A DNA stretch of 64,000 nucleotides from Nannochloris sp. 'desiccata' (lineage: Eukaryota > Chlorophyta > Trebouxiophyceae > Chlorellales > Chlorellaceae). The notes under the pieces were generated by a model that was not told the DNA's origin, made no database searches, and saw nothing but the letters and a program-made list of their open reading frames with translations. Positions 1 to 64,000 of the stretch are shown piece after piece; position 1 is the first letter of the stretch; the number at the start of each line of letters is the position of its first letter. The stretch lies in contig JAGTXX020000015.1 in the NCBI GenBank assembly GCA_019044685.2, positions 1,550,001 through 1,614,000 on the forward strand. Direction: 5' to 3'. Position numbers and translations under genes: made by a program.

Positions 1-103
1 CACTCTGCCATGTGTTTCACCTATTTACTATTTTTTTTCTGATCATGATCAATCTTGAAATCTTGCTCTTGGTGGCTGACTTTTGTTTTTCACCTCTCTA
101 CAG

Positions 104-1609
104 ATGCTTGTTGATGATATTGGAGACGTAACGATCACAAACGACGGTGCCACCATCTTAAAGCTTTTGGAAGTAGAACACCCTGCTGCGAAAATTTTAG
201 TCGAGCTGGCGGAACTACAAGATGCTGAAGTTGGTGATGGCACCACCTCTGTAGTTATTGTAGCATCTGAGCTGCTTAAACGCGCGAATGAACTTGTCCG
301 CGCCAAAATTCACCCAACCTCTATTATTAGCGGCTACCGTTTGGCCATGAGAGAGGCCTGCAAGTATATTGAAAATACGCTTGCCATCCCCGTGGAGGCT
401 CTCGGTAAAGATGCTCTGATCTCTGCAGCAAAGACTGCTATGAGCTCTAAAATCGTCGGTGCAGAATCTGATTTTTTCGGTCAAATCGCTGTTGACGCGG
501 TCTCTGCAGTGAAAGGGGTGAAAGACGATGGCCGTATACACTACCCCGTCAAAGCAATCAACGTTTTGAAAGCTCATGGTAAAAGCGCTCGTGAGAGCCG
601 CGTTCTTGATGGCTATGCATTAAATCTCGGTCGTGCAGCACAAGGTATGCCGAAACAAGTCGGCCCAGCTAAAATTGCTTGCTTGGATATGAATCTTCAA
701 AAAGCGAGAATGGCCATGGGCGTCCAAGTTCTGGTGACTGACCCTACAGAACTCGAGAAAATTCGTGAAAGAGAGGCTGATATTACTAGAGAACGCGTAC
801 AAAAGATCCTTGACGCTGGTGCCAATGTTATTTTAACTACAAAGGGCATTGATGATACATGTTTGAAATATTTTGTCGAAGCTGGTGCGATTGCTTGCCG
901 TAGGGTTCCGAAAGATGACTTGCGTCGAGTTGCTCGCTCTAGCGGAGCTACTATTATCACTACCTTGGCAGATATGGATGGTAATGAGACTTTTGATCCT
1001 GCTGCACTTGGCACTGCTGAAGAAGTAGTAGAAGAAAGCGTCGCGGATAATGATATGATCATGGTACGAGGGTGCACCCATGGTCGTGCAGCTACGGTAC
1101 TTCTTCGTGGTGCGAATGATTACCTGCTTGATGAGATGGACCGTTCCTTACACGATGCATTCTGTATTGTGAAACGTGTACTTGAAAGTGGCCGCGTTGT
1201 TCCTGGTGGTGGAGCAGTAGAAGCTGCATTGAGTGTGTATTTGGAGAATTTTGCAACAACGTTGGGCAGTCGTGAGCAACTTGCCATTGCAGAATTTGCC
1301 GATGCGTTGTTAATTATTCCTAAAACGTTGGCTGTGAATGCTGCCAAAGATGCCACTGAGTTGGTTGCCAAGCTTCGTGCGTATCATCACACTGCACAGA
1401 CGAAAGATGATAAAAAACATCTTGCTCAGTGCGGACTTGATTTGATCAATGGCACTGTACGTAATAACGTAGAAGCAGGTGTTGTAGAACCTGCATTGAG
1501 TAAGTTAAAGATTGTTCAGTTTGCCACTGAAGCTGCTATTACTATTCTAAGGATTGATGATTTGATTCGATTAGCTCCTCAAGAAGAAGAAGGTGGTGAT
1601 GAGCATTGA
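104..1609 (+). CDS. CCT1: T-complex chaperonin subunit alpha (CCT1/TCP-1), 3' exon, 5'-partial
   Basis: This is the last exon of the alpha subunit of the cytosolic CCT/TRiC chaperonin, which folds actin, tubulin and other proteins in an ATP-dependent double ring. Bases 1-103 are intron ending in a pyrimidine-rich tract and CAG, and the exon opens at 104 with [19 protein letters not shown], the conserved start of the group II chaperonin equatorial domain. The nucleotide-binding motif GDGTTS and the late [12 protein letters not shown] glycine stretch are visible. Stretches such as VLKAHG, GYALN, KIACLD and [13 protein letters not shown] point to the alpha subunit rather than beta to theta. The visible part is about 502 residues of a usual ~545, so one or more short 5' exons lie outside the window. 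The ATG at 104 is an internal Met and not the start. The C-terminus is acidic and ends at TGA 1607-1609. Confidence 0.95.
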
Positions 1610-2149
1610 GAGATCACTTTGGTAGTTTATAGGTGGAGGCGTAAAGTTTATTATACTTTTATTTTCTCTTTGTAAAGATAGGAAGAAGTAGATATGCTGG
1701 ACACGAAAAAGGCGTTCAAGAAAAGCATATTGCAAAACAGGCTCCTCTGTTTTTGAACTTGCATCTGGCAATCGCCGAGGGATTAACTGAGAGCGTGAAC
1801 TGGCAGAATGGATTAATTTTCCCCAAATTCCGTGTTTGTGAGTTATACTTAATTATACGAGCAAGCACCAAGCTATAGAGCCCTGTTTACATGGAACTTC
1901 GTTCGTCATGTCAACTTATTGCACATTTATAACAGCAAAACCAGCAAACACGCCCACCCCGGGCCACATAATAATAAATATGATTGATTTGTACTGTAAT
2001 AAAGTAGAATTGGGGGCTAAAAACGCTTCTGCGCGGAGATCGGGTTTTCATAGTGTGTTGTGGTACAAGTAACATCGACAATTAGAGCAGGACATATTAG
2101 CGCCCCTGCTCGGGGCATCAGCTCCACTCAATAAGGAACTATGCTATCG
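1610..2149. other. Intergenic; CCT1 3' flank and upstream region of the permuted tRNA
   Basis: No protein-coding region is supported here. At 2102-2116 there is a GC-rich hairpin (GCCCC / GGGGC, five-base loop TGCTC). A TATTA-like stretch near 2094-2099 and a CAA at 2129-2131 lie upstream of the tRNA gene, spaced about 30 nt apart. That resembles the TATA plus CAA arrangement known for plant tRNA promoters; assigning promoter function is inference. Confidence 0.5.
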
Positions 2150-2244
2150 ATGATAAGGTCCCGTGTTCGATCCACGGTAAGAGCATCAACATATAAGTCT
2201 TATAGACTGCTCTTATGGCTCAGTGGTAGAGCGTATCACTAGTA
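2150..2244 (+). tRNA. Circularly permuted tRNA gene, predicted tRNA-Thr(AGU)
   Basis: The 3' half of the tRNA precedes its 5' half. Bases 2150-2185 hold A38, the anticodon 3' strand TGATA, variable loop AGGTC, T arm (CCGTG, loop TTCGATC, CACGG), acceptor strand TAAGAGC and discriminator A. A 23-nt spacer (2186-2208) follows. Bases 2209-2244 hold acceptor strand GCTCTTA, TG, D arm (GCTC...GAGC), G26, anticodon 5' strand TATCA and loop start CTAGTA. The two acceptor strands pair perfectly over 7 bp and the anticodon strands over 5 bp. Rejoining 5' half to 3' half gives exactly 72 nt with loop CTAGTAA. G1-C72, C2-G71, A73 and anticodon AGU fit threonine. A-box (TGGCTCAGTGG) and B-box (GTTCGATCC) are both present but in reversed order. 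A T4 run at 2245-2248 directly after the 5' half could terminate Pol III. Permuted tRNAs are established in Cyanidioschyzon and prasinophyte green algae. The exact junction within the anticodon loop is inferred. Confidence 0.88.
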
Positions 2245-3084
2245 TTTTGCCATTCTCGACATTTCTACAACCTACACTCCCCATTTCCAATCGATCGAAA
2301 CTGTTTTCAGTCCAATCCGACCCCATTTGCAACAGTTACATCTGTTTCCAGCTTCCTTTCTAGCTACGAAAAACAGTGGTTACCTTGGTTAATAGTTAAT
2401 TTGATTTAGAAAGATAGGGTGTGTTGTTGTTCACGAAAAGATATTAGGATTGGAAGATTCTTTATGACATTCCTCAGCACACGAGGTAAATCAACATCAG
2501 AAGATGCAGACGCACACTCCGTATTAACTAGAGGTTTTTTTTCCTTCTGCCGCCACAACCACCCTCTTTGCTTGTATAATAATCATCTTCTACGAAATCA
2601 ATTCTCTGCCTTGATATTTAGCCATCAAATAATTACTAAGGAAACATTGTAATAGATGTAAGCTAAGTTTGTGTTTCTAACGGATAGTTGTAAAAAGATC
2701 TCACTCGTCGGCGGGGGGCATGTGATGGCGGTTGCCGTCATTAAAGTGCTACTGAACAGCTCGTTGCAGTACGTGTTCAGATTGTATCAGGAAGAGATAC
2801 AGAAACAAGCATTGCCATGATGTTACGTACTTTTGTAGGGCAAAAGACTGAGGGGATCTCCACGACTCTTCTCCGCCACCTTCTTTTGCTTCCACTTGAG
2901 AAAAAACAAATATGGCTCAAAGCGTGAGATCCGACGCTCTCGGCAAAGTCTTAAATAAATTTCATTTTCGAAAGGCAGTTCTCCTTCTTCTGTTCGTCCA
3001 AAATTATTTTTAGATTATTTTAAAGATTTTTAACTTATCTACCACTCCACAAAACCACCCAAATAATTTGATTGGATCCCAAAA
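2245..3084. other. Intergenic between permuted tRNA and CPSF73
   Basis: About 840 bases with no supported gene. A stretch open from a GTG at 2419 to 2652 has no ATG start and no family resemblance. The last few hundred bases are presumably CPSF73 promoter and leader. Nothing else recognised. Confidence 0.6.
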
Positions 3085-5289
3085 ATGTCCACCAAATTAC
3101 CAGCGAGTTCTTCCAAGGAAAAGCCTTCCTCCTCTTCACAACAGAAAGAAAAAGATGAACTCGATGTAGTCCAAATAATCCCTCTTGGAGCTGGCCAGGA
3201 AGTCGGCCGTTCCTGCATCATCGTCCGCTACTTGGGCAAAACAATTATGCTCGACTGTGGCATCCATCCTGGCTACGCAGGCCTCGCTTCCTTGCCCTTT
3301 TTAGACGAAGTGGATCTTTCGGAAGTGGACGTCATGCTGATCACCCACTTCCATCTAGATCACTGCGCTGCTATACCATACGTTGTCAGCAAAACAAACT
3401 TTCGTGGTCGTATTTTTATGACCCATCCTACCAAAGCCATTGTCCACACTCTACTTAAAGATTTTGTCAAAGTAAGCCGAGGCGGTGGCGGCCCAGAAGC
3501 TGGCCTCTACAGCGATAAGGACTTGGAGGCCTCCACTGCACGTACTGAAGTTATTGATTTTCATCAAACTATAGATGTAGATGGTATTCGTATCACTCCA
3601 TACCGTGCTGGGCATGTTCTGGGTGCTGCTATGTTCATGATTGACATTGCGGGCATGAGATTACTTTATACTGGTGATTATTCTCGAGTAGCTGATAGAC
3701 ATATGCCGCCAGCAGACTTGCCTTCCCTTAAACCACAAATTGTGATAGTAGAATCCACCTATGGAGTTTCTAGACACTTACCCCGCGATGAGAGAGAACG
3801 TCGATTTCTGGAGCGAGTTCACACCGCTGTTGCTCGAGGAGGACGAGTGTTATTACCGGTCGTTGCCCTTGGTAGAGCACAGGAACTGTTGTTGATATTG
3901 GAAGAATATTGGGAACGGCATCCTGAGTTGCATGGTGTCCCTATTTATCAAGCAAGTGGCCTTGCCAGAAGAGCAATGGGTGTCTACCGCTCATATATAG
4001 AAATGATGAATGATGATATTCGAGCAGCCTTTGCTGTAGCCAACCCCTTTCAATTTAAATACATCACCCACCTGAAATCTGCAGCGCAGTTTGATGATAT
4101 AGGTCCCTGTGTTGTCATGGCAACCCCGTCTATGCTGCAAAGTGGAGTCTCGAGGGATTTGTTTGAAGCGTGGTGTGGTGATGATAAAAATTGCGTTATA
4201 ATAGCAGATTTTGCTGTCCAAGGCACTTTAGCACGCGATATCTTGACTAATCCATCAGATGTGATGACCAGGGCTGGTGTAAAAGTGCCCTTACGCTGCC
4301 AGGTGGATGCCATTTCATTTTCAGCGCATGCAGACTTCCCACAAACTTCAGAGTTTTTAGACGCCTTGAGACCCCCTCATGTGGTGTTAGTCCACGGGGA
4401 GGCAACAGAAATGGGTCGATTGAAGAAAGCGTTAGAACAGCATGCAGCTGCATTAGGAATACCACGTGCAGTGTATATGCCCAAACTGACACAGCCAGTT
4501 TTAGTAGCTCACAAGCCTCGAAGAACCGCTCGTGTTGTCGGCAGACTAGCTGCTGAAAAAAGAAGAGCTGAGGGAGCTGAAGAAGAGCATTCTCTTCGTG
4601 GGTTGCTTGTAAAACGTGGCGGGACACATACAGTCATGCATCATGACGATTTGCCACGGTTCACTAAATTACATCCTGGCACAGTTGTACAACGCCAAGC
4701 TATTGCTCTTCACCGTCCTTTTAGCGAAGTACGATTAGCTCTGGAATTGATGTTTGAAGGGGTACAAGGTACTGGAGATCTAGGTGCTGTTTCTGCTACA
4801 TCTTCTGGTCAGGTTTTACGTATTGGAGCTGCTGTTACTGTAGCTTATGAAGGACTAGAAAAAGAAGATCAAGAAAAAGAAAAGGTAAAGAAAAAAGCGA
4901 GAGTTGTTTTAGAATGGACTGGTGGCTCGGATGCTGATATGATAGCTGATGCTGTCGTAGCCGTAGTTTTACAAGCTGCAGGACAATCTCCAGGTCTAAG
5001 TGAAGCTGAATTAGCACGGCACAAGGCCATGCAAGCTGGCGACGCTCAGGGAGCAGCAAAAGCCGAAGTTGGCTTCATGGCGGCATTGCTCAATGCTCAA
5101 TTTGGAGAAGCAAAAATTGATCATGAGCAGGGGATTATTTTTGTAGATGTCGATGGGAAACATGTGGTGGTGAATAGTAAAAATGGGAGTGTACAGTGTG
5201 CTGATGAGGCTTTAAAAGCGAGAGTGCAAAAGGCACTGAATAGATTGACGACAGCACTTACACCGTGTGAAGTAGGATATGAAGCTTAG
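3085..5289 (+). CDS. CPSF73: Cleavage and polyadenylation specificity factor 73 kDa subunit (pre-mRNA 3' endonuclease)
   Basis: A 734-residue, intronless ORF for the zinc-dependent endonuclease that cuts pre-mRNA before polyadenylation in the CPSF complex. After a low-complexity Ser/Lys N-terminus it begins with the metallo-beta-lactamase fold: GAGQEVGRSC, then the signature HxHxDH at residues 88-93 and the later GHVLGAAMF and YTGDYSR motifs. The beta-CASP domain follows (STYG, GGRVLLPVVALGRAQE), then DAISFSAHAD and VLVHGE. The C-terminal third, with TVVQRQAI and an ADMIADAVVAVVL stretch, matches the CPSF73-100 C-terminal domain. This favours CPSF73 over its Integrator paralogue INTS11. Length is slightly above the usual ~690. 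The start ATG follows an AT-rich leader; stop is TAG at 5287-5289. All catalytic ligands that can be seen are intact. Confidence 0.96.
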   Translation: MSTKLPASSSKEKPSSSSQQKEKDELDVVQIIPLGAGQEVGRSCIIVRYLGKTIMLDCGIHPGYAGLASLPFLDEVDLSEVDVMLITHFHLDHCAAIPYVVSKTNFRGRIFMTHPTKAIVHTLLKDFVKVSRGGGGPEAGLYSDKDLEASTARTEVIDFHQTIDVDGIRITPYRAGHVLGAAMFMIDIAGMRLLYTGDYSRVADRHMPPADLPSLKPQIVIVESTYGVSRHLPRDERERRFLERVHTAVARGGRVLLPVVALGRAQELLLILEEYWERHPELHGVPIYQASGLARRAMGVYRSYIEMMNDDIRAAFAVANPFQFKYITHLKSAAQFDDIGPCVVMATPSMLQSGVSRDLFEAWCGDDKNCVIIADFAVQGTLARDILTNPSDVMTRAGVKVPLRCQVDAISFSAHADFPQTSEFLDALRPPHVVLVHGEATEMGRLKKALEQHAAALGIPRAVYMPKLTQPVLVAHKPRRTARVVGRLAAEKRRAEGAEEEHSLRGLLVKRGGTHTVMHHDDLPRFTKLHPGTVVQRQAIALHRPFSEVRLALELMFEGVQGTGDLGAVSATSSGQVLRIGAAVTVAYEGLEKEDQEKEKVKKKARVVLEWTGGSDADMIADAVVAVVLQAAGQSPGLSEAELARHKAMQAGDAQGAAKAEVGFMAALLNAQFGEAKIDHEQGIIFVDVDGKHVVVNSKNGSVQCADEALKARVQKALNRLTTALTPCEVGYEA

Positions 5290-5433
5290 GCGATATTTGT
5301 TTGTTACAAATATTATTGTGTTAAACAACTAATAGTAGATTTTGTACATGCAGTGTATCGTTTGCTAATATTGTAAAAGCTCTCATCTAATATTTTTGAT
5401 CAGACGACATTCCGAAAAAAATGTAATATATAA

Positions 5434-5628
5434 TTACATTGGTCCAAGGAGCTGTGCTAATGAGGGTTTGGGATCTGTGCAAGTCATTCCTACGACAATG
5501 ATTGCAGGGATGAATCCCCAGTGCAATGCAGTCTTGGCTATGGGAGCAGCCTTCTCCCAGACCCGTTCTGCAGAAGCAATCAAGTTGCCAACTAAACCTT
5601 CCGCGCTACTCATTGGTTTTGATGGCAT
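5434..5628 (-). CDS. TOM7: Mitochondrial import receptor subunit TOM7
   Basis: A 64-residue protein matching TOM7, a small tail-anchored subunit that modulates assembly of the outer-membrane TOM import complex. The diagnostic part is the C-terminal transmembrane segment and tail: [12 protein letters not shown] followed by TDPKP and a final QLLGP. This is the GFIP...GM...DPKP...QLL pattern of plant and animal TOM7. The N-terminal ~25 residues are a short amphipathic cytosolic region. Length fits the family (55-75). The gene is convergent with CPSF73, whose stop lies 144 bases away. The start at 5628 is the only in-frame ATG near the expected length. No intron is needed. Confidence 0.85.
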
Positions 5629-6034
5629 GTCCAGTATATCTACTATTAAATCATTATACGCTGAAAAATAGTGTTCAGGCCTATTCAGCTCTCTTGGGAC
5701 CTACCTTTCCACCAGTTTCAAAAACCACTTCGAGGGAACAACTGGCCGATTTATTATTCGCTCACCGCTTTGTTCACCCTCATATTACATTTATCTACAT
5801 CCATCTACATTAGTACTCTATATAATAAGTGCCCGAAGCCAGCCTGATACACAGCATCTTGGTTTTCGGAGTCAAGGGTGCCCTATTAGCAAACGACTTA
5901 CCTCATCCTTTTACAACGACATGGTCTCTCCGCAAGAATAATCTAAAGGATATAAAGCACCATTTGATTTGCATTATCTTAACAGGCGCAACAGCTGCAG
6001 CATACCATCTTTTCTTTGCTTAAGTTAAAATTAC
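5629..6034. other. Region between TOM7 and the P4-ATPase; unresolved open stretch
   Basis: About 400 bases between the divergent TOM7 and flippase starts. Frame 5829-6023 on the plus strand is open for 64 codons but has no ATG. It ends in a plausible short hydrophobic segment (LICIILTGATAAAYHLFFA). A possible acceptor (ACACAG near 5850) could make it the last exon of a very small membrane protein, but no convincing upstream exon was found. It may be chance within a shared promoter. Confidence 0.3.
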
Positions 6035-9000
6035 ATGAGCAGCTCCAAACCGGATCTCAGGGTGGAGCTGCCCACGGAGGGCAACGCTCCACCCCCTCCA
6101 TCGAGTGGGGATAGTAGTACAAGCGCTGGAAGGTGGGGCAAGGTCCTCCAAAGCCCGCAGGTGATCATGGAGAAGACTGCCAGCTTCACCGCCAAGTTGG
6201 CTGGCGGAATGTCAATGAAAAAGGGAAACTTTTCTAGCAGACCTTCATCGCCAACCCCCAAGACGCGTACTAGTGTAAATCCCACAAGCCGTGCTGCAAT
6301 GGATGCCCAATACCGCACCAGCTTATACCTGAGACAGGTGAGAAAGAGAGAAAGATTTTATTTTTAACAACTGTCGTCGGTTGTGTTCAGTTTTCTGATT
6401 AATTTATTTATTTTCTATTAATATTCTTTCCCCCTGTTTCTTTGCCTGATTTTATTTTGATATCTACAGGATCAAAAGCCTTCCGACTCTGCAGCAGCTA
6501 CTGCCGCTGCCGGCAAAGGAGGTGACCTACAACCTGAAGCGGTTCGTGAAGTACATTACAACCCGCGTTCCCCTACCCCACTTACCCCAACCATCCTAGA
6601 AACCAACCGCGTTGTCACTTCCAAATACAACGTTCTCACCTTTCTACCCATCTTCCTCTTTGAAATGTTCTCCCGTGTCGCCTACTTGTACTTCTTAATT
6701 CAAGCGGGTCTCTCTTGGTGGAGTGTGGTCTCTCCATATAGTGGCATTGGATCCACTGCAGCGCTCCTTTTTGTGTTGCTTGTAGCCGGTGTGAAGGCTG
6801 TTTGGGAAGATATGAAACGACATCAAGAAGATCAAAGAATGAATACTAGTATTACACATAGATTAAACCCTGACGGTACAGTGGAAGACATCCCATGGAC
6901 TGATGTACGAGTAGGTGATGCGATTGTAGTACGAGATGATGAAAATTTTCCTGCTGATCTAATCTGTTTACGTTCTGCTCTACCGGATAATGTTTGTTTC
7001 ATCCGAACTACAAATTTGGATGGAGAGACAAATTTGAAAATTCGAAAACCACTGGATGTCAAAGGATTACAACTGGAAAGCACGGCTGAAGTGACGAGCT
7101 TAGATGTTAGTTTGCAAGCTGAAATGCCGAATAAGAATTTGCATAAATTTAAAGGTGCTGCTGTTATTCGGAGTGATAAGTTTGCAAATAATATAGGTAT
7201 CTCTCCTTCTCAGAAAACCTTGGCATCCTTGGCCGAGAGGAGTGCAAGCCAAAATCAAGCTGGTAGTGTTTCAGATGACAATCATCGTGCTACTGCTGCT
7301 TTACAGCCTGAAAAGGAGCAAGTTGAAGTTGCTGTGACCATGAATGAGATGCTTTTAAGAGGCTGCACCCTCAAAAATAGTACTGAAATTGTTGGTCTTG
7401 TAGTCTACACGGGAAAAGAGACTCGCATTCAAATGAACTCAACCAAGACTCCTTTGAAAATTGGTTCTTTTGATCGGTTTTTAAATCTGCAAATTACCTT
7501 GGTTATCGCTATGCAGCTTGCTATGGCTCTTTTCCTCGCTGTAGCCAACTACATTTGGGTTCAGAACACTGGAATTAACCATTACTATTTGGCGCTCACC
7601 TACCAGGTGGAGGGTGTGTACCCTAATGGATTTGTTCAAATAGTGATTAATTTCCTTACTTTTTGGATTCTGTTGTCGTACTTGGTGCCTATTTCTCTAT
7701 TTGTTACCTTGGAAATAGTTAAATTCTGGCAGGGCTTTGTCTTCATGAATTGGGACAAAGACATGAGGGATCCTACGACGGGAGAGTTTGCTCGATGCAG
7801 AAATTCAAATTTAAATGAAGATTTAGGGAAAATTGAGTACGTATTTAGCGATAAAACTGGTACATTGACATCCAACGAAATGCAGCTTCGTCAAGTCTCT
7901 ATTAAAGGGCAAGTTTTAGGCTCTCCTGACTTCCGCCTTGAAGACCATTCGTCATTGGAAGGTCTCTCCGCTTTACGTCGCTTTGACCATAAATTAGCCC
8001 GTGCTGCGCGTGCTGTCTCCAACTCTACTGCATGGAATAGCCTCGTAGGTGGTGGTGGCAGTCATCAAAGGGTTATGGCGTACCATCATAGTAATCCTAG
8101 TCACGGTACTGCAGATTCACTTGGTTTACAACACAGACAAATAAATCTTGAAGATTTTGATCCATCCGAGGAACTTCATCAACGAAATAGTCCTATTGCT
8201 GAAGAAGCTGATGGTGCTCTTACTTCTGGTGGTGAAAACTCTCCTACTGCTGTCAGATTCCAGTCTCCTGATAGTGGTGGTGGTGGTGGTGCTGGTACTG
8301 TTGAAGATCGGGCTGCTGCTGCTCGGTCGGCAGTCACTTTGGGCCACCATATGGTTGATTTCTTTACAAATATTTGCCTTTGCCATTCTTTAATCCTAGA
8401 AGCCGATACTACCGGTGGTCAACCACGCTATCAAGGCCCTTCTCCTGATGAAGTCGCTCTGGTTTCAGCTGCACGACAGATGGGCTTTGTTTTTAAAAAT
8501 AGAGCGCAAGCGAGTATTACACTTGAAATGTTAGGCAAAGAAGTTATTTATGAGGTGCTTAATGTGATGGAATATTCCAGTGAACGGGGATGTATGTCTG
8601 TTATTGCTCGATCACCCGATGGTACTGTACGATTGTACTGTAAGGGGGCAGATACGAAAGTAATGAAGAAAATTCGATCGGGTACCGATGCGGAATTGAC
8701 GTCTCGAACAGATTCTGATTTACATACCTTTGCTAGAAGAGGTCTTCGTACACTTGTTTTGGCATCTAAAGTCATTCCTGAGGAAGTCTACGACGATTGG
8801 GATGCTCGGTATCAAGAAGCTTCAAGAACGTTTGAAGGTCGCGATGCTGCAATGGACTCCTTGGGTAACGAAATTGAACTTGATCTTGAATTAATTGGTG
8901 TGACTGCCATTGAAGATAAGTTACAAGATGGTGTCCCTGAAGCTATTAAAACCTTACTTGATGCCAATATTAGGGTATGGATGATTACAGGTGATAAACA

Positions 9001-10806
9001 GGAGACTGCTGTGAACATTGCAGTGTCGTGTGATCTTGTGAGAGATGTGGATGAGGTAATAATGCTCAATGTAGATGAGAAGAAGGAAGGTAAGAGAGAG
9101 TTTCATTTTTACTAGTTTATATAATTTTTTATTAGGTCAAATTGGACATTATTTGAGCCAACCAAGAATGAACTTCTTTTCTTTCACGCTTTTCCTCAGA
9201 TGCTGCTACTCAAGCGGCGGTTTTATTGGAGCAGGCTCTTTCTTCTATTTGCCAACGCTACACCGCCGCTACTGGAATCCAAGTAGAGAATATTGAGCAA
9301 ATTCCAGATACCTGGCGTGAAGGTGAACTCGCTGTTGATGGTCCTACTTTAACTTTTATCATGTCGGAGCAAAAATTACGATGGGAACTTGCTCAGCTGG
9401 CTGCTCGTTGCAGTGGAGTAGTCGTAAGCCGTTCCAGTCCCAGCCAAAAAGCTGCTATTGTCCGTAACATGGCAGAGTACGAAATGAATATGGCTGCTGG
9501 TACAAGTAGGGGTCTTATTCGCTGGTACAAACGGTATCGCCAGCGCTTACGTGGCAAGATGCTATCCATCGGTGATGGTGCCAATGATGTCGCTATGATT
9601 CAGACTGCAGATGTAGGCATCGGCATTATGGGTAAAGAAGGTCGTCAAGCTGTCAACAATTCAGATTATGCCTTTTCTCAATTTCGATTTTTGGTGCCGT
9701 TGTTGTTGGTGCATGGTTCGTTGAGTTACTACCGCCTGGCTCGATTAATTAAATATTCTTTCTATAAGAATATCGCCTTTGCCTTTATTATGTTCTACTA
9801 TCAGTTCTATAATGGATTTTCAGGGCAAGCTTTGGTCGACTCAATCACTGCCGCGGTGTTTAATGTTGCATTTACCTCGCTGCCTATTTTGTTATTGTCT
9901 GTCTTGGATCGTCCTGTAGGTGACTTCCACGCTTTTGTACGATACCCACAACTTTACGACAAGCGTGATAGCCGTTCATTAACTACATCTTCTTTCTGGA
10001 AATCTGGCGTCTTGCAAGGCATTTTGCACGGTGCCGTTTCTTTCTTCGTTCCTTACTATTCAATTACCACCTCTGGCACAAGTAATATTACTGATGTGTA
10101 TTCTATTGGACGTGTTACGTTTGTTGCTTTACTGGGTAGCGTCACTATGGAAGTTGCTCTTGTAGCGAGGTACTGGACGTGGGTGTTTTTCTGGGTAATG
10201 ATTCTTTCCTATCTGTTAGTTTATCCCTACATGCTTGTCTTTCCCTGGCTAGAACTGGCCTTTGGGTACTACGATCCAGCGAATCTGGGTGTTTCTCAAC
10301 AAGTTCTATCCAGTCCTACCTTTTGGTTTGTTATACTGGTCTGTTATATCATCACCTTTGGCACCCGCTATGCCGAAAAAACATTTGCATGGGTATTTAA
10401 ACCGCATGATGATATGATTTTGAGGGAGAAAGAAGCTATTTTGGAACAATCTGGACAAAATCTGATGTCTGAGGTATCTGGGCCGTCAAGAAAACGTCTT
10501 CTTGCTCTAGGTATGAAAAGCCTCTCTCCTATGAGAAAAAATAAAAAAGAGAAATCTACTGTCGGTGCTGGTGTAGAGCCTGGGACAATGGAGCGTGGTC
10601 GAGGTACTGCATCGCGGAGAGTTGCTGATGGAGCAGTGGTGAATGGAAGGCAGCATACTAGTAGCGATTCTACGTCATTGCCTGATGGTAGCGATGGTTC
10701 TGGTGCTAGGGCTGGGGCAGCAGGGACGCCAATTGGAGGAGGTACAATTAATGGTTCTGATTCTGTACGGCAGTGGGATAGTTTGCAGCCTGCAACCAAG
10801 CGGTGA
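6035..10806 (+). CDS. P4-type ATPase, aminophospholipid flippase (ALA family)
   Basis: A phospholipid-transporting ATPase that flips aminophospholipids to the cytosolic leaflet of secretory-pathway or plasma membranes. Three exons are read: 6035-6337, 6470-9089 and 9200-10806, joined in frame to give about 1509 residues. The conserved N-terminal NRVVTSKYNVLTFLP precedes the first transmembrane pair. The A-domain has LDGETNLK, the catalytic Asp is in DKTGTLT (D about residue 562), TGDK is present, and GDGANDV lies near residue 1099. Ten membrane segments are plausible. The protein is longer than typical plant ALAs (~1150) because of a Gly/Ser/Asn-rich insert after DKTGT (roughly nt 7930-8330) and a 130-residue low-complexity C-terminal tail. 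The intron at 9090-9199 carries an in-frame stop, so splicing is required. Specific ALA subtype is not assigned. Confidence 0.95.
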
Positions 10807-11279
10807 TTAGTTTATTTACTAACCTTTTTCTCCCCTATTAACATATTTCTAAACCAATTATAAAATACGTTGCTAATCATATATAACTAACAGCCAAGAG
10901 TAACTATTGATACCGCTTCAACTTTTTTTCTTTTATTATGAGACCTACGTTCAAAGGGATGACGCTTTCTTTGTGATGTAAGTTACAGCGTGCATTTCAC
11001 TTTCTAAAAAAAACTGACTACCTTTTGTCTAAGTGTAAAAATCTTACTTGCACATTCTGCTCCACAGCTGACTCAGGCCAAAGCTTCAAGCTCGGTGACT
11101 CCTCAGAGGCAAGACCGTCTTGCCGGACACCTGGAAAACAATTCCCTTTTTTGCCATGAAAGATAGGAACTACGATTGTGCTCGATTCTTTATAAAATAA
11201 TTAATATAGAGTGAAGCTAACAAAGCCAAGCACATCACGTTACCAAGCAATCAAACCAACAATAATACTCTTTGGGAAG
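10807..11279. other. Intergenic between flippase and hydrolase genes
   Basis: About 470 AT-rich bases. It presumably holds the flippase 3' UTR and the hydrolase promoter. No RNA gene, repeat or ORF is supported. Confidence 0.6.
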
Positions 11280-12267
11280 ATGATGGAAATCATACGATTA
11301 CAAGATGGCAGAGAGCTTTCATATACAGTTTTCGGGGTTAGAAACCCTGAGCCTGGGCGCACTATAATATATTTCCACGGGTTTATGAGCAGTAGATTGG
11401 AAGCTGCTATGCTTCAAGACAGAGCTCTTGACCTGGGTATTAGAATAGTTGCAGCCGACCGTTCTGGTTATGGTGACTCTACCTATGACCCTCACCGCAC
11501 TCCTCACAGCGCTGTGAAGGATGTAGAACAACTATTAGAAGCCCTTCTTCCCCCTGATGAGAAGGTTGTCTTCTACGGAGTTTCAGGTAAAGCTTTTAAC
11601 TTATGGAATAATGGCGGTACTTTCTACCAAATATATACTTTTTTTCTTACTAACAATTTAATTAATTATTCCGTCTGCAGGTGGATCTCCCTATGCAGCA
11701 GCTTGTGCTGCTTTACTACAGAATAGAGCTCATGGATTACTCTTAAACGTCCCATTTGCTCTCATAGCAGGCAGAGAAGAAAAAGTTTGTGTCGGTCTCA
11801 GTAAGACTGCAACTCGAATGTTCCGTGATGTCAAAATAAACCCTATTAAAGTCAAAATTACGTTATATATGGCATCGTTATTGCAACGTACACCGCTTAG
11901 ATTTCTGCTTCTTAAATATGGAGGCTTCTCTAAGGTAGATATTGAAACTCAGAAGTTATTTAAAAATAAAGGAGGGGCGTTGAATTTGGCTGGTAGGGAA
12001 GGCAACAAACGGGGGTTAAAAGGGCAGTTCTTGGATTTGCAGATCATGGCAACACATTCACATGAAAGTTTGACTGGTCTGTTGGGCAGTGTGACGTGTA
12101 AGAGTGTGGTTTGGGCGGGAGCCATGGACTGCACGACTCCTGCCGCCATGGCCCATTCTTACGTAGAAGAACTGCCAAATGCAAAGCTGCACTTAGTGCC
12201 TGATATGGGACATTTCTTAGGCATGAAGCATAGCACAGAAATCATAAAATCCATCTATTCTATCTAG
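11280..12267 (+). CDS. Alpha/beta-hydrolase fold protein
   Basis: A small alpha/beta hydrolase of about 297 residues in two exons (11280-11586 and 11681-12267) that join in frame within the nucleophile elbow. The oxyanion-hole region reads YFHGFMSSRLEA, followed by DRSGYGDS. The spliced nucleophile elbow is GVSGGSPYA (GxSxG). A late acidic residue in GAMDCTTP and the His in DMGHF complete a plausible Ser-Asp-His triad. Such proteins act as esterases, lipases or related hydrolases; substrate cannot be inferred. The start is the ATG at 11280; a second ATG follows at once. The upstream open frame has no earlier ATG. No signal peptide is evident, so a cytosolic location is likely. Confidence 0.85.
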
Positions 12268-12618
12268 CGTGTAAGAGAAATTTTAGTTCAGAAATTACAG
12301 TCAGTTTCGACTGACGATCCGGGGACAATTTGAAAGCCGGCTCTTGCCAAAGGCCTATTTTAAAAGGCTCTGATGAACACAAAATAGCCCTCTTCATTAT
12401 TTACGCAGTTAGGCGAATAAAGGGGGAGCAAAGGTGCGTTGCTGCGAAGCTATCTCCTTGAGAGGGCGGCTTGCTGGGTTGATGGGAAAGCGAATTTACA
12501 GCAAAATGTTGGTTTTGAGGGTTGAAAGGCCCTTAGATACATCAACTTATTTGAACATATAAATTAGGAGGTATTAATTAAGTTGGATTAAGCTTACCTC
12601 GTCTCCGAGTTGTTTTAA
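12268..12618. other. Intergenic upstream of eL31
   Basis: About 350 bases containing the eL31 promoter and leader. A TGATGA string near 12371 resembles a snoRNA C box, but no paired terminal stem or convincing D box was seen. No RNA gene is claimed. Confidence 0.55.
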
Positions 12619-13116
12619 ATGCAGATGGCAAAGGACAAGAGCAGCAAGCAGACGGTGGCTACCCGTGAGTACACCATTAACCTTCACAAGAGGCTTCATG
12701 GGCAGACCTTCAAAAAGCGCGCTCCCAAGGCCGTGAAGGAGATCAAGAAGTTCGCCCAGAAGATGATGAGCACCCCTGATGTGCGTGTGGATGTCAAGCT
12801 TAACAAGGCCGTCTGGAGCCAGGTGAGCATAAGGAGTATATGAAAGTTCATATGGATGTTGTCAGAATGTAGCGACTTGGATCAAAGTTATACTTTTAGA
12901 GTTCTATTCTCACTATTTTTTGTTTAACTATCTCACCGCCGCCTCTTATTTTTTAAATTTTTACAGGGTATCCGCAACGTTCCCAACAAGGTCCGCATTG
13001 TTATCCAGAGGAGAAGAAATGAAGATGATGAGGACAGCGAGGAGATGTACTCTCTCGTCACTCTTGCCGAGGACCAGAACACTAAGGGCAAGGGCGTGGT
13101 TGTGCTCGAGGCTTAA
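12619..13116 (+). CDS. RPL31: Cytosolic 60S ribosomal protein eL31
   Basis: Ribosomal protein eL31, a large-subunit component near the polypeptide exit tunnel. Two exons are read: 12619-12822 and 12967-13116, giving 117 residues. The family core is clear: [43 protein letters not shown], then after the intron [16 protein letters not shown] and YSLVTLAED. The intron (144 nt) lies at the usual place just before the G-I-R motif. Length agrees with the family (~120). Translation may start at 12619 (MQMAK) or at the second ATG at 12625 (MAKDK), which looks more typical. The gene converges on eL27, with about 400 bases between their stop codons. Confidence 0.96.
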
Positions 13117-13306
13117 TTCGAGTTGCTACTCTGTTAGAAAAAAAACATTCATACACTAGATTAGAAAATTCTCCCTTGTAACTTTAGTTCTAACAATAAT
13201 AAGTACAGCAACACTAGTAATAGTATTAAAAGGGATAAGAATACTGGAAAGTCAAGCTGTTTGATGCTCGGGTACCTACCAGCAGAGATAGATTTTGTAA
13301 CCCTGT

Positions 13307-13370
13307 TTATACCTTTATACCATTATATAATACTCGTCTACCGGTCGAGTATACCCGCTATACCGGTATA
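13307..13370. repeat. Cluster of TATACC repeats and palindromes between eL31 and eL27
   Basis: Two tandem TTTATACC copies (13307-13322) are followed by a hairpin TACTCG / CGAGTA (13331-13336 with 13346-13351, nine-base loop). A perfect 12-base palindrome TATACCGGTATA follows at 13359-13370. ACCGGT occurs in both the hairpin loop and the palindrome. It lies between two convergent highly expressed genes. Function is unknown. Confidence 0.6.
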
Positions 13371-13524
13371 AAGGCAGACTAGGAGGATAGAAGGTATAAA
13401 ATGCAAGCCTCGATCCTATTTCCCCGCAGGAACCCTCCCTGCTATCCTCTCAGCAATAAATCATTATTTTTGGAAGTCTAAGTTACATAATTTTTATTTT
13501 CTTATACAGAAGGTAACACATATT

Positions 13525-14244
13525 TTAGAAGCGGAGCTTGGAGAAGAACCACCTGTTCTTTCCGCTCTTGAACTTCTCTTCGAGCAACTTCTTGGCCTCC
13601 TTCTTGGCCTCAACCTTCTTAGAGCTGTTATCGAGCACATCATTAGAGACCACGTTTTTAAGCTCAACCTCGAGGTTGTAGCGAGTGGGCATCATGTGCT
13701 GGTAGTTGACAGTCTTGATGAAAGTCTTGACGCTAGAGCGGCGGGCCTGCTTCTTGAGAGAGGACCTCTTGATGACCTGCACAGACATAGATATTTTGAA
13801 TGTTAGAGATGTGTGCAATCAATTGATCATTAATTAATCTAGAATAGCCAACGTGCAAGCTGTTTAAAACATTGAAGCTCCCAAGCTTGGCATCATCAAG
13901 TTTTCAAATGATTCTCACCTTGCGGGGCTCCTTGCTAAGGCCGCACACCAAGGCGTGACCGTAAGCGCGGCCGCTGGTTCCATCGTCATAGTTCTTTACA
14001 ATGACGGCCTTCTTGCCGGCAAATCTGCCAGAGAGCAAAATTACGACCTTGCCAGGCTGCAAATTAATAAAAAGAACAACAAAATTAGTCAGTATTCAGC
14101 TCCTTAATTTACGAATGCTATTTAATAGTTTCATATCCTAGCTTCAAGCTGCTTTAAGTATGTCCTTGGGCTGCATAAACCAAAAGCTGCAGCCATCGAT
14201 GGCTCATAGCCGCCCACTTTGCTACGCACCTTCAGGAACTTCAT
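13525..14244 (-). CDS. RPL27: Cytosolic 60S ribosomal protein eL27
   Basis: Ribosomal protein eL27 in three exons on the minus strand: 14244-14230 (only five codons, MKFLK), 14056-13919 and 13776-13525. They join in frame to about 134 residues, matching the usual 135. Family hallmarks are the KOW-like start [18 protein letters not shown], then [42 protein letters not shown] and the invariant end RWFFSKLRF. Introns of 173 and 142 nt have GT-AG ends. The tiny first exon explains why no ORF covers the N-terminus. The second residue is Lys where plants have Val-Lys, which is harmless. Divergent from the CDP-DAG synthase gene. Confidence 0.95.
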
Positions 14245-14517
14245 GACGAGTTTTCTGCCCTCCGAGTGGCCCTACAGTAATGGGCGCTATATAGAAGAGG
14301 CAGACACTAGCTTGAACAGGCCGCAAAGTAAAGTTTTTTGCCACTGCCTGGGACAAATGGTGGCTGGGTCTCCAAACGTGGCGAAATTGCTCTTTTAGAT
14401 TAAAATTACCAGACCTGATTGCTCTGTGAATTCATCTACAATTGATTAGTTGTATTTCCATTTTATATGAGACCTTAGAGTGACCCGATTTTGAATAGAA
14501 ATACAATTTATCTAGAC
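14245..14517. promoter_or_regulatory. Shared divergent upstream region, eL27 and CDP-DAG synthase
   Basis: A 273-base gap between two divergent start codons must contain both promoters. No individual element is clear enough to name. Confidence 0.45.
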
Positions 14518-15753
14518 ATGGCTTCCAAAGTAGGAAGTTCTTTAGCACAAAACCATGTCGGAAGCAATCATAATGTCAATTCAGGAGTATATAAACCCCA
14601 ATTTAGACCATGCACATTGGATCTACGTGGTGCAGGAGCACTTTCTCCTTCCGATCGCAGACCTTGTAGCCAATCTCTCTGCCTTCCTGTAAGCTTGGGA
14701 CGCTCTACCTGCCGTTACACACGCCGTGTAAGTGCCGCAGATGCATCAAACGTCGGAGACAGCGGCGCTTCCGGTTCATTCGATGCTATCTCCACTCAGC
14801 CTTCTGCTTCTTCTACCGACGGCGGAGATGCAATCCCCGCCAAGCCAAAAGGACCAAGTAGCTTGGCGAAACGCGCTATTTTCGGCACTATTTTAGGCAC
14901 CAGTGGTGCTGTAGTTATACTATTAGGTGGCTGGGTATACGCAGCGGTCACGTGTCTAGTAGCTTTCCAATGCAGCAAAGAATTTATGGGATTGGTCAAC
15001 GCTAAAGGCATCTCTGAAGGAATGAAGCCACCTCCCCCAGTTATTTCCTCCGCCATCAGCTTGTCCTGTGTAGCATTAAACGCCTGGGCGTTTACCTCTG
15101 GTGGAAAGACAGCTTCCGCAATGGCTGTTGCCACGTTTATAGTGCTGTCTTTGCAGCTCGTAGCATCTCGAAAACCTCGATTTGCACAGCTGACGTCGGC
15201 TGTGTTTGGTTTAGTGTATTGTGGGTATCTTCCAAGTTTTTGGATAAAGCTTCGATGGTTGGCAATGCCCGCTTTACACAGCACTGTCATGCAAAACTGG
15301 CAATCTGCAGTGGGAGGCGTTACGCAAGCTACCGTAGGTGTTGTGGCTTGTTTTATGACCGTCGCTTGCATTATTGCTGCTGACACCGGTGCCTATTTCT
15401 GTGGAAAGTCACTTGGAAAGACAAAATTAATCAGTATCAGCCCTAAAAAGACAGTTGAAGGTGCCATCGGAGGTCTTTTATCTAGTATTGGTGTGGCATT
15501 AGCCTTATTTAAGTACTTTGCTTGGCCAGATAGCCCAGTCAGTGCAGCTGCTCTTGGAACGGTTATCTTCATTAGTAGCTTATTCGGCGACCTGATAGAG
15601 TCTGTAATCAAGCGTGATGCTGGGCTTAAAGATGCAAGTAATTTGATCCCTGGACATGGAGGCTTGCTCGATAGAATGGATAGCTATTTGTTTACTGGAG
15701 CCTGTGTTTATTTCTTTATACGATATTGCATTCGTGGGTATGGAGTTCTTTGA
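14518..15753 (+). CDS. Phosphatidate cytidylyltransferase (CDP-diacylglycerol synthase), plastid type
   Basis: An intronless 411-residue CDP-DAG synthase. It makes CDP-diacylglycerol from phosphatidate and CTP, the precursor of phosphatidylglycerol needed for thylakoids. The first ~110 residues are Ser/Ala/Arg-rich with few acidic residues, as in a chloroplast transit peptide; the body then has about seven hydrophobic segments. The C-terminal family signature is intact: SVIKRDAGLKDASNLIPGHG then GLLDRMDSYLFTG (K-R...K-D...P-G-H-G-G...D-R-x-D). An upstream conserved block reads AADTGAYFCGKSLGKTKLI. The bacterial-like form and the transit peptide suggest the plastid CDS4/CDS5 group of plants. 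Start is the first ATG at 14518. Confidence 0.92.
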   Translation: MASKVGSSLAQNHVGSNHNVNSGVYKPQFRPCTLDLRGAGALSPSDRRPCSQSLCLPVSLGRSTCRYTRRVSAADASNVGDSGASGSFDAISTQPSASSTDGGDAIPAKPKGPSSLAKRAIFGTILGTSGAVVILLGGWVYAAVTCLVAFQCSKEFMGLVNAKGISEGMKPPPPVISSAISLSCVALNAWAFTSGGKTASAMAVATFIVLSLQLVASRKPRFAQLTSAVFGLVYCGYLPSFWIKLRWLAMPALHSTVMQNWQSAVGGVTQATVGVVACFMTVACIIAADTGAYFCGKSLGKTKLISISPKKTVEGAIGGLLSSIGVALALFKYFAWPDSPVSAAALGTVIFISSLFGDLIESVIKRDAGLKDASNLIPGHGGLLDRMDSYLFTGACVYFFIRYCIRGYGVL

Positions 15754-16144
15754 AAAGATATTATCTGTACATAGCAGGAGCGTTTTTAACTGAAAAATTG
15801 TCTGGTTTCGGATGTCTAACTATCTTCAATTTCGTGAGTGAGTGAGTTTATATATTACAAGTGTAAAAACAGTTGGTCTAAAACAGCAAGAGTTGGCAGG
15901 GGGCAGGCAGGCTTCTTCGCTGAAGAAGAAGACCCCGGTTGCCTCGCCTGAAGACGGCAAGAAGACCGATCGTTGGGCCTTCCATGCAAATTATAAATGT
16001 ATATTTTGAATCAACATTGGGGTTGGAAGAGCTGCAATCGTCAAACAACTTGTTCGACCATCAAAAATTCAAAATTTAGAACTTCCGCACAGTCTTCCCG
16101 ATTTTGTCTTGGTGGGAAGAAGTGATCCCTAGGTTAATAACATC
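15754..16144. other. Intergenic between CDP-DAG synthase and PurM
   Basis: About 390 bases. A CTTCTTC / GAAGAAG hairpin sits near 15911-15927. Otherwise it is the presumed 3' UTR and PurM promoter; nothing else supported. Confidence 0.5.
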
Positions 16145-17851
16145 ATGAAGATCGCTACACAACTTACTGTCGGCGGCCAGGTGTGCAGCACGTCCATGTG
16201 CATGCTACCATTGGCTACTAGCAATCACCCTGCCAGGAGACTAGCTGTAAAACACGTCTGCAAAGCCGAAGGAAAAGGTCTTAGTTATAAGGATGCTGGT
16301 GTGGATATTGATGCTGGTAACGAATTGGTCAAACGCATCCAAAAACTTAATCCCAGTATAGGCGGCTTCAGCGGAATGGTTCCGTTTGGTAAGCTAGTAG
16401 CAGCTATATATCTTTTCTAATCACCTCTCTCTCTTGGTTTTTTAGTGTAGCACCCTAGCTGAGGGTTAGTTTCATATATTAGTACTCTATCTCATTCTGT
16501 TTCTGCTTTTTCATTACAGGTGATTCCTTCCTCGTTGCCGGCACTGATGGCGTTGGTACAAAATTAAAACTGGCCTTTGACATGAACAAACACGACACTG
16601 TAGGCATTGATTTAGTTGCTATGAGTGTCAATGATATCATCACTTCTGGTGCTAAGCCTATGTTCTTCCTGGATTATTTCGCAACTGGAAAACTTAATGT
16701 TGACCAAGCAGAGCAGGTATGTTCAAATTATACTTCTCATATTCATTTGTTTTTGTATGCGTGGGGTCTATATCGTGGGACTTCAACACTCTCCGGTCCT
16801 TGATCTGATCACATCGCTATAATAATGCATGGACACTGATTTCCAATCAACTTTTCTTTTGTGGTTGAATTGGAATGATCCCCGTGCTACATTCCTTTTA
16901 AAAGATATGTTTCTGTTTAATAAATGCTACTTCTATAATTTCTAACGTATAATTCGAGTATTATTATTATTATCGAATAAATAATCAAATCTGACGGATT
17001 TCCCTTCTAATCTTGTCTTGTTTCTTTTTTCTACCAGGTGGTCAAGGGAATTGTGGACGGGTGCAAAGAATCAGATTGCATTTTGCTAGGTGGAGAGACA
17101 GCCGAGATGCCTGGTTTCTACCCTGAAGGAGAGTACGATCTTGCCGGATTTGCAGTGGGTTCAGTAAAGAAAGAAAAGGTGATTGATGGATCTCGAATTA
17201 AAGCTGGAGATGTAGTGCTTGGCATCGCCAGCAGCGGTGTGCACTCAAATGGATTTAGTCTCGTACGTAAAGTATTGGAAATTAGTGGAAAGACGATGCA
17301 TGATATTGCACCATGGAGTGGAGAGAGTTTTGGACTGACGTTGTTGACTCCTACTGTGTTGTATGTGAAAACTGCGTTGAAATTGATCGATACAGTCGAT
17401 GTTAGAGTAAGTTTGGGGGGGGTATATTTTAAAATGATTTTCTGCTCTCCAACTTGTTTTAATAATAATACCAACCTTATTCTACCTGATCTAATTCTAA
17501 TTTCTAACAACCTCCCCTTCTATACCTGTTAACTAATCATCCAATTCTTTCTTATCTAAATAGGGTTTTGTCCATATCACTGGAGGTGGCTTTCCAGAAA
17601 ATATTCCACGCGTTGTCCCCAAGGGACTTGCCACAAAGATCAACCGGTCTTCCTGGGAGATTCCTGCCCTATTTAAGTGGATTCAAGAAGCTGGTAGTGT
17701 ACCTGATTCTGAAATGTTCCGTACCTTCAACATGGGTGTGGGGTTGGTCGCTGTGGTGCCAAGGGAGGATGTTGACAAGGCGCTTGCAGCCGGTGTGGGT
17801 GCATTTGTAATGGGTGAAATTGTTCAGGGAGAAGGAGTAATTATGGACTGA
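16145..17851 (+). CDS. PURM: Phosphoribosylformylglycinamidine cyclo-ligase (AIR synthetase), organellar
   Basis: AIR synthetase, fifth step of purine synthesis: FGAM + ATP to aminoimidazole ribonucleotide. Four exons are read (16145-16388, 16520-16716, 17038-17406, 17564-17851) and give about 365 residues, all in frame. The first ~40 residues are Ser/Ala/Arg-rich, as in a plastid or dual organellar targeting peptide. Then come [27 protein letters not shown], the metal/ATP site [37 protein letters not shown] and [13 protein letters not shown], the standard order of the family. The intron at 16717-17037 (321 nt) is the longest of the gene. A monofunctional PurM of bacterial type, not the animal GART fusion, is as expected in plants and algae. 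Confidence 0.95.
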
Positions 17852-17997
17852 AAGGAATAAAATCCCATATTACAGCTATTAACTAAATAAATCTTTGGTT
17901 GTGTGCGCGCGTCTATTTCAATTATTTGCTGGAACATTCTGTGTTAATAAAGCAAGAAAAAGGAAAATTAAATAAAAAAAAATAAGGAAAAAGGTCT

Positions 17998-19212
17998 TTA
18001 AGCTTTACGGCGTTTGCTCGTCGGTTTCTTTTTGGCTGTTGCAACAACCCTTGGTTCTTCAGCTACCTCTTCTACTTGATGCATACCTTGATCTTCCGCT
18101 TCTGCTGCTGCACTACTAGGAGCGAGGTATGCTTCAATTCTCTTGTGCTTTAGCTCGGTACTCAGCAAACTAATTTTGAAATTATCACTGCTGTCGTTGA
18201 CTTTTGCGACCCTCAAATTACCATTGTTCACTAACTGCAGCATAGAAGAGAAGAGACGTGGGACATCGTAATCATTCTCAATTTCAGCTCCAGTAACTAC
18301 TTGATCAAATTCTACGGGACCAGTCAGGGCAGGAGCAGAATCTGTGTTTTTATTGTTAGCATCGCTGCTTAATTTTTTGTTTTTTGTGCTAAGAGCAGGG
18401 TTCTCAGCTTCTTTTTCTTCTTCTTCATTCTGTTGACTATTTCCTGTAGTGTCTACTACCGATAATTGAGCTAATCCTTGTAAAATACACTCTCCATAGT
18501 AATGAATGTCAAATTCTGGTCTTGAATCTTCCTCTTCAAGCACCGGCGCCATTTTCATTCGCCAGGTAGAAACTCTTGAAGCTAGTTCTGTCTGCACTTC
18601 TGCTGCAGCTGCAGCGCTAATAAGTGACTCAACATGTACTCTACATAAATCTTCGTATGAAATATCACCGTCATTACCACCATTCTCGTTTAACAGGTCA
18701 CTTAAAGGACCACCCCTATCCCAACCATCACCGCCGCCAGCATCCGCAAAGGCTCCCTCAAAATCATCGCCATCAGGCATACCAGCATCAATCTGATCGT
18801 CAAAGAATTCAGGATCATATCTATTATTATCCTCATGTACGTTATCTTCTTCGTCTTCATCAGCAGCTGCTGCCATAGCTTCTTCTGCTTCCTGTAGAGT
18901 AAACACCGCTGTGGCGGCCGTGGTAGGCTTCTTACTTTGTCTAGCAGCAGCGACTTCGCGGCTAAGTTTCCGTGCTTCCTTTGCATCTTCAAGTTGAGAT
19001 TGGTGTAATGCGTAGTGGAATTCAGGGAATAAAAGGCCAGTGGCAGGTGCAGGCAAGAGTAATAGGCCATCAGCGATGGCAGTGGCGGGTGGTAGTTGTT
19101 GGGCTGCACGCATTTTCGGTTTCGTTGGCAGTCTAGAGTACTTTTTGAAAGGTTTAGAAGGCATAGAACCTGAATCACTAGGATCTAATGGCTCGTATGG
19201 ATCGAATTCTTC

Positions 19213-19255
<43 letters not shown>

Positions 19256-20472
19256 ACCAATTCTTGCTTTTCTCCCACTTGTGCTTCTACTATACTTGGA
19301 CTTCCGTTCGGCAACGGGACAGCGTCATCCATAGGGCAATCATCACCACCACTAAAGTAATCATACATAGCACCTCCGTCATCAAAGCCATCATGCTGTG
19401 GCTGCTGGGCTTCTTCAACGCCGATTGCCGGTGGTGCCGCTGTAGCAGCGACTGGGAACGCAGTAGGCAATTGCGTTGCAGCTATACCGCAAGCAATAGG
19501 ACGGAGGAACTCATCCAACATAAGTCCATCGCGAGCTTCAAGAAGAAGGGCACCAGAATGATGCACGGCGCAGGAGGCAATCTGAAAAGGGGAATGATTA
19601 ATTTGAATCGTTTTGCAAACAAAGGCTTGATACTTTTAAACCTTAAATCTAGCTCTTCACGACTTACTCTATAATTTCCAGCTTCACCATCACCGTCACC
19701 CAATCCTGTGTCTTCTAAAGCCAGTAAAGTGGCAGGCAAACGAACTGGAAGAGCTTCCTCAAGCTGAGCGTCCTCTTCCATATCAATGCCGGTACCCTCT
19801 GCAACAATATAATTTATATTATAACAACGTTATGAATATTGTATTTTTACTTATTATTCTATAAGCTAGCCAAATTATCTTTCTTCTAGGTGAGCTTTTT
19901 TCTTACCTTCAAGGGTATCGTCTAGGCTTAGAAAATGCTCTTCATCATCAAACTCATCGTCGTCCTGATTTCCAGCCTCGGCTTTGCCCTTGCTTTTAAG
20001 AGCTTTCACCTTTCGATCTGCCACAAACTCAAGAGCTTGATACACTAGACTATGGAGGTATTCGACCTTCTTGCTGTATACGCAGGCTGAGCCTTGAATA
20101 ACTAGTGCCGCTGCAAAAATATTTTTTTGAAAAGGAAGCGTGGGAATAATTGAAGCAAAAAGATTGTTATTCTTGTCAACAGGCTGGACCTGTCATACTT
20201 GCCTTCAGCAAAATTCAATTGCTGTCCTTTTTGAAAGGAGAAGGTGATGCCTTCCAATACTTCCTGAACAGAGAAAAAACAAGGTTTGTTTTATCCAATT
20301 GCAGTTGAGACAAGGTGGTTGCGGAGAGCCATTTGTTCAGCGAGCATCATAGCAGGGTTCGCACCAAGTATTCTCCAAGCTCATTGGCAATGTTGATATT
20401 CCAGTTTGCTGCTAGATCTCGAATAGGCTGCAGCAAGTGAGTATATTTATCAATCTCTTGTGAAGCTGCCAT
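17998..20472 (-). CDS. CAPH2: Condensin-II complex subunit CAP-H2 (kleisin)
   Basis: The kleisin-beta subunit that bridges the SMC2-SMC4 heads of condensin II in chromosome compaction. Five minus-strand exons are read: 20472-20365, 20263-20203, 20110-19907, 19798-19668 and 19581-17998, totalling about 695 residues. The N-terminal CAP-H2 block is unmistakable: [48 protein letters not shown]. In the middle a DPYEPLDP motif matches the conserved W/Y-x-P-L-D-P of the family C-terminal domain. The second intron has a GC donor (AG|GCAAGT), which is needed to join NFAE to AALVIQG. A run of about twelve Asp residues is coded by a trinucleotide repeat. The C-terminus is basic ([11 protein letters not shown]). 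Start is the only ATG before an upstream in-frame stop. Confidence 0.92.
19214..19251. repeat. (ATC)n trinucleotide microsatellite in CAPH2
   Basis: About twelve tandem TCA/ATC units. On the coding (minus) strand they encode an uninterrupted poly-aspartate run in CAP-H2. Length variation would stay in frame. Confidence 0.85.
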
Positions 20473-20845
20473 AACCGCAACAAACTCACTCTGGAGCTTT
20501 CGTTGCTGATCAAAGCCTTGCTCCGTCTCTTGTGCAAATTTACAGAATTAGTAATAGCAAGGTATCAAATTTATCAGGGCTCTTTCAAGGCTACTGCAGG
20601 TACTTCTTTTTTTTTAAAACCTGCAAGAAAGGATCGTAAAACGCTGGCGTGTTTTGATAACAAATAGGCAAGGTAGCTCATCAGCTATTGTATCTGTTTT
20701 ACCCGCAGTATCTTCGATAGATTAGAAAGCCGCGACACAGTGCCAAAGGACTGCACAGTGACCTATTCAAAGACTTGTCGCAACTGCCAGTTCTCATGGT
20801 TTCACAGTCCCTTTAAAAACATTCAATTCGATTCAAATTTTTGCA
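20473..20845. promoter_or_regulatory. Divergent upstream region, CAPH2 and myosin XI
   Basis: A 373-base gap between divergent starts, so it holds both promoters. The CAPH2 frame remains open for some 40 codons upstream of its ATG but without another ATG. No named element was recognised. Confidence 0.45.
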
Positions 20846-23800
20846 ATGCCCAAGCCTAGCGGAACAACAGCAGCAGCGCTCCATACAGTGGGCTCGCGTG
20901 TTTGGCTCGCTGATTCCTCTGAAGGATGGGCAAAAGGAGAAGTCACAAGCATAGAAGACGGGTCCAAGCTGACCGTTCGAATGGAAGATGGAACTGAACG
21001 TGTATGCAGTCAGGATGAAATCCCACTGCAAAACCCCGGCGTGCGTGGCGTTGAGGTAAGCTTCATTTTTTGAAATGCCCAGCTTTGTAGAATTGATGAT
21101 CCAAGGCCGCAAGTGCTGTCTAGCAAGGTCTGTACTGATTTATAGACTTGCCAACATTGCAGGACATGACAACACTCAACTTTTTGAACGAGCCTGGTGT
21201 TTTATGGAACTTAAAAGTTCGTTACCAACAAGACGACATTTACACCTACACTGGCTCGATCCTTATTGCTGTGAACCCTTTCGCAGCTATGCCTCACCTA
21301 TACGGAGCGCATATGATGGAACAGTATAGGGGCGTGCCTTTAGGAGAGATCTCACCTCACGTCTATGCCATTGCAGACACCGCCTTTTGCCAAATGAGAC
21401 GGGATAAAAAAAGTCAATCTATCTTGGTACGTATTTTATCTTAAACAACAGATAGAGAAGCTTTGTTTGTTTGATCTTGCTATCTTATCATCATACTTTA
21501 TCTCTCAAATATTTTTCAATATACTCTTCGTCTTGATAGAAATTCTGATAGATTGTCCTTGATTCCTTTTTTCAACAGGTAAGCGGTGAGTCTGGTGCAG
21601 GTAAAACTGAAACCAGTAAATTACTTATGCAGTACTTGGCATGGATGGGAGGTTACCTTGACAATGGAGTCTCCAGTAGTGGACGTACAGTAGAACAACA
21701 AGTTTTGGAGTCCAACCCTCTCTTAGAAGCCTTTGGTAACGCCAAGACAGTGAGAAACGACAACTCTTCCCGTTTTGGAAAGTTCACTGAAATTCAATTT
21801 AACGGCGAAGGACGTATCTCTGGAGCTGCTATTCGTACGTATTTACTGGAGCGTTCTCGACTGGTGAATGTGAATGACCCTGAAAGGAATTATCATGTCT
21901 TTTACCAGCTCTGTGATGGTGCTTCGGAAGAGGAGAAAGCGGCGTTGCACTTGCGTCCTGCAAACGAGTTTAGATATCTTAATAGAAGCTCATGCTTTGA
22001 ATTGAAGGGTGTTAGCAATGCTGAAGAGTATAAGGTAGGAGAGAGATCTAGGTGTCAAATTTCTCAATTTACTACTGTCTTGGTTTTAGAGGGTTTCATT
22101 ATATAAAAAAAATACAACATTAAAATATTTTCCCGACTTCTTTCTAAAAAATATTTCTCTTCTTTGCAGCGCACTCGCCGAGCAATGACGTTGGTAGGTA
22201 TGCCTGAAGAAGCTCAAGACTCTGTATTTCGTGCTGTTGCTGCTGTATTGCACCTCGGGAACGTTGTTTTTGAAGACGATGGCAACGAAGCAGCTCAAGT
22301 AGTTGCTGGTGATGGTGAACAATCTCTAATATCTGCGGCAGATCTATTGGGAGTAGACACCGATGGCCTGCGTAAAATCCTCACTACTCGAACCCGTCAG
22401 ACCCCTGATGGGCCTATAGTCAGTCCTATCGACGTCAAAGCAGCAGAAGATAACCGAGATTCGCTTTCAAAGACGCTCTATAGCCGCATGTTTGACTGGC
22501 TCGTAGATTGCATCAATCGCTCCATCGGCCAAGATCCTGTTGCAGCCTCTCTTATCGGTGTCTTAGATATCTATGGATTTGAACAATTTCAGCAAAATGA
22601 CTTTGAGCAGCTGACCATTAATTTAGCTAACGAAAAACTGCAGCAACATTTCAACCAGCATGTGTTTAAGATGGAGCAGGCAGAGTACGAAAAAGAAGGC
22701 ATCGAGTGGTCTTATATTGAATTTGTTGATAATCAAGACGTTTTAGACGTTGTAGAGTCTAAAATGGGTGTGTTAGACTTACTGGATGAGACCTGCAGAT
22801 TCCCTAAAGCTACTCATCGAGACTACGCTCAAAAATTATATTCAACCCCCAGCGTCTTCGAATCCAAGCGCTTTTCGAAACCTCGATTAGCCCAGTCTGA
22901 CTTTACTATAGCTCACTACGCTGGAGAAGTCACTTATAAAACTGAAAATTTCCTAGTGAAGAACCGAGACTTTATTGTTGCAGAGCATCAAGCCTTGATG
23001 ATGAGTTCTACTCAACGATTCGTACAAGAGCTCTTCCCTTCTGAAGGCGCCAGAAACGCTGCTGCTGGCGCCAATGGTGCGACTCCCGGTGGTGGATCTT
23101 CCTATAAGTTTAGTTCTGTTGGTAGCAGGTTTAAACGTCAATTGACTGACTTAATGGATACCTTACACACAATGGAGCCTCACTATATCCGATGTATTAA
23201 ACCAAATTCTTTAAACAGTCCAATGGAATTTGAAAATTCAAATGTACTTCATCAATTACGTTGTGGAGGTGTACTTGAAGCTGTACGAATTTCATGTGCT
23301 GGATACCCTACAAAACCACGTTATGAAGAGTTTGTTGATCATTTCTGGCCTCTAGCTGTTAATTCTTTAGAGGCAGATGATAAAACAGTTACTAAAAAAA
23401 TTGTTAAAGGCGTTCTCGGAGATGAAGGAAGTCAGTTTGGATCTACTCGTGTGTTCTTACGTGCTGGAAAGATGGCTGAGCTTGATAAACGGCGCACTGA
23501 AGTACTTAATTCGGCTGCTACAACTATTCAACGCTTTGCTCGTGGCTGGATGGCCAGATTGCAGTACCAGCGTGCTCAAGCAGCGGCGCTTAAACTTCAA
23601 GCGGCTGTTCGTGGAATGCTTGCTCGTAGAGTTGCTGAAGACTTGCGTCGTAATAAAGCTGCTAAAGTGGTACAAACTGCATGGCGTCGTCATGTTGCTC
23701 GTCAACGCTTCCACGATGCTGTGCGTGCTGTGCTCAGAATTCAAGGCGCATTCCGTAGATACATGGCTCGTAAGGCTGTTATTGCTGAGAACACACGGCA

Positions 23801-26105
23801 CGCAGCGTTAGTTATCCAATCTAATTGGCGCCGATATCAAGCTCAAAAGGACTTTGTCGAGTTCCGTGGTGCTGTTATCAAAGCACAGTGTGCTTGGAGG
23901 CGTAAATTGGCCAAGAGGGAGTTGCGCAAGCGTCGTGCTGAGGCTCGAGAAAGCGGCAAACTTCTCCAGGACAAGCAGGACCTGGAAAAGAAGGTGGTGG
24001 AGCAGGAAAATGTCCTCACCAACTTGAAAAACCAGAGAAACGAGTTACGGCAGCAGCTGCGTAATGAGAAATCAGCTAGAGATGCAGCAGAAAAGCGGGC
24101 AGAAGAGGCAGAGAAGAACGCCACGGCTGCTAGTGCAGCAGTCGGCGCTGCAGCAGCTGCAGAGCTTGCCAAGGAAAAGTCTGCACGAGAGGCATTAGCT
24201 GCTGAAATAGCTTCCTTAAGACAGCAAACTACTGCTATCAAGGAGGCTGCAGCAGCTGACCAGGCTCGTGCTGCTGCTGAAACTGGGGAGCTCCGTAGCA
24301 AACTCAAGACTCTCGAACGCAAGGCCAAGGAAATTGAAACTGCCGCACGTGCAGAAGTTGAAAATCTTATGAACCGTCTTAACAATGCAGTTTCTCAACG
24401 TGATGGAGCGCGGGAAGAGGCCCTCATGTCTACTGAAAAATTAAAACAATTGCAAGATGAGATAGCTTTAGGAAAATTACAGGCTATTCAACAACCATCT
24501 CAACGACTTGGGACGCCTGGATCTGGACATCTTGTTGCGAGTGCTAGTCCTGGGTCTGGTACTACGGTCCAAGAACGAATGCAGCGGGTGTACAACTCCA
24601 TGTCACCTGGCAGAGAAAATGCCGCTCCTCAGACGCAGACGGTTCCCGGTGGCCGCTCCTTTGAAGGTGCTGGCATGGAGGCCTTGTCCGAAATGGAGAG
24701 AAAACAACGTGATCTGTACGCGAAACAACAACAGCTTCTCCGTGAGCAACGTACTTCGGATCAAGAACGTCTTCTTACAGCTCTTCAAGGTGAATTAGGT
24801 TTCGTTGATGGTCGCCCCGTTGCCGCTGTTTTGGTGTTTAGATGTTGCTTACATTGGAAAGCCTTCCAAGCTGATCGGACTTCGCTCTTTGACCGTATCA
24901 ATCAGACTATGGGAGGTCAAGTAGAGATGTTACAAGAGGATAATGGCCGTTTATCCTACTGGCTCTCTAATACTGTCGCGCTATTATATTTGATGCAGAC
25001 ACACATCAAGCCGGCAGCAAGCGGCGGCTACGGCGCTCGCATACGTCAATCCGGCCAACAAGCAGCGCGTGGATTGTTTGGATCTGCAGGGAAGAGTATT
25101 AGTGCTGCTTTTGGCCGTGCTTACGGTCAGACTTCCCCTCTTAATGACGAAGCTTCTATTCATGGCGGTTCTGTGGGTGCCATGAGACAAGTCGAGGCCA
25201 AGTACCCTGCTTTATTGTTTAAACAGCAGTTGGATGCATTTGTTCAGCGTATTTTCCCTATGTTACGAGATAACGTGAAGAAGGAAATAAGTCCGTATCT
25301 TAGTTCCTGCATTCATGCGCCGCGTGGTGCTCATGGAGGAGGTCGCCCAGTGAACAGGAGGCCGGCGGGTGCGGGTACTGGAGGCGGTGCAGGAGGTGAA
25401 AAAGCTGCTTCTGACAGTGCTGCTGCAGATGCAACTACTGCTGCTTCCTGGAAACATATTTTAGCTGTCTTTGATACTCTCTTAGCGACTCTTCAGAAGA
25501 ACCACGTTCCTCCTTTCCTCGTTCGAAAATTGTTTGAACAGCTGTTTTCTTTCGTTAATGTCCAGCTTTTTAATCAGTTATTGCTTCGTCGTGAATGCTG
25601 CTCTTTCAGTAATGGAGAGTACGTTAAAACTGGCCTTGCTGAGGTGGAAATGTGGGCTGGAAAGGCTGGTGCAGAGTGGTTGGGTGCCTCTTGGGATCAA
25701 CTAGCACACATCCGTCAAGCGGTGACCTTCTTGGTTATTCACCAAAAGGCTAAGAAAAACTATACAGAAATCACTCAAGATCTCTGCCCTGTGTTATCGG
25801 TACAGCAGTTGTACCGTATTAGTACTATGTATTGGGATGACCGGTATGGTACGGAAACTGTATCGCATGACGTACTTTCTAAAATGAAACAACAAATGGT
25901 GGAGAATGCTTCCTCTGCTGCTGGGCATTCTTTCTTGTTGGATGATGATTCTACTATTCCGTTTGCTCAGGATGATATTGCTGGACTGTTGGATGGACAG
26001 GATCTGCTGGGTGAGGCACCAGTACCACCTGAATGGAGAGATGCACCGAGTTTTGCTTTCTTGCAAAAGCGTTTAGATACCGCCTTGCAAGCGGCTGCAA
26101 CCTAA
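20846..26105 (+). CDS. Class XI myosin heavy chain
   Basis: An actin-based motor of plant class XI, which drives organelle and vesicle movement. Four exons are read (20846-21055, 21163-21426, 21579-22034, 22170-26105) and give about 1621 residues. Domains in order: SH3-like N-terminus ([19 protein letters not shown]), motor with P-loop GESGAGKT at residues 161-168, switch [11 protein letters not shown], switch II DIYGFE, and the actin-binding [19 protein letters not shown]. About six IQ motifs follow, starting near residue 758 ([22 protein letters not shown] and others). A coiled coil spans roughly 905-1100, and a globular tail ends in the DIL domain ([15 protein letters not shown]). Intron positions are all in the first 15% of the gene; the last exon is 3.9 kb. 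Slightly longer than plant XI (~1500) because of linkers between coil and DIL. Confidence 0.95.
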
Positions 26106-26351
26106 GAATGTAGTTGTTGACACTAATATGGTATGATTTATTGTTCTTTTCTTCTTGATTTTAGTCGACCTATGTAATTACCAGCCCGAAAATAATGAGT
26201 GAATTCAACTGGTAAGTCGACTGGACAATAGCAAGCTTCAAGGGGGCCGCCAGGCACTGGCAAACATAATAGTAAAAGACCAAGCGCAATTTTATAAATT
26301 AATAACATTTTTGGTATAAAATGGTGAGGTAAACGACAAAATATAGACAGT

Positions 26352-27564
26352 ATGGATCCAACTCATGGGGCTGACGAGCTTGACCTCGATGAACAAATTA
26401 CAAATTTTGAACAACCTCTGGCTATTGTTCCAGCCAATCAGCAAGGAACAAGACGACATGGTACTAGCTGCACGTGGGCACCTGTTCTCAATGCGAATGC
26501 TGTTATCGCGCAGCTTTTTGTGGCTTCGCAGCAACAGGTAAGCAGCAGATCAACTTGTATTTGAAATTGCTGTGTGATCTCCTTTTTAGATATTTTATCC
26601 ATTGACATGACACTATACCTATTCTCTTGTTCAGGCACCAGAAAATCGTATCCCTGGCCCAGCAGGTCACCCAGCGACGCTTCCTAATGGTTCAGGAAAA
26701 AGCATTGCTTATGGCGGAGGTGCTGGCGGTTGGAGCCCTGCAGAATTTTTGTCTTCTGAGTGGCAAGCTGGCCTCCGCCTCCTCGATCTCACAGAGTTTC
26801 AAGGTAAATGACATATCTTCGCTCTCATTAGCGCCTTCACATAGTACTTCTATTGGTACTAAAAAATCCCTTCTCCGCTTCTCTCTCTCTCTCTTTTTAC
26901 AGAAAATCACCCGCTCCTTCAAGGCAACACAGTGCAATTTGCAGTGAGCCTCAAAGAATCAGGAATCATCCCTAGACTCTTGCTCTATATAGTCGCCATG
27001 CAACATGCACATAATGGAGAATCGTACGTTAAATTTAGGGATCCTTCTGGTACTATTGGTGGTACCTTTGTAGCCGACGTTTTATCAGTGCACCAGAGCA
27101 TTACACGTGGAGCTGTAGTACTTTTAGAGAAAGTAACAGTGCTGAAGACACCACCACCGCATTCTTTACATCATTTGTGTATTGCATCAGAAAATGTAGT
27201 GGGTGTGATACCTCGTCAGCGCTCTGGGCAATCTTTAGTACTGCCTCTATTCTCTTCACCGCCTGGTGAGGGTGAGGGTGATGGCAGTAGCAGTAGGATG
27301 AATGTGATAGCTAATGCTGGCCAACAAGAGCCTCCTGCGAGACTAATAAATCATCCCCGATTGCAGCAGCCTTCTCAGTTACAAAGTAGAAACGTTAGCT
27401 TAGCAATGCAAGTGCCACCACCGCAGCAACGACAAGAGCAACAACAGCAGCGGGCCCCAGCGGCTGCATCGCCACCACCGCAACAGCCATCTAGCTATGT
27501 TCAACCTCGAGTAGATACTGCCGATGACTTGTTAGATGGCCTAGATGATGAATTCGCTTTCTAA
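26352..27564 (+). CDS. HROB/MCM8IP-like OB-fold recombination protein
   Basis: Three exons (26352-26537, 26635-26803, 26903-27564) give about 338 residues. After a variable N-terminus comes ENRIPGPAGHPATLP, like the R-x-I-P-G-P-A-G-x-L-P motif of HROB (C17orf53). This is followed by an OB-fold-like region: VKFRDPSGTIGGTF and TRGAVVLLEKV, similar to the F-x-D-P-T-G...G-T and G-x-x-L-x-L-x-x-V pattern of HROB. In animals HROB recruits the MCM8-MCM9 helicase to recombination sites in the nucleus. The C-terminus is Gln/Pro-rich and ends in an acidic DDLLDGLDDEFAF. The assignment rests on recognised motifs and order, not on an alignment, and a more general OB-fold protein is the alternative. The 250-base gap upstream is ordinary. 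Confidence 0.72.
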
Positions 27565-27729
27565 ATATACATGATAAACATACAAGGTACTTTTTTTAAC
27601 AAGGTATTCTAAGAAAAAACTGTATTCGTTTATTTATCGAGCCAAGACAGAGGCATAAATTCAATACATTATCACTTTCTTAAACAAGCCACCAGATGGG
27701 TAGACAGCTTAATTCAACAAACTTGAAAT

Positions 27730-28678
27730 TTATTTCATCAAATTACTAGATTCTTTCTTCACCAGAGGCACCACGAGAACCTTCTTCACTGATTTTGTGA
27801 AGAATGGGAACGGCGTTCCCGGTAATAGAGCAATCCAGTCGTCCTCACTATCTTGATAACACAACCGCGCAATGGTACGGTTTACTTGATCCCCACATAC
27901 GCGACGTACTGCTGTCCATAGCTCAGAATAGGAGGCGAAAGAGGGCGCAGGTATGTGGCCGGCAGGGCGAGGAGGTGTTCGGCCGTCGAGGCTGGACAGG
28001 ATCTCTAAAGGGGTTGTGGCTACGGTTTCTACTTTTTTAATGAATTTAGGAGCTGTCGCAGCAGTAGTTGCTGGTTCGGAGGTAGGCTGAGGTGGAGGTG
28101 GTTGTGTGCTTTTTGTTCTCTTTATAGAAGGCTGTTTCTGCAGTTTGTTTTCCGGGTTGGTAAACGAAGGAGGTTTCTGTGGTTTGGCTGGTGCTTGGTC
28201 TTCTCTCTCGCGTTTGCCCAGAACAGCAGCTTGAGCATAAGGTTGCAGTGCGTGTCCTGCTTGTTGTTTTTCCGGGACAGGTTTGGGGCCACTGTAGTAA
28301 AGCGGGAAAAAAACTAGAAGTTATAAGACACTCTCGGCGTGGGTGTTAAAAATGAAGAAGCGAAATAAGGATTCTACTGACTACATACCACGTGCTTTTC
28401 TTATTAGGCGCATCATAGCTTTCTATTACTTTAGGTTCATCTAATGCTGAGGCAGCGGGGCACTCAGTCTCCGTAGCAGGAAGAGGAGGGGCCACTGCTG
28501 ATGGAACATGCGGTGCGACTATTTGCACGACTGCTGCTTCTTCTTTGCTCCCACTGCTACGTGGCTGCTCATTGCTATGTGCTGCCGCTATAGAAGCTTG
28601 AGCTGCAAGGCTATTTTCCTGTTGTTTCTGTTGAAACTGCTGGACCAACCGCTGCTTTAGAGCAGGGTTGACTGGCAT
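27730..28678 (-). CDS. Unrecognised protein with possible C-terminal PB1-like domain
   Basis: Two minus-strand exons (28678-28389 and 28291-27730) join in frame to about 283 residues. I do not recognise the family. The N-terminus begins NPALKQRLVQQFQQKQQ, a short Gln-rich helix. The middle is disordered and rich in Pro, Ala, Lys and Gln. The last ~80 residues look folded: PSFASYSELWTAVRRVCG, then ARLCYQDSEDDWIALLPG and a hydrophobic end KKVLVVPL. An S-Y-x-E-L...V-R, then Y-x-D-x-x-x-D-W-x-x-L pattern recalls the PB1 fold used for protein dimerisation, but this is only suggestive. The intron is short (97 nt). The gene is convergent with the HROB-like gene, their stops 165 bases apart. Confidence 0.75.
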
Positions 28679-29077
28679 GGTTTTGAAATTTTGATCTGAT
28701 CAGAAAACAAATGGGCCGCACTGCACCTTTACCCGAGCTCTACCAGATGTTGAAATTATAATAACGCTGCTCAAGATCTGAAAAGCGTGATATATATATA
28801 TATCTGTTGTGGGAGATGGACTGGCCGGGCACGCAAAATTTTGAAAGCATTTTCAGAAAACTGAAAGTTTTTAGCTCCTAAACCCTATTCTGGCCTCCTT
28901 GCGGCCAATTTAAAAAATGACAATATTCTAAAACCTCATATTTTAAGAATTAATGCAAGTGCTTGCCCATTTTGCTATCCAACAATTTTATGTCTTGTTA
29001 TAAAGCAATCGAAATAATTGCTAAACATTTTTTTTTCCCCAAGCCTCGCTTCGTAATCTCAACAAACCAGGATCGTG
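28679..29077. promoter_or_regulatory. Divergent upstream region between the unknown gene and the VTT protein gene
   Basis: About 400 AT-rich bases between two divergent starts. A short (AT)n run lies near 28791-28803. No defined element recognised. Confidence 0.45.
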
Positions 29078-30785
29078 ATGGGACATATAGGAGTACAGGA
29101 AGACGATATGAGGCCTGCTTCCTCATCTAGTGGAACGGGCACGGTTGATAGTGGGGATGGCGAGCGGGTCCACCTCCTCGACCGTACACTCAACGGACTT
29201 TCCTCTGAAGATGGCCCAACGCAGCCTTTTCTCAACGTGAGGCACTAAATTCTGGCTTACTGAATGCATATCTGGTCAAAATGCGTTAACAACAGCATAT
29301 GTAATTTGTTTTTTTCCCACTGTACATTTCTTACTTTATCGTCTCTTTGACATTGCTGCAGCCTCGTAAAACGAGAGGGAAAGATTGTCTGAAAATCACA
29401 CGCTCTGTAGTAGGATTTCTACTAGCTAATTGGTACAAATTCGTAGCCCTTGGATTGGTAATTTTAAATAGAAATTCTAAAAAGAATGCTTTTTGTGTTC
29501 ACCAACATACCTTTGCTCCTACCTCTTGCTTACTTTACCTTGACATTCTTTTCTCGTACTGTAGATTATTACCATGATTGTCATGGTGTCGATACACGGG
29601 TTCTCTATCTTCGGTACCATCCTGAATTGGTTTAAAAAGCGCAACGGGTGGGGTGGCTGGGGCATTTTCATTGGGTTTTATACAGGAATCGTCGCTCTGT
29701 TTATTCCGGGGGTCGTGTTTATTCTAGGAAGTGGATTCATCTTTGGGTTTTGGAGAGGTCTTCTCGCTGTGTGGATTGGTGGTGCCTTAGGCCAAGCACT
29801 TGCGTTTTTACTTGCTCGGTACCTCCTTCGAGACTGGGTAGAGAATTTTATTAGAAAGAAATGGTCCAAGTGGGAGTACATAGACGCTGCTATTGAAAAC
29901 GAGGGTTGGAAATTAGTTCTAGTACTCCGTTTATCCCCTGTTATACCTTATAACTTACTAAATATCGCTATAGCAACCACTTCTATGCATTTCTGGTCAT
30001 TTACAATTGTGTCTGCGATTGGAATCGTCTTTGAATGTGCTGTATTCTGTTATTTAGGCACTATGGCGGAGAGCATCACCTCCATTGCGAGCGGCGAGAC
30101 AGGCCCTCCAAAGGCGATACAGTGGGTTCTCCTAGGATTATCTATCTCGATGTGTGTTTTAGGAGCATTGATGGTGTCGTTTATGGTGAAAAGAGCGATT
30201 AAAAAAGCTGAAGAAGCTGGAAATAGTGGTGGTAGGGACTCTTCCCAAGACCTGGCTGGAATGGTGGCGCTGCCTATGAGCGATGGTATTGATGGTGGTG
30301 GGGTAGCTGGTAATGAAGAAAGAGAAGGGTTGTTGGGGAGTAGTACAAGTCCTCGTACACTAGAAAGGGAGGGGTACATCAGAAGTATTCCAGGACTAAG
30401 TAGACTGGCTGAAGCGAGCAATGCTATATTTAATCTTAATCGTTCTTCGGCTACAACTACCACCCACGCCAGTGGTAGTGGTGCTAATGGCACTACGAAT
30501 GTTACTCCCGAGAAGGGTTCGAAGTTGATGCTTGCTCCTCCCGGTAGTTTAACGAAACATCTACGCTCCGGTAGTAAAGCCAAAATGTCGCCCCGTGCTG
30601 AGTTAGCAGAAAGTTTCAGTACCCCTTTCAAAGGGAATACTCAAGATAATCAAAGAGACTCTACACGAGATGTAGAGCTTGGTGGAACGAGTTCTTTAAC
30701 TCTGTCAGCAAATAGACGGCCTAGTAGAAGGAGTTCTTCGAGGATAGATTATAACAGCGATGAGAATGAAAATAAAAATGCATAA
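29078..30785 (+). CDS. VTT-domain membrane protein (TVP38/TMEM64 family)
   Basis: Three exons (29078-29236, 29362-29457, 29565-30785) give about 491 residues. The core is a VTT (SNARE-associated/DedA-like) domain: IPGVVFILGSGFIFGFWRG, GGALGQALAFLLARYLLRD, and the diagnostic VLRLSPVIPYNLLNIAIA. Several hydrophobic helices flank it. Eukaryotic relatives (TVP38, TMEM64, TMEM41, VMP1) sit in Golgi, ER or plastid membranes, and some act as lipid scramblases; which role applies here is not shown. A soluble N-terminus (~60 residues) precedes the first helix, and a ~200-residue Ser/Gly/Asn-rich C-terminal tail has no recognised domain. The start ATG at 29078 is followed by an acidic, Ser-rich cytosolic segment. 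Confidence 0.9.
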
Positions 30786-31002
30786 TCGCTGATTAAACTC
30801 AAAATCAATTACACGCGTACACAAAGTTACTACTGTTTATTTTTGCTACATAATACGATAGAGTACAGACAATATCACACTGCATATGCATATGCATTTT
30901 CATTTCTATTCTTCATTCATTCTTTCTTTCTTGTGTACTATTTTGTTTTTGTTTCCAGCTCCCCGTTGTAAATTTCTATCCTTCCAACAAATACCCAAAA
31001 CT

Positions 31003-31326
31003 TCACATTCCAGGCATATCTGAGGGATTAATATCTGGGTTGATATCTCTTTTAATCGGGTCACTATCAGGCATGGGCAAGTCGTCACTAGGCCTGGAAG
31101 GTGGCGATTGAGAAGGCGGCATTTGAGGATAGAGGTCGGGATCGCGTCGAGGCAGCGTATCAGAATTAGGAGGGTAAATATCACGGCTTGGAGTGGGATT
31201 TTGATCACTTTTGTCCCTCAGAGACGCTGCTATACTAAGTTTTCGAGTCTGTAGTGCAGCTGAAGCGTGGAAGACGTCTCTGCTGCAGTTTAGAACCCTG
31301 CGGAATCCAAGCGTTAAGGGCCCCAT
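31003..31326 (-). CDS. Small proline/aspartate-rich protein, probably organelle-targeted
   Basis: A 107-residue ORF without recognised family. Residues 1-50 are Arg/Ser/Ala-rich with few acids (GFRRVLNCSRDVF, RKLSIAASLRDK), as in a plastid or mitochondrial targeting peptide. The rest is a disordered Pro/Asp-rich tract with recurring D-x-Y-P and D-P-D/I-N-P units. It faces a second small Pro-rich gene at 31530 on the other strand, with 203 bases between starts. The similar composition suggests that the two are divergent paralogues. An upstream TTG extends the frame, but the first ATG is at 31326. Function unknown. Confidence 0.6.
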   Translation of the reverse strand: MGPLTLGFRRVLNCSRDVFHASAALQTRKLSIAASLRDKSDQNPTPSRDIYPPNSDTLPRRDPDLYPQMPPSQSPPSRPSDDLPMPDSDPIKRDINPDINPSDMPGM

Positions 31327-31529
31327 TGGAACGTATTGTATATTGATTTCGATCTTATTCAAGTAGAATTTGAGAAAATCAGCACTCTCATGGAGAGTTT
31401 CTATCTTTTAAGCTTAACTCGAAAGTTGCTGACGAGGCGACTGCCTGTGTGCGTCACCCAGTTTCCCTTGGAACGCAAATTAATGCTCTATCCCAGTTTG
31501 GAAGAGTAACTTAGCTTATAAATATTACT

Positions 31530-32129
31530 ATGAAAAGTGTTGCGATGTCTCAAGCAGTTATAAAGCTGCATTTGGCTGGAGTTGGGGGCTTGCGTCAATC
31601 AAAGGTAGTTCCTCTCACGCTGCCTTGCAGTCATAGACCAGCTTTGTCTTCTCCACGCTACATCAAAATGACTGCAACTCAACGCGATGGAGACCTACCA
31701 TTCCCAGATCTCCCTTCCGTAGATAAAGATCGCGAAGAAGAAAGCGAACTCCCACTCCCTCCTGATTCTACACCACGCCCTAAAGAGCCTGACAATCCCA
31801 TGCCCGAACTGCCCCCTAACCATCCTAAAGAGGTAAATTTATACTAAAAAATGTAATTGGAGACATGGATACACTGTGATTAATTGTTATAATCTAGTTA
31901 CACCTTTATTTAATTACAGGTACCTGACAAAAAAGAGTCGCCGCCGGAGATAGAACCCCGCCCCTCCAAGCCAGAGACCGAACCGTTTCAATCTCCTCCA
32001 GAGGTACCAATTCCATCAATCCCCCAAGAAGCTCCTCAATATGAACCTCAGGAGTTTCCTGGAAGTGGTACCCCTCAAGAATTTGATGTCCCTCACCCTC
32101 AAGAATGGACACCTCCTGGGAAATTGTAA
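31530..32129 (+). CDS. Small proline-rich protein, probably organelle-targeted
   Basis: Two exons (31530-31832 and 31920-32129) give about 170 residues. The first ~45 residues (AVIKLHLAGVGGLRQSK, CSHRPALSSPRYIK) look like a targeting peptide. From there on it is almost entirely Pro with Glu/Asp/Lys, in loose repeats such as D-L-P-F-P-D-L-P, E-L-P-L-P-P and P-E-V-P-I-P-S-I-P. No enzyme motif is present. The splice junction keeps frame and composition on both sides, which supports a real intron. The opposing gene at 31003-31326 has a related layout. A second possible start is the ATG at 31545. Function unknown; a structural or hydration role would be speculation. Confidence 0.65.
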
Positions 32130-32679
32130 AGCGTAGAGCAGAAGATTCAATCAAATACTTTTGTAACAAGTTTTTGTATATGGTGCATATTTGGAAGTAA
32201 AGCAAATCAAAGCGCAAACGGGCAGGGTAAGAAAAAACTAACTGTGTAAAAGAAAGAAACAAGACGAGAGAGATTGGGAAAAAGAAAGAAAAAGGATCTT
32301 CTTTTTCTTCACCACCATTGACAATTTTCCAGAAGATCGAGGGTTCATCAGGTTGAAAGTTTATTATTATTTATTTCGATTTAATTCAATACAAAAGAAA
32401 GAAATATAGGAATGAAATGCAGGTACATAGATTAACTAGAAGAATAAGAAAGTAGAAAATGAAATACGTAGGAGAGATCGATCAAAACAAGTACATATAT
32501 TCCCAAAACACACAATGACATGACACATGAAATTTACTTATTAGCTTCTCTATGCAAAGAGTAAAATAGGCACGGAAAAAGTAAAATAAAGTTATCAACA
32601 TTCAAGAGGGGAGCCTCTCTAGGGTAAAAGGGATTAAGGATATAACTAATTTGCATCACCGATTGGGTCAGTCTTTTTG
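32130..32679. other. Convergent intergenic region before the Dof gene
   Basis: About 550 bases of AT-rich 3' flanks of two convergent genes, rich in AAAGAAA runs. No ORF, RNA gene or mobile element is supported. Confidence 0.55.
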
Positions 32680-34254
32680 TTATTTATTGTCGTTATTTTT
32701 ATTAATATTTGTCTTGTTGACGCTAGGTGCAGGAGCCTCCGCCGCTGCTGCTGCCGCTGGTGGCGGCATGGTTGGCATTAAACCTGGTGGCATGGCTACA
32801 GAGGGAGGCATACCATAAGGAGGGATTACCATTGGAGGCCATTGCGGTGCCATCCAGGGCATTCCAGGCATCGCAGGGGGTGGTGCTCCTTGTTGAGGTT
32901 CTTGTTTTACGCTGTCACAATTGGCACCGCCGGCACTACCTCCACGGCCAGAGGCGGTCCTGGCTGCTGCTGTCTGGTACACAGCTGCTGCTGCAGCGGG
33001 AATAGGCCATCCTGTAGGTGGAAATCCACCATATCCATATCCAGGCCACATGCCGGGCACAGCATATGGAGGAGGGGCAACATACCCTGCCGCCGCTGCT
33101 GCGTGAAATTGTGCTTGCATTGCAGCAGCCGCTTGCGGGTTTTGTTGTGCTGCAAACCAATCCGTAGAATACGGAGGCATATGCATTGCTAAGGCTGCAC
33201 CACCGGCACCAGCGAGGCCGCCTCCGCCTCCGCCACCAGCAGTGACTTTACTATTAGCATGCTTATCATTGGTATTGCGATGGTTGTTGCCAGTTTCTGC
33301 ATTGTCAACACCAGCATCGGTTCTAATACGTTTAATACGTCTTCCTTCTACTGCACCGTCTTCTGATGCTTCACTCATTTGAGGTCGTTGATTCACCGTG
33401 ACATTGGTCTTGGCTGCTAGAGCACCAGGATGATGTTGATGCAGTAAACCAAACGCAGCTGCTGCTGCTGCAGGGTCAGCAAGCGAAGTATTTGCCGTCA
33501 GTTTAGTAAGTGAATCTCTACCATTGACAATAGGACCGCCAGCAACGGCAGAAGCTAAATGAGAGAAATCTACTGGTGCAGGAAAGGGTAACGTAGGAAT
33601 GATGCCAGGAGGTATGAGCCCAGGAATTACTGGAGGAATAACAGGAGGCATCATTGGAGGGATCATTCCATGAGCTAGTAAACCATTTGGTTTTGTTACC
33701 GCAGCTGCCGCCATGGTAATTGCCGCTAGTGCAGGATCGACATAAGGAGGCAGCGAACCTGCAGAGAAGCCACCTCCTCCAGATAAAGAATCATCTTGAG
33801 AACGCGCTCCTTTCGTTCTACGACGGCCAGCACCTACTGGCACGTCTCTAAGTGTGCCCCCAGCAGTCCAATAGCGTTGGCATCCTTTGCAGTAATATCG
33901 GGGCTGTTTGATGTTGTAGTTGTTATAATAGCAGAATTTAGTTTCTGTACTATTGCAACGAGGGCATGGCTGTATACCTGTCGGACGAGGCAGTTTGGGT
34001 CTACCGCTGCCATCTCCTCCTCCAGAGCCAGTTGCATTGCCGTTGCCATTGGCTTCTGCTTCAGCCTCGGCAGCTCTTGCAGCATCTTCTTCTGTTGATG
34101 ATGGTGGGCCTAAGTCAACTCTGTTATTGGCATCGCCATCGACTTGTTGTTCTGCATGTTGGGTTTCTGAAGGCTTTTCAACACTCTCACTAAAATCATT
34201 CTTCTTGCCTGCATTCGGCGTTGTTGCTGCCTCCTGCGCCTCTTTCCCGCTCAT
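32680..34254 (-). CDS. Dof-type zinc-finger transcription factor
   Basis: A 524-residue intronless ORF with one Dof domain near residues 93-145. The single zinc finger follows C-x2-C-x21-C-x2-[19 protein letters not shown], then [21 protein letters not shown] and the basic GAGRRRTK tail. Dof factors bind AAAG cores and are confined to green plants and green algae, so this is one of the best lineage markers in the window. Outside the domain the protein is low-complexity: an acidic Ala/Glu N-terminus, and Pro/Ala/Met/Gly-rich C-terminal two thirds with runs such as P-P-M-M-P-P. These could serve as transactivation regions (inference). The target genes are unknown. The start is the first ATG at 34254; the frame reaches upstream only to a TTG. 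Confidence 0.94.
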
Positions 34255-34795
34255 AAACAAACCAACAGGAGCCGATCTGCGCGTAGAACACGAAGAGATA
34301 GATTATTGTTAGCGACATTCAAGAGGTTTGAGTGCGTTCGCTGGCTGCCCACAAAGAAATTGGGAGTGCATGCAATGATTAGTTATTAAATTCACTTACT
34401 TCGGCTCTTTATCCTTTGGAGTCGCTCAGTATCTCGTTAGATGTCTACGGAAGTTCCCAATATGTACCGAATATGTACGTTTAGCGAGCGCGATGTCACA
34501 AAATTAAAAGCTGGATGAACCTTTCGATGCTGAAGCGTGCCAGAGAGATGTGTGGACGAACACGAGCTTTGCGTCTGTGTTAGAGTAATAATGCACCAAA
34601 TATAAATATATGGTTCATTTCAAAAGGCGATCTAAAGGCAAAGGCCAGCTTGCAATTTACGGTAAAAAAATTGCGTCAAAAAAGCAAAAAAGGGTTTGGA
34701 CGGCTGAGAATCGTTGAAGAGCTTTTGAGCAAATCCAAGTGCCACCTCAGCTGAAAAGTTACAAGAAAGATTTTTTTTTTGAATTAGCATTAAAC
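34255..34795. other. Upstream region of Dof gene and 3' flank of PP7-like gene
   Basis: About 540 bases. It contains the Dof promoter (gene reads leftwards) and the 3' end of the phosphatase transcript. A poly-T run of nine to ten bases lies near 34770-34779. No RNA gene or ORF is supported. Confidence 0.5.
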
Positions 34796-36241
34796 TCAAG
34801 CATGTGTGCGCCATTTCGTTGGGGAGGACCCTCTGGAGCTTGCCCGTGGCGTTTCACCCCCTCCAGACGCTCCCACCATTGCCGCTTTCGGCGAGGTTGG
34901 AATAGCCTTTCTTGGCGATGATACAGCCTGTTTTTTAGCCGGTTTCTGCACCTTGTCAACATCATCAACTACTTTACTGACAACCTCGTCAACCTCTTCT
35001 CCCTGTCCTTCTCTCTTCCTTCCTTTCTTTTCTTCCCTTACGTCTGTCATCCCGGAGGCGGTGCTCGGCACCTCCTCAAGCTCTTCATCAGAATCATTGA
35101 TATATAAATCATAATACGGTGTCGCCTTAGGGCGGGGCAATGCCGCTTCGTATTGCTTCATCACTGGAGTATCATAATCAGGTCCAGACAACACGGCAAC
35201 TGCTGCTTTATTTTTATATCGATCAACACCATCGGCCATGAATTGCGGGTAGTCGGGGGCACTGAAAATAGTTAATAAACGGCCAGCTGGGGTAACATGA
35301 TCCTCTGTATACCCATCCAACATATTACCCATATCCTCCCGGTCATCACGGGCGTCAGGACCTTCGTGGGAACGTAATATTAATTTTAAATTATTATCTC
35401 GTAAGAATCTTTCAGTGATTTCGGGGCCAAAAGTCATCCCAATCCCTCTTGCAACGTTTTCTAAAAAGCCTGGAGTCTTTGTAGGGTCAGACCACTGTAC
35501 ATCTGCAGCTAAACGAGATGCACCAATCCCATCAGGATCAAGACCGCCTTTAGATGCCTTTCTCAAATCTTCTAAATTGCCAACGACACACTCATCGACT
35601 TTTCTTTTATTTTTGCCAGTTGCGCGGGAAGGTTGCTTTCTGAAAAGACCTCCATGCAGCACCAACGTGTTTTTCTTAATCAACGCGGATAAAGGTAACA
35701 CTGCAAATAACTTTTTGCATGCCGCAAAGACATTCTTCCACCCAGATTTACCGTATTTGGCTTCTAACTCTCCCTTGAAGCCGTAGAGCATAGTACACGT
35801 CACTGTTTCGTGATTACCGCGAAGCATAAATACTTTATTGGGAAAGGCGAGCTTCCAGAGACAGAATAATACCAATGTTTCTATTCCCCAAGCACCACGA
35901 TCAACGAAATCACCGTTGAAAATATACATCCTGTCTTCAGATGGAGTACCAGCAATTTCAAACAAGCGACAGGCATCGTGAAACTGACCATGGGTATCTC
36001 CAACAACAACTACAGAGGTGGCTGGAGATGACGGGTTGACCTCCACTAGCGCTGCTTCTTGGAAGACGAGACGCTCGGTGCGTTGCAAGATTGAGATCAA
36101 AGTTTGTTTGGGGAGGACCTCTTGCAGTGCGCTAGCTCCTTTCCATGTTGATTTCTCAATCACAGCTTGAGCTTCGGCTATCCAACCAGGTGTTATCAAC
36201 GAGGGAAGTTCAAGTGGGTCTTGTTTGACTTGATCGCCCAT
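34796..36241 (-). CDS. PP7-like serine/threonine protein phosphatase
   Basis: A 481-residue PPP-family phosphatase on the minus strand. Metal-binding motifs are all present: GDTHGQFHD, NGDFVDRGAWG, MLRGNHET, then HGGLFR, LILRSHEGPDARDD and FSAPDYPQF. The spacing, with an insert between GNHE and HGG and before RSHEG, resembles the plant PP7 / RdgC (PPEF) branch. No EF-hand is seen, as in plant PP7. The last ~90 residues are a Lys/Glu/Ser-rich tail with TSPKAA and SSPRKA sites. Plant PP7 is nuclear and linked to light and heat responses; a nuclear role here is inference supported only by the basic tail. The start ATG at 36241 is chosen since the upstream extension lacks ATG. Confidence 0.87.
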   Translation of the reverse strand: MGDQVKQDPLELPSLITPGWIAEAQAVIEKSTWKGASALQEVLPKQTLISILQRTERLVFQEAALVEVNPSSPATSVVVVGDTHGQFHDACRLFEIAGTPSEDRMYIFNGDFVDRGAWGIETLVLFCLWKLAFPNKVFMLRGNHETVTCTMLYGFKGELEAKYGKSGWKNVFAACKKLFAVLPLSALIKKNTLVLHGGLFRKQPSRATGKNKRKVDECVVGNLEDLRKASKGGLDPDGIGASRLAADVQWSDPTKTPGFLENVARGIGMTFGPEITERFLRDNNLKLILRSHEGPDARDDREDMGNMLDGYTEDHVTPAGRLLTIFSAPDYPQFMADGVDRYKNKAAVAVLSGPDYDTPVMKQYEAALPRPKATPYYDLYINDSDEELEEVPSTASGMTDVREEKKGRKREGQGEEVDEVVSKVVDDVDKVQKPAKKQAVSSPRKAIPTSPKAAMVGASGGGETPRASSRGSSPTKWRTHA

Positions 36242-36861
36242 CTTGCCAAAGCTATGGAAGAGAAGTTGAAAGATGGCGATCGCCAGCAAAATAGAATAGA
36301 TTTGGTCAATAGGAATAAATTAATAGTTAGTTTGCAATGCCTGGCGCTGTGTAGAGATCCCATATTTGAATCCTTGCAACCCCAGTTTTCCTTTTCTGTC
36401 TTTGCGTTCATCGCGATTGGCAGTAGAGCGCATTCTCTGTGCTAAAGGCTGTAATTCTCTCTCTCTCTCTCAACCCCAGTTTTCCATCATAGTCATTCAT
36501 ATGATATTCAATATGAATGATCTCTCTCTCTGAGGGAGTCTTCTTTCATCAGACTGCAGAAAATGAATATTTCATTTTAGTTAAGATTGAACTAGCTACG
36601 TAGATGTAAAGGTGCCGGACTTCAACTTGTTGGTGGACCAAAACCAACCTTACAAGTTACGATCATGAAGCAAGAAGCCTCAGATTTGCAGGGATTGTTT
36701 TGCACGTGCTTGGAGATTCGGGTCTTCGGGAATATAGGCTGAAACCTGCATCACGAGGAAACTTTAAATACGAGGAGCGTTTTGGTGGCGTCGGTGTGAT
36801 ACCTTTGAAAGATTTTGATCCGAGAGCCCCGAACTGACTTCGCCAGAGGAAGTAGAGCTCC
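36242..36861. other. Intergenic between PP7-like gene and nuclease-like pseudogene
   Basis: About 620 bases carrying the PP7-like promoter and the repeats described at 36377-36520. The part from 36660 to 36861 may include decayed 5' sequence of the adjacent pseudogene, but no frame is intact. Confidence 0.45.
36377..36520. repeat. Direct repeat, CT microsatellite and hairpin cluster
   Basis: CAACCCCAGTTTTCC occurs twice (36377-36391 and 36471-36485). A CT-rich run lies just before the second copy (about 36456-36470). A hairpin TCATTCATAT / ATATGAATGA with an eight-base loop spans 36493-36520 and is followed by another CT run. Confidence 0.7.
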
Positions 36862-37675
36862 ATGATGGCACAGATTTGTCCTCATAACCCCGTTTACGGA
36901 CGACTTCGCGGAGCGGGTAAGTCTTGCTTCATTTTCCTCGTCATTCGCTTTTTTTCAACCTGACGATTCTAATATTTTCTATTTTTGATTCTGATTGCAG
37001 ATTAAAAGCTTAGAAGGCTGGAAGGCGACTTAAACTGCAGGTTATGAGCGGCAGCTGGTGGCGGTTGCCGTGAACTATTTGGTGGAGAAGGGCCCCTTCT
37101 GACACGTCAACGTAGAGCCCCTTTGTGAAAAGAAGATATTTGGCCCAAATGGAAAGTATCGCGAGATATACGCAGGCTCCATTGCGAAAAATTGTGCCGT
37201 AGTGGTAGAGTACAAGATTAAGATGGATAAAGATGCCGCTATCCAACTTGCTAGCGCGGTGGATTTTATCGAGTGAGTATGTAGAAATAATTTTTGTCCC
37301 ATTGCTTTTTATTCATGACTTTTTCCCTCGAATATTCCAACTTTTCTTAACCGTGGCTTTGTTTCTGTAGGAAGTATAAGGAGGAGGGCGTAGAATCGAT
37401 GGCTAAGTTCAAGGGGAAGCGGATCATTGGCCTCTTGGCTGGCCGTATGCAGACGAGTGATACCAAGAACAAACTCGAAGTGGACACTATCTTGCAGGTT
37501 GAAGGGCTTGAAAAACGCTTTTTCCAGGCATACTACGCTCCTGACCCCTGTAGTCCTTTCCAAACTTCAGGGACTTTCCCTCTTTGTGCAGGTCCCGGTG
37601 GCCCGGATGCCAGCCCCCGAAATGGCACTGCCACCACCACCCCTGCTGCACCGCCTCGCAGAGTTAGGCAGGTAG
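36862..37675 (+). pseudogene. Decayed PD-(D/E)XK nuclease-like gene
   Basis: A coding-like region with preserved splice signals but broken frame. A possible first exon is 36862-36916. A second, 37001-37272, reads YERQLVAVAVNYLVEKG and then IFGPNGKYREIYAGSIAKN followed by CAVVVEYKIKMDKDA. It is interrupted by in-frame TAA at 37031-37033 and TGA at 37100-37102. The third exon (37371-37497) continues in frame with FKGKRIIGLLAGRMQ, and a short last exon may be 37592-37675. The order REI-x-G...VVVEYK...KGKxIxGxLAG resembles uncharacterised PD-(D/E)XK nuclease-like families, which are often spread by mobile DNA. The acidic residue normally before the Gly is not seen (REIYAG), consistent with decay. 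Assignment is by pattern only. Sequencing error or recoding of TGA is less likely, because two different stop codons occur. Confidence 0.55.
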
Positions 37676-38661
37676 CTATCCCAATGCGCAGAGCGCAGTT
37701 TCAGACACGCCCGCGCCTCGTGAAGTTTGCTGGCTTCAAACTTTCTAGCTTGATTTAGGAGAGCCAGTAAGCTTGAGAGTCTGCTTGTTACCTAGCTTGC
37801 TATCCATTTTATCTAGATTGCCATCAAAGTAACCTACCAAACCAATCACCAACGCAGCTACCGTTAGCAGACCCGAGAGTCTGCAAGGCGGGTGATGGGC
37901 ATGGCATGCCATTTTACTTTCTTCGTTTCCTTTTTATTTAAACTCTTTTTCTCTTTTATTAAATACTAGTAGTAGCTCTACAGCATCAGGGCCCAAAACG
38001 AATATTAAATTACTGTGTTTCTCTCAGCTTCCTTCTGTTTCTATTATTCAGTTCCTTAAATCTTTTTGCACTCGATGGGATGGTATTGCTTAGCTAGTAT
38101 TGCAATTTATCATCATCATCATCTCTCTATTCTTGTAATTTTCAAGTAATAGTATCATTTTTTACATATGGCATAATAAAAACTATGCAGACGAGCACTA
38201 TTTGTTGTAGTTAGCGAAAGAAAGCATTGCAGTGGTGGCTAGAGGGCGGCGGTGGCGGCGACGAGAATAGGCAGGATATTCTCATTGAGAATTTCTCAAG
38301 GCAGCAGCGACTCGGCCAAAAGGAAATAGGGCGTCTCCAATTTTCCACCAAATGCTGAAAAAGGCGTATATTAAATGCAATTCCTCAGCTTTCTTCCAGC
38401 CTCGCTTTCAATGAAACTTTCATCTCCCTCCGACTCCACAGGCTTCTCCACCGAGGCGAGTCCCTCGGAGGCGAGTCGCAAAATAACGAAAGAAGTTCTT
38501 CTTTGAACTGCAAACTTCTCTACAAAACCTCGCTTGATGCATTTAATAGTTCTTTACCATTACACATCATAAATACACAAACTCATCGAGGACCTGGTAA
38601 CACGTCAGGGTCCTCATCATATCTTTGGGCATCTAAAGCAATCAAAATAAGATAAGGCCAG
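37676..38661. other. Intergenic between pseudogene and CBP80
   Basis: Nearly 1 kb without a supported gene. It holds a small inverted repeat ATTCTC/GAGAAT near 38278-38292 and a repeated GAGGCGAGTC around 38451-38476. The last part is presumably the CBP80 promoter. No snRNA or tRNA pattern was recognised. Confidence 0.5.
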
Positions 38662-41302
38662 ATGGGTGACGCTTACGGCGGCAGAGGTATGGGTGGCAGA
38701 GGCCACCGTGGTGGCTTTAAGCGCAGAAGGGAAGAGGAACAGCCCGTAGATCCTATCAGAATTCTGCTAGCTAATCTGATGGGAATTGGTGACGACACCA
38801 TGCCTGTAAGTTTTTATTATTTGATTTAATCAAGCCCTCAAGGACAAAAGCAATCATAGAAAACAAATACATATATCCGCAATTTTGTGTTTACATTTCT
38901 AAATCTTCTCGCAGAAACTCGAGGTGAACAAAGAACTGGTCTCATCTGTCGTTAAAAACATCAAGAGGGAATCAAGGACCAACCCGCTCATTGTCCGTTC
39001 CATGCTCATCAACTGTGCAGTCCAGCTCCCAGCCAAGGTATCTATCTATAGTCTCATCATTGGAATCATTAATGTCGACGAACCTGCGTTTGTAGCTGAA
39101 ATATTGGAACAAGCTGGATCTGAATTGAACGACGCTTTGCAAGACCCAAAATTATTTCGCAAAGCACGACTTTTACTGCGTTTTCTAACGTCTTTGGTCG
39201 TTCCAGGCGTAGTGCAACCATCGTCTATTTTGTCCTCATTGAAAACTCTGGTTGATGTTGCAGTAAGTACAGCTCATGCGTCCCTTAATAGTGCTAGCGA
39301 TACTGACGGCCGCACTTGGCAACCATATACAGATCAACTAGTATACATGGCTTTGATGGCTATTCCCTTTGGTGGCAGTGAACTTTCTGCAGCTTCAGGT
39401 GCTGCTCTGAATGAACTTGTCGCTGCAGCCGATATTTATTTAGAAAAGCGTCCTCGTTCTTCTCAACCGGGCCTCCGCCCTTTTGCCGCGAGCGTGACTG
39501 AAAATGACATACTTGCTGAATCTGATAATGGCGGTGCCAGTTTTATTTCAGAACTTGTCACAGCAGTTAAAACTATGATCGACAGTGAATCATGGCATTT
39601 GGAAGGTATTCCTAGAGTTCATATCGATGTAGAGGCTACTCTAGCAACTGCACCACAAACACACACCATCACCACTCCAGTTGTTGCTGCTACCGCTCCA
39701 GTGAAGATACCCCAAGGTGCTTCTGACACTCTGGCTGGTGCTTTGGTATTACAAGCTTTCCCTCCTCGTGGTATTCTTCGTTTATTAGAGGATAAGCATA
39801 CATTAAACGACCGGCTCGTTATAGAACGTATCGTGGCTGAGGATTACATGACTGATACAGTAGCGTGGTTTGAAGGGGATCGAGTAGAATGTGCAAAACA
39901 TCTTGCAGGTTTGTTACCCATCCCTTACTCATTTGAACCTTTACTATGTGAAGTTATGTTTAGTCAAATGTTGCGATTGCCTAATCCTGAATTTAAACCC
40001 ATCATGTATTGTACTTTGATGGTTGATTTGTGCAAATTGCTTCGGATGTTCCCGAGAGCAATGAGTGCTTGTATTCGTGAGTGCTTTGCAAGAATGAACG
40101 TAATGGACCCTGCACTGCGTGAACGTTTAGCTGAGTGGTTGGCCTATCATCTATCTAATTTCGAGTACCTTTGGCCTTGGGCCAAGTGGGCACACGTCCT
40201 CGAAGCGCCTGCCTATGACGGACAGCGCCGGTTTTGTGTCGCAGTAATGAATAGAATGGTTAGATTATCCTATTGGGATCGTGTACAAGCTGTCGTACCT
40301 GAAGAATTTAGAGTTTTGCTTCCTCCTAAACCTGAAGTCACTCCATTACCACCACCTGCTGGGGAAGGTGAAGCGGAAAATGGTGCTGAAGATGTTGATG
40401 CCGACAGGGAAGGTGCATGGGCGGCGGCGGCATTGAAACTCGTTCGCAGTAAAGCTTCTGCTGAAGAAATCGATGCTTGGATCGCTGAAAATAAATTGGA
40501 AGACGTACTTTCAGGTGGTAAAGTTGGTGTTTTACGTATGTGGCTGCGTTGTCTCCTGGTAGCTGGTGCAAAATCATATACGCACATGAACATTGCCTTG
40601 GAAAGGTACTTTGGGCCTGTTGCTTTACTTTCTAGAGAGACCGGCCTTGAAGGACAGATAGCTATTGTAGACGCAACCGCACAAACATGGACGTTGAACC
40701 CACAGCGTGCTGTTATGGCTGTTGATCGATTAATGACACTTAGATTAATCTCTGCAGAAGCTATCATCAGTTGGGTCTTTGAGAAAGATGGTGTGAGAAA
40801 AATTCAAGATCAATCTCGAAGCGGAATGGCCTGGGAAATGCTTCGTAAGGCCGTGCACAAAACTATTGCGCGTGTAGAAGATGCAACTGAAGATTTAGCC
40901 GCAGGAAGGGCTGCAGTAGAGGCTGCAAAAGAAGGCAAAGGAGGAGATTTGGCAGAAGCGGAGGCGGCTTTGCCTGAAAAGGAAGCATATTTGGAAGAGA
41001 CAACTTCTCAACAAAAGGGTGCTGTGATGCAAGTGTTGAGGTGTTTTGCTGATGCGCTGGCAGAAGGTGGATTTGCTGGTCCTGATAAGGATGCAGAAGC
41101 TGAAGATGGAGAAGGCATGGCACTTGATGCTGATTCAACAGAGGGGACTATCCTTCGGGATTACATTATAGCGAGTTTGAGATCGTTTTTACGTGAGTAT
41201 CACGTACAAGCTGCGGAGTTGGAACAGCAAATCCAAGCAGATATCTTGGCAATAGGCGGTGATGAAGTGAAAGAAGTTGTCGAAGTGCAACTCAAGATGT
41301 AA
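38662..41302 (+). CDS. CBP80: Nuclear cap-binding protein 80 kDa subunit (CBC large subunit)
   Basis: The large, MIF4G-repeat subunit of the nuclear cap-binding complex, which with CBP20 binds the m7G cap and promotes splicing, export and small RNA processing. Two exons (38662-38805, 38915-41302) give about 843 residues. The N-terminus is a short Gly/Arg-rich motif (GGRGMGGRGHRGGFKRRR), likely a nuclear localisation signal. It is followed by alpha-helical repeats: a first MIF4G-like region, then the strongly conserved IMYCTLMVDLCKLL and LAYHLSNFEYLWPWAKW. An acidic linker follows (EGEAENGAEDVDADREGA). A family-typical late region includes MTLRLISAEAIISWVFE. Length is near plant CBP80 (~850). 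The first exon is only 48 codons. Confidence 0.93.
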
Positions 41303-41530
41303 GGAGAAGAAATCCTTCAAGGAGAGCGGAGAGAAGATGTGTATTAGACACTGCTTTTGCTTTTCAATATTATTGACTAAAAACTTGTAAATTTACCACC
41401 GTCAATTGATCGATATATGTATAGCATAAAGTAGAACTTAAATTTCCTGCAGAGTCATGAACTCTGTTTAATCTTTTATGATCACTTTGCGAAATTAAAA
41501 GGAGATAACTGATCAGACCAGGTAGCACCC

Positions 41531-43019
41531 ATGAGTTTAGGCTATGCAGAGAAATTGAGCTATCGCGAAGACTTGGGCGGCCAGCTTGGGGCCCCTGAAT
41601 GCTTTGATTCCCCTGAGGAAGTTGATCGCAAGGTGACATTGTTGGCCGAGCTTGTCAGGAAATCTCAGAGGATAGTCGCTTTCACCGGTGCAGGCATCAG
41701 CACTGCATGTGGTATACCAGATTTTAGAGGACCTTCGGGAATTTGGACTTTGCAGAGAGCTGGGAAACCTCTTCCACGCCCAAAAGTGTCTTTTGCCGTC
41801 GCCCGTCCTAGTTTCACCCATGCCGCTCTTGTGACCCTCATGGACAGCGGAAAACTCACCTACATAGTGAGCCAAAATGTAGATGGCCTTCATCTTCGTT
41901 CTGGGGTCCCGCGTCATAAAATTGCAGAGCTCCATGGCAACTGCTTTTCAGAGCGGTGTAGCAACACAAAGTGCAAATTAGAATACATAAGAGAATTTGA
42001 AGTAGAAACTGTGGGCTTTAAACCGACAGGACGTAGCTGCACTTCCTGTGGTAGTAAGCTACATGATCACGTGTTAGATTGGGAAGATGCTTTGCCCGTA
42101 GATGAACTGGAAGCTTCAGAAAAACATGCGAGAGAGGCTGACCTGGCTATTTGTCTAGGAACAAGCTTGCAGATTACTCCAGCTTGTAATTTGCCTTTGA
42201 AAACAATCCGTAAGACAAAGACTAAACAAGAAGGTGAGTGGAGATCACTTCATTTTATTTCTGTTACTCATTCGCAGTTGATTAGGTAATTTAATTAGCT
42301 GCAGTTCTTTTTTTTTACCCTCTGACGCTTCCAGTTTGTTTTATCCTGTCCCTACAGCTGGAAAGCTAGTGATTATCAACTTGCAACGGACGCAGCACGA
42401 CAATAAAGCCGAGAAATCAGGTGGAGTAGTCATCAGAGCCAAGGCTGACGAAGTTATGAGGCTTTTGATGTCAAAATTAGAGATATCAGTGCCTCCGTAT
42501 ATCAGAGAAGTGAGCGTCAACGTCAAGCATCATTTAGAAATGAAAGAAGGAGAGAGTAATTCCGAATCAGATACCGTAAATGCATTAAAAGACGCCTTTA
42601 TTACTTTTAAACTTGCTATTCATAGTAGACATGGTCCTGAATGTGCTTTGCCGATGATACGCTCTGTTAGTTTCCATTTTAAGGGAGGCGGGACCACGCA
42701 GCCGATGGTTTGTGCACAACCGCCTTTTGAAGTTGAAAAGCAGGTAGCCAACCACGAAGAGTGCATTGTCAAGATAACTGTGCAATTGGAAGAAGCTGAC
42801 GGGATAGATGATGTGAGTATGGTGTATACTGGCGCCAAAGAAGCTTTGTTGCAGCTTAAAAATGAGCATAAAGGGTCGGTGGGAATGACGATACCTGTTG
42901 GTGGGCATAAAGGGGAGCAAAGATGGACTTTTGTTAGCCAAATTGTGCAGTATCATCCTGAAGAGGAAAAGGAAGAGGATGGGAAGGACAGGGGTGGTAA
43001 AAAAGCAAGGCTAAAATGA
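41531..43019 (+). CDS. SRT1: Class IV sirtuin, SIRT6/plant SRT1 type
   Basis: An NAD-dependent protein deacylase of the SIRT6/SIRT7 class, found on chromatin. Two exons (41531-42233 and 42358-43019) give about 454 residues. NAD-binding motifs are [16 protein letters not shown] (GAGIS at 53-57) and [12 protein letters not shown]. The catalytic His lies in ELHGN (H135). Zinc cysteines appear as ERCSNTKC and [13 protein letters not shown] and GTSLQITPA are diagnostic of SIRT6/SRT1. The first zinc pair is spaced C-x4-C rather than the usual C-x2-C, which is mildly unusual. After the sirtuin core a ~200-residue C-terminal region, as in plant SRT1 (473 aa), ends in a Lys-rich stretch ([11 protein letters not shown]) that is probably a nuclear signal. 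Confidence 0.93.
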
Positions 43020-43325
43020 GAAATTAAGACTTCTTGTAAACAACAGTAAATTTGCAAAAGTTTGGGTGATCATGATCAATGATTGGAAAACACGTTTAGC
43101 CAAGAGAGAAAACCTTTGAGATCTTCCAACCGTGCCCAATTGCGCATAAATATTTCTGTCAAGATAACTTTTAAGCTGAGAAGGCCTGCCGCCAAACCAG
43201 CTCTAGTATATTCTCGGCATTTGAAGCTAAATTAAGCTTGCAAAGTCGGGTCGAAAGACAATAACCAATACACATTTAAGCAGCGTCTATAGAAGTATAC
43301 TACCCTTATAATAGTTTTAGGGAAG
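43020..43325. other. Intergenic between sirtuin and LeuC genes
   Basis: About 300 bases; presumed sirtuin 3' UTR and LeuC promoter. Nothing else recognised. Confidence 0.5.
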
Positions 43326-45009
43326 ATGAAGCTCGCTGGTATGAAGACTTCCGCGGCAAAGAGCAGCAACGTGCAAAGGCGTTCATCTTTGAAGGTCTCT
43401 TGCGTGTCTGCTTCCCCTAGTTCTGCTAGGAGCCCTGCATCAACTGGCGCGGTACGTACAATTTGCACAATCTGTGAACTCTTCGCTTAGAAATTTTCCT
43501 TGTGGAACATAGCAGATGTTCCATGGCGAGCGAATTTCAAATGCGTGTTTGAAAATACCTGTGTTCCATTAATCTTAGATTAATTCCTACCCAATTTCAG
43601 AATTATTAAACTTAAATGTACGTATGATCCCATTTCTCTCTCCCTCCTTCCTTTTTGTGTCTCTACAGGTCAAGCATGCCATGACTATGACGGAGAAAAT
43701 TCTTGCCAAGCACTCGGACAATGCTGGTGTAGTCCCTGGCCAGAACATATGGACAAAGGTTGATAAGCTCATGACACACGATGTCTGTGGTCCTGGTACC
43801 TTCGGGATCTTCCAAAAGGAATTCGGTGAAAACGCTCAGGTTTGGGATAATGAAAAAGTTGTCATCATCCCCGATCACTACATTTTCACTTCTGACCCCC
43901 GTGCTAACCGTAATGTTGATATTCTGAGAGAAGTAGCTGACAAATACAAGATCAAATACTTCTATGATATTAAAGATCGCGGTGACTTCAAGGCAAACCC
44001 TGATTACAAGGGTGTGTGCCACGTTGCTCTCGCTCAGGAAGGTCATTGCAAACCTGGGGAAGTTCTTTTTGGCACTGATTCTCATACTTGTAATGCTGGT
44101 GCATTTGGACAGTTTGCTACTGGTGTCGGCAACACTGATGCTGGTTTCATTCTCGGAACTGGTAAGCTTCTTATTAAGGTACCCCCCACCATGCGCTTTT
44201 TGATGGACGGTCAGATGCCGGATTACTTGCTGGCAAAGGATCTTATTCTTCACATTATCGGTGAGATTACAGTCAGCGGCGGTACATACAAGGCTATGGA
44301 GTTCTGTGGTAGCGCTATTGAGGGCATGAATATGGAGGAACGTATGACTATCTGTAACATGGTTGTCGAGGCTGGAGGAAAGAATGGAATGTGCCCCCCT
44401 GATCAGACTACATATGACTACGTGCAAGAGCGTACTAGCGATCCGTTCGAGGCAGTCTTTGCTGATGCTGCTGCCAAGTACATTGCCGACTATAAATTCG
44501 ATGTTACCAAACTCGAACCTGTTGTGGCTGCACCTCACTCCCCTGATAACCGCAAGCTTGCTAGAGAATGCAAAGATGTGAAAATTGATCGTGTGTATAT
44601 TGGATCTTGCACTGGTGGTAAGACTGAAGACTTCATGGCTGCTGCTAAATTGCTTCACAAGGCAGGCTCTGAGGTCAGAGTTCCTACCTATCTCGTCCCT
44701 GCTACACAAAAAGTATGGGGTGATGTGTACACTCTCCCAGTTCCCGGCTGTGGCGGATTGACTGCCGCACAAATTTTCGAAGCTGCTGGGTGTGTGACTC
44801 CTGCTGCTCCTTCCTGTGCTGCATGCCTTGGTGGTCCTCGTGATACCTTTGCTCGTATGAATGAGCCTGAGGTGTGTGTCTCTACTACAAATAGAAATTT
44901 CCCTGGACGTATGGGACACAAGGAAGGACAAATTTACTTGGCATCTCCTTATACTGCTGCTGCGTCCGCTCTCAAGGGCTTCGTATGCGATCCTAGAGAA
45001 TATATGTAA
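43326..45009 (+). CDS. LEUC: 3-isopropylmalate dehydratase large subunit (LeuC), plastid
   Basis: The iron-sulphur large subunit of isopropylmalate isomerase, second step of leucine synthesis in plastids. Two exons (43326-43451 and 43669-45009) give about 488 residues. Exon 1 is almost exactly a transit peptide (KTSAAKSSNVQRRSSLKVS). The mature part begins AMTMTEKILAKHS and shows the aconitase-family motifs: IPDHYIFTSD, GTDSHTCNAGAFGQFATGVG, YIGSCTGGKTEDF with the first cluster Cys, and PSCAACLGGPRDTFA with the other two cluster cysteines. NRNFPGRMGH is the usual substrate-binding segment. Size and order match plant IIL1/LeuC. Codon use is GC-richer at third positions than in neighbours, as in highly expressed genes. 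A long antisense frame here is a shadow. Confidence 0.96.
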
Positions 45010-45148
45010 ATAGTACTAATTCAATTGTGGTCGTCCTTTCTTGCTTCTGCTCGTTGCATTTGTAATATTGAACGTCTGCAAGTGTATTCATCATATGATA
45101 TACTTGTTTATACATCTAGTTGAAAGTTAATTAAATAAAAGGCAAGAT

Positions 45149-45928
45149 TTAGAAAGAGTTCCATTCATTGCTGCGGCCGTTCTCGCCAACATCAACTCCC
45201 AAAGGAATGCTGAAAGCCCTTGCTCCGCCACCTGCATGCAGAGAGATTCATAATTAGTAATACATTCCGTGGAATAAAGAATCAAAGAAAAATACACTTT
45301 ATTTGAGTACTTGTGCGCACCTATTGTGTGTCCAGGGGCATATTTTGCAGCCTTAATACCTTCCCGTACGATATCTGCCACACCCCACATCGTCAAATAC
45401 TCAGCAACTGCATAGACGAATAGAAAGAATTGAGAAGAAATAAGGAAAAAACGCCGGATAGCCATAGGACAAAAAGTGACAAGGAGACATTTCCCAGAAC
45501 TGAAAGCTCATATAAATTATATTACCTGCATCTAATTGTAACTGATACTCTTCTTCGGTCAGAGGGAAGCTACGCTGCCCTAAAAACTTCCAGAAGATCT
45601 GTAAATACATTCGTTTTCCTCGGCGTGTTAATCGACAGTCATACTCGCGATTAAATTTATCAAGTATGAGCTCTCTAAGTTCACTACCGCTGATACTAGG
45701 GCTCTCAAGCAACTTCATAAGCTTCTGACGCTCAATTTCTGTTGGATCATTAGTGCTATCTTCATCAAGACTAGCCCTCAGCCGTGACGCACCGAATCGA
45801 GGGCGGCGGGGATTTGCGTTCACAACTTTATTTGATGTCAAAAGTTTGGGGAATTGTCCTCTTGTGCGCACATTGTCGGTTCTATATGATGAGAGATGCA
45901 TCTTAGAAGTGCTATAAGTGTATCCCAT
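45149..45928 (-). CDS. Plastid DUF3067-family protein
   Basis: Three minus-strand exons (45928-45526, 45407-45321, 45231-45149) give about 190 residues. The C-terminal two thirds match DUF3067, a small family of cyanobacteria and plastids with no established function. The order is SGSELRELILDKFNREYDC, GKRMYLQIFWKFLGQRSF, PLTEEEYQLQLDAVAEYL then the late GARAFSIPLGVD. The first ~65 residues are Arg/Ser-rich, as in a chloroplast transit peptide. Both splice junctions restore conserved residues (the DAVAEYL join and the G-G-G-A-R join), so the model is well supported. Introns are 118 and 89 nt. The family restriction supports a photosynthetic lineage. Start at the ATG 45928. Confidence 0.85.
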
Positions 45929-46184
45929 GGTTAATTAGTGTCCAATGTCTGCTTAAGGAATTAGGATTCAGGTATCGATCTTTCCCAAAATTATCGCACT
46001 GAATGCACAAAGACTAGGATAGAACAATGCAAGAACTATAAAAGATTAGCAACTTGTAAACTCAGAGTGGATGTGCGACCTTGGACTCCTTGGACGGTAA
46101 TAACAGGCTGTGTTCAGTTGCCAACTGAGTTGGCTCTCGATTAATTTCTGTTGAAGTTTGTTTACACTGTTTGTACTACTGTAT

Positions 46185-47828
46185 CTAGTTCATCATATGA
46201 TTTTCAGCAAATTCATCAGGACTCCACAATTTCAACGTCCTATCATACCCTCCAGTCGCAATCACATCACTCCCAACAGGACTAATATCACTCGCCATCA
46301 CTTTCCCTTCATGCCCCGCCAGCGTTTTTGTCAATTTAAATTTCTTCCCACACCAAATTTTACTCACGTTATCATAGCCACTGGTCAACAGATACTTCCC
46401 AGCGATAGGTTCAAATCGAACCTGTGATAATAATGAATTATGCCCTGGAAGGACAGCTAATGATCCTTTCTTTCTCAAATCGAATACCTGAGCAGTATGG
46501 TCTTCACTTCCTGTGGCTACATGATACCCATTAGGGCTAAAATCAACAGCAAGCAGGCCCTTAACGTGCCCTTCTAGAAGCATAATACTTTTGCCCGTGC
46601 GCAGGTCCCAAACTCTACCATAAGCGTCCATTCCAGCAGACGCAGCAAGGGCACCATCTTTATGAAATGCAACAGAGTAGACCGCTCGACTATGTCCTTC
46701 TTGTTCTAATAAACAACTGCCTGTTTCTATATCCCACATCCTCCAGGTCATATCAAAGCTTGCAGTACCCAGATATCGGCCTAATGGGTGGAATGCTACA
46801 CGTCCTAAACGATCGGTATGGCCTTCTAAAGTGCGGATTAATTTACCATCAGCCGACCACAATTTTGCTGTGCGATCAGTTGAGCCGGAAGCTATTGCAA
46901 GCCCACAATCCATTTCATTTGCAGCAGTCATGCTAGGATGGCATGCTACACCCGTAACACGGTCAGGATGTGCTTTGATGGTTAATTTTGTTGTGCAGGA
47001 TGGTATTGACCAGATTTTCACGTTGCCGCTCCAAGAGCTGGTTATAAGGAGCTCACCATCGCTAGAAAATTGACAGCTGGAAATAGGGCGTTCGTCGCCT
47101 ACCTCTGATGTTTGATGGACAATAGATTTCACACGTTGTTCTAGTTGTTCCGCAGCTTGAACTTCTTCTTCTTTGGTTGCCGACTCTCTATGTTGCTTTT
47201 CAGCTGTAATGCGGGCGCTGGCACGCTGTAAAGACCAATGAGCAATCCTTATTCTAGCTGCCTTGAGATCTTCTGAGCCTTCCGTATAGAACAATTCTTT
47301 AGGCGGAGGCAAGGTAGCAAGAGGATGTTGTGCTTCTTCCGCTGTTTCGGCGAGAGCTTGAGCTTGGTCTTCAGTCATAGTTGCTAAAAGCTTGCGTAAA
47401 CGCTCTCTTCGTTCCATTTCTTTTTCTCCAAACAATGTAATAGGTTCACCCATTTGTCTCAGTAATGTGCGCACTTCTGAGTCAATAACAGGCACAACTA
47501 TATTCCGCATTTGCCGCCGGAGCTCTAGCTGCTCTACCTTGGCCATATGCTCATCTAAATGCATTCTACTTGCCTGCATTCAATCGAAAATTAAATTATA
47601 TTAATATTCACAATACTGCCGATCCAGCTCGGAGAATCAAAATGTTAAGAAACGTACCTCTGGCAGCTCCATAACCTCGACATCCCCTCCCGTCTGGCGG
47701 TAGATGTTTCCCGCTGCTATCCCAGCTTGCAGCAAATCTACTGTATTCAGGGTATTGATTTGGCCATATTTAATATTCACAGCATCAGGGCCGGTGTTGT
47801 TCCCGTTGTCTTCGTCCATAGGATCCAT
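46185..47828 (-). CDS. PRP4: U4/U6 small nuclear ribonucleoprotein PRP4, WD40 protein
   Basis: Spliceosomal PRP4, a U4/U6 di-snRNP protein that binds PRP3. Two minus-strand exons (47828-47658 and 47573-46185) give about 519 residues, close to the human 522. After an acidic start the N-terminal SFM (splicing factor motif) region shows the characteristic LRQMGEPITLFGEKEMERRERL. A basic helical stretch follows. The C-terminal half is a seven-bladed WD40 propeller: repeats end in VKIWS, AKLWS, WRMWD, GRVWD, AQVFD, SKIWC and LKLWS. The intron is 84 nt. The start ATG at 47828 begins MDPMDED. PRP4 and CBP80, also in the window, both act in nuclear mRNA maturation, but there is no sign of clustering by function. 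Confidence 0.95.
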
Positions 47829-48317
47829 TTTGGCTGACTTGCAAAATAAATTTAAAAAAGAAATGATCACTAGTATTTTGGTGGTCGGATACAAGGTTTT
47901 GGGAAGTGGCCAGAGCCAGATAAGACAGTGCACAACCAGTAGAAGACAAATATATAACACAATTTGAAATGCTTTGATGTTGGCCACAGTAACAAGCTTT
48001 TGAATGGGTGTTCAAGGAAAGGAAGAAGTCGAGGCTATTTCTATAGGTCTCAGCGAGCCTTAATAGCCATCTTTTATATTTTCTTCATCTTCACAGAGTT
48101 TTCATACTAGAAACAAGCCTATCAAAGCACCTACGCTTTAACAGAATTAAATTTCACTTTGATCAGAAGCGTATTTAGTAGACTCGACTTTGCTACGGGA
48201 TAAGCACATAGAATGGTCAGGATCAATATTTAATCAATATGCTTTACTCCCGAGCAACTATTTCTTCCTCAATAGTCTTACCTTGCCCTCATTCCATTTG
48301 TTTCTACGTGATCACAG
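47829..48317. other. Divergent upstream region, PRP4 and UMP1; may hide UMP1 exon 1
   Basis: About 490 bases between divergent genes. The first coding exon of UMP1 should lie here or further left, but no ATG with a good donor was found. The ATG at 48213-48215 followed by GTCAGG is a weak candidate. Confidence 0.4.
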
Positions 48318-48876
48318 GAGTCTAGCAGCCTTCCTTTCCTTTCAAAGCCAAGAGATCCACTTAGGGATGGGCTTGTTACCCTTAAAGATGGCGCCCAAAC
48401 CAGTCATCCCGTGGAGATCATCCAAGACTCGATGAAGAACAACGAAGCAGCAAAGATGGAAATGCTGCAAAACGTGTATGGCGGAGCTTTCCCTGCCCGT
48501 CTCCAGATAGAGAAGCAGTTACTTAACAGGTGAGTTTTTATTATAAGATTAGGAGCTTTTCAGTATTTTTAATCAATAGATTACTGTGTTGCTAAATTGT
48601 CGTGACCTCCGTCCCACGACAAGAATGCTGCATGTCATTTCATAACCTCTATTACATTAAAACCCTTCCAATCGTTCACTGATGTATTTGTGCATTCGAT
48701 TTTATATCTTATTCTGCAGAGTGGAACGTCTTCCTGGCATCCCTTCATCTAAACTAGGACTGGACTCTCTCACCGGCAACCTCGATGATTTCTCCTTTGG
48801 TTCTTATCTTAATCTGCCTGAAAATGCAGAGGTAGCCCCTCGGGACACGCACACTGTTATGGAGAAAAGATTCTAA
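48318..48876 (+). CDS. UMP1: Proteasome maturation protein UMP1/POMP, 5' exon unresolved
   Basis: The chaperone that assists 20S proteasome assembly and is then degraded by it. Two exons are supported: about 48318-48529 (acceptor CACAG at 48317) and 48720-48876. They show LRDGLVTLKDGAQTSHPVE, then LQNVYGGAFPARLQIEKQLL and, after the intron, LPGIPSSKLGLDSLTGNLDD with FSFGSYL. This is the UMP1 order (L-x-x-G-x-x-x-x-K...SHP; YG-x-A-F-P; G-L-x-x-L-T-G-x-L-D-x-F-x-F). The visible part is 122 residues, and the family is ~140, so about 10-20 N-terminal residues are missing. No in-frame ATG exists before 48432, so an upstream exon is expected. If translation began at 48432 the conserved LRDGL..SHP block would be lost. 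Confidence 0.82.
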
Positions 48877-49017
48877 TGGGGGAAATGAAGTTTTTATAGC
48901 TTTTACATGTATAATAGAACAGCAATGTAACAAAATAAGAAAAATGTTCTCGGAAGTTGACCGGTTCTCTGCCGATAAAGTCTTTGGTTCTATGACTAGT
49001 CTCGAAAGAACGCTAAA

Positions 49018-49617
49018 TTATCTCTTATGACGCGTTAATTTCCTTCTTTTACTGTGTTTATGCTTGTTCATCTTCTTCTTGCGCTTACGGCGCACTGAAT
49101 CAGCCTGCCACACGTTGCTATTTTCCGCAGCATCTTCAACGTTGTTACCCGGCTCAATGCACTCTGGCAGCAATCCACAGTGCCTACTTGGAAGTAATAT
49201 CGGTGAACATGGGGATAAAATTCTATTTATTCGCACGTCGACTGCTTTTTGCTCCAGTAGCCGTAGTTCAAGAGCTATTAAGTGCTGTTTTTGCATTGAG
49301 AAGACAGACTGCCCCGCTCCTATTGCCGCCACCGGGTTGAACGGAACAACTACAGATGGCGGAGAGAATTGCTGATTGTCAGAGACGAAACCTTGGGATG
49401 TGATTACTTGATTGAGGCGACCCAAGTTGCATGACTTACCTCCATCAGACTTTACTACACTGTGAGCGGCAGTATGCAGCCGCCCCAGATGACTTTCAAT
49501 TAAGCTCAGTGATGGGAGCCAATTGACAGCTCCCAATAAGGTTGGCAAATTGTCTGGGGATGGTATCACAATCCTGGCGGACTCTAGACGTCTAGATGCT
49601 CTCAATAACGCTTGCAT
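49018..49617 (-). CDS. Mitochondrial small ribosomal subunit protein mS38 (AURKAIP1/Cox24 family)
   Basis: A 199-residue protein whose last ~25 residues (SVRRKRKKKMNKHKHSKRR) match the mS38/Cox24 C-terminal domain, the short basic motif R-K-R-x-x-K-M-N-K-H-K-x-x-K that binds mitoribosomal RNA near the mRNA channel. The N-terminus (MQALLRASRRLESARIV) is a typical amphipathic mitochondrial presequence. The middle is poorly conserved, as in relatives. The start chosen is the ATG at 49617. An upstream extension begins at a non-ATG codon and lies next to a possible acceptor, so a 5' UTR intron is possible. The tail motif is short but very specific. Confidence 0.82.
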   Translation of the reverse strand: MQALLRASRRLESARIVIPSPDNLPTLLGAVNWLPSLSLIESHLGRLHTAAHSVVKSDGGKSCNLGRLNQVITSQGFVSDNQQFSPPSVVVPFNPVAAIGAGQSVFSMQKQHLIALELRLLEQKAVDVRINRILSPCSPILLPSRHCGLLPECIEPGNNVEDAAENSNVWQADSVRRKRKKKMNKHKHSKRRKLTRHKR

Positions 49618-49935
49618 TTTAATATAATAAAGTAGCAATGTTTTCTGCAATCAAAATCAAATTTAAAGCAGAAGGAGCAAGCTCAAATTCTAGGCCTGAT
49701 GTGCGCAAAAGCCCAATAAAAGCTATCGCGTATATGTGGATTCACTGTAATTATAAGCAAAGACCTTGGGAAAATGCAAGAGAGCCACTTTGATCAAAAA
49801 ATAATATTTGCAAAAAGAAAAGGATTGGGAGGAATTTGGGATTATTTTCTGAACTGTTCAATTCTTTTGTTGAGTAATAATTCCATCAAATTATCGTGAT
49901 CAGTTAGAGAGACTATAAGCAAGGATGCTGAGGCA
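49618..49935. promoter_or_regulatory. Divergent upstream region, mS38 and copper ATPase
   Basis: 318 AT-rich bases between divergent starts. A short ATG-TGA frame (49924-49938) overlaps the copper ATPase start codon and could act as an upstream ORF. No other element recognised. Confidence 0.4.
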
Positions 49936-52900
49936 ATGATGCTTCAGCGGTTGAAACTATCGATCATTTTCTCTTCCAACTTGACATCTAATATCTTAAA
50001 TAAGACAGCCTCCGGAGCCTTGTGCAAGCGCCATTCTTCCCTACTGCTGAGAAAAATGCCTGTTTTCAACCAAATGGCCATGCACTGTACAACAAGCTTC
50101 GGTACCAGGCCCGGTTTTGGATCGCTCAGGGGCGTTGGAATTGCACCCCGCCTTACGACACCTCTGTTAGCCCACCTGCCCCATAGAAAGTTCAATAGGC
50201 TTCCAGCATTCCATATCTGTGCATCGTTGTCCACGGTGACGTTAGAGAAGGAGGCAAGCGAAGTAAAAGAGGGTACGCAGGCTGCTGCCACTCCAGTTGT
50301 CCTGACGGTCAGAGGTATGAAGTGCGGTGGGTGTAGTGCTGCTGTGAAGAGAATGCTTCTCCAACAACCTGGAATCTCAAGCGCTGCAGTCAATCTTCTT
50401 ACGGAGACTGCGGTCATCCAGGTAGTGTCTGATGCACCTGCAGAAGTAGCGGAGCAGGCTGCGGGTGTCCTGGGAAGTAAAGGGTTCCCAGCAGAATTGC
50501 GGAAAGCCGACAAAGATGATATAGCTAATGCAGCAATAGCAATTAGCGAACGAAAAGCGCAGGAACTGAAAGAGTCGTAAGTTATCTTTGTATCGGAGTA
50601 AATTTCGTTTCATGTCAGTTTCATCTGCAACAACCCTGGAGAAATTAGAACTATTATTGCGAAGAGTTGAGACCAATCGGTTGAGGCGAATTCAAAATCG
50701 TAAGTTTGTATTCAATATTTTGTCCTTATATCTTGTGCAGCACTCGCAACCTCGCATTTGCATGGACCTTGGCTTTTGCTTGCTACGGCCATCATCTTGG
50801 GCATTTTCTTCACGCGCTCGGGATGCACGAGTATGCGCACACCGGCTTTATGTCTCTTTTAGGAAACCCCGTGGTTAGCGGAGTTATTGGAGCTGCTGCT
50901 ATGCTAGGACCTGGACGACAGTTGTTATTTGATGGGGCATTGTCTCTATTTAGGTGCGAACCGTATCTTTAAATTAAACGTATATTCAGTTTCATTTTTA
51001 CAATTCATAGCCCAAATATTATCGCTTTCTTCCATTGCAGAGGCGCCCCGAATATGAACTCACTCATCGCATTAGGCGCTAGCACATCTTTCACCGCTGG
51101 ATTGCTATCAGCCACTATTCCAGATTTAACTATAGATCCATCGTTCCTTGAAGAGCCAGTGATGCTCCTAGCTTTTGTATTATTAGGTCGTTCGCTCGAA
51201 GCGAGAGCAAGGGCAAAAGCATCAAGTAAGTCTTACCTTTTGAGCGTCAGTTCTTTAAAATTTCTAAGCTGAATGGTCATTCATATTCTCTTTTTTACAT
51301 CATGCAGTGGACCTTACAACACTTGCGCAATTAATTCCGTCTTCCGCGCGCTTACTTCTCGACTCCGGAGTTAAGCCTGGCGCTGCAGCAGATTCTAATG
51401 ATGTTGAAGATCAGATGATGGTGCCAACATCAACTGTGCGTGCCGGCGATGTACTTCGTATCCTTCCTGGCGAGCGTATCCCAGTAGACGGTAGTGTTAT
51501 CTCTGGGAAGTGCTGCGTTGATGAGTCAATGCTCACCGGAGAATCAGAGTAGGTCTTGATAGTATTTGAGCAATCAGGCGAGCAACTCAAATGTGTTAAT
51601 CTTAACAATCACTAAAAGCGTTGGGTTCCTTTGCAGATTAATTACGAAAAACCCTGAGGATAGTGTAACAGGAGGAACCGTCGCATATGAGGCGCCAATC
51701 GTTATCCGCGCTACGGCAACTGGTTCTTCGTCAACTCTCGCTGGTATCGGACGCCTTGTCACCGAAGCGCAATCACGAGAAGCTCCGGTGCAACGCCTAG
51801 CTGATGTTGTGGCTGGTTATTTTTGTTACAGTGTCATGAGTTTATCTGCAGCTACTTTCCTCTTCTGGTATACGACAGGGAACGCATGGTATCCTCAAGC
51901 GTTGGATGCCGTTGACGTTGATGGAGCGAGCGCCTCTCTTCTCCTCAGCGTCAAACTTGCAATCGATGTGCTAGTCGTGGCTTGTCCTTGTGCATTAGGA
52001 CTTGCTACACCGACTGCAGTTCTTGTAGCGTCTTCAGCAGGTAAGTTTAAAGCGCCACTATCATCGCAGCTTCAAAGTTTTGTTTTAATCGCTAAGATTT
52101 CTCATTACATTTGTAGGTGCCCGGCGTGGATTGCTGATACGAGGCGGTGACATTCTTGAGAGGCTAGCAAAAATTGACACAGTAGTATTAGATAAAACAG
52201 GAACCCTTACCGAAGGCAAGCTTCGCCTCAAAGAATTAAATGCTTTTGCAGGATATAACAAAAATGACATCTTGGCCCTCGCCGCAGGAGTAGAAAGCTT
52301 GACAACACATCCGCTAGCTGTTGCTGTCAAACAAGCTGCAGCTAATGAAGGTTAGTCTTGTAGTGCTTCGCGTCCCAATATGTTGCACTTGACCCACCTC
52401 ACTCACTATTTCTATGATGCAGGCTTACTGTTGCCATCTGCTTCAAATTCCTACACTGAGCCCGGAGAAGGCGTATTTGCTGTTGTAGAAGGGCGTGGTG
52501 TATATGTAGGGCGTCGTTCCTGGGTTGAAAGTCGTGTCGGCGCTGTATCACCTCTTCCCAACTCTGGTAGCAAGTCAACTACCGTGTGGGTTGGTGTGGA
52601 TGGTCGCGGCATTGCAGGGAAGCTAGAATTTAGTGATACTCTTCGCGAAGATGCAAAACAGGTCGTTAAAGAATTGAGAGGGGCTGGTAAAAAGGTCGTC
52701 TTGCTATCCGGCGATGACGAAGATGTTGCCCGATCAGCTGCTCTTGAAGCTGGCATACAACTTAGCAACGTCTATGGACGTGTAAAACCAGAAGGCAAGG
52801 CTATATTTGTCACGCAGTTGCGAGAAAAAGGAGCATCTGTGGCGATGATAGGCGATGGGGTTAATGACGCTGTTGCTCTTAGTGCAGCTGATGTAGGTAT

Positions 52901-53210
52901 GGCGATGGGAGGTGGCACAGATGCTGCTGGAGCTGCCGCCGATGTTATCCTTATGGGAGATAGACTTGGCCAAGCTGTAGAGGCCTTGAGATTGGGAGGA
53001 GCGACACTCGACAAGATTAAACAGAACCTTGGTCTTGCAGTTGTTTACAATGTAATTGGGATTCCATTGGCTGCGGGCGCTTTGCTTCCATCTTACGGCA
53101 TTGCACTCACACCGACAGTTGCGGCCGGGATGATGGCTTGCAGTAGCATTGTTGTTGTGGCAAACAGTTTGTTGTTGCGAGACGCCACAGTAGAACAAAA
53201 ATCTTCTTAG
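49936..53210 (+). CDS. Plastid copper-transporting P1B-ATPase (PAA1/PAA2, HMA8-like)
   Basis: A heavy-metal P1B ATPase, probably moving Cu+ into plastid stroma or thylakoid lumen for plastocyanin and other cuproproteins. Seven exons: 49936-50576, 50741-50953, 51041-51225, 51308-51548, 51637-52040, 52117-52350, 52423-53210. All join in frame to about 901 residues. An ~85-residue Ser/Arg-rich leader looks like a transit peptide. Then come one HMA domain with GMKCGGC (127-133), membrane helices, the A-domain ending [10 protein letters not shown], the Cu-binding CPC at 543-545 ([12 protein letters not shown]), DKTGTLTEG (D587), the SHP-equivalent THPLAVAV, and [16 protein letters not shown]. Length fits PAA2/HMA8 (883). 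The metal site reads G-M-x-C-x-x-C as usual. PAA1 versus PAA2 is not decided. Introns are 72-164 nt. Confidence 0.94.
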
Positions 53211-53376
53211 AATCAAACTGTTATTTTATATATGTCGAAAACAATCACGGGATTTTCAATTGCTTCTTTCAATGACAGATGTTGTTTAAAATAATTTAAC
53301 ACATTGGATTGGCTATAGCCGTTGGTGTCAATAAAATACCAGTTCCGCTTACTTGATATACTTCACAACAATTGCG

Positions 53377-53544
53377 TTAAAAACGGTCGCTCGTTCTTAA
53401 GTGGCGGCGCAAAAAGCGTACGTCATCAATTTTATCACCTGGATCGCGAAGGTAAGTTGCGAAGTTATGTGGACAGTGTGGCACCCATGCACATCTAGCG
53501 TTGCTAGTTCTAACTGAAGCTGAAATCTTCGGAGGAGGAATCAT
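53377..53544 (-). CDS. Possible 55-residue protein (microprotein or terminal exon)
   Basis: An ATG-to-TAA frame of 55 residues in a long gap otherwise empty of genes. It starts MIPPPKISASVRTSNAR and continues with CAWVPHCPHNFATYL and a charged end YLRDPGDKIDDVRFLRRHL. The mixed, non-repetitive composition, the two close cysteines and the charged amphipathic end look like real coding sequence, not AT-rich noise. I do not recognise the family. The frame is also open for several codons upstream of the ATG to a TAG that sits next to a possible TTTAG acceptor. It could therefore be the last exon of a longer gene. The basic, low-acid N-terminus would also suit a small mitochondrial protein. Confidence 0.4.
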   Translation of the reverse strand: MIPPPKISASVRTSNARCAWVPHCPHNFATYLRDPGDKIDDVRFLRRHLRTSDRF

Positions 53545-54882
53545 GCTAAGCCATGGTTGGTTTTCAAGCTAAACTTATGAAATTTCCATCGTTCATTTGT
53601 ATAATGTATATATTTTTTAAGAACAGGAGCTACTTGCTGCACCATCTGTTTTTGAAACCAAAACAACAAGATGGACTTTTGCTTCTCCGTTCAAATACCC
53701 GTTGCTATTTATCAGCGCCGTACACTACATCTATTAGCGCAATACACTATAGTAGACAGAATGAATATCACTTTCGCGATTAGGCCTGAAGAATGAAAAG
53801 TCGGTTGCACTATTCTTAGTTAGTAGCAAAGCTTGATTTTAAGTAATAACTGCCTGAATAGCTGTGATAAATACATTTGTCGGCATTCTTTTATGTCGCG
53901 ATAGTTTATTGTTCATTGCAAGAGACATCATGTGTGTTTACAAACTTTCCAGCAGGCTCAGCCCCTGGTTGCTCTTGCGTTCGTTGCCTATTCGTGCTAT
54001 TTACAAAAAACAGACTATATCGCGTCCGCAATATATTTTTTTCCCTTGAAGATATAAATAACACAATGCCCCCAGATGGTTCGTTACTCTTGTTCTCCTA
54101 TAGTAATGCTCTGTACTGAATTCAGACTGAACTTGCTGCCTGTCAGGAGCTGCCAGCAGTTATTGTGTTATTCTACCCTATGATAAGATTTTGCTCAGCA
54201 TAAAGGAGAAAAGACGCATGTTTCGCACTTAAGACTTCTATAATATGAAAGTGATGGAAAAATCTATCAGGAATATGGGTTCGAAAAGGGTAGAAGACTA
54301 CGGCGTTAGTCCTCGAATCAGCCCCGATAGGGCCCGCTCCTATATGAATCAAACTTGGATAATTTCGGACATTTTGTGATTTAGGGTAATTTAACAGAAG
54401 CAATCATCAAAACCCAACATTTTCTCCCATTTCTATACATTTCCGATATAAAATACGCCTGAAGCTTATTGATCATTAAATAAACATAATCTGACTGTTT
54501 CACCTGGCCAACTGACGTTACTCAGCAATCCTATCTAGGAGACCTACAGTCACTTTTAGACAGTCGCAAAATCCATTCGAGTTTAAATTGGCTTTTTAAA
54601 CCTATCAACAACCAGTTTCGAGGGCTAAAAGAAGAGAAACGCCCGCAAACAACTTAACTATTCAGCCCTCTTTCAGACGCTCCGCACCGAGAGAAAGGAT
54701 ATCTAAAATCAAGCGAACTAAACAAAATGACCAAAATTACTATGTATTAAGATTTGACTTTTGCAAATACTCCACAATCAATTGCACAAAAAGGGGAAAA
54801 CCAATTTATTACTTGCTCTTCTTAATCATTCTTATTTTGCCGTATTGTTGGCCACCGGGTAACCCCTATGTTAATTTGGAAT
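53545..54882. other. Long intergenic region without supported gene
   Basis: About 1.3 kb of AT-rich DNA. A minus-strand open stretch at 54173-54403 lacks an ATG, and several plus-strand frames are short and unconvincing. A GGTTCGA string at 54281-54287 resembles a tRNA B box, but no cloverleaf could be built. No mobile-element signature was seen. Confidence 0.5.
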
Positions 54883-55962
54883 TCAATGTGCTGCAGCGTG
54901 CTTTGCTGCTGCTTCCGCCACCTTACTATTCACCTCAGGTTTCAATGGCCTACTCATATTCTCAGCAATCACTCCCAATGGCTCTGCACCTTCATAAATC
55001 ACCTTATAAATTCCAGAAATAACGGGGCAATCAATGCCCTCTTTCTGAGCAAGATCGTGGGAAGATTTTGCAGTGAGAATACCCTCAGCAACAGCATTCA
55101 TACTCTTCTTAATATCTTCAAGCTTCTCCCCTTTACCCAGCCTCAATCCGACGGTACGGTTACGAGACAAATCGCAAGTACAAGTTAAGATTAGGTCGCC
55201 AACACCCGCCAGTCCTGAAAGAGTCAGTGGATTGGCTCCACACCCCACAGCTAATTGGGTAAGCTCATCTAAACCCCGTGTCATTAAAGCTGCTCTTCCA
55301 TTGGCTCCAAATCCAAGGGAATCTGAAATTCCAACAGCAACGGCAAGGACATTTTTCAAGGCACCGCCCAGTTCAACACCCACAACGTCATTTGTAGTAT
55401 AGCAACGGAAACGAGGTGTCGACAGCAGCCCCTGTACACGAAGGGCCACCTCATCATTAAAGGAAGCAATCGTCACTGCAGTAGGGTTTTCTGCTGCGAC
55501 TTCAGCAGCGAAAGATGGCCCACTAAGGAAACATAACCTGGAGTGTAACCGCTCTGGCAACACACGTCTTAAGATGGCATCAGGTGTCTCTAAAGTATCA
55601 TTTAAAATTCCCTTTGTACAGGAACAGATGATCTTATCATCAGTAATTGAGTCTGAGACCTGATTCATTACTGTTTCCAAGAACGGGGTTGGAATAACGG
55701 TCAAAATAATCTCCCCAAATGTAGCTACTTTTTGAATATCTTGGCTTGCTTTGACGTTGGGGCTCAGCTTAAATCCTTTGAAAAAAAGAGTATTTTCATG
55801 CTCGTTGTTAATACTGTCGACAACTTCAGATTCACGAGCCCAGAGAAGGACGTCGTGGCCTTTTCTTCCGCAGTGGAGTGCCAAAGCAGTGCCCCAAGCG
55901 CCACCTCCAAAAACGCTGATATGGGCCTTTTCAGTACTGAGATTATGATCCTTGGTAGACAT
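54883..55962 (-). CDS. NAD-dependent glycerol-3-phosphate dehydrogenase
   Basis: A 359-residue GpsA/GPD-type enzyme that reduces dihydroxyacetone phosphate to sn-glycerol-3-phosphate for lipid and glycerol synthesis. The Rossmann start HISVFGGGAWGTALALH is at about residues 14-30. Next come ILTVIPTPF, the substrate loop CSCTKGI, FLSGPSFAAEV, and the catalytic Lys region GVELGGALKNVLAVAVGI. GLAGVGDLILTCT and SRNRTVGLRLGKG follow, then the C-terminal PVISGIYKVIYEG. The fold and motifs are of the bacterial-like GpsA type. No transit peptide is apparent (MSTKDHNLSTEKAH), so a cytosolic form is likely. The coding region has no intron. The start ATG at 55962 is the first in frame. Confidence 0.95.
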   Translation of the reverse strand: MSTKDHNLSTEKAHISVFGGGAWGTALALHCGRKGHDVLLWARESEVVDSINNEHENTLFFKGFKLSPNVKASQDIQKVATFGEIILTVIPTPFLETVMNQVSDSITDDKIICSCTKGILNDTLETPDAILRRVLPERLHSRLCFLSGPSFAAEVAAENPTAVTIASFNDEVALRVQGLLSTPRFRCYTTNDVVGVELGGALKNVLAVAVGISDSLGFGANGRAALMTRGLDELTQLAVGCGANPLTLSGLAGVGDLILTCTCDLSRNRTVGLRLGKGEKLEDIKKSMNAVAEGILTAKSSHDLAQKEGIDCPVISGIYKVIYEGAEPLGVIAENMSRPLKPEVNSKVAEAAAKHAAAH

Positions 55963-56964
55963 TTTTATTTAGAGTATCCTGCAAAAATATCGAGAGAAAG
56001 ACGAGTTGAGGAGCATGCCGTTATAAATTTCCAGGAGAAGAGCAGCCAAAAGAAAGGTCCCGAGCAATGAAAACCGTAGAGGCACCCCTCTGTTATTTCT
56101 TTCTTTCTTCGAGAATTCGAGAAGGATCAGCTATTAATTGCGTCAAGTGCTGACGGTGGATTCAACCTTGGTATCACAATAGTTGCTTGGAACGTCCTTT
56201 GTTATACGAGAGAGAGTTGGAAGTGGTGCAGGCAGCACGAAGAGAAAGGCACCGCTCAGCCTCTTTTTTCTTGAATGCACTGCCAGTGAGGCGCACCACT
56301 ACTCTCTCTCTATTAAGTAGTAGTTGTTTGTATTCGTGTTTGCGCGGCCATTTAAGTCAAACGATATGCCTTCGGCACTGGGTTGCACGAAATGGACTTC
56401 AAGTCCCTATGCCAAAAACTCTTGTGCCAAAGTTGGCCCGTTCCGCCAGCTCAGACCTTTTACTCTAAGCCATCACGTCCTTGCTTGAGGTATTATAACC
56501 CCAGATTAATTTAAGAAATAAGCATCCACAGATTTCTATGCTCAGCGACCGTCGGGTAAGCTACAATAGACACGTCCAAGAGTAATTCCAGAATTCCAGA
56601 ATCAAAATTGATAAAACAGTGATCCTCACCTATGAACCACAAACTTGCAAATTAGAGCTCGTTAGTACCGAGCAGATGCTATAAAATCGTCAGAACTGAA
56701 AAATAAGATCTGAGAGGTGTGAAGGTCGAGGTTTTCAGCGATTTTGTATCACGCCAAGTTGTTTGCAATCCACATTGAATCTTTTCTTTCGAGTGAAAAT
56801 TCAAATATTTTTACCTCTGCCCTAAAATATTAAGCTTTCAGTTTATGTTGTTGATTCATATCTTTCTCAATACTGTTTATATTACCGTCATAGGACTGCA
56901 GCACACCCACATAGCACGTTGCCTTCATAAATCGCATTTAATCAGTTAAGTGAAGAAGGCCTCC
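55963..56964. other. Divergent upstream region, G3PDH and RecQ helicase
   Basis: About 1 kb between divergent genes. A plus-strand open stretch at 56187-56468 has no family resemblance. The C/G-richer part around 56341-56460 was checked for snRNA-like motifs without success. It contains both promoters. Confidence 0.45.
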
Positions 56965-59900
56965 ATGGACGGCGGAGTGCCTGATTCAGATGATGAGGGG
57001 CATGTCTCTTATCACTCAAATAGTCACAAGGCAAATGCTCGAAATCAAACCCTAGAAAAGATATATAGTGACGATGAGGGCGATGCTTGGGCATTTGCAG
57101 CAAATTATTCTACCCACTTAGAGGCCACCCCACACCCGCAAGCGCCTGCTAGTAGATCTCAAAAGATGTTTACTTTTGGTAGAAAAGCTACACTCACTGG
57201 TGCGGCCAAAGGCCCTAGACAGCAACAAGCTGGCCGAAAATTGGTGAGCAGTGCTGTTGCCGCTCGCCAGCAGGCCTGTGCTAATGTAGAAGAAGAGACT
57301 ACTCACCAGGAGAAAGAGTTGGGTGGAATTGATTGGTCTATAGGTGGGATTATGTCGAACTCCTCTAAAGAGAGCGTACCGGCACCCTTAATAGCTGTTC
57401 GACCTGGTTTTGTTGGTAGAGCACCTCCATCAGCTCTCCGGCCTCTGCCTGAAGCAAGGATGGCACCTGCTGCTTCTGCTCCATCTACCGCTAGTGCTGA
57501 CCCTACAGAAGAGGATAATGTCAATAAAACTAGAAGAGATTCAGGACCTCGTGTAGAACAAATTGATGGATCCACAGCACCACCAGCAACGAGCAACAAA
57601 CCTTCTTATGCCCCACCGCCCGTCACTACAGTTGCTGGCTCCACTTTTGGCACCGGTATGACAACCCACCGCAACGATGATGGTATGAATGTAGTTTATA
57701 GTAAACGTAAACGATCTGGAGATGATGAAACTACCGCTCCGGCCACTAAAGTAAGAGCTACAGTCAACTCTGGATGGGGCAATAATTTTGTTCGTATCGA
57801 TATGAAGGTAGGTTGAATTTTGACAGCATTAGTGTCTTTTTCATGATTTCATTGATTAACAAGGTTGATTTATATGTCCTTAATTGAAATATTGTGTATT
57901 TTGGGTTTTTGCAGAAAGGACGCGGTAGTACAAAGTTCAGATCTTCTCGCCACACCAACAATTCCCGTCGTCGTCCTGGGAGGGGTCGTTGGAAAACTCC
58001 ACGATTGCGCCAAGTGGGTGATGGAGCAGAGTTTATGGAAGGGTGGGAATCAAGAGGTGGTACCAGCTGTTTTAAATGCGGTGGAAAGGGGCATTGGGCT
58101 AAAGATTGCACTGCGAGCAAAGAAGTTGACGGTGTTGGTGACAGCGGAGAAGAAGACAATAGCGATAACGATGGAATTGGTGCTGGTCCTTCTAATGCTG
58201 TTAAGCCATCATTACCCCCGCTGCCTAAACTCCCTCAGAATGGTGAGTCATTACCACCACTCCCTCCCCCCGCTGCAGCTGGTATAGAGCTGGAGGTTGA
58301 TATTGAGGCATTGTGCGAGGAAGAAACTTTGCAAAATCACGTTCAAGATGTTTTTGGATATTCTGCCTTCCGTGGATTGCAATTGCTCACAATAAGAAAG
58401 ATTCTTCGTGGAGAATCGTGCCTTAGTATCATGCCGACAGGTAAAAAAATGCCTTTAAATACTGGTGTTCTAAAATGTCTTTTGATCGCACCGACAAATT
58501 TTTCAAAAATCTTCTGTTCTCTATCTTGCAGGCATGGGTAAATCTTTATGTTACCAATTACCGGCTCTCTTACTTCCTGGGTTGACTCTCGTAGTCTCCC
58601 CATTGATTGCTCTTATGCATGACCAATGCAGAGCTGCTCCTCCTCAGCTCAATCCGGCAGTTCTCTGGTCGGGTCAAACGCCAATACAAGCTAGAGAAGT
58701 ACTAAGAGATGTAGAGGTAACGCAAGCTTTTACCATAACAACTAGAAGCAACCAGTGATGATAGTTACGATACATAAATAGATTAATTAATCAAAAGCCA
58801 TCATTACTAAAGCATCAACTTATCTTTATCTTTACTTTTCTTCTCTACAGAATGGAACCATCCGTCTTTTATTCATCAGTCCTGAGCGTCTCGGCAACCC
58901 CTATCTTTTAGCAGCCTTACGCCCTCGTATGCCTCTCACCGCTGTCGTCATTGATGAAGCACATTGCGTCGCTGAATGGGGCCATTCTTTCCGTCCATCC
59001 TACTTTAGGCTAGGAGAGATTTTGCAACGAGATGTTAGTACACGTAGTATTCTGGCACTTACTGCTACAGCGACCAAAGCAACAGAAGCTGCAGTATGTG
59101 GTGTATTACGTATCCCACAATCACAAGTTCTTCGCGATAGTGCTATTCGTCAGAATCTCAGATTGCATGTAGTCCGTTCTCAAGGGACCCCTTGCTCTCG
59201 AGCTGGAAGCAGCGGTGGCGGAAGCTGGCATCAAGTACTAAGCTTATTTAAGGGTGGCCCTCTTGCTACCTCTCGTTCCTCAATTGTATACTGTGCTTGG
59301 AAAAGTGATGCAGATTCTTTAGCAGCTGCGCTCATCGGAGCTGGAGTCAATGCCAAGGCCTATCATGCAGGGCGTAGTTTGCAAGACCGGTCTAATATAG
59401 AAGCTGCTTTCTCTTCTGGCCGTCTTCGTGTTGTTGTAGCTACTGTCGCTTTCGGCATGGGGATAGATATTGCTTCTGTAGATGCAGTTGTCCATGCTAC
59501 GATGCCTCGCAGCTTGGAAGAGTATGTCCAGCAAATTGGCCGTGCTGGTCGTACTGGGAGTGAAGGTCAATGCTACGCTCATTTGGCTGAACAGGATTTT
59601 ATATCTCTTCGTTCTTTAGCTTATTCTGGAATGGTGACGAAAGAATCTGTGAAAATGGTGTTGTCTCGTGTCTTTCCACAACCGGAAGAAGAAGCTGAAG
59701 AGAAAAGCAGCGACGATGATGAAGAAGAAGAAGACTTGGTTGAAAGTGAAAATACTGATAGCGACGCTGAGGTTGAAAATGCTCCCAAAGCAAGGAAAAG
59801 AAAAGCTCCCAAGAAAGCCCCTAAATTAGCAGCAGGGCCTCGTTCCACTTGTTCTGAAAAGAGGCGTTTCGGTGTGCTGAATAGCCGCAAGCTTGCCACA

Positions 59901-60746
59901 GAAGTCGACATGCAAGAAGAAAGCATTGAAGCTATATTAGGTTATTTAGAAGCAGATGAAGAACCGTATGTACGTGTATTGCCTAAAGTAGCAAACACTG
60001 CAAAGATTTCATTCTATGCTGCGCCTGCTGAGCAAATGGCGCAGCAATACCCGGTCGTGCATTCAGTTTTAACAATTTGCTCTCGACCTCGCAATGGCCT
60101 GTACTCTGTCAACACGGCCAAGCTTGCTGAAGCTGTACAGAAACCTCCTGGCGCTGTATTACAAGATCTCCAAACTTTAGCACAGCAAAAACTTGTCGGA
60201 TTTGAGTTTTCTAAAGAAACAGGTCCAGGTTTTGAGATTCTTAGACAACCATCAAGTTTAGAAGATCTCACAGATTCTATCCATGCTCGTCTTTCCACCA
60301 TGTTGCGGTGCCAAGTGGCTCGATTGGATACCGTCTACCGTACTTTATCAACTGCAATGTCTCACAACGCACAAATGTTACAGGAATCGTCTCTTCGTGA
60401 GGCTCTTGAAGGATATTTTGCCAGACAAGAAGCCGCTGGACTCGCTCTTACTGGAGGCATAGTAGACCCTTGTGCTGCCCTGGATCTGCAAGGCTTACCC
60501 TTACGACATGCCCCTGAAAGCATGCTCCAAGCTGCCAAGGCAGCACTCCGTCGTAATAAAGAACAAGGTGGCCCTTCAATGTCTCCAATGTTTTTAGCAC
60601 GAGTGCTCCACGGCATGGGGAGTGCTGCAATGCCGAGGGATACGTGGCGTAAGAGAATGGGTGCGTTTTGGGGAAATATGAAAAATGTGGATTTTACAGC
60701 TGTTGTGAATATATGTACCTTGGCTTGCAAATCATTTTTAGATTAA
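56965..60746 (+). CDS. RecQ helicase, RECQL4-like, with CCHC zinc knuckle
   Basis: A 3'-5' DNA helicase of the RecQ family. Four exons (56965-57807, 57915-58440, 58532-58716, 58851-60746) give about 1149 residues. The N-terminal ~280 residues are low-complexity and end in [13 protein letters not shown], similar to the basic block before the RECQL4 zinc knuckle. A CCHC knuckle [14 protein letters not shown] sits at 333-346. Helicase motifs follow: Walker [15 protein letters not shown] (about 455-468), [11 protein letters not shown] at 553-563, [24 protein letters not shown] and [10 protein letters not shown]. No RQC or HRDC domain is obvious; an acidic/basic insert (EEEEDLVES...[10 protein letters not shown]) comes after the core. 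RECQL4 acts in replication initiation and repair. Assignment to this branch rests on the knuckle and flanking block and is tentative; the RecQ call itself is firm. Confidence 0.9.
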
Positions 60747-60918
60747 GTAGATAGAATATCATACCGTTCCAGATATATATCTAATGTTACATGTAAAAGT
60801 ACTGGTTGTTTAAAAAAGATAGTTGCGGGAAGTCAAAGAAAAAGTCTTTGTAATAGTCAAATGGTGAAAAAACATAAATATATATATGAATACAAGTAAA
60901 CAGAGCCATCTAACTAGC

Positions 60919-63900
60919 CTAGCTTCCAAAGAGTGCTGCAAAGGGGCGATTACATACAGGAGGAACATCTTCTTGTTGTCCACCTCCATTACCACCACCA
61001 GATTTTTTCTTATTGCCATTTCTAGTTGTTGCACCACCACCACCACCACCAGCAACATTGCAAGCATTCGTAGCAGTTCCTTGAGCGGTCGCAAACGGCG
61101 CCAACCAATTGGAATTACTCTTTTCTAATAAAGAATCGATGCTGTGAAGAGATGTATCAGTAGCAGGGGCACCGCCACCTGCAGCAGCTTCAGCTGCCAA
61201 GGCTTCATCATCGATTCCACCACCGACACCACCACCAACTTGTTGGAATAATGCTTCAACTCCCTTTTGCATAACAATTGCAGCAGCGCCTTGCGCTTTA
61301 GGATGTGCATCCATAAAGCCGAGAAGTGAGGTAGAAGGCAAGAGAGAATGGCCACCGCCGCCGAGCAGAGAAGCACCGCCCAACCTACCGCCAGGAGTAC
61401 CACCAGTGCCAAAGTCGGCAGGCAGTTTGAAGTTTGGTGGGGGGGATAAACAAGCCCAATCTATAGGTAATTTTGAGATAGTCTTATTACCTGTATTATG
61501 ATCACCGGCACTGCCATCTGCACCGACTTCTAGTTCAGCTTCTGTACTAGGGGAGGTTCTAGGCTCTTTACCAGGCGTACTAAAGGCTCCAGCAAATCCA
61601 GCATCATTGACAGCAGTAGGAGCATTAATTGGCATGGCTTCAGCCTTCGTTCCCTTTGGCACTGCAGCCGCTTGCTGCTGCTGCTGTTGGGGCTGCTGCT
61701 GTGGGTGATTGGACAGAGGTGTCTCAAACAGCGACTTAAACATAGAATCTCCAAAGAGAGAATTCATACCTCCAGTAATTCCTTGGTTAAAATGAGGAGA
61801 AACCTGCGGAGGTTGCGCCACTTCTATTGGCGTCTGCTGCTGTTGCATTTGAGCATAGAGCTGAGGGTACTGCTGCTGCTGCTGTCGCATTTCACACTGC
61901 ATGTAAGGACCCAGCATTTCCTGCTGTCTTTGTAAGACTTGTGCAGCCTGTGCTTGATTAATACCAGTCCATTGCAAATAATTAGCCATTCCAGCTGGAA
62001 GCGGCATTCCACCGACAAATGCCGGTGCTAACTGTTGTTGTGAGAGCACCGCGTGCATGTGTTGCTGCTGTTGCTGTTGCACTTGTTGAGCAGAGTGAAG
62101 GACAGGATCAGGTTCAGATGTCACATGACCCTTCTTTTTCCTTGTCGATGCAGCTTTCTTCTTAGGACTCTTTTTTGCCTTTGTCTTTGAAGCAGGCGGT
62201 GCGGCTACTACTGCCGGTGGCCGTACAGTCAAGAGATTTCGAAGTCCTACAGGCACACGAGCCTTTTGAGCTGGTCTCTCACCTCCATCGCCTCCGTCTT
62301 TTAAGACCCCGCTGTAAGGCTGAAGCTGGTGCTGGTGTTGTTGTTCTATTGCCATTGCATCTACGACCCCATCAGCATTTAATCCACATTCCAAGGCATT
62401 CTCTAATTCCATCTCTAATTCAGTTCTCTGCCTCTTTTTACCAATAGATGTTGTTTTAGTAGTAGGTGCTACGGTATCTAGAGATGCTGTAACGGGTTGG
62501 CTAGCAGGTACAGGAGCAGCATTTGCCTTTGCTGCCGCTGCTGTAGCCTCTGTCGCAGAGAGTCCTCTTTGCTTTGCAGCATGGTCTAAAGCAGCTTTAA
62601 GAGCTCTTCTTAACGAATCATGAGCATCTTCACCTGGTAAAGCAGGTGCTATACCTTTACTATTAATAACACCACCAGTATTCTGCAAATGTTGCTGCTG
62701 TGCAGGCACCACTGCCTCTCCCATCTCGACATGGCCATCTCTCTTTTCAACACTAGTGCTAAGATCCCAGCTATAGTACAGCGTTAATAATTCTCCATCT
62801 ATTCTCGGTGCAGGTAATAAAGCTACAATATCGCCAATTGTAAGGTCTAAATTGCAGTTGGATCCACCCCACTTGATACCTTGCAGGGCTGCGCTGGCCT
62901 CAGGTCCGGCCTCTAGATATAAACAACACATTTTCTCTATATCACCGCCATTCTCACCATTACTTGGACTGTTATCGTTGTTGTTAATTATAGCAGCGGT
63001 AGGATTGCTCGTACTAGGAGGCTGTGCTCCTGGAGCGGAAGAAGAAGGCATGGCTCGCTGCCAAGATCTTTCCAAGTGAGCAAGCATGTCAACAAGGCTC
63101 GTGTGAGCAGGTAGAGTCATAGAGGCAGCGCCGCTATAATTTTTTTCCTTCATTAATGCCAGGTACACACTCGATGCAGCTACAAGACGCACTTTGATGA
63201 GATGAACTGGAAGAGGACCTGAACTTGCCACTGCACCAGTGGTGGGCGGTGGTGGCAGGAGAGATATTTGATTTTGGTCTTCTTCTTCTACACAAATTGA
63301 TTGCGTGGGAGTAACAATAGAAGTACCATTACCAGGAGCATGTACAGAAGCAGCTGTTTTGTGTTTTTTCTTCGTCTTCTTCTTTCCAGTAGAGTGGTCA
63401 GCAGTAGCAAGAGCACCACCTGCGTTGGCGTTGTTGCAGGCATCAGAGCGATACTGCTGTTGCTGTTGAGAAGGCTTTTTGGCAGTGTCGCCCTTGGAAT
63501 CTTTCGATTTAACAACCTTGTTTGGAAGCATAACTCGTTCCCAGTAGACCACCATCGTATAATGCAAGTTTTCTAATGAGCTTTCCTTTTTAATATTTGT
63601 GTTGAGATGCCGCTTCATGCTTGTAATTATATTATCATAGTAGGCTCCAACCTGTTTGGGGTCTTTCGTTCGTAAGGCTGTTGCTATACTTGTAACACAG
63701 TCATCTCGAAACTGCATTCCTTTTATCATGCGCAGGTATTCAAAGAAGAAGCGTTCCTCATGGTAGGTCCACTTGGCGGGGCGAGCATTGGAGGTGCCTG
63801 GAAATTAAGAAGAAGACTTACAAGAATAAGACAAGAGGGCTGAAAGTATCATTACTGACAAATTGCTAACGTAATACATGTGAAAAACAGCATATAAAAC

Positions 63901-64000
63901 GCTTACCAGCTCCAGGCTGAGCATGTTGTAAGGTAATTTGAGGATTTGGGGCTTCTATCCTTGCTGAACCACCCCCAGCTGCTTTATCGTTATCGGTGGG
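60919..64000 (-). CDS. Large Gln-rich SANT/Myb protein, TSL-kinase interacting protein 1/cramped-like, 5'-partial
   Basis: About 990 residues are visible in two minus-strand exons (64000-63907 running off the window edge, and 63797-60919). Near the visible N-terminus is a SANT/Myb-like domain: AKWTYHEERFFFEYLRMI, RDDCVTSIATALRTKDPKQV and YYDNIITSMKRHL. A conserved downstream block follows (LIKVRLVAASSVYLALMKE and IKWGGSNCNLDLTIGDIVALL). This SANT plus IKV...GD-I layout resembles plant TKI1 and the cramped family of chromatin regulators. The remaining two thirds is low-complexity with poly-Gln tracts, AT-hook-like KTKAKKSPKKK, and Gly/Asn-rich runs. The intron (109 nt) joins GAG-TSNARPAK in frame. 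The start codon is outside the window. Nuclear chromatin or transcription role is inferred. Confidence 0.75.

Follow-up and report, generated by a model that had tools for sequence, protein, structure and literature searches.

A circularly permuted tRNA-Thr(AGU) gene and a preponderance of permuted genes among the tRNAs found in a green alga

Positions 2150–2244 of the 64,000-nucleotide stretch analyzed here (the window) were confirmed, by sequence analysis, as a complete circularly permuted tRNA-Thr(AGU) gene, in which the 3′ half of the tRNA lies upstream of the 5′ half and position 2244 is predicted to be joined to 2150. We put at roughly 93% the probability that this is a functional gene of type II, with the joint at 37/38, whose transcript would be processed by a circular route. 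The gene is one of 27 distinct permuted tRNAs, as against 10 distinct conventional ones, recovered in a partial census of the genome that covered 177 of 228 B-box sites. The window corresponds to positions 1,550,001–1,614,000 of contig 15 in an 18-contig assembly of the 21.55-Mb nuclear genome, and its proteins include a CCT chaperonin, CPSF73, a Dof zinc finger, condensin-II H2, and a myosin with a DIL domain. In a tree of glycerol-3-phosphate dehydrogenase, the host groups with Picochlorum within Chlorellales (support of 100/99 for a five-row clade), and the nearest row is a metagenome protein of 92% identity. On the thin basis of this one gene tree, the host would be a Picochlorum-like chlorellalean green alga.

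The gene was delimited on the forward (+) strand by reading of the letters, by a covariance model, and by ARAGORN after reordering. The 3′ half (A38–A73; 2150..2185), assigned from the letters, the held-out covariance model, and ARAGORN, comprises A38 at 2150, anticodon stem positions 39–43 at 2151–2155, the variable loop at 2156–2160, the T arm at 2161–2177, acceptor positions 66–72 at 2178–2184, and A73 at 2185. An intervening linker of 23 nt (2186..2208), closed by the acceptor stem and free of T4, leads from A73 to G1 of the 5′ half (positions 1–37; 2209..2244), for which a truncated RF00005 match of 20.4 bits was obtained in addition to the letters, the covariance model, and ARAGORN. Here acceptor positions 1–7 lie at 2209–2215, the D arm at 2218–2232, anticodon stem positions 27–31 at 2234–2238, and loop positions 32–37 at 2239–2244, with the anticodon AGT at 2241–2243. 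Directly 3′ of position 37, TTTT (2245..2248) forms a probable RNA polymerase III terminator, and in the end of the 5′ leader (2143..2149), nucleotides 2146–2143 (A, U, C, G) are pairable with loop positions 33–36 (2240–2243). An earlier note on this DNA had placed the 3′ half ahead of the 5′ half within 2150..2244, 23 nt apart, and these coordinates proved exact to the base. The two halves (36 + 36) give the 72 nt that it had reported for the reordered tRNA, with the joint at the intron position 37/38. Counted from the letters, the acceptor strands GCTCTTA/TAAGAGC form 7/7 Watson–Crick pairs and the anticodon stem TATCA/TGATA 5/5, matching the full pairing that had been claimed for both; the arms described there as canonical pair 4/4 in the D stem (GCTC/GAGC) and 5/5 in the T stem (CCGTG/CACGG). 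All 21 stem pairs of the reordered tRNA are thus Watson–Crick.

The sequence CTA is common to both sides of the joint, so that the possible joints could yield the anticodons AUC, AGC, or AGU. Joining at 37/38 produces the loop CTAGTAA, with anticodon AGU, A37, and A38. This choice is favored because eukaryotic tRNA introns sit at 37/38 and a joint there supplies A37 and A38, because the register of pairing between leader and loop (see below) fits it, and because acceptor pair U3–A70 and A73 are unlike those of the local Ala and Asp genes. The Ala(AGC) joint was rejected on U3–A70, the three Ala genes found (L012, L076, and L153) having G3:U70, and the Asp(AUC) joint on A73, the Asp gene of the same genome (L009) having G73; the objection raised earlier, that AGC and AUC joints conflict with Ala and Asp identity, was borne out by these comparisons. 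Together with the anticodon AGU, the reordered tRNA has G1–C72 and C2–G71, which by tRNA identity rules indicate Thr. The letters agree with the previous reading of G1–C72, C2–G71, and A73 as fitting Thr, and the other two Thr genes found (L079 and L172) likewise start with GC.

With the window in genomic order, ARAGORN reported no gene in the 64 kb, and Rfam at gathering score gave no match. On the reordered sequence, ARAGORN returned tRNA-Thr(agt) over positions 1–72. A covariance model of the permuted order (37/38) was trained on five permuted and three reordered conventional tRNAs from this genome, eight in all, with the window gene held out. Over the 64 kb it gave a single match, at 2150–2244, with 64.5 bits and an E value of 2.2e-22 (a rough figure from a short calibration), so the covariance check proposed earlier yielded a high score. 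When the model was applied to the window together with 94 of 184 loci (95 sources), 20 of the 22 permuted genes outside the training set scored at least 32.5 bits, and the other two reached 19.1 bits (a gene whose linker measures 73 nt) and 13.7 bits (a locus cut short); the top conventional locus scored 19.7 bits. Taken alone, the 5′ half of the window gene was detected as a 3′-truncated RF00005 match (E 0.0087); for the 3′ half, RF00005 returned nothing at E up to 10. Unconstrained RNA folding of the window gene was unremarkable (z −0.19) and preferred another fold (−26.6 kcal/mol) to the forced cloverleaf (−19.9 kcal/mol); free folding is uninformative about this gene.

It is extremely unlikely that 2150–2244 represents two unrelated tRNA fragments adjoining by chance. 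Such lone fragments do occur in genomes, and ARAGORN by itself is a loose test: it accepted all 27 permuted genes once reordered, each with the expected anticodon, yet of the 702 pairs made by joining the wrong halves, 98 passed as well. The halves in the window are complementary to each other throughout the acceptor and anticodon stems, however, and pairing of these two stems separated 27/27 true pairs from the mis-joined ones (3/702), although the 27 had been chosen partly on pairing. The held-out covariance match argues in the same direction. A conventional order with an intron was sought as well, and ARAGORN with introns of 0–300 allowed found none of the 27 permuted genes in genomic order.

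For the census, a whole-genome RF00005 scan (63 of 825 candidates scored, E up to 10) gave 16 matches. Of these, 10 were conventional (nine tRNA sequences, since Ser(GCT) appeared two times), and the six others, which were weak, all turned out to be permuted genes. B-box sites were collected with five short motifs (66 + 75 + 38 + 39 + 10 = 228), of which 66, 41, 33, 27, and 10 by motif were read, other T-loop variants lying outside the census. The T-arm motifs do not favor permuted genes, because both gene orders share the T arm. A bias toward permuted genes does attach to 28 of the 177 sites, which were read with 111–141 nt reaching further downstream than upstream; the sole one of these with five T-stem pairs lacking a full gene (L155) proved, when extended, to be a conventional Pro(AGG). 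The finder, which scores a locus in either gene order, sees joints in the anticodon loop only and allows linkers of up to 130 nt, and the exact 37/38 joint across the 27 genes was assigned rather than output by the finder; the position assigned as 37 is a purine in 27/27, and the leader–loop pairing described below supports the assignment. On the scale of the loose finder, the 27 permuted genes score at least 20, and at a score of at least 12 no permuted match was seen in 1.28 Mb of first-order resampled window or in the reversed loci.

The 27 permuted tRNAs serve 14 amino acids in this partial census: Thr (AGT, the window gene, TGT, and CGT), Ala (AGC, TGC, and CGC), Arg (ACG, TCG, CCG, TCT, and CCT), Leu (CAA, AAG, and TAA), Ile (AAT and TAT), Ser (AGA and GCT), Gly (TCC and GCC), Lys (CTT), Tyr (GTA), Cys (GCA), Phe (GAA), Trp (CCA), Asn (GTT), and an elongator-like Met (CAT). 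The conventional set consists of Val (TAC), Gln (CTG), His (GTG), Pro (TGG and AGG), Ser (TGA and CGA), Asp (GTC), an initiator-like Met (CAT), and a plastid-like Ser (GCT); classing a gene as initiator-, elongator-, or plastid-like is a matter of our judgement. Introns of 21–49 nt are present in six of the 10 distinct conventional tRNAs. Of the Thr isoacceptors, three were recovered, each of them permuted. Neither form turned up in the partial census for Gly CCC, Val AAC/CAC, Leu CAG/TAG, Pro CGG, Lys TTT, Glu CTC/TTC, or Gln TTG, ten anticodons that eukaryotes usually have. The permuted share of 27/37 may shift with the remaining B-box sites. Even so, it seems likely that most nuclear tRNA genes of this alga are permuted by default, every gene for several amino acids included, that cytosolic translation relies on circular tRNA intermediates, and that TFIIIC has been kept though the B box precedes the A box in most tRNA genes.

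Several loci were left out of the counts. A 28th permuted candidate (L065, contig C11:1726669–1727269), with odd D and anticodon arms and 34.2 bits, looks Leu-like by eye and may have decayed or may carry an additional intron. A Pro-like locus (L094, contig C5, about 482934; 20.8 bits) has a 122-nt gap and an odd 5′ half; a T-run follows its Pro-like 3′ half, a 5′-half-like stretch lies upstream of the gap, and the gap holds a second anticodon-arm-like stretch. The permuted Trp(CCA) gene occurs as two identical loci and one variant (L053, L054, and L055, contig C8), two of the three no more than 2.1 kb from the end of a contig; the variant (L055) was left out since the finder missed it, despite 41.6 bits. 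Among the counted genes, the permuted Cys(GCA) (L016/L020, contig C2, about 219218) has a variable region 12 nt long, 7 nt above the usual.

The published table of permuted tRNA genes offers a close counterpart to the window gene. Cyanidioschyzon merolae has a permuted tRNA-Thr(AGT) of type II, with the same isoacceptor and 37/38 joint and a linker of 24 nt compared with 23 nt here, and in that alga a T-stretch likewise lies downstream of the 5′ halves, with no terminator in the intervening region (PMC3978253). A permuted Thr(AGT) gene is, in itself, of a known kind. C. merolae differs in being a red alga, whereas the host here is green, and in also permuting at 20/21, 50/51, and 59/60 (PMC3978253), types to which the finder used here is blind. 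By 2014, 34 permuted tRNA genes had been listed in seven species, with intervening sequences of 1–74 nt, and C. merolae, at 11 of 43 tRNA genes, held the most per genome in the review's table (Soma 2014, PMC3978253). Closer in lineage are the prasinophytes and the chlorarachniophyte nucleomorphs, which belong to the green lineage and have short linkers and, for 18 of 19 nuclear joints, the 37/38 position, as here (Maruyama 2010, as tabulated in PMC3978253); occurrence in nucleomorphs is also stated elsewhere (PMC4494063). The green rows of that table hold 3 to 6 permuted genes per nuclear genome, for Ser, Leu, Cys, iMet, Arg, and Asn, with no Thr among them (PMC3978253); here the permuted genes cover at least 27 anticodons, for 14 amino acids.

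The earlier note had named a red alga, prasinophytes, and nucleomorphs as the known carriers, which holds, and Auxenochlorella can be added: in this other chlorellalean, the tRNAscan-SE set was incomplete and permuted genes were then detected, as reported in 2025 (PMC12636532). It represents another lineage, a window protein being 65% identical to one from Auxenochlorella, and the host here stands on the Picochlorum side. The Picochlorum SENEW3 paper relied on tRNAscan-SE, and it is not among the 37 post-2014 papers containing "permuted tRNA." In a literature search outside subscription papers, we found no report of permuted tRNAs in Chlorellales besides Auxenochlorella, none for the Picochlorum side, and no genome with more permuted than conventional tRNA genes, the Auxenochlorella list, a supplementary figure, standing outside this comparison. 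Among the tRNAs found, the outnumbering of conventional genes by permuted ones thus looks new. Permuted tRNA genes have so far been treated as rare exceptions; if 27 of 37 holds for the genome, the circular route would be the main road to tRNA. Protein synthesis in this alga probably relies on tRNAs made by circularization followed by opening of the circle. Algal tRNA sets that appear incomplete to standard software may be complete but permuted, and how many are so can now be asked.

A further possibility is that the window gene is a permuted pseudogene, composed of relic halves, left for instance by a tandem duplication, and that a conventional tRNA-Thr(AGU) supplying this tRNA was missed by the searches. 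The incomplete coverage of both the B-box census and the RF00005 scan leaves some room for this, as does the conventional, intron-bearing Pro(AGG), which escaped RF00005 and was found only through its B box. We nevertheless consider it improbable, as 2150–2244 contains no broken stem pair, Thr(TGT) and Thr(CGT) are likewise permuted, and the leader and T-run signals described below hold over the whole set of 27 genes. Furthermore, whole-genome BLAST with the reordered 72-mer found only the two halves at the 2150–2244 locus and no second copy, so that the conventional tRNA-Thr(AGU) for which a check had been advised was not seen by BLAST of the genome (with the tRNA census partial). A scan beside the 27 permuted genes for half-copies, as remnants of tandem duplication, found none at a score of at least 15 (99% of the null at 13), two matches at L172 being the gene itself in an unmerged locus. 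At the permuted Thr(TGT) gene (L079, contig C16:206786–207386), a second T-arm-like stretch lies 40 nt upstream; it resembles the gene's own 3′ half by eye, falls below the half-copy score cut, and is perhaps a tandem-duplication remnant.

It is hardly credible that the halves were transposed by an error of assembly. Contig C13 does seem to repeat part of C6, but Gly(GCC) is permuted in both of its copies, on C6 and C13 alike, and 27 different tRNAs at loci across contigs show the same order with T-runs placed accordingly. The apparent repeat concerns the end of C6 (Gly(GCC), Ser(GCT), and another site), and C13 is perhaps the other haplotype; the plastid-like conventional Ser(GCT) genes (L004 and L005) lie on these two contigs.

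Evidence that the permuted genes are in use was sought in the leader and the T-runs. In eukaryotic tRNA introns, the third base upstream of the 3′ splice site pairs with nucleotide 32, as it does in 5/6 introns of the conventional genes here. In the corresponding register of the 27 permuted genes (loop 32–36 against leader −3 to −7), 83 of 135 positions pair; when leaders were shuffled among the genes, the mean was 63.3, and none of 20,000 shuffles reached the observed value. With Watson–Crick pairs only, the count was 71, compared with 45.8 for shuffles (0/20,000). Offsets 1, 2, and 4–8 of the register showed no enrichment (lowest shuffle fraction 73/1000). By this enrichment, a bulge-helix-bulge-like motif at the joint is found over the 27-gene set. 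The window gene on its own, a single gene and so little data, pairs at four of the five register positions (33–36), with 2147 unpaired against position 32; with 0 nt between its position 37 and T4, the motif can be built on the leader side alone. All 27 permuted genes have T4 in the 35 nt downstream of position 37 (background 0.189), and T4 is found in none of their 27 linkers, which measure 5–73 nt. Joints at the intron position and intron-like leader pairing bear on the origin of these genes, being as expected from tandem duplication of intron-bearing genes.

For the 27 genes, the published pathway for permuted tRNAs seems to fit; it consists of endonuclease cuts, circle formation by ligation, RNase P and tRNase Z processing, and CCA addition, and the circularization of algal permuted tRNAs has been shown experimentally (Soma 2014, PMC3978253). 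In the window, RNA polymerase III would transcribe leader, 3′ half, linker, and 5′ half and stop in the T-run. The anticodon stem would bring the transcript ends together in a bulge-helix-bulge-like motif formed by leader and anticodon loop, the tRNA splicing endonuclease would cut off leader and trailer, and a ligase would seal 2244 to 2150, giving an expected circle of 95 nt. RNase P and tRNase Z would then excise the 23-nt linker in the acceptor loop, before CCA addition. Two PF01974 splicing-endonuclease matches are encoded in the genome. Ligation of the plant and yeast type needs a 2′-phosphotransferase, and no Tpt1/KptA match (PF01885) was found in the genome, where split exons could hide one. 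From the pairing register, the T-runs, the splicing-endonuclease domains, the lack of a second copy, and the permutation of all Thr genes found, we infer that the cell may well need and use its permuted genes.

The internal promoter boxes of such genes stand in reversed order, which opens tests of how RNA polymerase III starts on them. Tau95 (TFC1-type) gave one match (E 1.3e-10), and this family was silent in 14 prokaryote controls; the B-block family gave two matches but was unspecific, matching in 8 of the 14 controls as well. TFIIIC thus seems to be present in this alga, unlike C. merolae, for which TFC1/TFC3 homologues were not identified according to the review (PMC3978253). C. merolae also has a TATA-like sequence, within about 50 bp, upstream of most permuted genes (PMC3978253), a trait that does not define the class, whereas here TATA occurred within 60 nt upstream in 6/25 permuted genes (background 0.178), two of the 27 with short upstream sequence being left out. 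In the absence of enrichment, TATA-driven transcription as in C. merolae was ruled out. Within 80 nt upstream, TTTTC, the best of many words tried, occurred in 13/25 permuted genes compared with 3.4 expected, and is possibly a promoter-related signal.
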